A stretch of 64,000 nt of DNA from Branchiostoma floridae (lineage: Eukaryota; Chordata; Leptocardii; Amphioxiformes; Branchiostomatidae), in NCBI RefSeq assembly GCF_000003815.2, contig NC_049993.1, forward strand, positions 10,974,623-11,038,622. The letters run 5' to 3'. Position 1 is the first letter of the stretch, and every line of letters starts with the position of its first letter. The notes under the pieces are model-generated. The model ran no database searches. It was not told where the DNA came from and saw only the letters and a list, made by a program, of their open reading frames with translations. Below are positions 1 through 64,000 of this stretch, in pieces. Position numbers and translations under genes: made by a program.

Positions 1-323
1 ATATAGATGAAGGGTTGTATGAGACAATTGGACCTGCTGTAAGAGAATCAACACCAGAAGGTAGCTGTCTGCCATCAGTAGTGGAGGTGGCCCACCCTTG
101 CTCAGGAGTATCTTTGGGATTTTTCACTGCCCTCCCTCCCCCAGGTAGGGACACAACTTCAAAGGGCTGCGAGTCTGGGTGGGATTTCTGTAGGATTGCC
201 AGAGTTCAGGAGTTGACTGGGGGAGATTTTCTGGACTTACTTGATGACTGGGGAATTGGCCAACATTCCAAGGATGAACTCAGTGTCTGGTCAGTGCTCC
301 AAGACTGGCATTGGAAAGAATAA
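1..323 (+). CDS. Possible 3' end of a plus-strand gene (partial, unrecognised)
   Basis: An open frame enters from the left edge and runs about 107 codons to TAA at 321-323. A polyadenylation-like AATAAA overlaps the stop (320-325). The C-terminus is acidic and tryptophan-rich (GGDFLDLLDDWGIGQ, then VLQDWHWKE), which looks more protein-like than the surrounding AT-rich DNA. A possible GT donor at about 145 and AG acceptor at about 200 would allow a shorter spliced form. I recognise no family, and a chance open frame is possible. Confidence 0.28.
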   Translation, partial: IDEGLYETIGPAVRESTPEGSCLPSVVEVAHPCSGVSLGFFTALPPPGRDTTSKGCESGWDFCRIARVQELTGGDFLDLLDDWGIGQHSKDELSVWSVLQDWHWKE

Positions 324-326
324 ACT

Positions 327-1849
327 TTTTCTCCTGTGTCCTTTACACTATTACAGTCAATTAACAAGGCACATGGCATCAATAGCAGTATAATTGGTTA
401 TGATAGATGCAATAATAGACAGGAACTAGCTATCATAATCACATTAAGCCAAATAGTCAACTCTTCTGACCGGCTTATAGGTAAAACACAAATAAGAATA
501 CTGTAGACATAGTTGTCACATGAGCAACCTTTTATTGATAAAGGCAGGGGATAAAATGAGTAAAACTATTTGAAGGTCATTAACCTTAACTTGGACTTGA
601 TTAATTTTGGAGACAAAATTGCTTTAGACTTCGTACCTAAATATCTTCTTTGATCACCAGAACAAATTATTTGGTGATAGAAATTCTGTACGCTAATTCC
701 TCTGAAAACTTCAAGATTATGTTGTAAACATTAATTATTATGATAACTAAGCATGATTTTCTTACGATCAGCTATTAACTCCTTTGTTCTTTGATGTTTT
801 TCTCATCATATGGAACATATTTCCACTCCAGCCACAAAGTACAGACTTCCTCCTGAGAGCTGGCTTGTGATTGGTGGAACAGGAATGGGGTGACAGACTT
901 TGTTGAACTGCAAGAAGGGCACCAGTGAATCACACATGATCTTCAACTTGATACTGCTCTCCATATCAAAACCTGCTGGAGATATCTCCCTGTATTTACA
1001 GTTTGTTTATCCACGGACACAGAAGCATCTCTGTGCTGGGTTTATGGGAGCCTGAATTGATTGGCAGCATTTATTTGTTCAAGGTAATGATACGGCTGAG
1101 CCTGTGGTCCTTATCTTTTCACAGGGTCTTTTCCAAAGCCATTAGCATACTCTTATGAGACTTGAGGATGCCAATAAAGTATATCCTATAGACTGAGTAG
1201 TAATACGGTAGTAAGATTAGACCAACCAACTGCAATTAGTGCTCTTTGCAACTAGCAACTCACTTTTTTTATCTACCTTAAAATACATCAAAGTTTTCAA
1301 GTAACAAAATGGCAAAACAGTTTCTTAAAATGTAAGTAGCTTACTAGTATCTTTCTCTTAGTCCGTTGCAATGCTTGGGTAGTCAATGTATTAATTGTCA
1401 TGTTCCAGCTTTAATAAATGACTATGGGAGTTTCTCTTCCAACCCTCCTAATAAAAGTTCTATGTCCGTAGCTATTGGCTCGAGACAAGATGCTCAAACT
1501 ACATGCTGCGTTGGAGAGCAAAATCCAATAACACTACAACTTGTCTACAACAAGTACCACCTGAGAAAATAACAGAAGGAGTAGAGCAAAGTTTTCTTTA
1601 AGACACCTTTGCCAGTAGGGCATCTCTCAAGTCATGCTGTTTTTGTAACTTTAAGATTACAGCTGAACTGAAACACATGTTCACACCAGGTCATGTCCAT
1701 CAGTAGTGTAAAAATGTCTGTATATTCTCACCTGCTACTACATTACAAAGGACAAAGTGGCATCCAGAGACAAACCATTCTGTAGTGTATAACAGGATAA
1801 AACTTTGTATTTCTGCAGCCTAGAAGGATCAACTGAATCCGATAAACCT
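327..1849. other. Noncoding AT-rich DNA
   Basis: No convincing coding exon or RNA gene on either strand; open frames are short and of poor composition. Probably intron or intergenic DNA. Confidence 0.6.
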
Positions 1850-1850
1850 A

Positions 1851-1975
1851 TGTGTGTCTGTGTGAATCTATGTGTGTTTGTGTGTGTCTGTGTGTGTTTG
1901 TGTGTGTCTGTATGTGTCTGTGTGTGTGTCTCTGTGTGTCTCTGTGTGTTTGTGCATGTGTGTGAGTGCATGCAT
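1851..1975. repeat. GT-rich microsatellite
   Basis: An imperfect tandem run of TGTGTGTCTG and TGTGTTTG-type units. The open frames on both strands here are products of the repeat, not genes. Confidence 0.9.
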
Positions 1976-4900
1976 GTTGAAGAGCAAGTAAGACTTCTAG
2001 TTAATTTTCTAAATTCAAGAAAACCTTGCCTTTAATAGGATAGAAACATCAGTAAGATACCATCATCTTGGAAGTACAAAATATATAGATTTTCCATATC
2101 GGAGGCTACAATTTGACCCTTGACATTTAAACTGAACTGTCCCATCTGAGTGCAGTAGGAGTGATGCTTCCTACAGTAATTAGGAACAGATCCAATATAG
2201 ACTCCAGATGTCAGCCAATAACCATGCAAGGTTTGGGCTGCTCTGATGAGGAAGTCTGCCTGTCCTTCTGACTCAACTGGACTTGGATCACTCCTTCCAG
2301 TTTCCTCCTCTGTAATTTGTTTGTTTTGTCTTCCTGGGCTGGAGGGCATTCATCTGAACTCATTACAACCCAATACTTAACTTGAAGCTCTTTTTCCTTT
2401 GTTCTTTTTTCCAAGGCTTTTATCATTCTTACAATTAATTACAGAAGATAAAAAGGATAAAAATGGAGACATTGTGACAACTTATAAACATTGTGTGTTG
2501 ATATGAAACAGAAGCAAGGACTGTGGACAAAAAAGTAAGAGGGTTGACCATAGGCTAGCTGTACCTTATTAATTACCTGAAAGAAAGTTTGGAAAAGTCT
2601 GGAAGCCCAAGGGATCACAAGAAGCACTTCAGTCTGACAGGAAATAAGTTGTACAGAACTTGCCAGAAGCCTTTTTTGCCTGGGTAGCACTGATCCATGT
2701 AAATAAACAGGGGTTCACTGATGTGTAACCTTGTTCTGGGACTTGTTCGTCTGGCTAATTTTCACACAGGATCAGATAAACATGTGCAGTTTTTGTGTGT
2801 GTCCAAAATAACTTCACATTGGAAATACAACTACACAATCTAAATCATCCAGGCAATGTTGCCAGTCATAACACTTTTTCAGTTTTCCCAGTGTGGCCAT
2901 AAAGTTTTCAACAGCCTTGTCCCAAGTGGTACCACCTACACCTAAAACTGATTTATACCATATGCAAGCAACTAGAACTTAGAAGAAGTAAATTAATTTT
3001 TTTCCTGAACTACAAAATAAGTCAGAACAAGCATACCAAGGATGCTAGATGTACTATTCATTCATGTTCTCAGAAAATTTACCAAAAATGAAGAAAGGAC
3101 TGTATGCCATTAACAAGATCTAGATAAATGAATTGGAAAATTGAATTTGAATCACCCACTCTCTCCAAGAGCTCTAAGTTTCACATTGCACATGAATATC
3201 AAGTTCAACAGAAAGCACCCTCAAACTTTTAATGGTATCATACGCTACTAAAATGGTCGTAAATTCTCCGTCCTGTTCACCACTCAAAGAGCAAGTCCAG
3301 CCCAATGATTGGATCTTCAACTAAAGCTCCAGAAAGAACCCATTTTCCCTGACAGCCTTTGGGAGAAATAGAGGCAAATCCCCCATTTGTCATCCAATCA
3401 CTGTTCAGCAGTGCTGGACTATCTCAGCTGCTGAAAAAAGAAATCTGGCTAGTGGAACCATTACTTGGGATATGTCATAGATAGCGATGATAAATAATAA
3501 ATGATGACTTTTTCCTCAAACATATACTAGAGAATTACCATCTCACAAGAATCTGGGGATGACAGTCTGCAATAAAGATTGCTGAAGGCCAGTACCCGTT
3601 CTTTTTATACGTTGCCATTGCTATAATCAATCAGAATTTTTATCATAACATTCCGTATTTGAATTTTGTCAGGAAAATCCTATAATGTATACCCTTTTCT
3701 TTGGCAAAAAGTTCAAGGGCACATCAGCTGACCATTCCCACCATTTTCCATCCCACTATTGACAGTCCTATTCCTTCATAAGGAAAACCAATTAACCCCC
3801 ACTTAGTCTGGTCAGTGAGCTGCTTGTCAAACTCAAACACCACCTCTCTCAACTCACAGCTCCTGAAAAACTCAAACCACCAAAATATTTTACGTGAATT
3901 CTGGTATTTTCAACACACATTTATGGAAATAGTACATGCCTTTTTAAGAATGTCTATCCAAATATATCCATAAAAGTCAGGTAAGAGCTATATATTCTTT
4001 ACTATCAGTACATTTTATTACTACATCAAAACTATCCCCACCTGAAGAGAAAGATAAGGAAGATAAGTATATGTAGTACTGTAATTAAATGGCAGAGGCT
4101 ATTCTACCCTATAGACGTACGATGTACTTGTCTATTGGGTTTACTTCTCTAAAGGTAATTATTTCCAACTTTTAAATGACAAAGATAGGTAACATTTGAG
4201 AATTCTCCATACAAAAGAAACTGTAATAGAAGTGCTATTTATGTTTTCATAACAAATACGCAACTTTTGCTTTTCTTTCAAATTGCTATAATGGCTTTGG
4301 CACCAAGAAAACAAGTGAAAATAGAACAGCTTACACCTGCCAAACCAAAGCCATGAAACTTTCCACATGTATATTTCTATAGACTACAGTTTTAAAAGCC
4401 TCTCCACACCATCTGGAAGTTCTAACAATATAAATAAAAAATGCTACTATTTATGACTGTTGGACTGGAGTGCAGCAGACACATGTAGTAAATGAAGGTT
4501 GGAACATGGAAATAAATTGACAACTTCAAAATTGCTGCAACAGACCCTAGATGAACCTAAAAGGACCGATCCATGTGTATTCTGAAGGGAGGTGAAGTAA
4601 AGAATGGACAGAAGTCATCACCAAAAAAAAAGAAAAAATTTAGTCAGGGGACGTTATCTGTCTTTCCTTTATCTTAGATAACATTTCATATAGGTGACCT
4701 GGTGTGCTTGGCCAAAAAAATGTGAGCCATCTCTAGGTGCCTTGCACTAGATCTATCTAATGATGAGTATTACACTTCACCTACTAGTATGAGGATGAAC
4801 ACTTCACCTCACCTTTTTTATTTTTTTCAAGGAATCTGTTCTACATTATGTGAAACGTTTATAGAACAACTGAAATACACATGCATGTACAGTGTATTAA

Positions 4901-7064
4901 AAGTATACCTCTTAAATTTAACGCTGTAAAGTGGCACATTGCCTCATTGATCTGTTTTAAAATGGCAGGAAAAAGCAATTTGATACACATCATTCATAGT
5001 ACTATATATTAGTTATTTTGTATTACATGGAAAATGTCTTCAACCCCCTCCCTGATGAATAACGAAAATCCCTCTGAGTCAGAGCTCTCTCCTGACCTAA
5101 AAGTTCCTACCAACAATATGACAATAGGACAGGAATACAAACTTCCCTACATCCGTTACACATAAAGACAACTTGCAACATATTCTCAACTAAAGAACCA
5201 ACTGATGTAATATCAACACCCTTTATTTACTGAACTAATATATTCTTTTCAACAATGAAGTAATTCGAACAGCATCACATGTCAGACTTTGTGTCCAAAT
5301 TAACTCAAAAGGATACAGCCCAATTCATCAGGAATGCACTGGGTGGAAATGTACATATTTTGATACCAATGATATCAGCGCGTAATGGAACAGGGATCGA
5401 CTCGGCGCTGTTTGTGTAAGGGCTACTAATGGTTCACTAGATAACACCAGGCTGTGAGGAAGTCCATGTGTTGTATAGCCTTCCTTTGTGAGTCAACTTG
5501 AACTTTGTGGGCTGACTCAAAACATTATCATGGTCTCCAGACACATGTGATGTTTTTCATGTCTAAAGGCAAGCTCCAGTATTTAAAACACTGTTTACCA
5601 GTATTCTAAAAAAGATTTAGTAATACAATACATATATAACAATATGATAGTATTTCACCTTAAATATTAGGTAAAGCTTTGGGTAAAGTTGTTGATGATG
5701 ATCAATAGATGAATAAATGAAATATTTCAAATACACATATAGCTTTGAATGAGAGATTTTTGATATAATTACAATTGTTCTTCTAAATGTTTCGATAATT
5801 TCAAAGCTTATCATTTCAAGCATAGCAGACTTGATTTCAAAAGATACTAGTACTTGAAACTATATTGAAGTGGCCTGACTGACTGTGGCCCTCCTGTTAG
5901 CATGGCCACTCCTCTAAGATTATTACTAGTGTACAAGACCTCCTCGGAGAAACAAAGTACACAAGTCCAATGTTATTGTTAGACTTCTAAGACTCCTATT
6001 TCAAAAGGTTACTTCAGTGTGGGTGATGAGGTACACTTGCCCTTGTTCAAGGCTGTTTAAACAACCTTAAGACATGGGTTTAATCTACAAAAATATAATG
6101 TAGTGAATTAACAAAAGGCTTGTATCTCAACTGAATATCAACAACCTTATCTTGCTCATGCATCATGCTTATTTTCAGAAAAAGCAACAGAAATGGTTGA
6201 CAAACTCTGAAACCACAATTATAAAGTATCCCACACAGTAGTAAGGACAAGTATTTGTTATACATCACGTTTCATGATGCCAGACGATATCGTAACCGTA
6301 TTAGTTATTAGAGCACTCCATTCATTTGGGGACTCCTCCGGGAATGGTGTTAGTATGGGGTCAGCTTGGCTCTCAGAAGACAGAAGTGTTCTTTTTTCTT
6401 GAATAGCCTTAAAAAGGGTTAGTTATTTTCAAGACTACCACAGATAGCATTAAATGGATCACAAATCTCTACGACTGAAGTCTAGTTGATGCCTTTATGT
6501 GCAGTGGTCGTGAATAAAATGTCGTAAAGTCGTCGCTGCGCCGGTCGCGATGAGCCGCGCGCTCCCATAGCGGTGCCCTGTTAACCCCGGCGGCACCCTG
6601 ACCCGGGCCGCCACTGCACATGGTAAATGTGCGCCCCGGGAACAACAGCTGGCCGCTGAACCAGCTCCTACAGCACAACTCGGCGTGAATAATCCTCTCA
6701 CTCATGCCGACAAGGTCCTTCAAGTTCAGACAGACAAGCGCCAGGGCTGTGTGCCACGATTACGGGAATCACACCGACATAACGGTCTACATAAAAGTTC
6801 GCACAAACACACGGCGTGAGGCGTGCTTGTTATAATTGCATGACCGTGGAAGAAAATATAAAATATGGATTTTACAATAAAGTTGACGACTCCACTAAGG
6901 CACTCAATATGGAGCATGGGCGTTTCAATACATCAAGCAGCTAATGTGGGGAACAACTGTGTAAAAGTGAACTACTCCCCTCCCCAAGCGACAGACGTTG
7001 TGTTGACGGTTACCACCACTATATTCCTGGAACTTACTGTAACTTGTTGTTGTTGTCAGCTCAC
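1976..7064. other. Mostly noncoding; two weak exon candidates on minus
   Basis: Largely AT-rich without recognisable genes. Two minus-strand patches are slightly protein-like. The first is 2211-2426, an open frame rich in K/E/Q after a TTGTAAG acceptor-like site. The second is the GC-rich island 6535-6690, with a possible acceptor CACACAG at about 6750. Either could be a downstream exon of the gene starting at 7134, but no family is recognised and neither is supported beyond composition. Confidence 0.4.
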
Positions 7065-7134
7065 CTTCCTCCTGGGACACAACAGCCTGTAACAGAACAG
7101 CGGACAGCAACCACACTCCTCCAAACCTCCCCAT
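7065..7134 (-). CDS. First coding exon with signal peptide (rest of gene unresolved)
   Basis: Reading on the minus strand, ATG at 7134 opens MGRFGGVWLLSAVLLQAVVS, a textbook signal peptide, followed by QEE and a GTGAGC splice donor just after 7065 (phase 1). An in-frame upstream ATG at 7155 would add seven residues; the 7134 start is preferred because the hydrophobic core then begins near the N-terminus. The product should enter the secretory pathway. The remaining exons should lie at lower coordinates, but I cannot place them; the only candidates are weak patches near 6.5-6.75 kb and 2.2-2.4 kb. Confidence 0.5.
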
Positions 7135-7155
7135 CACTGAAAATGAAGCCTCCAA

Positions 7156-7600
7156 ACAGGGGGAAAACGCTTCAGGGACAGGACAAGTTAGAGTTTCCTC
7201 GGCCGGAATGACTCAGCGCGTACTTCCTGTAGCTCCTCGCTCCCTCTGAAGATGGGGCCCGCCGACCGGTTCACTCTTGTCCCTCCATATGTCCCGGCGC
7301 CGGGAAAATACCGCCGAAATCCTCCTTGACAACGCAGTGGAAAAGACTTTTCCTGAATGAAGTTCACCCGACTCGACTGTACTGTGCACTGCTGACCGGG
7401 TAACGTCACTGTCTGGTCGCTTGGATGGAGGCAAATATCTGCCGAATGTATGGGAGACTATTTTGGGCAATGACTTGTAACGTGAGCGCCTCGCGCGGTT
7501 GTAACCCAGATGGTCTGGAGATGATGTTTCAAACGGAGCGGCCACGCCCCTCCCCCGCTCTCTCTGCTGCCATTGGTCCAACAATTATCGACCAGGACAG
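7156..7600 (-). promoter_or_regulatory. GC/CpG-rich putative promoter of the signal-peptide gene
   Basis: Directly upstream of the signal-peptide exon the DNA becomes GC- and CpG-rich compared with both flanks, as expected of an animal promoter or 5' UTR. No TATA box was seen. The overlapping open frames on both strands are probably by-products of the GC content. Confidence 0.35.
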
Positions 7601-9238
7601 AAAGTGGAAAAGAAAAATAAACAATAGAGACGACAGAAAATTGTTTGTTGCGTTATGCAGAGGCCTGGGGCGTTCAACCTCTATCTCAGTGCCGTCATTG
7701 CCAAATCAAAATAAATTTCATAATTGTCTTGAAGTTTTGTGAGTTTGTTGTTTCCGCAAATAAATGTTCGACCAGCAACATGGTTTACAAGAAACAGTTC
7801 TTCCACTAGAGAACTCTATCCTATTCTTTCTTTTTTCAATGAAGAAATGCACTGATGATATAACGAAATGTGCGATATTATTACCAAAAGTCGTATCATA
7901 AAACTGAGTGTCAAATATATGTGAATTGTGTTTGTTTTTTTTCTTTTCTAAATGTCGTTTTTAATGGAGATAAGCGCGTTCAACATTTCACTTCGAAATT
8001 TCACCCTTGCCCTTCGTTGGCGGGCAGTCTAATTTCCACTCTGGTAATCAGAGGAAAAAAGCTCTTAATCAAAGAGGCTCGTCCTGCAATTATTTCCGGA
8101 ACCAATGAGCCAATTAAAAAGGCTCATGCATGCGCGTGGCCACCGAGTCGTGATGTAGGACCAAAGTCAAGTCTGGTTTAGATAAAGATCTTTTGTCATT
8201 GCCAGACGTGCATCTGCTGTTCATCTGTGTAATCACGACGATGATATCATTGTATACCGGGGCTGCACTAGCCGTCATCCTGTGTGCCGTACAGATGGAT
8301 ATTAATGGTGTGTCGGCATGGCTCACAACTTTTGGATGCATCATGTAGAGGACTCATTTATCGGTACCTTTACTACCGTTACCGGGCACGAGAGGAAAAA
8401 AACAAAAGCAATACGTCTAAATGCCTCGGTTGTTGTGATGAATCTATGCTGGTAATTACGATATCTTTGGGATGTCGTTTTCAATTAGAACTTTCTTTTC
8501 ATTATCTTTTATTGTGTTTTGATTGCTAATTTTTTCCTTGACATAGACGGTAATCAAGGACTCTACAGATGTCATATATCCAGAGGACACCCAGGACACG
8601 CAATCAGCGATCCGTGGGCGCAGGATCTTAGGTCATTGGCGAAGACGTAACAAATGAAGTATTTTCTTACCCTTTGACCCGTCCCATCAATTTCTCATTG
8701 CCGCAGAGGAGGGATGTCGCGGTAGCAGCGGAAGTCTGGCCATGTAAGGTACCGAACCCAACTCTCATCTTATTGCCAAGTTTGGCTGTTTGTCACTACC
8801 AGACTCGAACTTCCTCCAGTTTTGTACACATTCCACTTTCCATCCACTACTAGAATAAAGATTCAGATTTGCTATTTACAACTGGCATGAGCCATATCAA
8901 ACCATAAGACGTTAAACACATTGCGTTACAGTATAGCGCGGCATCAAAACCACATAAAAGCACGCTTTCCATTACTCCATTCCAAAACCTACGACTTAAC
9001 AGTAAGATATATAGATACAATCCCATTGAAAAGTCGGGCGAATACATTAAAAAGCATTAAGTTATACCATCTATCCAAAGAATAGCATTGTAACAGACCC
9101 AAGTAGTCACGCTCTATAAAATGGGCTATATAAAACGCCATCTCCAAGTTAACACTATCGTAGGTATTGACATAAAACACGAAAGGAAACGGTCATTGCT
9201 AAAAGGTTATGCATGGAAAGTTTTCGATGCGGAAACGT
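7601..9238. other. Intergenic AT-rich DNA
   Basis: Nothing supportable: short open frames only, no RNA gene and no strong repeat recognised. Confidence 0.6.
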
Positions 9239-10012
9239 CATCTCCAAGCAGTTGTGGCGATGGTTGTACCGTTTTCTAACCAGGCTTGTTTTCTAACAAC
9301 CCTTTAGAGTGATGGTAGCGATTCTCCACTCTATACTTGACATCTGCTTGAAGACTAGAGATAAGTGATTTTAGATTGCCAGTCATGAGTCAGTTTCCAG
9401 GCGGTGGTGAGACAATGAGAAGCCGTCCCTGAGGAAGGCTGTGCCGACATGCAGGAGAAGTGATGTAAATAAACAGCCGGGCCCGGGAGAGGAAGCCTTG
9501 CCGTGCGCTCATCACGCGACTTCAGGAAAAATCGCGGGATTACAGACCACTACAGCTTCCTGGAATTATGGGATGAAGCCGACATTACTGAAACCGCTTA
9601 TAATATAGACACTCATGAAGCAGTCTTTTCCCTAGCTTTAGGGAATGCTAAGCTCTTATATATAATTGGGTACGGGGCCACAGGCAGTTAGGAGCAGGAA
9701 GTATATGAGATCTGAAAAAAAATCATGGATTTTGGATGAAAAATCTCAAATGATCCCTCCTTCCGATCCCATTACTGCAAACTGTCACAAAATCAGCTGT
9801 AAAAACAATGGTGCGTGTATTCTAACTACATTTGGATTAGTATATAATCATCCATGTACAAATAACGTTACTTTCCTGGCTAACAAAGTTCCTTGACATC
9901 AAGAGATAACATTCAACATAGCCGGTACTCGAGTGTAAGGAGCCGAGATAGAAATATGGTGGTACATTCAAAATGATCTTCCGTACCCGATCCCAACATC
10001 TGCTTGGAGATG
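9239..10012. mobile_element. Possible non-autonomous DNA transposon with ATCTCCAAGCAG ends
   Basis: The left end at 9240 reads ATCTCCAAGCAG and the right end at 9998-10011 reads ATCTGCTTGGAGAT, its inverted complement, followed inward by partly matching TGTTG-like bases. The same ends occur on the fold-back elements at 11055 and 30918. No clear target-site duplication was seen, and the interior carries no transposase. The two ends could instead belong to separate relics. Confidence 0.35.
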
Positions 10013-11054
10013 GCACTATCCCATTCAGCTGCATCACTAGATGGTCATTAACATCGAAATGAGATAACGACAGGTTATGTCTGCAATGTTATGGTTGAAA
10101 TCATAGTCACTGGACAAAATTTTTAAGAGTGTTTATCCTTGTCGTGCCACAACGTCTACCTGGTTGCGGTAACTTTAACTGTTCACGTATTCTCTAACCT
10201 CGTCACCATAATAGCGGGATAACCCGGTTACGGAAAAATAAACACTACTTGAAGCTTGCAGGAAATGTGGCCGATCATCCTGGTATCAGGCTGAGAATAC
10301 GGAGTACTTAGTACATCCATTAAGGTACAACACAACCCGGAAGCCACCATCGGTGTCTGAATCCGTCAGCATCCGTCAGGAATGTCAGGAACCCACAGTG
10401 GATATCACATTACAGACCGACATGGAAATCCTGTGCAAACGTAGACCAAGGTTTACGCAAGGTGGCAGTTACTCAAGCAAGTAGTTAGATTTGGGAAATG
10501 GCCTCAGGTAGCATCTACATTATCTGTGCTTTACACCGTTTCATCTTTATCAATTCATAGTTTTTGTTGAAAACCTGGTGAAGCACAGATCATGTTCAGT
10601 CACAGGCGAAGAGAATCACTGTGGGTGTTACCTGAAACGTCTGGCCGTTGCCCAAATCTTTCGATTTACTTGAGCAACTTTTACCTTCCGCATCTATTAC
10701 CTGGACGATCGATGTCTAACCGGCACTGACGTGAAGTACCAAACTGTTTGACGTACAGTCTGACGGAGTTCTCTCTGGTATCTATTAATAAGACAGTATA
10801 GATCAGTATACTTGCATTGGCGGTTCCTCAATGTAGCTTTGATAGGCATACTTCGTGACTGTAGACTTTTTGTACATTATACTACATATCATGTGATGGT
10901 TTCTGATCGTATATCAGGTTTCTGATTACTAGTGAGTTTCTAGGCTGGACGGCTGTCACAAACCTGTTAGCAATCATAAGTCTGATGACCTTGAATCAGA
11001 AATAGCGCGTGGTAATTGCAGTATTTTCTGATACCTCAAATCGCATTGTTTCTA
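10013..11054. other. Intergenic DNA
   Basis: No gene or RNA recognised. Confidence 0.55.
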
Positions 11055-11225
11055 ATCTTCAAGTAGATCCTACGGTAGCATAAGATAGTTATATATCAAA
11101 AGCTGGCAAAGGAGTGAAACCGGCCTAGGAGTGTGTATGACTCCCTTACGCACTCCTAGACCGGTTTCACTCCTTTGCCAGGTTTTTGATACTATCTTAG
11201 GCTACCGTAGGATCTGCTTGGAGAT
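11055..11225. mobile_element. Fold-back miniature inverted-repeat element (MITE)
   Basis: A near-perfect inverted repeat of about 171 bp. The left arm starts ATCTTCAAGTAGATCCTACG; the right arm ends CGTAGGATCTGCTTGGAGAT. Each arm is about 75-80 bp and includes the motif CTGGCAAAGGAGTGAAACCGG or its complement. The arms meet around a short centre near 11145. The transcript would fold into a long hairpin. The ends match the shorter relative at 30918-31050. Fold-back MITEs are known in amphioxus, but I cannot assign this one to a named family. Confidence 0.85.
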
Positions 11226-14200
11226 AACAATGTTTCATCGGGAACTCAAAAGCTAACCACGGATCAAAATGCACATACAAATTCACCATAAGGATCTTCA
11301 GTTATAACTTATAGGCGCGAACTCACAAACACAACAAAAACAGTACCCCGTCGAAGTTGAACTATTCCCGGAGGAAACAAGCAAAAAAGTCAATTTGCGT
11401 TTCACTAAGCACGCTTTAGCGAGATAGGTCAATATAAATTGATAAGGATACATGGCAAATCAGGGGATCGCTAGGTAGTTAGGCTGTAATTAACTTTTCA
11501 TTGGGTTTCACCGTGTCGTTAATCGGTAATTAACTCTGTATTGGTCACGGCAGCAAATTAGCGGAAAATCCATTGATTTATGCATAGGGCCGGAAACCGG
11601 GTCAATTCTTTGCGGTTGAACTGTCATTTCTTCGTCTGTAGCACTTCTGTATAACCAGTTTAATCTCACACTTCTTTCACACCTTCTGATATTTTGAAAT
11701 GTGAAGGAAAAAGCTACGGGACAAAAGCTTCTATATATCCAAAATCCAAATGATATATGGGTACACAGGCCGGTACGATGCTTGTTTATTTAGTCGCACT
11801 TTAAAAACATAATAAATACATAGCAAAGAAATTTGAATGAAATATAACAGTGCAAGGGAGCCCTGAAGCTTGTGCTTATATAAATGTCCAAAATTATAAC
11901 AGTTAAATTAACTAATTAATTATTCAGAAGAAATCATGAATAAATAAAAAAAATAAAGAAGAATAACTAAATAACCAATACAATCAAATGACGTAACTTT
12001 TTTTAACTTAAATGGAAGACAATTAAAGTTCTTAAATTCAAATTTACTATGCACAAGTACACAGTATGATGCTATAATATTGTAATACATGTATAAGGAG
12101 ATCAACAATGAAAGTATGAGGCACACAGGTTCAACCAGGACCACCTTTGCTTGTTTGAAAGATCTTACCAACATCGTTCTGTAACAGGAAGGCGAAACTC
12201 ACTCATCTGTAGCCTGAGCAAAGTGTTCCCCGCTGAAGGAACCCGGCGAGTTCCTTTTCCCGGCATAAACAAAGTCACTGCCGAGGTTAAGTGCTGCAGT
12301 CATTAGGGCGAACCAAATTAACAACTTGGTCAACGTCAGAGGATTGGTTAATGTTTGTTCTCACCAAGGAGGTTGAAAAAGGAGGTTCTCACCAACTAGT
12401 AGTAGTCCAGACAGGACGCAAGAAATATATTTGTACGTAGCCAAATACAAAATGTGCCAGTAACGTCCTCTTGCGAATATGTGACTTTGTAGAACTTCAA
12501 TATGTGACAGTTGCTGATCAAGTTATAATCGTTATTAGTCGATAAACTCGACTCGTTTTCATCGATCGATAAAGAACGAATAAGATTATGTAGCAATGGC
12601 TATATCACTTTATACTAAGCTATTTCTAATATGTAAGATCCACTTACACTCCTTTCGCGGCGAAATTTGTACATGTAACGAAATATCTGCACAAAGTAAT
12701 AAAGTTTGAGCAGAGTAACATAACATCCATCCTAGCTTGTGATTTATAGCATGTTGCATTTGGAGACTTCCCCGCAACGTATCCCTCTTATGAAGTATGA
12801 GCACAAATCTTTGTAATGTAAAGGAAATCAGGAACGTTTATGAGGAACATTTGATTTCTCTACTTTTTGTCGCCGCCACCTTAGGAAAATGAAAGAAGAG
12901 CCAGGCCCGCCAAACCCAAAGTCAACTTGGCTTTCTGTGAGGAGTTATCGGAAAGAGGGGAGGAGCAGTTGTCAGACAGGGCCATAGTGGGTGGCCATCA
13001 GGACAGAACGGGAAATCTACTTTACGTGTATCGTCCGAGAATCAATTTTTCTCGGTCAATCCATCTTAGTACGGTCCCGGTCCAGCGCAAATGAGAGAAA
13101 CAGACAAATCGACAGGACTCGTGACGTCCTGTGGGTTAGGGAGTACCTGGCCGTCTTAGCGCATTACGTCCTGCTTCTTCGCCCCTAACCAGGGCATCCA
13201 ACAATGGTCTATTCTTTAGTTTAGGTACGAAATATTTATAATGTATCTAACAATGTCTCAAGAGCTTGTCATACCGGTCATCTCATACTCTTATAGTTAG
13301 AATGTTTGCTTTACACCTACACGTTGGATTAGGTTAGATAATTAGCGTTTAATCCTACATTTAATGCCAGAATCACATAATTCAAAGCGATACAAATCAT
13401 TTCATTTCAAAACATACAGTTATTGTTGATAAGTGATGTTTACGTACTGATGATAATGATACTGATAGTGTATTTTCATTCCCTTGCGTTTGTTTGGAAT
13501 CATTGTAAGTGATGAACTTCAGCATATTGTACAATCCGATGTTCTTGGCTATCTTGTTACTGTAGGCGCTGTGAAGCCTGTTTGACCATGAAATTGGCCT
13601 TGTTTTTGTTGCAATCAGTCCGCATGTGGGAAATACATCAGCTGTTCCAAAATGTGTGGGAGAGGAGAAGTGTACGAGTGATCCTGTCCTACTGGTCACT
13701 TCGCCTGACCTTCTCAACTGTGTATTTAGCCTTAAACTCTCTGTGGTCCCTGAGGAAAGAGAGTGCCCAGCTCCATCGCACGTTTTCTTGAACATGTATT
13801 TAGAAACGCACGAAATGGGTCAACAGATTTATTTTCCTTCATTATAACTACAAACTTCAAGTTATCACTTCCGATCGTCGAAGAGTAACTGAGGATGAAT
13901 GACAATTCGTTGATACAATGTTATTACAAATCACATGTCAACTAATCAAAGTATACTGCACGTCCTTTTAGGTAGATAACTTCCTAGACTATTTCCAGAC
14001 GGACTATCAAATGGCCTCAAACAGGGCCGTGGGGGAGAGACGGACCACAGTAGTCCTACAGCACCCCTCCCTTTACCCATGTAACCCCCACACCAATCGG
14101 TCTGCTCAGGACAAGCGGCGGGCCCTTTGTTCAGGCTATCAGCTGCTCATAACCCGGTCCCCTGCCAACAGTTGAGTGCGGTGCGGCAATGGGGACGTTT

Positions 14201-15440
14201 TTGGTCAAGCTCACTGAAACTTGCAATCTTGACCACCTGACCTACGATGTCCGCAGTGAACAGAAGATAAATGTGTCTCCACTGCTCCGTTATCTGACAT
14301 GATCAGAGATGTGGCGGCTGGATATCAGCTGGACACAGATACCTGTCCGCCTAGGGACCATTCACCTGTCTGACACATCACAAAGATGGCACTAATAAAA
14401 TAGCAGTTTGCCAAATAGGGTGAATCTATGTTCGCGACGAATGATGTTCACCATAGCAGGGAAAAGGAAATCTTCACAATGAAATAGAAAAGAAGGAAAC
14501 AAAATTGTCTTAGACTCATTAGCAGTGATTTACAGACCAGCACGAGTAATCTATTAAAGCAGTTGGTCGACCAGAGGAGACGAATGAAGGACCACTTTTG
14601 CAGCTCGGCGCAAACGCGACAGCAAACTTACTACTTTTTCTCCATGAGAAGGGTCAACAACAAATAATTCTGGTGGGGGATCCTCCCCAAACCCCTTTCC
14701 CCCAACATCTAGCTGTCACTGAGGACGTCTACCGTGATTGATTGAGAGTTGATAAGACGCGGAGACTAGGCGCGTGGTCGGGACAGTTTGACCTGCCTGT
14801 AGGAGATGTCTTATCTCCTGACATCAGCGGTCTGTCTGCAGTAACCGCCCCACCACGCCTGAACTTCGTGTGTGGTTGGACTTCAAAGGTTTCTATCTTG
14901 TTATCTGCCCAAATTCGGGTAACAGTGAAGGGTGTACGACGTATATCGTCTACACATATGTAATTCTCATGCATTCGATCCTGATGATCATGATGTATGC
15001 AGCATTGACAAGTAAAGTTTTGTGTCGCACTTACCCATGCAGCTACATACGTATTGTAAATGTGGAATACAAGTCCTTGCAAATTGATGTCAAACTTGCT
15101 GTTTCAGCTGCATGAAATAAAGACATGTGCGTACAATTATGACATGAAAGTTTATGGAGAGCTAAAAGCTACAATTAAGTTGTCATGTTACAGGTGGATG
15201 CCTTTACAATTCTCTGTAACCATTCTTAGAAATCAGCCGGACACATCGCTATAGACCGTTGAGTGCAAAATGTACCAGGTCCCCGATCACATGTCCTGTT
15301 ATCAGCAAGGTGGCGTCAACAGTCAGAGAGACTGGAGCATGGGTATCACTCCTTTTCATCAAGCAATTAGACCGCCTCCCCCTACAGTAACACTCACCAC
15401 AAGCATTTAAATTGTTGTCAAGCGCTACACGTACGTTGAG
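11226..15440. other. Intergenic DNA
   Basis: AT-rich DNA with a few GC-richer patches (about 12960-13190, 13970-14370 and 14720-14930). None gives a convincing exon on either strand, and no RNA gene was recognised. Confidence 0.55.
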
Positions 15441-15570
15441 TTTGTCCTAGGACAGAGCCCGATTGCAATCTGTACAATTAGAATCGCCGAATTGTCTTAG
15501 GACAGATTGTCTTAGGACCGATTGCGATCAGTCCTGGGACAATCGGCGATTTTCTCGAATCGCAATCTCT
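15441..15570. repeat. Imperfect inverted repeat with 12-bp palindrome
   Basis: Segments around 15481-15496 (GAATCGCCGAATTGTC) and 15538-15554 are inverted complements with few mismatches. GATTGC-type sequence at the outer ends also pairs. A perfect palindrome TGTCCTAGGACA lies at 15443-15454, and variants of CTTAGGAC recur inside. It resembles a degraded fold-back element. Confidence 0.6.
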
Positions 15571-17633
15571 AATGTGACATATACGCGGAAACATAGTTTC
15601 ATTCAAATGCCAAAGTGCTGTATTTTCTCTTAGAACAAAAAATTACAAAAGTGGCAATAAAACTTGATGACGTCATCCACATGGTGCACATGGTCCAAAC
15701 AAAACCATACTTATCTTTCTTTTGTGCCCAGCTATCATTATTTGTTATAACTCCATTCTTTCTGGATTCATTAATGAGAAAACAATGGAAGGTCAGAATG
15801 CCAACTTAGCCGGGGAGGAAACCTTGAGCAAGTCTTGCAGCTCTCTTCATTACCCAAGTCACCTTTAGCAATTGGCGCTAGCCCTCTATTCCACAAAATC
15901 TACAGGAGTCAAAGGGTCCATTCTTATCATCATCACTGTTCCTTCTTCTTATTGCTTGCTTTGATTACACCTGTACATAGATTTAATCAGCTAGAAATAT
16001 GACAAACTTATCAAAAGACGTTGATGATCATCTTGACGCTTCCTTCTGCACTGTACCTCTCACTCTGAACTACACAGCATGGCTGATAACAAATAATATG
16101 GACGCCCACAAGTCATACATTACAGTTTTACGACCCATTTTACAGCAGGCAATGAAGTTCTAAAATAGAATACCACAGATGAAATAAACCCAATTACCTG
16201 AGGAGCAGCACTTGTCTTTACGATGAAGCCTATAAAGTCAGAAGTACAAGGCCATGATGCGTCACGTGGTCATGCAGCTGGTGTGTTGTTCTGTTGAGAA
16301 ATATGGACCATGTCCCACGCAGAGGGGTCATCTTAGATCACTTTTAATAGTATTTTCATCATGGAACACAATTACAACCAGCTAAGTTTTTTTAAGTACA
16401 GAACCTTCATAGGAACAAACAGTTTTAGAAAGCTTATCCCCTGTGTAATGACCATATGGACTCAAGCTATGAACAACATGTAAAAGGTTCTAGCCAAAAA
16501 ATAAATGAACTTTGCGAAATCAATGAGAAATCAGTTACATGTACTAGCTTCATGTTTTGTGTGTCATTAATGGATACATCAAATGTGGATCTTTTGAATG
16601 GTGTATAGAGCACATCATGAATATGAAAAGTACCTTTGACAAAATCCCCGGTGATGTTCATTCTTTATGTCTTTATTGCATTTTTATCTAATAAATGACT
16701 TAGATGCCATCACCTTGCAGTACTAGCCTGATATGATAGATGGGGCTGCAATGCAGTCCACTGTCAAATACTTGTATTTGGTGCAGAAAATGTAATGATA
16801 ATGGATGCATGAAAAAACATTGAAGAAACAATGACACCTACATGTATGGTTGCTGCTATTGAAGAAGGTGTGATGCTACAAGTTATAGTTGAAGCGATAC
16901 ATCATGTATAGTGGCAAACAAGATTACAAAATTATACTTTAATTTGACATTTCTGTTGCATCATTGCAAAATATATTAACTGTGTAAGCTATTGCGTTAA
17001 CTTTACAAACACATTTCTGGCTGATTATAGGTGAATTAGTTTTGCTAGCAGAACATAACTATGTAACCACTGCACATTACAAGGAATGTCATAACAAATA
17101 GTCAAAATCATACTGTAGCAATGACATCCCTGAACAACAAACCAGAACTGGGATGTGCCATGTACATTGCACAGAGCTACATAGCAGCTCAATGCTGTAC
17201 TATAAGAACCCACTATTAAAACACCATACTGCAAGAGGTCCTTCTACAACAAACTCTTCAGAACTGGACTGTGTTCATGTAAAAGCAAATATAATTGCAA
17301 ACAGCAAACAACACTTGTACCTTGGTATAAAAAACAGGTATATAAAGGTATATAACCATTTTTTGTGGCCATAAGGAAAGTGGGTTCTTACTCCACTGTG
17401 TAAACGTCTCGGGCACAGTATTGGAAGGCCGAGCCAATCCCTCTCCTTTGATACCTTTTGCCTCCCCAACCAATTCAGGTACCCATATGTACATTTACAC
17501 CTGGCTGGAGTGAAGAAAGTTGTGGAAAGTGCCATTACATCTAGCCAGGAATGCCAGCAGTCAAACCCATGTCCTCTCACTCTTGTGTCTGCTAGCCTGG
17601 CAACACTCTACCATTCAACACCCTGAGTAAGAC
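15571..17633. other. Intergenic DNA and 3' flank of PIGW
   Basis: AT-rich. It would hold the 3' UTR of the minus-strand PIGW gene, but I did not identify a decisive polyadenylation site. No other gene seen. Confidence 0.55.
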
Positions 17634-20600
17634 TCACCAGAACTTTAGTGAGATGTTTCTAGCATGAAGCACAACCACTACGTTACAAAGCTGTAACATG
17701 TAGGCAAACACGATACAGAAGGCCATGAAGGGTTCGGTGTGCAGCGTGTCCACACACAGGTTCACAGCTCCGGTCAGCAGGTTGGCCAGCAGGAAGAAGA
17801 ACAGCTGGTTTCTGTTGACAGCTGACAGCAGGCACCAATCAGGCAGCTGCTGTTCAGTGGGGACAGCATCCTTACTGTCACCTGGGGGAAAGTGAAGGTA
17901 CAGGTGAAGCAGCTGACCTCAGACTGAGGATGAAGTATGATACTTTTTGGGAATTGGGGAGTTTAGTGGATTGTTTCATTGCATTAAAGGGGTGTTTAGT
18001 AAATCTATGCTCAACATCAAGATAAACCAGGTACTCTATTGTCACTTTTGGTCAATCTGGTTCAACCCCAGTGGCTCAGAACACTCCTTGGCCAGCTAAA
18101 CTCCTTATGCCAACAGTAGATCTGCCTGGAGATTAGGGGTCGGTACCATGAGATGAGCACTTTGAGGATTTTTAGCACTTTCCTAAAATGTCTCATTTAA
18201 CATTGAAGTGTACCATTTCAAATCATGGTTCAGTAGACTGTTTGATACACATCACTGCACACCTACCTGTGGTTGGCTCTACACCCCAAATCCGTGGACT
18301 GTACTCTCTCTTCAACAGTCTCAGCTCCGCTGCTATGACAACCACCAGATCCACCAATAGCATACTGCCAATAATCTGGATGTTGTAAACCATCTAATGC
18401 AGAACAAAGACAACAAATCTTCTTTGTGTTAAAAATTCATGAAATAAAAAAAGCTGAAAATGGACAGTTGCCAAGTTACAATTCTTAAAAGTCTGCATGC
18501 CTTTTTCCGTAAAGGCATTGTGAGCTGATTTTAAATCACTGTTGATTGTAGCTGGACCACTCTGTCTGTAAATTTGTCCTGCAGCAGAATCAGTTACTTT
18601 TAATAAGTTCCACAGATTTCATGTTCTATGAACTATGTTCTTTGTTATCATGAATATATTATTTAAGTATTAGTGTTATTCAAAAATCCTTCCTATAGCA
18701 GAGTCGAATGCCAGATTACCCAGAAGTTATTAGTTTTGCCAGATACCCCGTAAGCACTTTTCCCAAAACCTTACGCAATAACAAGTCAATCTACTCTTAA
18801 TCATTGACCGTCATCATGAATCCCCCCATGCAGACCCTTTTCTAAGGTTGGTACGTACCATCCAGAGCTGGTAGGGGAGGTTAGCTGTACGTCTGGATAC
18901 AGGTTCCACATACTCCTCACACAGGACCAACAGGACCCAGAACACTCCACAGGACACGAGCAGCTGAACACAGCCCACAAGCCACTGCTGTACTGTTGAT
19001 CTGTTAACATGAAGGAAGTCACTTTACTGTGCAGTTCTGTCTGACTTATCTAAATTCTGGTCACATCAAAGACATATTTACAAACATGAAAATCTTGGTG
19101 ACAAACATTGCAAAAACTCCCTCTCATTCATACCCAGGAGGTAGACAATCATACCACAGTAATTAAGGGCATACAGACCTGAATAACAGTTACTGTAGCA
19201 TCTACACTTCACTCATGACAAGGGCTGTCTCCAGCATTCAATTTTTTTTCCATTCCACTTACGTTGGGAGCTTATGTTTAAATTTTCTTTGGTAAATTAG
19301 TCCTTTACAGCTACCAAAAATAAATTGTCATCAATTTCATTTCATAGTAATCAGATGGGTTGAAACTTTTGTCTGTCCCAGCAAACAAATTTCCATCCCT
19401 GGATGGAGGGACGGCTCCCAAAGACAGCCGAGCTCATGACCTTCATCCTGACCTTTTCCTAAAGATGAACCTCCCCAGCTCCACCCCAGTGAAGTAGACA
19501 GCCAGAAACCCCCAGCAGGAGCAGATCCCTTCCCTGTTGGCATCCAGGAAACCCCTACGTGAGTCCCTTCCATCAGAACCGTGCAGGACAAACTCTTGCA
19601 AGCCCTGATTGGACAGGGCAAACTGGTACTGCACTGCAAGGACCAATGACAACAGGCCACTCATACCAGCTCCGGTAAACTGGAGCACTGCAGTTGACAG
19701 GACCTGAAGGACGCAAACATGTAGATGCAATGTCAATCTGATGTACATGACCAATCAGGATAAGGATAGAACATACATGTAAGGATGTGAATACTAGTAG
19801 GTAGGGTATTAGCATTCACTGTGTTCTAGATCTACAGGGTACCTGTGAAGCAATACCTGTAACCACACTGATAATCAAGATAAAGGATAAAAATCTTATG
19901 GTAGTCTTTCTAACTAAGGTTAAGAAATAAAAACAGCACTAAAGACTTGGACTTGAAAGCTTGGTCAGTTGTGTGTGTCAAAAGTATCAGGACATTTTAG
20001 AGGCTCTTAAATGGAAAGGAGAAGGAGGGGGAATTCTTACCCTGACCACTGCTAGAGTGAAGAAGAAATTCCAGTGTACGCCGTACTCCGTCACGTGTTC
20101 CTGGTAGTCTAACGCTTTCACCACTACCATGCGGGACAAACCAATCATCCACAGGGGGGCTGTGGACCTGACAGACTGGGCGATGTTGGACAGTTTTCCT
20201 GACAAACTCCTTGGTTTAGGAGCAGTAGGACAACAGGTTATGATGTTGAACACATTATTCCATATTCAAGACAGCTATCAGTGTTATACTATCTATACAG
20301 CATATACTACTAGATGGTTGTATTGTTTGCAAGAAGGTATGCGTATATTAACATGTACCTGCTAACATACATATACAGACACATACACATACACATACGT
20401 ACAGAGGTACACACACATACAAACACAGATACATACCCCCCCCCCCCCCACACACACACACACATGCACGCACACACACAAACACTTCCGATAATGTAAT
20501 TGTACCTTGCCATTCTGTATTTTCCTCTTGCCTCAGGAGAGACGATGGCATTGGACACGACAAACGAGCCAACTCCGGCATCCATCAGACCCGTTCCGTA

Positions 20601-21759
20601 CATTTCTGCCTTGGCAAATCTCCGCGGGAAAATATGGAAATCTACCGCCAAAATACAAATCGCAGTGGCAATATTTGCATAGGCCCTGTAGTTTGTAACA
20701 AAGGGCACGGTTTCTGAAAGTTTTCTATCAAGAATTGTCTGGAGGGATACACTCTGGGTTTGAGTGGGTTTTGACATGTTGCTGTGGGTTTGAGCGGGTT
20801 TTGACGGGTTGCTGTGGGTGTGAGCCGGTTTTGACGGCTTTCTGTGGGTTGAGCCGTTTTTGTTGGCTTGCTATGGTTTCAGAAGTTTTGCGGTGCTGTC
20901 CTGTCATTGAAGACAAGTAANNNNNNNNNNNNNNNNNNNNNNNNNNNNNNNNNNNNNNNNNNNNNNNNNNNNNNNNNNNNNNNNNNNNNNNNNNNNNNNN
21001 NNNNNNNNNNNNNNNNNNNNNNNNNNNNNNNNNNNNNNAGGGAAAAAATGATGTGCTATGAAATAGAAAATATCAGGAATGACCATGAGAGACTCACTTG
21101 GTATGAACAATACTGAGGTAGACAGCCCAATGTCATACATATATGTTGTACTTACTAAATATTTTATGCTCTAAAGTGTCTAAAACAAAAAGCATAATTA
21201 TACTCCTGACTTTGTGCAAGTAGGAGCAGCCACAAGCCATAATACACCCAGGCTATCATATTGCTACAGTTTTTCTTTGGAAGTAATATTTGCTTTGCTG
21301 GGGAAATACCTCCCACATGCTCCCTCCCAGGCCTAACACTCTGGCTTCACAGGCACATGGCATGGCGGCAGCTGGTGATATGCTACATTGAACAACCTGT
21401 CAAACCTGATTTCATACTGTGATCTGTTTTCAGGTAACATTACCCCGGGATAAAAACCATACGATAATAAAAATAAAAATACAAGTTATACAACACTATT
21501 GCTTTTGATAACCATCAAACATTTAACATTCACTCATTTGACATTGTTCCACTCCAGCAAAGATGACAACCTATCAAACTTACAACTGATAGTCTTACCC
21601 AATGTTAAACTTGCTGTACATTTGCCCAAACAGCCAGGGGATGACCACAGCTCTCAGGAGCACAGCCAGCGGTGCAGAGGCGTTAACGAGGGCGATCTCC
21701 GCGACTGTGGTGCCGTTCAGGTTACTGACGAAGGCTTCCTTCTCTGTCTTGTAAGACAT
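17634..21759 (-). CDS. PIGW: GPI-inositol acyltransferase PIGW (multi-exon, one exon probably lost in gap)
   Basis: PIGW transfers an acyl chain to the inositol of glucosaminyl-phosphatidylinositol in the ER membrane, an early step of GPI-anchor synthesis. Coding exons on minus: 21759-21599, about 20870-20506, 20209-20041, 19703-19453, 19000-18859, 18393-18267 and 17881-17634 (TGA). Junction phases agree wherever both sides are visible. The N-terminus [13 protein letters not shown] is the PIGW hallmark. Further matches are [78 protein letters not shown] and the closing KFW. Hydrophobic segments fit a multi-pass membrane protein. About 60 residues between the first two visible exons are missing, probably in the gap at 20921-21038. 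One donor (after 19453) is GTCAGG; its phase and homology support it. The 5' edge of the second visible exon is uncertain because of an in-frame TAG at 20873-20871. Confidence 0.93.
18119..18135. repeat. Relic of the ATCTCCAAGCAGAT element end
   Basis: GATCTGCCTGGAGATTA, in a PIGW intron, matches the terminal inverted repeat of the fold-back elements at 11055 and 30918 with few changes. No partner end was seen close by. Confidence 0.35.
20383..20482. repeat. CA-rich microsatellite with 14-C homopolymer
   Basis: ACACATAC/CACACA repeats surround a run of 14 C at 20436-20449, within the PIGW intron just downstream of the exon ending at 20506. The run merges with the exon's open frame and makes it look longer than it is. 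Confidence 0.9.
20758..20877 (-). repeat. 30-bp tandem repeat, at least partly coding, in PIGW
   Basis: About four imperfect 30-bp units. In the PIGW frame the last three read [20 protein letters not shown] and [10 protein letters not shown], i.e. a ten-residue repeat leading directly into the conserved PIGW exon. Known PIGW proteins have a variable hydrophilic stretch at this place. The outermost unit is more diverged and contains the in-frame TAG or intron boundary. The assembly gap begins about 40 bp beyond, suggesting the repeat hindered assembly. Confidence 0.75.
20921..21038. other. Assembly gap (118 N)
   Basis: Unknown sequence inside the PIGW gene, next to the 30-bp tandem repeat. 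It probably holds the missing coding exon. Confidence 0.99.
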
Positions 21760-21840
21760 GGTGTTTGATTGGTTCAGAAGCTCAACTGGTGGTAGAACAA
21801 ATTAACTGTTACAGAGGTACCAGGAAACACTAGTGCTCAA

Positions 21841-21864
21841 CCAAGGACGTTATAACGTCCTTGG
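21841..21864. repeat. Perfect 24-bp palindrome upstream of PIGW
   Basis: The sequence starts CCAAGGACGTTA and is its own reverse complement, centred between 21852 and 21853, with CTCAA directly before it and also after its closing TTGG. It lies about 80 bp upstream of the PIGW start codon, where a promoter element would sit. A short transposon footprint is another possibility. Confidence 0.8.
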
Positions 21865-22333
21865 CTCAACATAACACTAAAGAAATGGCAAATAAAATAC
21901 CCAACATGTCATCATCACCCCCTCCCCTCACGATCTTGGCCGGTGGTATCCTTGCGTTAACATTACTTACGGTTTTCATTGATAAAATCTTGTCAACGCC
22001 CTGTTGAGCAATGTATCCTCAGCCAATAAGAACACGGTTTTATCCCCGTAAACAGGTACATTCGAGACGTAGCATCGCAAAACGCGGTTATTTCACAGAA
22101 CACCGGCACAGTTCTGATCCATTTCCGCCATCATGGAATGTTCGACTTGTCAAAGGGGAGGTCAAAGGTACATTTCTGTAATTGAAAAAAATTTAAAGCC
22201 TTTTGAAATCCCATTTACACAAAAAATATTATTTTATATGATGTTTTTATGATTAAATACCTTACTGATTAAAGTAAAACGTTGTGTCATGTATAAGTTG
22301 TGACGAGACTATAAACTACGCATCCCTATGACT
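21865..22333. promoter_or_regulatory. Likely PIGW promoter region
   Basis: Upstream flank of PIGW. It contains the YY1-like GCCATCATGG at about 22127-22136. No TATA box was recognised. Assignment rests on position only. Confidence 0.3.
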
Positions 22334-22540
22334 AGTGGTTCCTACCCGAACTGTACAAAGGTCAAGCGCGGGAGTTTTGAAGCTGACCTTGCCTCATGTC
22401 GTCTGCAATGCCCCGACAACGCCTTCTGTCACTCCAATATTGTTGTTTTTCTGTAAAGTTACCAGAGCATGCCGAGATGCACGGCTTTCGCGAATTTCCA
22501 AGAAACACACTGACTAATCTTCTGTTCGGTCACTATGGTG
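22334..22540. repeat. Dispersed repeat, copy 1
   Basis: About 200 bp related, with substitutions and small indels, to 36624-36815. Shared blocks include GCGCGG-AGTTTTGAA, TGTCGTCTG-AATG-CCCGA, CCAAT-TTGTTGTTTT, ACCAGA and GAATTTCC-AGAA-CACACT. Same orientation in both copies. No coding content shared; probably an old SINE- or MITE-like element. Confidence 0.75.
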
Positions 22541-23672
22541 ATGCCTGATGACTCAAAAAGGCCAATCCCATACAGTCAAACCTGTATTAGCGACCACCTT
22601 TGCAAAGCTCGCATGTGTTTAGTAGCGTTTAGCTAATATCTGTAGTGGATCCAGTATGCGGAACGCTGTAACTACCTACGACGTTTTTATATTCTCGACA
22701 AAGGCAAGTTGATATCGAACTTTCTTATACTAAGGCGTATACAAGGAATCAAAGAAATCACAATGAAAGAGTGCTTATATTTTGTGGGTGTATCCTTGGC
22801 CACAACCACGACCTCGTCAGCTTTTATTGGATCTACTGTTAAGTCCTTCAAACATACATGTACAAAATAGTAAAAGATTTGTTTTTCAATACGTTCACAC
22901 TAAGATATGTGATCTGAAGTATCTACTGAAACACAAATATTCTATTGTGACTTTTAGCCCTTAGATGAAAATGTAAGAACCCAAGGTGAGTCGATACTGT
23001 GTATCATGAAAATACTGGTTTAACTTTTGATATAGAGTGCAATATTGTAGATAATTGGTAGATAGCGCTATTATTGCATTAGGCAGCTGTCTGACATGTT
23101 GAGTATTGCAAACACAACAATAAACTATCTAATAATCAATAAGCAGTGTAAGTCTCCATACTTCTTTTGCTTATCTTAAACTCGTTTCTTTTGCTTTTTT
23201 TCTTCATTTTGCTGATAATAACGTTAGATAACATGTAGCGCAATGCCAACCATACTTATCAAAGTTGCATATGTTCTATTTAATTGCAAATACGTGCCCG
23301 AAGACTAATTGCAAGCACAAACAACACATTATACATTGCATCTGATAATTGATGCGTCTTCGTATTTGGTCCCAAGATTAGAAAACCAGGATACACAGAG
23401 ATTTTCATCTGTTCCAATTCCTGGGTAGTATAGCGAAATGCTTACCAATATACCATCCATAGAACGGTGATGTTCCAAATGCCATAATTGTGAAGATAAC
23501 CATTACCATGATAAATATTAACACATGATATCATGATAAATAGATAAGACACTTTGCATTTTCTCCCTAAACATCTTTCCTGGAGGCACTTGTGACCGTT
23601 CTAAAACTGGAATTAAGGCTAGTTTCCACCCTCTCAAGCCTCTCAGGTTTGAAATAGAATGCACAAGCTTTG
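22541..23672. other. Intergenic DNA
   Basis: AT-rich; holds the 3' flank of the METTL21-like gene. Nothing else recognised. Confidence 0.55.
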
Positions 23673-25168
23673 CTACACCTCCTCTGCTTTCTTTTTGCAA
23701 CGGAACACCTTCACTCTATTTTCCTCGTCCCAGAGAACTTGTTCCACGTCAAACTTTTTGCTGAGGATGTTCTCGTAAAACTCTCCGTCCGTGTCAAACC
23801 TGAACTTGTTGGCGAGTATGAGGGTAGTCTGCGGGCCGCACACGTGCATGAGGGTCCGCATCAGCTCGGGGAACGTGCGCTTGATGTAGACGATGTCCGC
23901 CCCGAGGACGTAGTCGTACTGCGGGATGAAGCCGTCCAGGTCGTCGCTGCCCCACTCCAGGCGGCGGNNNNNNNNNNNNNNNNNNNNNNNNNNNNNNNNN
24001 NNNNNNNNNNNNNNNNNNNNNNNNNNNNNNNNNNNNNNNNNNNNNNNNNNNNNNNNNNNNNNNNNNNACTTTTCCAACCGGGGCGCGACTGGGCAGCTTT
24101 CGGGAACGAAAAGTATGCCATAAAAGACACTAAGCTACACAAGATATAAAGACAATAGTCGAGGGCATTATTTGTGTATATTTCTCGTTTAAATTTCCAC
24201 AAACAGCCCGGCCGGTCCCCGGTTTGGGAATGTGACGTTAGCTTGAGGAGGATACCAGCATTACCTAGGTGAGTGCCAATTAAAAAATGGTTAACATCAT
24301 GCTAAATGTATACCTGTAATGAAAATGCACTGTCTGAAATTATGTTGATTTTTTTTCAGCTGAAGAAAGTCGCTGAAGGAAAATGTCAAGCACCAACGGA
24401 GCATCTACGAAACGAAGCAGAGATAAAGCTAGTAAGGTTGCTGACCCATCAGGCTTGCCACGATGCTGACCAGTCCCGTTCCCGAGCCCAGCTCGAGCAC
24501 CACCTTATCCTCCAGGTCCAGCCCGGACTGCTCCAGATACCTGCTCATCGTCTCACCCTGCAGAGGCAAAACAATGTGTTCACCCTACTAGCCCCACTCA
24601 CAGTTGACATCTAGCGAGGATAAGGAAAACTGCATGCAAAAACACGACGAGCATGCCAGGCATACCGCAGATGACCTACACGTCGTGTGCGATACAAAAT
24701 TTAACGTTGCAAGGCAGATGTTGTTGTTTCGCGAGATTTGATTCGGCCGTAAAATATCATATCCTCCCTCAAACAGTACGGGAGTGTGGGTGGTGTAAAG
24801 AGAGTTACTAAGTGTTATTACATACGTTAAAGACTTTCCCCTTTGGGAGATATCGAAAGTGAACACGATTTCCCTTATTCTAAGATGTTGCTGTTTCGCG
24901 AGATTTGATTCATTCGTAAAATATTACATCCTCCCTCAATCATATGTGATACAGTCAGTGGCCAGAAAAAAAAGGAACTGTCAACTAATAGGTGTAGTAC
25001 ATGATCCATTGAATATGAAGAGCCTGATGAATCGTGAACAAATCTCACCGACTCCCAGACAGTTGCGCCCTCCCCGCAAGCCGCCAGCTCCTCCCAGATT
25101 TCCACCTGGTTACCACAGAACGTGTACGTCTCCTTGGGAACTTTATACAGGCGTTTTCTGTCCGACAT
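23673..25168 (-). CDS. METTL21-family protein-lysine methyltransferase (interrupted by gap)
   Basis: A seven-beta-strand, SAM-dependent methyltransferase of the METTL21 group, whose members methylate lysines on chaperones or eEF1A in the cytosol. Visible exons on minus: 25168-25049 (40 codons, containing YTFCGNQVEIWEELAACGEG and ATVWES), 24557-24446 (GETMSRYLEQSG, then motif I VVLELGSGTGLVSIVASLM) and the last exon, from within the gap to TAG at 23673. The last exon carries LEWG, YDYVLGADIVYI (post-motif II) and TFPELMRTLMHVCGP. Phases agree between the first two exons. The donor after 24446 is GTCAGC, unusual but required by homology. The piece lost in the 100-N gap should contain the VTxTD region. 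Residues such as ILANKF resemble EEF1AKMT3 slightly more than METTL21A, but the subfamily is unsettled. The start could extend to ATG 25210, but a likely acceptor (ATCATAG) lies between. Confidence 0.88.
23968..24067. other. Assembly gap (100 N, size probably arbitrary)
   Basis: Exactly 100 N, the conventional placeholder for a gap of unknown length. It interrupts the METTL21-like gene. Confidence 0.99.
24716..24772. repeat. Intronic local duplication, copy 1
   Basis: 57 bp starting AGATGTTGTTGTTTCGCG, repeated at 24883-24939 (period 167 bp) with about six differences. It lies in the METTL21-like intron. Confidence 0.85.
24883..24939. repeat. Intronic local duplication, copy 2
   Basis: Second copy of the 57-bp repeat, starting AGATGTTGCTGTTTCGCG. 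Confidence 0.85.
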
Positions 25169-26147
25169 TTTGTCCTTGGAGATGACCCCTATGATAACAA
25201 ATAAAGACATTGGGATTGAAGTTCATTGTTGGTATTATGTTGAGGAGAACTAGGGAAAAGGTCTTTGCAAAGAAGTCCAATACAAGTACGCATGCGAATG
25301 TCATAATCTATCGCAGGATCTATCATAGACGTATGTAGTGAAGGATGAATGTAAGATACTGTCACATTTTTGACAAAGCTAGGAGTCAAAGCACTTCAGA
25401 GTAGGGAAGGTAGGGGGCATAGGTCATATCGTTAGTGTAGGATAGACGGTATGATAACAATGCAAAATAAATACAATAGCCTCTATACTGCATGCATAAG
25501 TACGAGCATATATGTTTCAATTGCAACGCTAACAACGTCATCCATTAAAGTTTACCGTCCCTAGCTGCATTAACTGCTCGGGTTTCACTACCCCCCTCCC
25601 CAACAACCCAAGTTTTCCTCACCACAATGCTTTCATCTTACCACCACATGGACACATTAAAAAGGCATAAGTATCAAACGGAGGAAGATGTGTCTATGTG
25701 TCCACTTGAATCATTCTTACCTCAGCAACACGTTATGTCTGTACAGTTGATATCAGCTGAGACTAGATGTCTCTCTCTTCGCTCAGCCCAGAGAGTGCTA
25801 AAAATAAAACTGGAATTCCCCTCCACAAATAAGGTGCAACGGGTTGGCAGAGCTTCGCTAGGCAGCTGTCGCCTTCTATTCTCAGGACCTTGAAGCCTTA
25901 GCATGGTGCGCTCTAGCCAGGTTTCTTACTGTCTTAGGGATTGGTCACAGTCAAAGTACGATTGGGCGCATTCTCATTCTTGCAATAATCATGCATGCAC
26001 ATTAGGTTCCGTGTAGGCTTTTATTACAGGCTGTCTCAGCCTGCTTGACAATCCTCCGTATAGAAATCGTACGACGGCCCACGACGAGAGTGACCGAGTC
26101 GTACGAAATATGAGTGCACTGCTAAAATGGGATACGTAGTAAAGGCA
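25169..26147. other. 5' flank of METTL21-like gene; intergenic
   Basis: Should contain its promoter and perhaps a noncoding first exon ending before the acceptor at about 25184. No other gene recognised. Confidence 0.5.
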
Positions 26148-26215
26148 AAATAGTATCCTATTTGTCCTGAATTAGTCCTCGGCCCCTCCGTTATGAAGTG
26201 ATGCGGAAATCGTCT
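26148..26215. repeat. 68-bp repeat, copy A
   Basis: Identical to 26423-26490. Starts AAATAGTATCCTATTTG and ends GCGGAAATCGTCT. The flanks of the two copies are unrelated on the right side. Confidence 0.95.
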
Positions 26216-26341
26216 GGAGCCTAAAGTCACCTATGCGCTGAGACGACCGCATTAAGCGGGCGTCCAAAAACCGCGCAAAGCAGAAAACTTGTCGAGGGCT
26301 GGGCGGGTGGGTCGCTTCAGGCTCCAGACGTAGCCGGAGGG

Positions 26342-26428
26342 CCACAGGAGGACTGACAGTTTGACATCTCTTAGTATTGTGGGGTCAAAGGGCAACTTTC
26401 GGGACCAATGACTAATCAGGTTAAATAG
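26342..26428. repeat. 87-bp direct repeat, copy 1
   Basis: Identical over 87 bp to 29150-29236 (starts CCACAGGAGGACTGACAG, ends CAGGTTAAATAG). Weak similarity (GTAG-CG-AGG) continues about 15 bp to the left. On the right it fuses, through a shared AAATAG, to copy B of the 68-bp repeat. Confidence 0.95.
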
Positions 26429-26490
26429 TATCCTATTTGTCCTGAATTAGTCCTCGGCCCCTCCGTTATGAAGTGATGCGGAAATCGTCT
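26423..26490. repeat. 68-bp repeat, copy B
   Basis: Identical to 26148-26215. It overlaps the end of the 87-bp repeat by six bases (AAATAG). Confidence 0.95.
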
Positions 26491-26752
26491 TCCGCCTTTG
26501 CCCTCTCTGACTTTGGAGCCTTTCCTCTCCTGTCCCCTAATACCTCCCTACAAAGATACTTCCTTAAGGTACCTTCTCGCTCCTTTCCTCTCCCTGTCTA
26601 CTCTTTCAAATCACTCCCTGTCTTTATCCCTCTCTCATCTTCCCATCCTTATCTTCGCTCTATCACCTTTCCTCTCCCCTTACTCATATGATTCCTTTCT
26701 TACTCCTCTCGACTTGTCCCCCTCACTCATCTTGCTCTTCTTTGAACTTTTA
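26491..26752. repeat. Pyrimidine-rich tract
   Basis: About 260 bp very rich in C and T on the plus strand (CTTTCCTCTCCC-type sequence). The serine/leucine/proline-rich open frames over it reflect this composition and are not genes. Confidence 0.75.
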
Positions 26753-27043
26753 TCACTAACGTTACATAAACCACACATTCCTAAGTATTCACACTCGTTT
26801 TCCCAACACTGATCATACCCACTCCAAATTTACACAGCGATTCAAACATGAAGGAAAAACAGACATAACTGAACCATGCTCTGTACTGCATCTGGTAAGT
26901 CATCACTGTGCGACACAAAAATCATTTATACACAGACGCACATCAGGCTGCTCACTTCTGTCCTCAATGCCCGTTTCCCGCGCACACCCTTTAGCCAGGC
27001 CTCAGTCCGGCGACGATACTTACGCACTTCCGCCTAGCAAATC
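26753..27043. other. Unassigned DNA left of the hairpin array
   Basis: No gene. A poorly conserved hairpin-like stretch near 26960-27000 (CCCGTTTCCCGCGCACACCC) may be an eroded unit of the array that follows. Confidence 0.4.
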
Positions 27044-27444
27044 ATCCAGCCTCCCGCGGAAACCCATCGCACTGGATTTAGTTACAAAATGTCATGGAAG
27101 AACGTACATGACTTCCCGAATCATTCAGCCTTCCGCGGAACCCCTTCGCGCTGAATGATGTCACAGCAAATCACGAAAGAAAATAAACGAGCACAATTTC
27201 TCGGATCGTCCAGCCTTCCGCGGAAACCCTTCGCGCTGGATAACGTCACACCATGCTGAAAATACGCCTGCACACTTCTCGGGTCATTCAGCTTACTGCG
27301 GAACCCCGTCGCACTGAATGATATCTTGCTGTGCTATAAAAAAGGCGTCAAACCAAAGACGTTCTTGGTCAGACCAATCTCAAAACAGGGTTACTCGATT
27401 AGTTCCTAACCATCCAGCATCCCGCGGCACCCCATCGCACTGGA
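27044..27444. repeat. Array of five hairpin units with covarying stems
   Basis: Five units with a conserved core (CGCGGAA-CCC-TCGC or close) between complementary arms: 27044-27077 (ATCCAG/CTGGAT), 27120-27159 (ATCATTCAGC/GCTGAATGAT, 10 bp perfect), 27208-27241 (TCCAGC/GCTGGA plus a G-T pair), 27283-27322 (TCATTCAG/CTGAATGA plus a G-T pair) and 27413-27444 (TCCAG/CTGGA). The core-to-core spacing is 79, 85, 78 and 126 bp. Where one arm changes C to T, the other changes G to A, so pairing is kept. Units 2 and 3 also contain the inner palindrome TTCCGCGGAA. The linkers share weak similarity (GTCAC after the arm, TCTCGG before it). No known RNA family recognised. Confidence 0.8.
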
Positions 27445-28978
27445 AAACGACATGTCAAAATCCATCAAGAAAAAAAAAAAAAGGGGAAAAAATGACTTAC
27501 AGTCCGTTCCTTGAGCTGTCGGCGGGGTTAGCTGAACTGACCGGCAGGGGCTGGGCGGTGTCGGGGACCGGAGCGCCAGTCGACCCTGATCCTCTGGCCG
27601 CTGTCCCTTGTAGCACTGTGCCCTGAAGCCGCCTCCTCAGGTTCCCTGGTATTTATTATCTCACAACTTTATTCAGTACAAAGAAAACATGGTTCACAAC
27701 ATAAAACATCACAGCCTAACAGGTTCCCTGGCGCGTCTTGACCCCTCTCTGCTGCTAAAACTTGTGCAGGCCACCAACGGGTCCTATCGGGCCGCACATC
27801 TGGCGAGGTTGATGATGGCGTGTCCCGGAGCTGGGTGGTGGTGTGTCCCTCGCATCCCTGTTGTTGGAGGGGGAGAGCGTCAGACCTGTATGAACAACAC
27901 GTGAACCATGAGATAGTGGGGAGGGACGGGCGCCCGGCAACAGGTCCGGTCCCAGACAGACAAGTCTAAAACAAACGCATCTTCCACACCGCCCAGCCCC
28001 CCCACATGCGAGCGAGCCGCGTTACGTGGCGTAAGGCTGGGTCACGCGCGCCCACAACATCCAAACGCGCCTTACAGATACACACTCATACACATGCAAA
28101 TCAAACTCCAAACTAATGCAAAATATTAGCGGAAACCCCATACACAGCCTCGACGTTCAATCTAGGAAAGCAAAAGAAAATTCTACCTTGCCAAAACAGA
28201 AATGACACCCAAATCGTACCGACTGCAGCCTTCGAAGCTCAGAGGGGTTGGCTGAACGCTACGACAAGCTCTCTCAGCGGGGTGACGTCTGATCCTGAAA
28301 ACAAAGAACCAGGAGGGGGGGGGGTCGCCATCTTGCCTCCTGGAACATGCCATCGTCGTTCTCTGTTCCTGCCTGAAATATTCACGAAAATCAAAAAATG
28401 ACATCAAAATCTGGAAACTCTCGTTCTGCTCCACACCTCAGCAATAAAAGCCAACACCCACAGCTTTCCTTCGCGGAGGATCACTATGGATACAAAAACA
28501 TAACCAGGACAAAAGAAATTCGAGAGAACCACCATCTGCCATGTGGGCACCAACTATCTGCTTGGAGTAGCTGTCGGACCCTGCTAAAACATTCACAAAG
28601 GCACGAAAACACACAAGAATCAATCAGCTTCACACAGAACAAAACGCCAGCCTGAACGAAAAAGGCGTCCTAAACTCGTCCCGGCCTAAGAAGGAAGAAA
28701 GGCTTGAAACTGTAACGAAAATGGCGTAAAGCAGTCACCCCTGCACTCCGGAACATTCCTCCCTCAAAAAATCAAGTATTCATATGCAAAAAACAACAGA
28801 CAACGCAAGGATTAAAATGATATAGCTGGCAGCCGGAATTCCAAGCCGTGCTAGAAAGGAAACACAAAAGCGAGAACCATAATCAGTAAAGGCCGCTCCG
28901 AACCTCTAACGAAGCACACACAGGAGTAAAGAGACGAGAGAAACACAAGAAAAAGTACCAACCGACCGCGGAACCAAA
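27445..28978. other. Repeat-bounded interval, interior
   Basis: GC-richer than the surroundings and CpG-rich, with no convincing gene. Two stretches, about 27500-27535 and 28210-28250, are weakly similar (GAGCT-GCGGGGTTAGCTGAAC against GAAGCTCAGAGGGGTTGGCTGAAC). An isolated ATCTGCTTGGAG element end lies at 28556-28567. A partial array core (GCGGAAACCCCAT) lies near 28130. A run of nine or more G is at 28315-28324. Confidence 0.4.
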
Positions 28979-29266
28979 TCAAACCTTCCGTGGAAAGAAC
29001 GTGTCCTCCCGAGGGTAATCAAAACGTGACCGCCAAGGCCTCGAGCCGTAGCGTGCTTCCCTGCGGCGTCGAAAAACCAACATCACCGCTGGGCAGGTTT
29101 TCTGCTTTGCGTGGTGAGCAGAAGTGGAGGGGTCCGCCGTAGACGAGGACCACAGGAGGACTGACAGTTTGACATCTCTTAGTATTGTGGGGTCAAAGGG
29201 CAACTTTCGGGACCAATGACTAATCAGGTTAAATAGAAGAACAGCTAGAATCATCGCGACTAACAC
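28979..29266 (-). CDS. Doubtful open frame inside the repeat
   Basis: A 95-codon minus-strand frame starting MLVAMILAVLLFNLISHW, superficially a signal peptide, then a basic tail. Its first half is the 87-bp repeat. The other copy of the repeat keeps the frame but runs into unrelated residues. As the two copies are identical in DNA they give no evidence of selection on protein. No splice or family support. Confidence 0.12.
   Translation of the reverse strand: MLVAMILAVLLFNLISHWSRKLPFDPTILRDVKLSVLLWSSSTADPSTSAHHAKQKTCPAVMLVFRRRREARYGSRPWRSRFDYPREDTFFPRKV
29150..29236. repeat. 87-bp direct repeat, copy 2
   Basis: Identical to 26342-26428. The two copies bound a 2.7-kb interval that contains the hairpin array. 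Confidence 0.95.
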
Positions 29267-30890
29267 GTACGAATATGCATATGTCTAAAGTTGTAATGTC
29301 AAAATTGAAAGTCCATTGACTCAATAAGATAACACTCTCCAAACTTTGATTACTACATCGATATCATAGAAAGTGTCTGCAATCTTTTTCGTCGGTCGTT
29401 TTGATCGTGTATCTGCTTGCTATTCAAAAGTTGCTTGACACAGAGGTAGGGAGATAGAGATAGAGACCTGAGCGTCCCTGACATTTCCCAATCACTGATA
29501 CAATGCATTAAAACGTTGTTGTGTGTCGGTTCCAATAAAGTTCCTAAAAGGGGAACATGCGGCTCCATTGTCTTTTCTGAAGATCTGGCGTAATTGTGAG
29601 CGGTTGGCTTGAGGTTGTCCTTCTCCACATACTCTACAATGCACTAAACGATTATATGTTATGGGTTACTCATTAGCTCTATTCTTACAGCCTGGTGGGG
29701 GGACACTCTTCGTAGCTGTATGTTCCTCTGTTCCTAAAATGTAGTCTAAACTCAAAATATGTAGTTGTGATTGTCAATACGTGAGATGAACTGCAGAGAG
29801 TTGACGATCTCTATGTACTTTTTACCTTTATGAAGGTAACGGTGACTGACATTGTTGTGCTGTAAAGGAGGAAGGTTGCTAACAGTAACGTGTTCTCATA
29901 AAAACAGGCGATCCTATGTCAACAATCGTAGTAGGCCGTCGACGTGTGATTCTGATATCGTGCGATTTTCAACCACGCTGTATAACAGAACCAACCGCTG
30001 ACAAAGATCTGAGACTGCCGTTTTCTGCAAGATTTTCAGCCGGGTTTGTACGACACTTGCACGACAATTGCAAGATCACCTTCAATCTGCGGTCTTACTT
30101 TTAATGTGGCCAGACTCTTAGTCACGTATGGTACACTTCCCTATCGACTCGACGCTAGCAGGCAAAGGTCATACATTTGGACGTTCCTGCTTTCTAGTCA
30201 GACTTTTTCTGCATAGGAAATTTCCAGAGACTATTTTTGTCTAATAATAATCTACACCTGAAGTCGGTTGGCGGTTTTCTTGTTGCCTTGGTTCGGGGGG
30301 ACAAAAAAAAACGCGCGTCTTCTGTTTCTGAGCCGAGCGGAAATATTGCGGAAACAAACAGGTATGTGAAGGGATCAACACGGAAACAAATAGGATCACG
30401 TTATGTCTTTTGATTCTTACTAAATGGTCCAAATTATGTTTAGCGTAGCAATACACTAATCTAGTTTCCAACATAGTACAGACTAACTACGCAGGCTAAA
30501 AAGTAGTCAAATTTAGACAACTAGGAGTCTAGCCACCATATGGTATCACTAGTTCAGTTCCCAGACGGGTAAAATGTTGATCTATTCGCAGGCTCACTCT
30601 CCTGGCCGAATTCTACTATTGATAACCCCTCAGGAAGGTCTGGTAGAGGCTAACAGTAATCATCGGCTTACAAAAGTCGAGAACAGCTTGTTCAGTTAGA
30701 CAAAGTTAGTAAGACTGGTGTAGCCAAGCATTACGGCTTCCCTAGTTAATTCTGTCCACCCGTAGAATGACAATATGTACAAAACACTTCACGGGTAACT
30801 CTTTTTGATAATCACTACCACCCGCCATGCTAGGGTAAAACCCTAACTCCCTGAGCGTTATACCCCGCGAGGCTTCGCTCAGTTTTCTAT
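29237..30890. other. Intergenic DNA
   Basis: No gene or RNA recognised. Confidence 0.55.
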
Positions 30891-31143
30891 AGATGCAGAT
30901 GCAGATATTAATATTAATCTCCAAGCAGATCCTACGATGCCATAAGATAGTATCAAAGCTGGCCAGGGAGTATAGCCGGCTAAGGGAGTCAAATGGGCAC
31001 CTACGGTAAGTTTGATACTATACATTACGCACCGGGGATCTGGTTGGAGATTAACGTTAGATGTAGAAGTAGATGCAGAAGTATATGCAGATGTAGATGT
31101 AGGATGCAGATGTAGAGTGATGTAGATATATTGGATGTAGATG
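30891..31143. repeat. Hexanucleotide (GATGCA/GATGTA) repeat split by a MITE
   Basis: AGATGCAGATGCAGAT at 30891-30906 and a longer run of GATGTA/GATGCA units at 31060-31143 flank the fold-back element at 30918-31050. The simplest reading is one microsatellite interrupted by the insertion. Confidence 0.75.
30918..31050. mobile_element. MITE with TTAA target-site duplication
   Basis: 133 bp between two TTAA copies (30914-30917 and 31051-31054). The ends TCTCCAAGCAGATCC and GGATCTGGTTGGAGA are inverted complements. Inner parts (ATAAGATAGTATCAAA against TTTGATACTATA) also pair. It shares ends and inner motifs with the element at 11055-11225. The TTAA duplication is the piggyBac-type target, but the family assignment is inference. 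Confidence 0.85.
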
Positions 31144-33797
31144 TTTATAGACGATCTTGTTTACACTGTCCTAATGAGTTGAGTATGGCATTTCGTTGGC
31201 GTTGATGAATGTTGTGGGGAATAAATCATCTTTTTTACTTATTTCGGTCTCAAACTTTACCTAAGCCCAAGACTTGAATGTACGCACGCGTTTGAACGGT
31301 CCTAGCTCACATTAAAGGCCCAAATTATAAATAAGACTGGTAAGAGTTGTCAAGTTTTAGTTTTTACAGAATGAGTACATACCCTCTTCTACAGAAAAAA
31401 TATTACAGTATATCAAATCAAGACAGTTAAAAATGATAAAACAAAAGACCGCCTTGGTCAACCTTTACTTACCAATAAATGTCCACAGTGAGCCGTTCAC
31501 GAGTACTGATACACTAGGCTGATATGGGGGGAACTTCACTCGTTTTCTTGATTCTTGTCAATCAACATCAACACGTCATTTCCACATACCCATCTTTTGC
31601 TCGTCTTACTCCGTAAGACTCGGCTCTACGCACCACGTGCAAGAGGATGAGTGAGTGAACTCCGTAAGAATGGGGGTATTCTTTTGGCCGTGTCTGTATG
31701 CGTGCTTGTGTGTGATTGTCTACCTGTCTGTTCATAACCTCAGAACCGCCGAATACAACTAGTAATTTAGCTCGTCAGTCTGCTAAACAAAGGTATGCGC
31801 TCCATCATGTTACATGTTATATAGCATGGAAACTTATCTTGTAGTAGAGAAAACCAGTTAAATTTTCAATAGGACAGGCCCATCATAGCATTGACGATTT
31901 ATAAGGTCACAAAAAAGCGGAGCACTCTTCAAAACAACCCATGTTAAAGTTTAGCGACGATATGTACATGTGTTCGTGGAACTCTTGTTTGCTTTTGATA
32001 TCAAGACACAGGAATCCGAAAAACATACTTTGGGGGGCTTTAAAAAGGACAACAAAGCAACAGAGGGATTCGGAAGGCCCATGTTAAAAACAGAGACAAA
32101 AACTGGAGAGAATTTGTTTGCCTCAATCCCATCTCTGTTTGACGAGAAAACAAACACTGCTACAGGTACAACTTACCCCGCTGCCCGTTACTAGGGGCAA
32201 GGTATGCATGAATCAACAACGTGTTGGATTTCCATAAAGGACTTTCAATCTCTTTCGTGTAACAAGTAATTTTTTAGACATTTGCTTCCGCGTTTGCAAT
32301 GTTACATGTTTCTGTTGGCTCGCAACGGCTAGAAAACTAAAATATGTTTTTATACCAAACATCAATAACAATGTGCCTAACGTAAATAAATGTGCTTCTG
32401 TACGGCCGCGGCCAGCAAAATGTTCACTCTAGTTGAACATTCTCAATAGCCATTACCTCCACGACTTTTGTGTCATTTTTTGTGGTTTAGAAGCAGTAGT
32501 CAAGAAAACTTTATGTGTGTAAACAACAAAGACATCAAATAAAGGGTACAGCGTATGGCGACAACAGCTGTTAAAGATTAATCTACAAATAACACTTATA
32601 ACTGAGTAACTCTACTGCCCAAGCGTTTTAGTCGATTCCAGTTCAACTCATCGGAGTGGACTCTGTTAACACACGGGGCCGCGAAGTGACTTTACCTTTG
32701 ACTTTGACGCCCAGCTGTATAACGACTCTACTATGCTACGTGTAAAGCAACATTTGGTTCGCAACACGCGACGTACACTTTGGCAAAAGTACATTGTGTC
32801 AACAACATATGTATACCTTCATGTGCATTTGGTATGCGGTATCTTTTGAAACCTGCCCATCCTCACGCTGGACAACTTGACCAAGCCTGACTAAAATCGC
32901 GCCCCTAGCGGCCGGCCTTACAGTTGCCACCACCTAGGTGATCAGCCAGCCAGCGAGAGATTGTGTAAACACAGGTTGGACTTGACCCATCTTTCAAGTT
33001 AAGACCACAGCATATAAATTTTATGTGTGACATCCTCTACAGACAGCAAAAATAGTGAGATAGGGAACAAAAAAACATGGGAACAAACAAGATGGCTTAA
33101 TTTTCAAAATAGACACCATAAAATTTGCAACAAGAATGTGACAAATGCTATCACAGCCAACAAAGCATCCATTCTTGTATTCAAGAAGTGAACTAGTGTA
33201 GCAAAATTGGCACTAGTGTGGTATACTGGCATCACCTTCGAAGTTGGTAATTACACTCATAGTGGTGCCACTTTTGCAACTATCGAAATAGTTCAGTTCA
33301 GTCAATCTACAACTGCAGTCATGGCTCCTTCACTTGTGTGACTGCTACCAATACAATTAGGCTACAACACAACATATTTTCCAATTTTGCTACTTTCTCG
33401 TTATTATGACCATCCCAGAAGAATTTTTTCTGAAATCGGACGAAAATTGATGAGCGAGCTGAAGTTACCCATAAAATTTACTTGCCATGGCTCAACTCAA
33501 GTCAAGTCGGGTAAAAGGTACTTGAAAAGCTTACACAGTCCTGAGTCAACTCCGAAAAGTATAACTATGTGGTTATAACACAAAAATGTTTCTTCATTCC
33601 CACGTGTACGTTTGAAGTAGATATTGTATAGACCTGGCACTGGCAAAAATATATATACAAGTTGGTCGTGATATCAACATGGGTGTAGGCTTGTACATGA
33701 GTACAAATTAAAGTACTTGTAATCCGAAATCTGCCTTACCCATTACCTATGTTATAATGTCCTCCTCCAATTTCCGTTTCTTTGACTTTGTAGGATC
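31144..33797. other. Intergenic DNA and 5' flank of the NXPE gene
   Basis: No gene established. One exon-like segment at 32012-32165 is listed separately. A TTTGACTTTGTAG acceptor ends at 33793, so a noncoding first exon of the NXPE gene may lie here. Confidence 0.5.
32012..32165 (+). CDS. Isolated exon-like segment
   Basis: A 51-codon open stretch on plus bounded by a possible acceptor (ATCAAGACACAG) and a donor (CTACAG/GTACAAC). It is rich in K, E, T and G (FKKDNKATEGFGRP), unlike the surrounding noncoding DNA. No family or partner exons recognised; it may be an internal exon of an unseen gene or chance. Confidence 0.2.
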
Positions 33798-36566
33798 ATG
33801 ACTGAACCATTAGTCGGCAGCATCCGCCGCTACACAAAGTACACGGCGCTCTGTATACTTCTCTTCAGCAACGTGGGGATGTACTATTTTCTGGTAGGTT
33901 ATTCGGACTCGTTTCTCCGAACAATCCATCCGTTTGATTCCATGGCATTCTGATAAATGTATTTGCATCCATCGACAAGTTGATGATTCGCTTATAATTC
34001 ATGAATTTTACCTGCCTCTTTTTCAGTCAATCATAACTGATTTAAGTGTTCTTTGTTCTAGTGTTCTTCATGTCATAAAGGGGTTCATGAAGATCACGAA
34101 ATTCAACAATGATGGACCTTGATGATAATACCAGAAGTTAAAATGTGGATGATGTGAACTGAAGCACGTTCCCTATTAAATTCATTCATTGGCAAAATCA
34201 TGTCCGAAGGATAATTACACGTGCAGTCTCAAAGTAAGAATGAAGTAATGATGTACTTACCGCACTAGTTTCTTGAACTATAAGGTACCACTTTTACTAT
34301 AATGTTGATGCGTTTAACTTCTTATTGGAAGGCAGTGGATAATGAACTACCCCACGTTCTGCAATGAGAGGTATCTGACTGAACAAAATACAGCCGATCC
34401 CCAAATGTATCTCCCTTCTCTTGTTTTTGTTGTCCCATCACAGAAAGGTTACTGGAACATCGAGTACATCTACGCCAATCAACTGGGCTATTTGGTGACG
34501 TCACCGAAATCAACATTTCGAGTTGGGGAAGAATTAAGTGTGGTCATCTCAGCTCGACACAAGCATAATATGACCGCAAACGTCGGTGACTTTTTACGGG
34601 CCTCTATTTCAACATCTAATTCACGTTCAAGTGCTGTCGGCATCATCAAAGACAACGCCGATGGCACGTACACTGTGACGTTTCGACTCTTATGGACAGG
34701 AAATGTTAAAATTAATATCCAACTTATCAGTTCTCGACAAACTGTAGATATCATAGAACGAACTGCTCTTGATTTTCCCGCCGACAAGGTCATGTTTCGC
34801 AGACGCTACCAGAACGGAAGCAAAGAGGAAGTTCAGGTGCTGTGTAACGTGTATCCCGAAGTCTTGCACGGAGACGGCGGCGTGTGTAATTATTCGGACC
34901 CGCACGCGGGGGCACGGTGGTTCTGTGAGAAGGCGGTGACAGTTCCCTGTGACGCCTGGGGCTTCCACGGCGTCCACATGTACAGGGCGATGAGAGACAT
35001 GCTAGAGAAGGGAGAAGAGAGTCGTTTCAGGAAGTACGTGTATCGAACACAAATATAGTAGTAGGGATAGTAGGGAATAGGTTACATGTTATGGGGTTTA
35101 TGTTGTTTGCTCAAGACAAACTAATCGTTACATTTGCAAAAGTTATCAAATTTGATATCAGGACTATTTCTGTACAAGTACCACAAATGATACAACCTGA
35201 TGACAGTGATGATAGTAACACTCAGCAGGAGTACAGTAGAATAAACGGTAGAATAATTCATCATCTTGAATGGTTTCTTCCATAGCACATTTTCCAACGG
35301 TGAAGCAAACGCAGCAAGAATTCCTCTCTCTGGAGACCCAGATAGAGTCTACGTCATGGAAGGTAGGATTATTATATATGATTTTTCTCTTCATTTCTCG
35401 GCGTTAGTCTCCTACGTAGACTAGCAGTACTCGCCTGTAGCCTATACAAAATACCTCGGGCTGATCCGGGTTGTGGTTTCCACTTTTGTGGGTGTGGCAT
35501 CAAACCACCTGTCAGCCAATCAGAGATTCCGCTTTACCGTTAAGGTGAAATATCTAGGCGATTCTCTGATTCGTTGACAACTACTTTTGTGGCTAAGCCC
35601 ACAAAATTAGAATCCTCAGTCTCGTTCAGCAGAGTCTCCCATTCTGGCTCCCAGTGTATATTGTATAGACTGCGAGCAAGGATCTGCGAGGGGAGGGGAG
35701 TGTGCTCGATGTTAGATAGTATAATTCATTGACTCTGTTGATCATGATATTTCAGTTTCACACTTCAGTTCTGCAGACTTCACTGAAAATCGTACTGTTG
35801 TAACTTAGGCATGGATCTCTTGGCCAACCGCACCCACTGCATGCCGGGACATCCCAACCCTCCCATCTCCGGTTATTTCCATCATGGCGTCTGGCAGTCG
35901 CTAGTCTGTGAAAACAGGCATTTCTCCACAGTACCAGAGTGGCAGCAATGTCTCACAGACAAGACCATGCACTTCTTTGGGGATTCCACCATACGACAAT
36001 GGTACGAAGAACTCGTGAAGATCTTGCACATGACTGAGATACCTATTCCAGACGCCGTTCACAACACGGGTCCACTGCTTGCTCACGACTCAATAAATAA
36101 CATAACGGTGAAGTTTCGAATCCACGGACCACCTGTTAGGTCAACTTGGACTCCGACGTTTCACCTTAAGTACGTCGCTAACGCCATTGATGAGATCGAA
36201 GGTGGACCAAACGATGTAGTCGGCATTTCTGTCTGGGCTCACTTCACCTCGTTCCCTGTGGACATCTATAAAGAAAGACTGTTCGCGATCCGGGTTGCTG
36301 TAGAACGGCTACTCAACCGGAGTCCGGGGACTGTGGTCGTCATCAAGTCTGCAAACACGCGCATGGGCAACGAACTGATCGGAGGCAACTGGCTGGGTCA
36401 CAAGTTGGACCTGATCATGAGAGAAGTGTTCGCCGGGATGCAGGTTGTTTTTGTTGACGCGTGGGAGATGACTAATGCCCACTGGAACAAGGACAACATT
36501 CACCCTGCCTCTGAAATAGTCAAGCAAGAACTTGAGTTCCTATGTTCTTTTATTTGCCCACTTTGA
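33798..36566 (+). CDS. NXPE-family protein (four coding exons)
   Basis: Exons 33798-33893, 34444-35033, 35286-35362 and 35809-36566 (TGA); all phases agree and give 506 residues. Residues 16-32 form a signal anchor (YTALCILLFSNVGMYYFL), fitting a type II Golgi/ER protein. Exon 2 is the neurexophilin-like Ig-type domain (FRVGEELSVVI, VGDFLRASI, DNADGTYTVTFRLLWTGNV). Exon 4 is the SGNH/PC-esterase-like domain: the nucleophile motif is GDSTIRQW, and the C-terminal D-x-x-H is in DNIHPAS. Human NXPE1 has been linked to sialic-acid O-acetylation; a related carbohydrate acyl-transfer role here is inference. Exon 2 may instead begin at 34336 (adds 36 residues), but the acceptor before 34444 has a far better pyrimidine tract. 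The length is close to the 540-560 residues of vertebrate members. Confidence 0.9.
35484..35606. mobile_element. Fold-back element in NXPE intron 3
   Basis: Imperfect inverted repeat. The left arm TTTTGTGGGTGTGGC ... GTCAGCCAATCAGAGATTC pairs with the right arm, whose complement reads TTTTGTGGGCTTAGCC ... GTCAACGAATCAGAGAATC. It looks like an old MITE or a folded SINE-like repeat. It does not touch the splice sites. Confidence 0.7.
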
Positions 36567-36623
36567 TATATATACATATATGAATTGTGTCCTTTGAATT
36601 ACCCATCTCTATCACCAGTGTCG

Positions 36624-36815
36624 AAATGGTTACTACCCACAGTGTCCTCATAAAAGTCAGCAGGCGCGGAAGTTTTGAATCCGTCCAGTTTCTCTTGTCG
36701 TCTGGAATGGCCCGATAACATTCCAATGTTGTTGTTTTCTGTAACGTTTAACTTACCAGAACAGAATGCGTGTTTTTTGGAATTTCCGAGAAGCACACTT
36801 ACTTTTTTTGTTCAG
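36624..36815. repeat. Dispersed repeat, copy 2
   Basis: Related to 22334-22540 in the same orientation (see shared blocks there). It begins about 60 bp after the NXPE stop codon and could therefore form part of its 3' UTR. Confidence 0.75.
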
Positions 36816-37011
36816 TCATGAATTGCTAGTATTCGACTCTGTTAGCCTTTATCTAAAATGTGGTGAAATGATGAGCATCCGAGAGTCGTTGTTTTTTCTA
36901 TGACCAACATAATCGAGGACAAGTAGATATTACACATTCTTATAAGAAGGCTTACAAGTTATCAGACCAATCATAATGAGAAAAAAAAACGTATTTATAT
37001 TTATATTTTGT

Positions 37012-37023
37012 TATTGTATGGAT
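37012..37023. repeat. Target-site duplication, left
   Basis: TATTGTATGGAT, identical to 39304-39315; together they bracket the retrotransposon. Confidence 0.9.
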
Positions 37024-38619
37024 ATTAAGAGTTCCTCCCTCAGTGTATGGTCTCTGTGTGGTGTTTTTGCCAATTACCATGACCTGAGTCTTCTTGGCAT
37101 TTGCCTTGAGTCCGGCTAGAGAGCTGTTCTTACATAACAGGTCAGTAGTTTCCTGCAGGCCGGGTTTTGTGTTGTCCAGTAAGGCCATATCATCAGCATA
37201 GTCAGTATCCATGACCGATACCAATGGCTGTTGAGGAGTTTCCTGAATCAACACTGCACCTGCGCTGAGTCGTTTGTTTTGTTCCGTGAGGTAGGCTGCC
37301 AAGTTGATGCACACATTAAAAACTGGTGGACCCTGTATGTCGCCCTGGCCCGTTCCGGATTCAACATCGAACCAATTGGACTGTTCCCCATTGACTCTTA
37401 CTGCGCTCACTGTCTTGTTGAAGAAAGCCTGTAAGACTCGAATGTACTTAGCAGGAAGGCCATAGAAAGAAAAGGCTTTCCAGATGAATTCTCGTTTGAT
37501 ACTGTCAAAAGCAGCCTTGAAGTCAATAAAGTTTATGTACAGTGGGATGTTATATTCAATACTTCTGTGGATGATTGTTTGAAGAGAATAAATCTGGTCA
37601 ATGCATGATCTGTTCTTCCGAAAGCCACACTGATTTTCCCTCAGCAGATTTTCCAGTCCCTTGTTGATGCGCCTCAGGATAACAATTTGGAAGAGCTTCG
37701 ATGCTGTTGACCTGAGTGTTATCCCCCTGTTGTTCCCGCAGATTGTAGTGTCACCCTTCTTTGGCAGCACAACGATTATACCCTTAGCCCAGTCCTCAGG
37801 GATAACCTCACCATACCAAACCTTGGCAAAAAGAGCTTCCAACGCCTTCGTTAATCCCATCGCACCGTACTTAAGTTGCTCGTTGGCTATTTCATCCACT
37901 CCCGGAGATTTGTGGTTTTTCAGTTTTTTAAGGGCATCCTGGATTTCTTCACCTGTTGGCGGACCATCATCATCTCCAAGGTAGGTAAAACTGGGGACCC
38001 CTGGTATGCTATCTAGCTCAGTTAAATCAGTATCTTCCTGTTGCGGGTTCAATAACTCTGAGAAGTGTTCGGCCCACCGTTTCCGTTGAGCGTCGGGATC
38101 AGAAATCAACTTTCCAGACTTGTCTCTGACTGCCGAGGACTTCTTACTGCGTTTGTTTGACAAGATTTTGATCTTCTGCCAAACTTCTCGCTGATTTCCT
38201 TGTTTCGCTGCATCCTCTAGATCCGTGGCCACTCTAAGAGCCCAGTTATTATCATCAACTTTGCAACTTTTCTTCACCATTTTGTTTAACCGTGAGTATT
38301 CTGACTTGTTCACATCAGATGTTGGATCACGTCTTTTAACCTGAGCTCGCTTCATAATGAGTTCTTTTGTCTTCTGTGATAGGTGTTGCTGTCGTCTTTT
38401 CTTTGGACGGTCACCAAGCACTTCAGATGAGGCAGAGTGAACAACCACTTTAAACTTCTCCCATGTGTCCTCAATGTGTTCATCTTCTACATACAAACAT
38501 TCAAAACGATTCTTTAACTCGATGTTATACTCTGTGACCTTTGTTCCATCACGTAGATGTTCCAAAGCTGGAAAAGACCGTTGTGTAGCTTTCAGTTTGT
38601 CTACTGCTTTTAGTTTGAC
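37024..38619 (-). pseudogene. Inverted reverse-transcriptase segment of the retrotransposon
   Basis: About 530 codons on the minus strand without a stop. A basic linker and a region containing DKSGKLISDPDAQRKRWAEH (typical upstream of LINE RT domains) come first, then the RT motifs: VVLPKKGD, NNRGITL, LRENQCGFRKNRSCIDQI, INFIDFKAAFDS (catalytic Asp), GTGQGDIQGPPVFNV, and YADDMALL (catalytic Asp pair). The frame then leaves the element at 37024 and reads 24 unrelated residues of flanking DNA. Not expressible as a normal product because its C-terminal part is on the other strand. Confidence 0.93.
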
Positions 38620-39276
38620 TTGGAGGTGGAAGGATATCCTGTTGAACAAGTCAGCACTTTTACTTACCTGGGGACCACATTCACTAGTGATGGAACATTA
38701 GACACTGAAATCTCAAAGCGTATCCAAAAAGCTGCTGGCGCCTTTGCTCAACTTGGCAAGATTTGGAATAACAGTAACATTCTTCCGTCAACTAAGATCC
38801 GTATCTACGAAGCAGCAGTCATCACAATCCTTACATATGGGAGTGAAGTCTGGGTAACCACCAAGACACAGAGCAGAAGGCTGGAAGTATTCCACCAGAG
38901 GTGCCTTAGGAGAATTCTTCGCATCAGATGGTACCACCGTGTTGCCAACTTACACATACTGCAACAAGCAGAGACTACAAGTGTTGAAGCGATTGTGGCT
39001 GCCAGCAAGCTTAGATGGTTGGGGCACATCCTTAGAATGACCAGGGAGAGGCTCCCAAGACTGCTGTTGGAGTGGACACCGAATCACGGCAAAAGGTCAA
39101 GGGGAAGGCCCAGACAGACGTGGTTGAACAGCGTGATGGAAGACTTGAAGTTGATCACAGGGAATAACAGACTGAGGGTGCGCGAGGTTGAAGCAATGGC
39201 CCAGGACCGCCCGGAGTGGCGCAGAATGGTGCGAAAGAGACGTCAACGCCTTGGTGCAGGCCACTCACCAAGCTGA
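38620..39276 (+). pseudogene. Forward C-terminal segment of the retrotransposon ORF
   Basis: About 218 codons to TGA. It carries the conserved post-RT region of these elements: TFTYLGTTFTSDG, KIRIYEAAVITILTYGSEVW, RRLEVFHQRCLRRIL, KLRWLGHILRM and KRSRGRPRQTWL. The breakpoint with the inverted segment lies at about 38610-38623. Confidence 0.93.
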
Positions 39277-39303
39277 GGAGACCTAACCAAGTATCAAAGT
39301 AAG

Positions 39304-39315
39304 TATTGTATGGAT
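39304..39315. repeat. Target-site duplication, right
   Basis: TATTGTATGGAT, second copy, directly after the element's AAGTAAG end. Confidence 0.9.
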
Positions 39316-39872
39316 GACCACATGCACTACTAAGATGACCACAAGCTTTTATTTCAGAGCTGTGATATTTGCAGCAATGATGAACTCATGATGAAATAAT
39401 CAGACGCACTTGTGTTCCTATGTTATTTCATTTGTCTCCTTTGATAATATGGGTATCATTTTGGTTTCGTCCCGAAGAAGATCCGGTAACATTATTTCAT
39501 AACACTAGAATGCAATCTACTGAATGTCCTTTGGGTCACACCAACGAATTATTACGTAACCATTTTACTCTACACCTGACCCACCTTGCGAAGTGCAGCA
39601 GCGCTATCTATTGGTCCTGATGAAAACTGCACATTTTCAATTTGATAACTGACAAACAATACACGCGCCAGGCCATTTCGTGTCACATCTTATGTAATTA
39701 AGGTTTGAAGAGGGCGTTTTCTCTGAAAATGTGCCACTAAATTTTAGATTGACAATGTTCGGTGTAGACTTTCAGAGTTGGTCCAAAAAATTTTTGGTTC
39801 ATTTCTTTAGGCCTGTAAATACCCCTAATATAAAGTGCCCAGTCCCGTCGACGTACGTCATCATAAAACAAG

Positions 39873-40622
39873 ATGGCGGCATTGTTTGAAATGCTTCTCC
39901 GAGGCCGAATAAGAGTGCTTGAAACTGGACATTTTGGACACTTGACAAAGAGGACCACTGTTGAGGGTGAGTTGCAATGACCTGGAACGTTAACGGATGG
40001 GTTTATGATGCCCTAGAACTTCGCTCATTTTCACGAAGCTTGTTTTCACATTTTCTTCAATACCGTGAAATTCTGATTAGTGGACTACACTGGACAAGAT
40101 TCATTTTGTAGACAGAAATTAACCTTAATTGGCAATTCTGTGCAACACCTTCTTTCTTTTATTTTCAAACTTATAGATGTTCGGTTATATCAGTAGAACT
40201 CTCTACCATAAGGAACATTTCTTGATTGCACTTTGCTTAAAATCCGACGGGTGACGCTTGTGCTTTGAAAATGCCCGATGGTTCCCGTGAGAAGATTGCT
40301 TTTTATTGACCGAATGAAGCATTTTCTTCCAGCTTCCTTACGCCCACGCTCCCCGTTATGATCCTGCCCATACGGCCTTTCATATTTAAAAAAAGGATTT
40401 CAAAAGAGGAAGTGTATTTTTAGCCTTTCCCGATGACTTTGACCAATACTGAATCTCAACAGTCAACAGCATCTTTAAAATGCACTATGTACTATGTACT
40501 ATGTACAAAGAGTGTCTCTTCTCTCTATGCAACACTACATGTGAAACTACATTAATGCAATGGGCCAAAGCTATATCTTTCTTACAGGATCGCATGCATA
40601 TTCTGTGACGGGAGGATACTAG
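39873..40622 (+). CDS. Candidate small two-exon gene, possibly mitochondrial protein
   Basis: Exon 1 (39873-39966) starts in AAGATGGCGGC, a typical animal housekeeping initiator/YY1 context, and encodes MAALFEMLLRGRIRVLE, then TGHFGHLTKRTTVE, ending at the strong donor GTGAGT (phase 1). The arginine-rich, acid-poor start resembles a mitochondrial presequence. A good acceptor (TTTCTTACAG) at 40587 joins in phase to GSHAYSVTGGY and TAG at 40620-40622, giving 42 residues. A GTAATA donor overlaps the stop, so the transcript may be spliced further. No family recognised. Exon 1 is more credible than exon 2. Confidence 0.42.
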
Positions 40623-43600
40623 TAATACAACATTAAAGTGAAACTTTGTTTCTTTGTATCCGTTTTGAATTGCAACATAACGTTAACATAATGATTCCTC
40701 AACGGAAATTGTGATGTAATATCTGCAACAAGGATGAAATGCGCACACCAGGCGATGGGCGAGACAATAGTAAAAACACCTTAGCTAGATGGCGCAAAGA
40801 AAGAGTGACGTAAAGACAGTAATTTACCTGATATGATGTAACGTGTTTATTTAAATAAAACATAAGGACCGTATTATGTATTCATAGAACTTTTGGAAAA
40901 AGACCCAAAACTAAGTTGGCCCAAGACCGACACTTGAAGAAATATCACGCTTCTAAAGATAGAACAACGCGTGGCAGTGTTGCCAATCACAATACAAGTG
41001 TGGTGTAAAAGTCGACCTTGCCCGTCACTTGGAGCATTTCACAATATCTCCTCACGTTTCTCTAGCCGTGGCGGACCGTCATCGGGGACATGCGGATTGT
41101 AGTCGGCCCGAGACGACGGTCCCTCCCGGCTGTCATATCTCACCGGGACGCTACAAGATGAATGTGGCTCAACGGACTGGAAAATGAAAGTGTTGCTGGG
41201 GTGTCGATAAGTTAATCAGGCTAATGTATGGGCGCGCGGACACACCGCCCTGGGGACGAGTGATGGATAAGGTGGAACGGCCGACGAAATTCGTCTTCGC
41301 ACAAAAGTGGGTTCGGGCGCGCTCACGAATCAATCATCGCGGCTTGTCGAGCCTGACGGGGCGTGCGGCGGCTGGCGAGGCGGGCATCCTGCTTTTGTTC
41401 TTCTTCTTTCTATCCCCTCCTGATGACGACAAACTCTCTGTCCCAGGAAAGTTTTTTTTACTGTATTTGCGACTACAACTGTTGAACCTGCTGTATACAG
41501 TTTTTTGTTGTTGTTGTTTTTGTCGTAGCTCAAATGGTGTAGTTTTGTACGAGATGTCCTTTGAAAGTTTGATCATGAATCCATCTTACTATGCTAAGGA
41601 ACGCTCGAGCTCGGAAGAAAAACTGAAAATAAAAGAAACTGGAGGCAACACGACATACTGCAACAATTTGTGAACAAGCAACTGTCATTTTCCATTGATG
41701 AAAATGTTGGCACGGGCGCTGTGAGAACACGACAACAAGCCTCGCGATATCACCGAAAGAGCAGCTCCAGCCACGGAACATTAGAACACTGATGTACCGG
41801 CTGATATATCGCGTTGTCTGGTTCAGATGAGAGGTCCCACATTGGCGGACTGACCATCAGACCATGACACCCCGCTACACATCCCGGCATCGGGAATGAA
41901 TCCGTACATGTGTTGGAATCACAGAGATCGATTCGGAGCGTGCGACTTGCCTGCCACTAAGAAATTAAGCGATTCGTCACTGACAGGTCCAGTAAGAGGA
42001 TCTGTGACCAGTAATAGCTGCTGACACACGTGTAAGTAACGAGCACGACCTCCAGGCACACAGTGGATCTGTCACTTGGTAGCGGAGGGTGACCGTGTCC
42101 TCTCCCCACACCATCCGCACACAGTCGGTAGTCTCTACCTGACTCCAGACTGACTACGCTGGCTATTTTATGGAGAACGAGATATCAAACCCGGAAAGTT
42201 CCGCTGCAGTACCATAGCAAGTCACTAGGGAGCCCAAAATCTCATCCTTTCAAGTTATCATTAAGACCTACCCACGTACCAAATATCAATACATCCATCA
42301 AGGCATTCTGGAGTTATGCTGGTCTCCGAGAGACACACATTTTTTAAGTCTTACTCCGGGGCTTCCATCCCTGATCAACTTTTTTGATATAAATGATGAC
42401 CTTTTTTCTGAGAAACGTACGTTTGCCAAAAAGGTTAATACATTTTCGGGGACGCGCCTCTATCTCTCTCTCTCTCTTCCTGTAACTTTTCAATGGTTGA
42501 AAAGCATTTTTTAAACTTTCGTCACAGAAATAGATGTGATCATAAAGAGGCATATGCACTTTTAAACACCTGCAGTTCGGAAGGACGTCACCAGGGGGAT
42601 GGAATACACAAACCAACAACCTAAACTAACGATACCCGGAAACATGGCACTGAAAACGCATCCTGATTGGACGTTTACTTCAACGTTTAGGTCCTTGAAA
42701 CTCGGTCACCTTGTACGGTATTCCGTCAAGCTCCAGAAATGAGTCTCCGAATCGTGTTTTTCCCGCGGATTTGGGCAAGTCTGTGACGTTGATGAATCAA
42801 CTAATTTATTTTGGGCGGACCTTGAACCCACCACGCGTCATCCCTGTCGCCATGGTGATGGATGGGGCTACACATCCAGGCAGTGTGTCGTCTGCAAAGT
42901 CGCCTCTTGTAATTAATGCCCGCTCTCTTGACTCTGCTGCATAATCAGCGCTCCATTCAGCCGCAAAGCAAATAGGTAACGCCACGGGAGAACCGTGGTT
43001 TCTGAACTAGTGTGCAGAGAACGGTGACTAGTGGGGGATGTTTTACCTCACCCGTTATCTGGCATGCGCATCCGATCGTTAAACAAGATTTCTTCTCAGT
43101 ATCCAGAAAAAAAAGTTTATTTTACTTAAGTCCTTTAGGCCAACAATAGGTGAAGACATGGCTGATACACATTACACTCTAGTTTATGATATGATATCAA
43201 GTTCAGACATGGCGCACACAACGTACTTGAGTATAGTGCTGCACATTTGTAACACGCGTTTCCGAGGGCTCAATTTGTTCAATTTTTTAAAGATATCCCA
43301 TTCTTCTGTCCACTGTACAAAACTTGGCTAAAACAAAAAAGAATGAAGACGCTGTTCAAAAGGATTAAGGCAAAATGACAGGAATGTATTTTTCCGCCAC
43401 ACAATGAGATGTTGTAATACGTCTTTTCACTTTGTACTATCGTGAAGTAACGTCATTTTGTGAATATCACACCGAGCAAAAGTCCTCTCTGATAACAGTA
43501 AGCCATTTCCCCGTGAAAAAAGTCACTTATTCTTACATGTCCTCACCCACTGATTTATCTAGACACCATTGTTTGCAAATGGCCTTAGATCACAACAACA

Positions 43601-44800
43601 ATCATTTGTGTTGAATTGACACCCCAACATAACGGGCAAAACTCACTCAGTCACTGACAAAGGTTAAATAGCGCCACTGAATTGAGACTAACAGGTTTTA
43701 TAGTGAGGCCCCCTGTCGGAAACACAGCGTAGCCATCAATTTTCCACGGTTGAAGATAAACATGAGTTTTAAACAAAAGTTGACGGTTGGTGAAGCAGCA
43801 TGTTCCCTCAGTAGTCCCCGTGAAGCTAGAGTTGGCGCCGTACTGCGCAGGCGTCCCGCGGGTGTGGCGCTGACAGTGACGAAGTGAGTGATTACCGCCA
43901 AGATTGACCGTGATCTCGGACCCAGGCGACCGTGCAGGAGCATGATCCCGTACCCAGGCGCCCGTGCGACAGCCCGGCTCCTCTGTGATTGATCGTTAGT
44001 CTTTCACCATGCTAATTCCGAGTTTCCCCTTTTCCTCCGTGGATACCAATGAAGCAGTTCTAAAAAGAAATTGTTTGTATCTCTGCATAATAAAGTAAAG
44101 TAACGTAAAGCACGTTAGCGTATCGACCCCGAAAGAGCCTGCTGAAGAAAACGAGTCAACATGGTGAGGTCGAAGAAAGTGAAACGTTTTCAGCTTCACT
44201 TAATTTGACGCTTTGCTCAGCAGACATTAAGAATTTGATGACGAATCCACTTGCATTTGACATTATTTTGACGTCGAAAACATTCTAAGCACATTGATAT
44301 CAATTTTGATATGTCCTCTTGACTTCGGGTACTAGGTATTATCAGTTCCTATGACCTGAAGCATATGGCATAGAGAACAACTAAACAACCCACTTTCATT
44401 TGTAACGTATGTCAAATACCACCATATCATTTAGATACCTTCAGCCTCTTTAAAATGTTAGGTCTGTACATATTTCTCTTCGCGTACAATACATTCAGGA
44501 CGTAGATATGTCTTACGTAATCACGATTGAAGACTGGCATGTCTATAAACCACGTACAATGATGGAAAGGCTTTTAAGAATCCAGTCTCTGATTAAAGTC
44601 CCATTGGAACGACATTGAGACGTCTAACGTCTTTTTACTTTCTGGCGTGTCTTTCTGGCATCTGTGCCTGCTCCAGATGGAAGCCTCTCACCTGTGCGTC
44701 AGGTAGAACGGAGACGACGTCGGCAGAGCCGCCACGATCCATCAACTTGAAGTTCGCTTCTCCGGGCCACTCCCGCGGGTAAGTCACCGTAACCCGCCCA
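40623..44800. other. Intergenic DNA
   Basis: A short ACTATGT triplication lies just upstream at 40486-40506, and an AATAAA near 40854 could end the small gene. GC-richer patches at 41040-41420 and 43780-43980, and a CT repeat at 42464-42478, give no convincing exon. They may include regulatory DNA. Confidence 0.45.
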
Positions 44801-45126
44801 GCAACTCATGAATATTCATGAACCCCATTTGGGAAGCTGCTTTGAAAACTTTGGAAGGACGCCCAATCTGGATTTGTTCTTCAAGGTCATATATGATGAA
44901 AAAGTTTGTACGACTTGCTTGAAATTGACAAAATGGTAAGGAAACATTTAGCTTTGAAGAACCAGCAACTCATGAATATTCACGGACCTATTTGGAAAGC
45001 TGTTTAAAAGAAAACTTCGCAGGGACGCCCAACATGGACTTGTGTTCTTCAAGTGCAGACATGAAGAGAAATGTTTATGGAAATTGATTAAGAGTGACAA
45101 CATGGTACGAGAACATCTGACTTTGG
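44801..45126. repeat. Tandem duplication of a 163-bp unit
   Basis: Two units, 44801-44963 and 44964 to about 45126, each starting GCAACTCATGAATATTCA, with shared GGACGCCCAA, TTCTTCAAG and ACATGGTA/AAATGGTA blocks and many substitutions. Unit 1 has the perfect palindrome TCATGAATATTCATGA (44806-44821). Confidence 0.85.
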
Positions 45127-46126
45127 ACGGTGTTACTATTTGGGGGTGGGGCTATCTTGACTTACGAATACGATGATCAATTTTCCATTTGAACTTGGCA
45201 GTCTTTTGCTGCATTATTATCGATATTCAATTAGATAGTCAATTAGAAACTAGAGGGGCGGGACAATAACTTACTTTGAAAATATCTGAGTCTACCATAG
45301 ATATATCATCTTAATATGATTGTTTATAAGGTATCTTCAGCTTAAAAATAAGGTTGACCTAATATATGTATACAGATACATGCCAACGCGTGTATGATAT
45401 GTATGCTAGTTTCAAACCTAGTTTGCGAAAAGGTTACTTATAATGTTAATGACTGGGGACTGTGAAGAAAACAATACAAGACAACTTCATAATCCTTTAA
45501 AATCAAATTTATTTGAATAAATATTTTGATAAATCGTAGGTGTTATTATATAATCTGGAAGAACAATATTCTGTGATAGATAAAGATCGATAATTAATAA
45601 GTATCGATAAATATTCTGTTAGACATTATTAGCTTTGACATAACAAATATCGGTGTCGAGATTTCCTCAGAATTTACAAAAACGATTTTGTTCATCCTTA
45701 CGTCATTGTTTTTCCAATTACATATATTTACATTTTTGTCCTATGATGCAATGTATACCCGTCGTCATATGTATAGCGTGAAGTCATAATTTACCGACGA
45801 CACCACAATATACATTTTTAAATTCTTAGTCTCATTACAATGTAGAGATGCATGTGCATAAAGTATATTTCCACATGAGTTACTTTTAATATAAATAAGC
45901 GTTCTGGTGATACATCATAGTCTGTACAAATAGCCTCCGTACATCGTAGCTTAATTCAATTCTGTAAATATATACAGCCATAACCTATTTTTGACACAAA
46001 GTAAAACAGACAACATAATGTATTGTAATACAAAAAGATAGTATTTCCTTTCGATAGGCAGGAGTGTTTTTAGTATTTTCCTTTTAAAAAAGTCCGGGAG
46101 AGTCATGATGTGTCATACCGTGTGAT
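45127..46126. other. AT-rich 3' flank of the Cerberus-like gene
   Basis: Likely contains its 3' UTR (minus-strand AATAAA around 45505-45520). No other feature recognised. Confidence 0.5.
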
Positions 46127-47122
46127 TCAGAAGTACTTATCCCCACATGGTCGACAGGCGCACTCCTCTACTATTGACACTTTTCGTACTTTAGTCTCGT
46201 TCCCTTGACAGTTCAGGACGACTTTTTCGTTGCGCATGCGCGTTGGCGTACAGGAGGCGCACGAGTCGAAAGGCCCCGGATGTTGCCGTGGGATGTGAAA
46301 GGAGCTGCACTGTCCATAACAAAACTTATTTCTCACCAGTTTTGTTTCGCATCCTGGGGACGTGACCTCCTGATCGAAGGCCACTGCCTTACACCAGTCT
46401 TTGCGCAAGTCCCTCTTCCTGAGTGGTAGTCGCACGACGCTGCCAAACGCGTACAGTGTGCTCTGTCCGATTCTCACTTTAACAGATTTCTTCTCCGATC
46501 TTCTTTGTGCTCGGTCTTTCTTATGTTTTCTCCGACGTCGGTTGCGACGAGGCTTTCTCCCTCTATACCGCTTTCTCTCATACCGGTCATCGACCGGGCT
46601 TGTCTGATCCTGTTCACTCGACGCATGCGCGGATCCCTCGACTTCTTGGGGCAGCTCCGCCTCAGTGAAGAGACCTAGGGCCGTTTTTATGACGTCATCG
46701 TCACCTGGAAGACGGTTGTCTGACTCATCATTAGGCATGCGCGTTGTCTCCTCTGTCTTTGACGCTGACTCGTCAGCAAGAGCTTGTTCTTCCCCCTCCT
46801 CTATCCTGTGAACAGCAGAGGCCCGGACGACGATTTTTTCCTCAACCACGGTGTCGTCTGACACTCCCTCTCCGTCCCGACCCCTCCCAACCGGCGGCCG
46901 AATCAACCCGAGAGTCTGAAACCGATGGAGCAGTTCTTCGGCGCCGAAGGACGAGTCGGTGTCGCCGAGAGACGAGGAGATCGTGTACCTGAGTCTGTCT
47001 AGCACTGACCTGTACTCCGGGTGGCGGGTGGGACTGGGCAAGGTGGAGGCGGCGGCAGCCCGCAGGAACAACACCAACGTCACGGTCACCAGACACGGCA
47101 TGCTCCTCACGCTCTTCTTCAT
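46127..47122 (-). CDS. Secreted cystine-knot antagonist of the DAN/Cerberus family
   Basis: 331 residues in one uninterrupted frame. A signal peptide (VTVTLVLFLRAAAAS) is followed by a long acidic pro-region, a very basic stretch (RRNRRRRKHKK) likely to be cut by proprotein convertases, and a C-terminal cystine knot from about residue 242. The knot has DWC, GCETKLV, NKFCYGQCSSFHIPR, SCASC, VVLNC and VEECACRPC. It has ten cysteines (244, 258, 268, 272, 288, 291, 305, 321, 323, 326), one more than the usual DAN pattern of eight plus one. NET at 308 is a possible glycosylation site. DAN proteins bind and block BMP, Nodal or Wnt ligands outside the cell. VEEC and the overall shape favour Cerberus/Dand5; RKDWCKA also resembles Gremlin, so I give no symbol. 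Confidence 0.92.
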   Translation of the reverse strand: MKKSVRSMPCLVTVTLVLFLRAAAASTLPSPTRHPEYRSVLDRLRYTISSSLGDTDSSFGAEELLHRFQTLGLIRPPVGRGRDGEGVSDDTVVEEKIVVRASAVHRIEEGEEQALADESASKTEETTRMPNDESDNRLPGDDDVIKTALGLFTEAELPQEVEGSAHASSEQDQTSPVDDRYERKRYRGRKPRRNRRRRKHKKDRAQRRSEKKSVKVRIGQSTLYAFGSVVRLPLRKRDLRKDWCKAVAFDQEVTSPGCETKLVRNKFCYGQCSSFHIPRQHPGPFDSCASCTPTRMRNEKVVLNCQGNETKVRKVSIVEECACRPCGDKYF

Positions 47123-47163
47123 GCTTCACCACACACTTCTTAAGACTCCAACTTCTTAAGAGT

Positions 47164-47225
47164 CTAACTCTTGTCCCCAGTCGCTGAAGAACCTGAACTC
47201 TTGTCCCCAGTCGTTGACGAACCTT
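47164..47225. repeat. Short tandem duplication upstream of the Cerberus-like start
   Basis: Two copies of a unit of about 30 bp beginning AACTCTTGTCCCCAGTCG, in the 5' leader or first intron of the gene. Confidence 0.8.
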
Positions 47226-47891
47226 ACTGCTGAAGTCGCGCGACTTCCTCGTTGTGGCGTGCCGGAGGGCCTGGCGGACACAGTGATCGGGCCCTGGCTT
47301 CGCGCACCGTCCCCTGTCGGAACAATACAACCCAACATCAGTCGTTTGTCAAATAATGAAGGCCAGTTCATCATCGCTGCCCATAGACAGCCGCTTACAA
47401 AAAGCAGGGACCAAAACAATGGGTCAACCAATGTCATTTTCCCACGAGAATCGCCCAGTGGACGGAAACACAAACTTTTCCTCTACAATGAACACAAACT
47501 CAACTAGGAGAAAAAGCTGGCGGCGCCATTTAAGCGGCTTGAATGTATGCCCCCAGTTTGCCAATACACACACAACACGACTTGAATACACACTGCAAGA
47601 CCCTTTTCAAAAGACGCAACAAAGTCAACCGACTCACGCGGAACTTGTTGTCCGGTGGTTCCTTCTTGAGTCGAAACGACAAAAGCGTTTCTTTCTATGA
47701 GCTTTTCTTTGTCAGAATATCTGTCTTTACGTGCTTGTTCCTGTTATGACATTAAAGAAATAACGGAAAGACCCTCACCTGTGGGATGTTACGAAGTAAG
47801 CTAGGCTATTAGCCGGTGTCTGTACGTGTAGCTCTAGCTTGCGGTGCTGTCGCGGTCTGTCACACTGACGACTCAATTTCGTGTCCCACCC

Positions 47892-47899
47892 CTTTTATA
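47892..47899 (-). promoter_or_regulatory. TATA box, probable promoter of the Cerberus-like gene
   Basis: Minus strand reads CGCTATAAAAGGGGTGGG, a consensus TATA box in a GC-rich setting, 770 bp upstream of the ATG. Transcription would start near 47865, leaving a long 5' leader or an intron. No other minus-strand gene is closer. Confidence 0.5.
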
Positions 47900-50800
47900 G
47901 CGATGAGTCCACATTCCATTTGGGTGGTCTGGACCTCATGCCATCCTCTCACCGGTCGATAGGGCCAGGCATAATCCTATTTCATCACCGACAAACCAGA
48001 TAATCCCCCAACCAATTATTGCTAAGTACGTCGGTACGAGATTCGACCGATGACCCTCGCTACACGACAGGATGTGTATTTGACCAAAAACTCTTCACAT
48101 TTCCCCCTTTCTTTCTCGGCTTCCTCTTGTTAAACAAATACAGAGCTATTATATCAATAGAACAAAAGAAAACGATTCTAGCTGTGTATTTATCTCTGAA
48201 AAGGGCACGTACTGTGAGGGCGTGGATGTCAGCATGGCAAAGGTTTTGTCGGTGGAAAAAGAAAACAGTTACAAAGAAAGGTAAAGGGATGAGTAAGTTA
48301 TATTTGTAAAGGAGTCTATCCAGCTTTGATGCTTTGATTCTCGTAAACAAACGAAGGCCTCCTGGCGCCGAGGGAGAAAAAACGTGAGGTATCGCACGAG
48401 CGCCTTGGCGGCGATTGCTTCGTTCTTAAAACCACAGACCGCGTCATGACAGTATAACCATCATTCCATAAATGCCGACCTGAAGCAAGAGCATTCATTC
48501 TACTATCCTTCCAAAGAAATAGAAAGGATCCAAGCATTCTGGTGAAAGGCGTTAGAACAACAGTAGAAATCCCTCCTGTCTGCACAGTTTATCCATTAAG
48601 CCCCATTACAAGGCAAGGCAGATAAGTACGTCAGATACGGATCAAAAAAGAAATCGATAGTTTGAGATTGTAATCATCTTGCAAAACGACAGAAGAATGT
48701 GGTAGAAAGAATAGTGTACATTTTTGTGGTTAGTTTCAGAATGTCGTTGGGATTGTTTGTGTGACTGTCATGAGGACACCAATGACACATTGCAGGCCAG
48801 ACTCCAGTAGAATTGGCCTGTCTTGTTGCTCGGCAATCTGGTTAATGGGAAGTGACCGCGGCCAGGCGCGAGTCACCGACAACACTGACAAATGTCCGCC
48901 GCTGTTGCACCATGTTCAGTGTAATCAACGCTTTACATCCGAGGATTTTTCATCAAAATGACATACTCGCTCGTGTGCCTCACACACAATGCTTCAAACA
49001 ACCTGCTACAAAAACGTTTCTTTCAAACTAAAGACCTGGTTTGAACCTGTCTGATGACGTTGACGGAAGGATTTTGACGATTTAGTCACGACACTTTGTA
49101 ACCGGCGAACCCTAACAATGACACTTATCCTCGCATGGACAGTTTGATGCTTGAGGGACGCCACGACACAACTTTTTGAATCCCGTCTATATTCGACCAC
49201 GCTTCCGGCGGGTTTCTTGAGGTATCTCGCCACGTTCAAAGAAACCTTTTTGAAATGACTTTTTCTTGAGTCTGAACTGCTCTGTCAAGTAGGCTTTTGA
49301 AGGTGACAGTTATTTAGAGCTGTTGTCATGCCTTCGGTGTGACTTTGACTGCACGGCTGCCCTCTCCTAGCCTTCCCGTTTGTCTGAGTTGGCCAACTTC
49401 CCGCCATGACAGACTGTAGCACATAGTTTGTTACAAAATGAATCAGAAACGCACGGTCGGTGCCTCGGCTGGCCTCGGGAGGGATGAATGGTGGCTTAAC
49501 GGGGGATTTTCCACCGATTTACCATTGCTTTGGAGAGTCCACCCGCGAGCTTGTCGTGCTATTGAGCCCTGGTCGGCTGCTGGCGCCACACTAGCTCCGC
49601 CACAGAAAACTGCTTTTTGTGCCGCTGACAAACATGATGAACTACAAGGGACGGTCTGAATAGGAAGCCGGGAATGTTTTCGGACCTCGGAACAACAGAG
49701 CCTTTCTTACCAACCCTTTTACCTCTAACGCTACCTGACGCCAGCTACCCCCGACGCATTTTTCTTCTCAGGGCTGCTACAGAAATAGATGACGGAAGGG
49801 AGCGCGTTTAAAAATACTCGCGGCTCGTTAAATCTCCGTTTAACTGTTAGTAGTAGATCGTCAACCGTTCTTGTCAACCGTGCATGTCTACTCTGTACTC
49901 ATATCAATAGACCTATATTTACTACCACCTTTTCTATGTACGTATGTATGTATGTATTTAACGGGTACCATTCATATCTGAGGATACATCCTGAGAAAGA
50001 ATGAAAAAAGTACACGCAATTTCTGTATTTTCTTAATACTAGTGCTTGGAAGGAAAAATGATACTTTGTGAACTCTTATTTCATTTCTAGAATTCTTGCT
50101 ATCCATTGAAATCAGAGGTCGCCGATATATTCTAACCCCGGCCCTTCTAAATTTTTCATGAGAAACTAATACACATCCGTTCGGTTTCTTGTTCAATAAG
50201 CTGCTTTCTGGACCATTGAATCTCTATTGTACAAGGTAATGATCTTTGTTTTAAATCTGAATCTCAATACAATTGAATCTTTTGTCTTTTGCGTACAGGT
50301 TTCCCTATTATTTGAAGGAAAACCGACCAATACACATCCCCACCAGTCCAACCATAAGTTGTTTTATCTAACGCTATAGTTATGTTGAATTTTTGTTGTA
50401 TCAGTTGATGGGATTTGTCTGACGGTAAGTTGTGCTGGTGGTCCGAAGGGGCACACGTGGTATTGTGACAAAGTCAAAGCGACGAGCCCTACTATTGTGC
50501 AAATTGGAAGTTGTTGTAACGTTGCGGGAGTACGTGTGAAAGTGATCGGGCCAGGACCACACATGATACTGAGAAAACCAGTATTTGTTTACTGGTTTTA
50601 ATCTCCAAACGGAACTATCATCTACTTGGAGAGAGTACGGAGGTTTTACGTTCTAAGTATTTTGACAGCTTTTCTGTAGTATGGACAGACTTTGCCATGG
50701 ACATCTCTGTCTGTGACTCCAAAACTTAAGTCAGTTATATCAATGCGCAATTTTTAGTCATAAAGAGATGGTATGTGACTTATTCTAGATTTTCTAACGT

Positions 50801-53500
50801 TTTTTTTTCTAAGGTCCAAGGGACCTCTTCTAGGCTACGTACTCAAAGGTCATCACGCAACAGACCGATTCAAGGTTACGGGTTAGTCGGGTAAGACTGG
50901 GCTTGGACAGCATATCTTCTCTCAAAGTCAGATTATATTGAGACAAGCACGGCTAAAAGTGAGGACTGACTGACCCAATAGGAGAAGCAGGGGTTACGAA
51001 GGCTGCTAGGGAAACCATGTCACACCATTTACTAGTAGGTTGAAACGAAATTCCCTGGCATCTTATACTTTGAAGAAGGTTATCGTTTCATTGCTTTGAA
51101 CTTATCTAGAGATCTATAGTTATATGGTAAGTGAGGATGACAATGGAATATTAGCAGAAAAAAATACACGAGCAATGAAACTGCATCTAAGAGAACTAAT
51201 ACCGAATAAAAGACTACATGTATATTCAAATGTAATTATGGCTTCAGTGCATTTACGGACTGCGTTGTTGATATTTGAGAAAATATCGGGTGAAAACTGT
51301 CTCCAAACGCGTTGCAAAACTTTATTTTATCCTATAAATGTAGATAGAAAGACGCATGGGGTTTGCTTATGTCTTATACTGTCCTTTAATTCCATATAAC
51401 AGCGGGACTATCAGCTTAGCAAGTCATAGATAAAACATATACTAATCGTCGATTAGGCCTATGTAAACAACTCTGTGTGACTTGTAAAACTACTCAACGC
51501 GTTCTTTGTAAGAGCGCAAAGACCCTAAACTTCATCTCAAAATAGGGCCCCAAACACAACTCGGGAGACATTTTTAAAGTTATTTTGTGTCACTTGTTTA
51601 TACGTTTTCTTTTATCTTTCCTGTAAAGTGTGGTCCTGCCTTGTCAAATATATCGTAACGTGTCATTCTCAAGAAATCTGTTTGAATGTGCGTGATTGTT
51701 AAGATAGTGATAACCTATGCTGATTATACACCTATTGACACATCTATGAGTATAACATGATTTTGCACTATCCATACGATATCACCCTTCACAAAAACTT
51801 AAAATATTGTTGATGTTCGCACGGCACAGTTCCTTCCGTCTCTGTCTCTTAACACCTTTCAATCCACGGCTAAAATCACATAAATATGCATAAATTAAAC
51901 CCGCTCCACAGCTACAGGGGAAGGTGTAAATGTTCAAAACCAACAACGGTTTTTCCACGACCAGAGACCACACAAGGAGTGGTAGTCAGCCCACCATAGC
52001 ACAACTTTTACTTCAGATGCCAAGGTCGTTCTGATTCGAATAAAACCTCTTGATTTAACAGTCATACATTTGAAAATTATCGTATTAACCAACTTCTCGT
52101 AATGAAGGCATCAATACAATTTATGTCGGTGGTTAGCATTTTCAAATGATACAGCAGAAAAAGACTTATTACATGTTTGCTTACTATTAACCATAAAGAC
52201 CGAACACTAGCATAGAATGGTAGGAATACTTTAGTCGGCCTTTCCTAGAATTCAGTGTCAGAATACGTCTGCAGGTGTAATCCGAGTCCGCTAGGTGGCG
52301 ATGTTTCTATCCACCAATATCGACTCCATGGCTTCACTTTTTGTATTCGCCAGAAGAGAATGGACTCAAACACGGTCAAGTCAATTGTTTCAACGATTAA
52401 AGTATTCCTCTTTGTTTTATGACATGTATTATGGTCTCGTCACCTTTGCCAAGACTAAACAAAATATACATTTGCCAACCTGGACGCGTGAAAGTTTAGA
52501 AAAACGTTGAAGCAAACTGTTATCCATTATGATATCTAACACATTTGTACCAAGGGAATTCAGGAGCACACTTTGGAATGCAGTGACCCGGTGATCACTT
52601 ATAATTAGTAAGTTTTGGTCAAGAGTTGCCAGCACTACCAAAAACGTGACAAACTAACAAATGTAATATGAAAGCACGGTGCTTCCCATATGAGATATAT
52701 ATGCTCGGCTTTTACAAAGTGTAAACAAAACAATAGGGTAAACATCTTTTTCCAGATATTTTGTCTTAATAAAGGTAATATTCAACGCTATAATCAGTTG
52801 TATGTCCTCAGATTACTAGTACGTGAGATATCCCGAACATGCAAATAAGATGCAAATGAAGCACTGTAAGTTTGCTCACTGAAAATAGGCGCCAAAACTC
52901 TAACAATCTGGTAGCATCAGTGAACTGTGGTTTTCTCAGACAACTTTTACCAATAACCAAAGATTAACATCGTTATATCCATTCTCACCTTCTTTCCGTA
53001 TCAGCAACCCTGGTAGCCACGTCACTACACGGACAAATTGATCGCCAGACTCTCTGATCCACGACCTGTTGAACAACAGGAGTTGGTTTGAAAAATTATC
53101 GCGCGCATATCCCACTGTACAGACAAGAGAGAAGACCGTATCTTGGCGGCAGCTTGGCGACAAACTCGACACAACGTATTTGTCTTGGCTTCATCCAGGT
53201 CAGATCTACTGAGCGGTACTTCTTACCGGCTACTGTGTTCGACAAGGATCGGGAAATGTTGTTGCGAGAAGTGTTGCGAGAAGCGGCCGTGAGTTTGGTG
53301 TATAAAGGGGGAGGGGCGGCGAACTACAAGTCGGAAATTGTGGACTCAGCAAATGTTCAACAATTATCTATAGCAGAAATCCCCTCCTCAGCATTATTTC
53401 ATACGTTTCGTATACGTATAATAAAAAATGTTGTAAAGGTTACGGTCTACACGCGAACTGTCAGGTCTAGGTGAGATCATTACCTACCCCGTAGCGGTAC
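47900..53500. other. Long noncoding stretch
   Basis: No gene supported. It contains a GTAT microsatellite (49939-49958) and a perfect 10-bp-stem hairpin at 50574-50599 (AAAACCAGTA/TACTGGTTTT). As it lies upstream of a developmental gene it may hold enhancers, which cannot be read from sequence alone. Confidence 0.45.
50574..50599. repeat. Hairpin, 10-bp perfect stem, 6-base loop
   Basis: AAAACCAGTA ... TACTGGTTTT. It is not followed by features of a known RNA gene. Confidence 0.7.
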
Positions 53501-53879
53501 AGAACCGAACACTAAAAGGCCTGACATTACATATATACGTACAGTCAGACAAGTACTTAATAACTTGACCAAGTGGCCGGCACAGGTCACGCTTCTAAGG
53601 GCACACGGGCAGGTCACAACCGGGGGGTGAGCTATGGAGGTTACGGGAAAAGTTTACCTTGTCTGGGCCGGTCACGGCGCTGTCTGGACGGAGGGTATGT
53701 CTGGGGATATGATGGATATGATTCTTTCCCGCTTCCCACAATTAACGAGGCAACAGGTTTATATATATCACTGAGTGATAGAGATGGTGGTATCGGGCAT
53801 GTCAAATCTTCCTTTGGAGATACAGCATTCATTCTTTTTCTTCTTTTCCCCTTTCATTTGTGGTCGGGATGAATTTTCG

Positions 53880-54010
53880 TCAGACGGTCGCGTAAAGCGT
53901 AGCTCGGAGCTCGCGACAACATGGCGGCCGATAAAGCACCGTCGTTTGTCTCTGTCCGTCAACCTGTCAGGCGCAAATAGCGCGGGAAATATTGGCGGGG
54001 GACGAGGGTT
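53880..54010 (+). promoter_or_regulatory. CpG-rich promoter-like patch with ATG and E2F-type sites
   Basis: CpG-rich DNA around CAACATGGCGGCCG (a YY1/initiator-like start, ATG at 53921), followed by GCGCAAATAGCGCGGGAAA, which contains the E2F core GCGGGAAA. The frame from the ATG encodes only MAADKAPSFVSVRQPVRRK before TAG at 53978, with no obvious donor. It could be the start of a housekeeping or cell-cycle transcript whose coding frame I have misplaced. Confidence 0.35.
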
Positions 54011-54610
54011 TGATCACACCCATCATTCATTTCTAAGGTATCCTGTCACAGAAGCGGTGGGGGGTAGGGGACGAGGAAATGTTGATGATAAAAAAATAGC
54101 TATGAGTTATCATAATGATATCATTGGATTCAACTACAGTTGGGCGTACTAACGTGAATCATAAGAATGTGTAAATTCGATGATATTTCTGTAAAACTGT
54201 TCTCTGGGCTGTATCCCTTTGATATGAGCACTCAAGTATAGCGGATTAGAAATTCGTTGGGGTCACTCTGAACTAGACCTGGTTACAGATGGTATTCATA
54301 TGTAGATGGTAGATTGATTGTTGAGATGGGTTTTTTTTTAATCAAGAACTGAACGTGACTCTCTAGTCCCTATACTTCCATAAGGACCATACTTTCTGTT
54401 GTATGAATCAATCTTCTCCAATCCAATTCTGACCTTTCTAAACGTTTTCTATCTCTCCTTGCTCAAACGTTTCCAGTAGAACCACCCACGGCCACAGACA
54501 CGTGTCAGTTGCGCCGTTCCGCCACACCGTTTCCCATCGACACGAAGATCATTCCTGTATCTGATTTGTTGATTGCTGCAGGTTGTGATGGAGCGGTGTG
54601 GAAGACGTGC

Positions 54611-54706
54611 GGTCACCGGTCACAGCCATGGGATTCACCCGGCGGTGGGAGGTACGCCGCACAGTAATGCGGAATACATCACATATCCGTCACGTTTAGA
54701 CTGATA
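54611..54706. repeat. Local duplication, copy 1
   Basis: About 96 bp (GGTCACCGGTCACAGCCATG ... GTCACGTTTAGACTGATA) related to 54948-55043 at 337 bp distance; TACGCCGCA, ATGCGGAA and CACGTTTAGACT are unchanged. Confidence 0.85.
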
Positions 54707-54947
54707 GTCGGATAGTGTAGCCTCCACCAGGCCTTCTTACGGGGGTCGTAGAGTTCGGCAAAAAAATCGGGAAATTGGACAGGGGAGTCAATCAACTCAT
54801 GTTTCGGCCGGCCAACTTCAGGCTGTTATACGGTATTGTATGGAAGCTTATGTCCATATTACACAATAAACAAAGCTCATATAGTACGAATATCTTGAAA
54901 ACCAGAACGATACATATTCCAGATAAGAAAAAAAACTCTAGACGTTT

Positions 54948-55043
54948 GGTCACTGGTCATAGACATTAGATTCAGCCGACAAGGAGAGATACGCCGCAGA
55001 CTTATGCGGAACGCATCACACATTTGTCACGTTTAGACTTATA
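54948..55043. repeat. Local duplication, copy 2
   Basis: Second copy (GGTCACTGGTCATAGACATT ...), with more A/T than copy 1. Confidence 0.85.
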
Positions 55044-58000
55044 ATGGAAAAGGCTAATGTGTGTATGATACGGTGCTGTGGGTTTGGTGAAGACACTTAT
55101 CATTTACTGTCTGTACACGTGTTCTCGATACAGAGGTATCTATGATACACTGTTTTGTACACAACTTCTTGGGTTGATTATGCCCCGTGGCAAAAGGTTT
55201 GATGAACAAAAATATCTCCCCCAAGTCTACGAGAATAAATCAGAAGGAGGGCTATTGATGTTGAACAAACCTTGTTGCCCTTTAATCCATTCGGGGACAA
55301 ATTTTCACTCGGACGTAGCAGGTACTTGTTTACGTAGGTGCAACATAAAATAATATGCGGACATTTTAGAGGGAATGTTGTGCTATGATTACATACGATT
55401 CGATGAATTTCTGATGTGCTTCTAAATAGCTTTGGTTAACGCTATCATAAACATGCTACACGGCCTTGACTACTTTGATCAAACAGAGATCCACATAGCT
55501 TCACACCTTGCAAATGAGCCAAGCTATTTTCACAGCAATCATTATCATAGCAGCCGCCCATTATCAATGTTGTACACTTCCTGTGAGTGAGTACTTGTAA
55601 TTTCTGACGATATTCTTTTAATCATTTTACATAGACTTCAATGAAATACAAAATAAATTCCCAATAATTTCCCATGAGGGATATCCACAAGTTTAAACCA
55701 GACTTAGTGCTTTTAGGATAAAAGCCCTTCGCAATGTCTCAAAACCCTTTGTCGCCATCCTGCCCTTAATATGTCACTGTTCTAATTCCTGGATTTCACC
55801 GCGGTGCATTTCATAGCAACTCAGATATATGAGTGATGAATTAAGACAAGCGAACGGCCACCCTTAATCCTTCAAATCCACCGTATTGCGACAAAAGATC
55901 CGCATCAGACGACTTAAGTGCAAACAGTCGGCACACATTGCACTCATGGTTGGTGATTCCTGTGACTTCGACAATCTAATCTTATTCATATATTCTACAG
56001 TCTGTAATGATGTTAGTCGCTACAGTTCAGTTTGCTTTGTGGTTGGGTAACCTTGGAAAGTTTGTGTGTGAATGTACCCAGGCTCCCCGGCCTCATCACT
56101 TATCGCTGGTGCTGATCTATCATGGCGTCTGTAGACTTGGGCTGGGAAGGCACCAGGCACTGACGGGCCATTCTTCAGACATCTATCGCACCAGGGGAAG
56201 GGAAGGAGGCGGCGGTATCATGATAAAGGCAACCCGTGACAATCACACATTTTTAAGTCTCTAATTATGAACAGCATTCATTAATGACATTGTTATCCGC
56301 GGGTTAGAAAATGGAGTGCTTCTAATTGGACCCGAATGCATATTCCTGAAAAAGTTGATAACAAGAGTTGTTATTAATCAAAACCTCGCGTAATAGAGCA
56401 TTATTCGACAGGCGAGAAACATAGGGAGTTGATAAGTTTTCATTAAGGTTTATAGATATAAATCGGAGATATAACTGATAGTAGTGAATGTGTTCATTCG
56501 CTTTCAACTTAAAGATTTGTTTGTTTATTTCCATTTAACTTTTAACCATAGTAGGAACGCCAGTACTCAAGAGACAAATGACTTTCAGAAGTAATCTTTT
56601 TCAGATGTATCTTCATTTCTGTTGCCTGTTCATCTGTATTTTTTGCTTGTCGGTTTAAATCAAAGCTTGTTTTCACCAAACGAATTTGCAACACCAAAAA
56701 AAGACCAAAGACAAAAAAACAAGACTAAAATGTATTATTTTGAAACTCAAAGAAATAACGGATTGGGCAACCCAACATGGTGAGTAACAACCAGAGGAAG
56801 CTATCTGTTGTAGCTTGAGACAAACTAGATGTCCAGAACAATCCTTAGTTCCACGGAGTCCACCTGTCAAGACGTTTAGCTAGTGTCAGGCGGTGATGTG
56901 CCGACGGGATTTGAAGTCTCGGTTCCAATAAAGAAGTGAGGATCCTACCCCTAGACCTGACAGGCTAAATTCCGTCAGTGTCATTTCTGATGGCCATCTT
57001 ACCTCGGAATCGTAATGGTCGCCTTGTAAGGAAATGTCTATCGTCAACTGACAGCATTGACATTGTTCTTGGATGGAATGCACAGTTTCCACTCTGAAAA
57101 ATGGGAAAAGCATTTCTTCTGAGTACTAGGCAGATCGCTGTTAGTCTACTACAATAGAATTGATTGTTTACCTAGTGAGTACCCATACAGTTAAATTGTG
57201 AGTAAAGTTTAAACAAAAAGTGGGGTTGATCCCCTGTAGGATAGCTTTAAGCCGGTCCGTGTTAAGAGATAACGTTGTCGGTATCGCACAGAATTTGTCC
57301 CCTACCCGCCAGCACCTGAACCAGCAAAATGACGAGATCCTTTTTCATCGCATTTTCGGACCAAATCAACCCGTCGTTCTCTCCCCCTAGGCCTTTGGTA
57401 AGACTTAATCCTTTTGGGAAGGGCTGTCGTCAGAATTTACATCTTCAAGCGGGCGATGAGCGCACAAAGGGAAAGTTCAGGCCGGATGCGACACTGTCAG
57501 TTCAAAGATGAATTCGATCACTCCCCGGGCGCCCTTCCGGGCCTGGCTGAAAATTAATCTGTCAGAATCAGCCAGGCTGGAGAGACCGATCAGCGAGGTG
57601 GGGCCGCTTGAAGATACGCACGTCTGACAGCTCATTTCGGAGGACGGCATCCCCTGAATAGGAAGAGTCGCCGCGGCTCTGTCGTGATGCTTGTCCAACC
57701 AACCGCACCGGTACGCCGGCAAACACACCTGCTTATCCCGCTGACCCTTAGATTATGGGTGAGATACATAGAAGAACGCGCCCACGCAACGCATCTCTTG
57801 TAGTCAACACGAGTTTATTGCACCAAACGATCTACTGTGCTAGTCCGACATATCTCAAATTCCTGCGAATTTTCTGTAACTTACACCTTCTGAAAGGATA
57901 TCGTGGGATAAAACTTCCTTTCTTACTGTCTAAACTAAAGCCTGGATAGATTACAAAGTGCAAACGAAATGTAGAAAGGATAGAAATGCATGAAGTTTAA

Positions 58001-59167
58001 ATAGACCAAAGTAAAACTCCTTTGCGTAATGCTCTGGCTTACAATGTTTCTGTTTCATACAATCTCATCCAGTTAGACTACCTCTTGTACTTATTGCAAA
58101 AAAACTAGCCCAAGTTGGGAACGTTGTATTCTTTCTTAATCATGGCAAGTTACATATATTTTGTCACATTCCTTCTGGACATGTGTATCCTTTCAATCTT
58201 TCCTTCCTATACTTGTTAGCGTGGAAAGCTACAGCAATGATGAACGTAACAGAAGGACGGTTCATTGAGAAGGCGCGGTATGTAATGCGGGCATTCGTGC
58301 CTATCATTGCTGTCCATGGTGCTGAAACATATGTAGCTAGGCCCACTCACGGCTTTATGTGACTACCTTTAGCTATCAAAAGATGCCCGGTCATAGGAAG
58401 AGAATAAGGTATTTTTATTGAGTAAATCTCCCACTAGGAATATATGCCACAATTTTTACAAAATGAAGTCGCAGAGTTCTAGAATATACGTTGCAACTGC
58501 ACTTCACAGAACGGGAAAAGTAGTTTGCCAATATCTGTCTATATAGTAGTGTTTCAAGTATAACGTTATAGCTATAGATATGTAATTCATCGATTGATTT
58601 TATACATTTTGAGATACAGAATATCTTTGTACATTCAGGGTTGACTAATACAATTTCAAGTAGTGGTCATGCAGAGACATTTATGAACATTTATATAGTA
58701 TACTAGCAAAAGTCATTTACAATCTTGTAAAACGATAGCACGAACTCCTGACAACGTGACAACAATTGTTCTTAAAGCGCACACTTGCACATCATACAAT
58801 CTACAATTTTCAAGATAAAGTCTTATGATCAATATTTTACAGTGATTATGTTTGAATATAACGCCGTATTCCGGGTAGTCTACTTACATCCGGGATATTG
58901 ATAGTGCCTTTTAGATAAAGAAAAAAGATTGCGGTCATTTGAAAGGTCATTCTAAATTTTCCTGAATAAACAGGTGAGCAGTAGTTATTTACATAGTCCT
59001 AACCCAACGAAATAATTTTAGCCGCGCTACTATTTCATTTCAGTTCATTTAATCTACTACAGGAAATATGCTGTTGATAGTATTGGAGAAAACTTACGTT
59101 AAGTATGAATTTTACAAGTTCCGCTTGCGAATTCCCCTTAGGGTATGGGAAGGAAATAAGGTCTCTG
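55044..59167. other. Noncoding DNA, 3' side of the bHLH-Orange gene
   Basis: AT-rich except for 57300-57740, which is GC-richer and open in both directions but has no splice sites or family similarity I can recognise. The part next to 59168 would include the 3' UTR. Confidence 0.45.
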
Positions 59168-61055
59168 TCATCTGGGATGTTTTCGGGCGATGTTTTCAAG
59201 CGCTCTTATCGGATTAATAGGTGTTGGAGGTGTGGTCTGCGCATGTGTCGCCATTGGGATGTCAAAGTTTGCTACGGGTATGCCGTGCAGATATTGGCCC
59301 GGAAGGTGCTTCATGGCGTCTGCAGTGTCCGCCATGACACTGGTGCTGAGGAGACTGCTATGGGGTGCAAGGGTCACCAATGCAGGACACTGCATCATCG
59401 TGTTCATTCCCGTCTGATTGGACGTGGAAATCATGTGACCCAGTGGCCCATGGTTGGCGGATGGGATCACCTGACTCAAAGGGTTTTGATTGGATGAAGA
59501 AGCCACGTGGCTAGGGTTCACGATGACATGATTGGCTGCCGTTGGATTGACCTGAACGTGCGTGGGAACTTGAATGTACTGCGGCACGAAGAACTGTTGC
59601 CCTGTCATCGGGTCAACTACCAACCTCGGTGTTGCGGGAAGCAGCTTGCCTTGCATGCCGGGGACGGGCAGCTGAGGCAGGAACGTCACCAAAGGTCCGG
59701 CCGGCGGCCCGGGACACGCGAGTGTCGTGCTTGGAGTCGTCGTTCTGAACCCACTCGTGCTGCCGGATACTAGTGACGTGTGCATGTTCGCCAGGCTGGT
59801 TAAAGGGTTGGGCATCAACACCGGTCCGGTGGTGGCTGTTGAGACGCATGATGGACTCGAGAGCATGGTGACTAGTCTCGACTTGGTCGCAGTCGGATGT
59901 GACGTCACCGTTGTACTTGAGGCGACCGAGGCCTCCACGGAGATGGGCGGTGACGAGCTCGGTGATGACATCACCTCGGACATTGGAGAACTGTCTCCTG
60001 CAGACGCCACCGCAACAGACAGAGTGGGTGGTGACGTTTGCGTGACGTCAGAGGGGCAGGATGACGTAGTGACGGAAGTCGTCGGGGATAGGACCGGGGC
60101 GGTTGCCTCACCGTTCACGACATCTATCTCACTACTGGCGCTTCTGCGGTCTGCGTTCTCTGTGTCGTCTGCAGATTTTTCCTCCATTTTTTCCTCCTCC
60201 GGGATAGCCTTTACCGGACTTGAGCACTTCCGGGTCCCGTTGGAGAGCAGAGCACGGTTAAACCTGGACGTGACCGTGACGTTAGACGGAAGTGGCACGC
60301 TCTGTGCGCTGGTGTTCGCCCCTTGGTTCAAGTGGTTGTCCCTCACACCAGGTTCCCTGATGCCAAAGTTGATGACAGAGCCAAACTTTCCATTTGAGAG
60401 ACCCCTGGCGGCAGGGCCTCGTGTCTGCAGGTGACACAGTAGCCGAAGGAAGCGCACATCCTACGGAAACAGCATGGAAATCGTCGGTTACTTTTTATGC
60501 ACAAAAACAAAATGAATTATTTTCTGACGGCATTCTGTCTATAGATAAGGGGATCCAGATCACAAAGAAACAAGCAAACAAACACAAACATGAGCTCATT
60601 GCCAGAGGTGCCATTACAAGTAGTTGTTCTCACCTGCGGATTCATCCCTTCCACCTCCGCCAGGTAGCGTGCCACCTCCTTCACACACTCCCGGTACCCT
60701 TCTTCAAAATGACGCATGTCAACTTCGTCTCGCTTCGGGTCACCTGAAAATACGTTTAAGTAGATTAGTTGTAAACCAACCATGAACGCTATCGCACTTT
60801 TAGCCCCAAAGCATGGAAAGGTTACTTTTCAGATCACTTAGATAAAATAGATTAAAATGATGATAAAGATCACGCTTGGGGTACCAATATATCACGCGAG
60901 TATCATGTGATCATCACGTGACCGCCCTAACCTGGGTCTCCAGTGTTGCTGTCCCTGTTCTCCTGTCCCTTCATGTTGGACTGGATGTGTTTGACGTATG
61001 ACACCGCCATCTCCAGAACCTCGGCCTTCTCCAGCTTCCCAGAAAGACCTCGTCT
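59168..61055 (-). CDS. bHLH-Orange transcriptional repressor (5' exon outside window)
   Basis: Three in-phase exons on minus: 61055-60932, 60743-60634 and 60460-59168 (TGA); 508 residues visible. The first gives the second half of the bHLH domain (RRGLSGKLEKAEVLEMAVSY). The second gives most of the Orange domain (HFEEGYRECVKEVARYLAEV). The third completes it (DVRFLRLLCHLQ) and adds a long S/T/P/V-rich tail. The basic DNA-contact region and helix 1 must be encoded beyond 61055; I found none up to 64000, so that exon is probably off the window. These proteins bind E/N-box DNA as dimers and repress transcription, often under Notch or clock control. The tail ends ENIARKHPR, without the WRPW/YRPW Groucho motif of Hes/Hey. 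Helt-like or clockwork-orange-like members fit best. Confidence 0.87.
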
Positions 61056-64000
61056 CTAGAATTTAGAACGAAAATGTTATTGAAAACAAGACACGAGATC
61101 CAACCTTCTTTTTTGGCTAACAACTTTCGTTCAACTCTCCATTGCTTAGCCCTTGATTGAAGAGAAAAGCTATGGCGAAGTCAAATCGTAATATGATATC
61201 CACTTGAGAACCAACTACGATCAAAGCCGGCCTCCGAACTGATAGTCTCAGGAGAACCGAGACATTCAGCAGTTCGCTTGTCAACTCTGGCTTCAGCTGG
61301 GATATTGAATGACATATTCATAAGGACCGTTCAGCGAGATCCAGGATAATCATCACCACCTTTCTTCAATTTTGATCCAATCACCGCCGCCAGCGCGACC
61401 TTAAGGAACAGATGCCCGAAGAACAGTCTTATATCGATCTGATGATATCATTTCTGACAAGTGGAGCGTTGCGTGCTGCCCGTCCTCCCCTTCCCTGTTG
61501 GGGCAGACAGGCGAGGCAGGCGCGCTGACAGATGGAGTCGTTGGCGTGCATACAGCTGAGCTGTGATATCCGCCATGCGTGGCAAACTGCGCAGCCGGGG
61601 AGATCTGTTGTACTTAGCGTGAAAACTCATCTGTGTTGTTAAAAATAACATCATGAAAGAGTTATATATTCTTTCAACTCAACTCAAGGAAATTTAAAGT
61701 TGCCTAATTTTCGGACCTTCTTCATGGTGAGTGGTACCAGTTGCTCGCTGCGATCACGTGCTCAGAGCAACCTGGTCAGTTATCCTGAAGAATGTTCGGT
61801 TTGAATTTCTTTTCGTCTCTAAAAAGATTTACTCTGTCATGAAATGCATCATAAGAACTCACAGCAATCTCACTACAGCCCAATTCAATCTTACGGCTGG
61901 ATATGCGAACATGCAGACTTAGAATCCAGCCAACAACCATCCATATTGTGAATGGATAGGCCTTGTAGTTACTTTTGCCAGTTTTGGTACTATTAGTTCA
62001 ACTTTGCTTTCAATGTTCCAAAGGAGATGAGAATGCAGCCCTAATGTCCTCTCTTAAGAGGAGACAATCAGACGGCACAGTTTAGCATCAGGAGATAAAT
62101 CCTTGGCACTGTTTCAACCATCTATTTCTAAATGCCTTGTATGCATGGTGTTCCACATGTCTGGCTCATCAGTCTGATTTCCTCGTTTAAAGACTTTCCC
62201 AGAAAAGCCTTCTCTGATCTCATCACTGTAAAAGCAATGTGTAACTCCTACGCTAGCCTGGTGCCGTTATCTTCTGGTGATCTCCTCGGTACTGGGAATG
62301 TCGCTCATCCGCCGAGGTCTATCAGTATACTCCGGTGAAGTTTTACGAGGTGGGATTCAGCTATGCTACCTTGTGTAATTCCTTGTTACGGGGTGTATGG
62401 AATCAGAAAGATTGGTTGTCAGAGTAACCGACTGTATAAAGATCTAGTCAATGGTGACACGACCCGTGGTATGGTACCAGACTACTCTTTCTCCCTCCTC
62501 TAGTCTTAAAATTTCCCCGAGTTTTCCTGCCTCTGACCCTTCTGACAGACTGCCCGCTCCTCCCGGTCTTATTAATGATCCAATTGTGCCGGTTGTCACG
62601 TTCCTTTCCCCCCCAAGACACTCCGTCTTTAGAACCCATTAGGGGCTGCGTGCGAGGCGTGCTCCTGTCCAGACACGCCAGATTAGCGATGGAAGAGGGA
62701 GACAAGCCCCGCGAAGTCCCGCGCCTATCGCAGCCCCGCACGGCCTGACCAACCCGCTTCATGGCCGCGACCTTGACAATGAAAAAGTTATTTCTAATTT
62801 CACCTTTGTTTCTTTCTAATCAAGCTATTACAGACAATATTATTTTTGTGGTTATTAGGTCTAAAATAAAACCCAAGGCTACCCTTTATGACATTTGATG
62901 AATATAATTTTTTTCGGATTTTATAAAAAAAAGTCGCACTTATTCTGAATAATTCAAATAAATCTAGAAAAAAAGTTTTACCGGGTGAATGAAAGCTCTG
63001 ATATGCTCATTACTATTTATAAAGACAAAGTTAATGTTGAACATCTGTTTGCTCCGAAACAAATAAAACTTATTGACGTCATAGGCGAAAACTTGTAAAT
63101 GTTTTACCTTGTTTGCTTTTATGTGATTTTAATGTTGTTTTCTCGTAAATCCGTGGAACACATCTCTGCAGGACGCGCCTGTCATAAAAACGTTCAGAAA
63201 AGTTTTCTAATTAAAGTAACCTTGAGGAAGAAACTTTTTCCTAAGTACACCTTTCCCTAGAGATCTTCTCATGAAATGTTGAGGTTGTAAAATGGCTACA
63301 TCGGCCTTGAACAATCACTCTTCGTCTTCTAATATCTAGTTAGCTCAGATAAAGCAGCAGGAAGAAAAGTTCGTAAATGCTCCTGGGACTGTGATGCGCT
63401 TCAATACTAGAGATAAAGAAATGATTTTGATTGAAAGCACCGAATTCAACATATTGAGGCGGTCTAGTTCATTGCCATATGACATGCAGTTTGTTGTCAC
63501 ACCCAATTGTAATTGTTCACAGCAGCAGAATGTTCCTGGTAAAACGATCACTGTGGTTGGCAGTAAAAGCTGTGTGCTTTCCCTGTTGAGAGTTAAATTC
63601 ACATTAATGAATATATGACCTCCAGGGGTGGCAATGATACAACGTCTGAACAGTTTCAGGCGTTGCTATTATGTTTCTGTCTCAATGGTGTTAATGACAT
63701 TTAAAACGACCAGACCATGCTTGTTTTTAAAATCCATGGAGAGTTTCCCGGTAACAGAGCGGTATCCACACGCCCGTGCCGTTTGAAGCAGAGCGAACAT
63801 GTCACCTGTCCTGTCGGCACACATCACGGTCCCGCCGTCCCCGCTACCACATCGATCCGGCCGCTAATTCAACACAGAAAAAACGTCCGATTTCCGACGG
63901 CTGAATCCCTTTAATTACCGGCTCGTCCGTCCAGGTCACTTCCACCCAAAAGCAAAGCAAACCAGGTGTGTAAGCACTCCCTACTCGCGCCGTCTGTCCC
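61056..64000. other. Intron or upstream DNA of the bHLH-Orange gene
   Basis: No basic-helix exon found on minus. GC-richer patches at 62500-62760 and 63730-63920 might be regulatory. No RNA gene or repeat recognised. Confidence 0.45.

Follow-up and report, generated by a model that had tools for sequence, protein, structure and literature searches.

The question raised by this locus is how one retrotransposon of the LINE type in the genome of Branchiostoma floridae came to lie in two parts of opposite direction between a single pair of target repeats. The initial annotation had read the arrangement as the layout predicted by twin priming, best known for mammalian L1, here in a young element that is not L1. 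The window, by which is meant the whole stretch of 64,000 nucleotides that was analysed, was therefore considered together with the relatives of the element in the same genome, and the locus is very probably a single twin-primed insertion of an RTE-type LINE.

Layout and identity of the element

The duplication TATTGTATGGAT that encloses the insert is exact (Table 1), and when both strands of the 64 kb are considered its exact copies are confined to these two positions. No other stretch of 12 identical bases recurs in the 64 kb at a spacing of 2280-2304. The insert between the target repeats measures 2,280 bp. Its left part, of about 1.6 kb, was correctly recognized from the start as the reverse transcriptase part in inverted orientation, and its minus-strand open frame contains the RVT_1 domain at residues 283-512 of 529 (E 6.8e-24). 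The right part, of about 0.7 kb, is the 3′ end in forward orientation, open on the plus strand over 38626-39276 within a frame of 220 residues. Both halves lie in open frames, neither being interrupted by a stop.

Table 1. Parts of the insertion in positions of the window, with element bases numbered on the relative L009.
Feature	Position	Strand	Remarks
Left target-site duplication TATTGTATGGAT	37012..37023	+	Last two bases (AT) also match the element at the proposed internal priming site
Inverted 5′ segment, endonuclease-RT spacer and RT domain	37024..38625	-	Element bases 1113-2716; outer (left) end is the proposed internal priming site, inner (right) end is the 5′ truncation point
Inversion junction	38626..38627	.	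2-bp microhomology GT common to both halves
Non-inverted 3′ segment	38626..39303	+	Starts at element base 2723 and ends with the TAAG-type tail (about 3400); contains the last part of the single reading frame
Right target-site duplication TATTGTATGGAT	39304..39315	+	Exact match to the left one

The numbering reference, L009, is a copy of 3,402 bp flanked on each side by an 11-bp repeat. Its open frame, 1,092 codons long, encodes one protein that combines an APE-type endonuclease (PF03372, E 8.9e-10) with a reverse transcriptase (PF00078, 5e-25), and no other frames of 120 codons or more were found inside the 3,402-bp element. The copies shown end in TAAG-type repeat tails, with no poly(A). The features of RTE elements are present, namely a single APE+RT ORF without ORF1, a short 3′ UTR with a tetramer-type tail and a 12-bp duplication, while the two ORFs and the poly(A) tail of L1 are not seen. 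The best matches of the reverse transcriptase among solved structures are L1 ORF2p (1.1e-34) and R2 (5.7e-18), which shows kinship among LINE reverse transcriptases only and not the clade. Judged from its sequence, the element appears RTE-like in layout (single APE+RT frame, TAAG tail), a clade call made from layout and not from a tree, and it is on this same footing that the earlier description of a non-L1 element is supported.

A close parallel is SR3, an RTE-clade element of Schistosoma mansoni, which likewise has a single APE+RT frame of ~1,000 residues and a short 3′ UTR ending in TAAG tetramers, with target duplications of 10-12 bp (PMC1291365). In the tree of its authors a Branchiostoma floridae element is placed close to SR3 (PMC1291365). 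The window copy differs in its inversion, as no 5′-inverted SR3 copy is mentioned in the accessible portions of that report (PMC1291365).

Breakpoints and relatives in the same genome

The initial annotation had called for alignment to relatives in the same genome, and this fixes the breakpoint. In L009, L010 and L011 both halves run in one direction and are spaced by ATTAAC, which codes for Ile-Asn. These six bases are missing from the window copy, the loss being 4-8 bases depending on how shared bases are assigned. The protein had been described as continuous across the break, and near-continuous is what it proves to be, since the two residues Ile-Asn are lost and, as L009 and L010 read GGTLNINVEGYP, the ‘E’ of ‘EVEGYP’ comes from the flipped piece. 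Similarly, the statement that almost no sequence was lost holds for the inner break and fails at the 5′ end, where the inverted part begins at L009 base 1113, so that 1,112 bases of the element are absent.

Both joints carry short matches. The GT at the inner joint fits either half, and at the left joint the AT that ends the left target repeat continues the element at its internal break. At 2 bp each, these microhomologies are short enough that they can be chance matches. As would be expected from twin priming, the flipped piece adjoins the target repeat with its 3′ limit and the inner joint with its 5′ limit. Whether the 12-nt overhang could pair strongly with the internal site was also considered. 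A comparison over 2,923 positions of L010 did not clearly support such pairing: beyond the last 2 bases the pairing energy is unremarkable, with 1129 of the 2923 sites equal or better, and when G-U pairs are counted 72 of the 2923 are as good or better, by a measure that was picked post hoc.

A search with the 2,280-bp insert through the genome in which the window lies (431 contigs, 513,431,437 bases in all) gave at least 51 matches, and among the matches listed the inverted joint is spanned by the window copy only. The three closest relatives, L009, L010 and L011, are 0.25-0.74% different from the window copy. For L010 there are 4 differences in 1602 bases (left half) and 3 in 675 (right half), for L009 and L011 they are 0.36-0.74%, and the changes private to the window copy number 2 in each half. 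Since each half shows few differences from the same relatives, the halves are similarly young and belong to one subfamily, within which one RNA would be indistinguishable from two near-identical RNAs as their source. The proposal of recent activity is borne out for the family, which was probably active recently given its low divergence and the 1,092-codon open frame of L009, and does not extend to the window copy, which is truncated and flipped.

The normal order in the family was assessed at the 32 places that have a 3′ end, which correspond to 33 loci (the window, L009-L013, L016-L018, L020-L025 and L026-L042, with L015 as the other half of L016). These cover the family of the window copy, a second subfamily that is ~78% like the first, and older relatives of 69% identity and up. 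The parts are inverted at one of the 32, the window, and run in a single direction at the other 31. No second inverted copy was found among these places, many of which are short or old, the shortest having been fetched with ~1.5-2.5 kb per side, such that an inversion could escape notice. Of 11 relatives examined, 10 have target repeats, which measure 10-17 bp when bases that also belong to the tail are counted in. The exception is L020, where none was found and N bases lie nearby.

L014 and L019 were left out of the count of 3′ ends, as they are internal pieces without a 3′ end within the fetched stretch. L019:3245-4009 is a fragment of 765 bp that is 99% identical to the second subfamily, and ACTATAAC, seen by eye near both of its edges, is possibly the target repeat of a 3′-truncated insertion. 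L014:2868-3266 is a 393-bp reverse transcriptase fragment (98.7%) beside what appears by eye to be a hairpin repeat, and is possibly sequence captured near another mobile element.

Proposed mechanism and its rivals

The target repeat, the order and orientation of the parts, the breakpoints, the microhomologies and the normal order in the relatives are direct observations. It is the position of the target repeat at the internal break, the structure of the joints and the normal order elsewhere that support the twin-priming layout. In the mechanism proposed here, the element endonuclease would nick the target DNA (the order of the nicks is presumed), and the bottom strand would prime on the TAAG tail and copy about 680 bases, which became the 3′ segment. 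With its cut 12 bp from there, the top strand would anneal near base 2717 within the same RNA, which is taken to be a single template, and prime a second cDNA toward the 5′ end that would halt at base 1113. The two cDNAs would be joined via the 2-bp match (GT). The 4-8 bases of RNA that separate the priming site from the point where the first cDNA stopped would be lost, and repair would yield the 12-bp duplication. The evidence for twin priming here is a single case.

An ordinary 5′-truncated insertion, the 5′ part of which was inverted later by a chromosomal event, would give the same order of parts, and such an event seems to have taken place in the family. The sequences L015:3223-4047 and L016:3194-3874 lie 59 kb apart on contig C4 in opposite directions and are apparently the halves of one copy of the second subfamily, with a break that falls, in element coordinates, almost where that of the window copy does (by eye, within about 1 bp, the alignment being gapped there). 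This copy was considered as a second twin-primed insertion and rejected. Its 8-bp target repeat, TATTCATT, is found once immediately behind the tail of the 3′ half and once close to where the 5′ half begins, 5 bases outside its aligned start. This fits a normal insertion that was split later by a 59-kb inversion, and its internal break and its tail share no repeat of 6 or more. In the window, on the other hand, the target repeat abuts the internal break exactly, and this difference favours twin priming. A later inversion would require one breakpoint to fall exactly at the border of the target repeat, and it is an improbable origin for the window copy. Related G-rich palindromic repeats flank both ends of the L015/L016 break and occur elsewhere in L015 as well.

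An assembly error that flipped the 5′ half is more doubtful still. Two closely related copies of the family do coincide with assembly trouble spots: in L012:3945-7111 a gap within the element, at a similar element position, is bordered by N on either side, and contig C378 breaks off within a copy (L010). Nevertheless, the ends of such a flip must coincide exactly with the target repeat on one side and with a 2-bp microhomology on the other, six bases must be dropped, and there is no N in 36700-39700. It is hardly credible that the halves are two independent insertions placed back to back, given that the outer ends have one repeat in common, that the left half lacks a TAAG-repeat tail of its own and ends inside the reading frame, and that no repeat of more than 6 bases connects the inner joint to either outer end. 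Equally remote is the idea of a derived subfamily in which the inverted order is normal, which is opposed by the single direction at 31 of the 32 places and by the occurrence of the inverted joint only once among the 51 matches listed.

Comparison with twin priming in other LINEs

The insertion resembles human 5′-inverted L1 copies in having an inverted 5′ segment, a forward 3′ segment and a target duplication, which in L1 is 10-20 bp (PMC4245944), in the microhomology at both joints (PMC2912911), and in the gap or overlap between the two cDNAs (PMC12016303). Microhomology of 2-5 bp is reported at about 70% of the 5′ joints of 5′-inverted L1 (PMC2912911). Among young L1 insertions 18-31% are inverted, and among human L1 copies as a whole about 10% (PMC12016303, PMC2912911), against one of the 32 places with a 3′ end examined here, a figure in which many short old fragments are counted.

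In one cell-culture study, 5′ inversion was seen only with L1 in human cells, with the exception of one Nimb-2_DR insert in chicken cells (PMC4245944). That insert, from DT40 cells, is as here a 5′ inversion by a non-L1 LINE, the duplications of which peak near 12 bp (PMC4245944). It is a single engineered event of another LINE family, whereas the window holds a natural genomic insertion. The same study suggests that an overhang of about 5 nt may not be long enough for priming on RNA, and cites 10-12 bp as the duplication peak of RTE elements (PMC4245944). If duplication length matters, twin priming would be expected to be within the reach of RTE elements, with such a peak. The length is not by itself a predictor of the scar, since L1 gave no 5′ inversions in chicken cells despite duplications of 15 bp (PMC4245944), and the host matters too.

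Elements of the L2 and RTE clades are reported to have made snRNA chimeras by template switching only (PMC4476161). No description of a twin-primed RTE insertion was found in the open-licence literature as far as it was covered, although one may still be in print, and in the portions seen of PMC2718515, PMC11371274 and PMC5389967 the term twin priming appears only in the reference lists. The mechanism is a known one for which little documentation was found in the clade to which the element appears to belong, and the locus is a clean natural example of it in which the breakpoint is resolved to a few bases. It is somewhat more likely than not that twin priming is a general by-product of LINE integration wherever at least some 10 bp separate the two nicks, that this holds for RTE-type elements of an invertebrate-type genome as well, and that it is not special to L1 in mammalian cells. 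Counting inversion scars over LINE clades of differing duplication length would test the overhang idea from existing genomes.

As to its surroundings, the insertion lies just downstream of an NXPE-type gene on the plus strand (34318-36566, with Neurexophilin PF06312 and NXPE4 C-terminal PF24536 domains), the frames of which stop ~450 bp upstream of the left target repeat. The minus strand of the window encodes at 46127-47125 a DAN-domain cystine-knot protein (PF03045, E 6.7e-28), by family a secreted antagonist of the Cerberus/DAN type.
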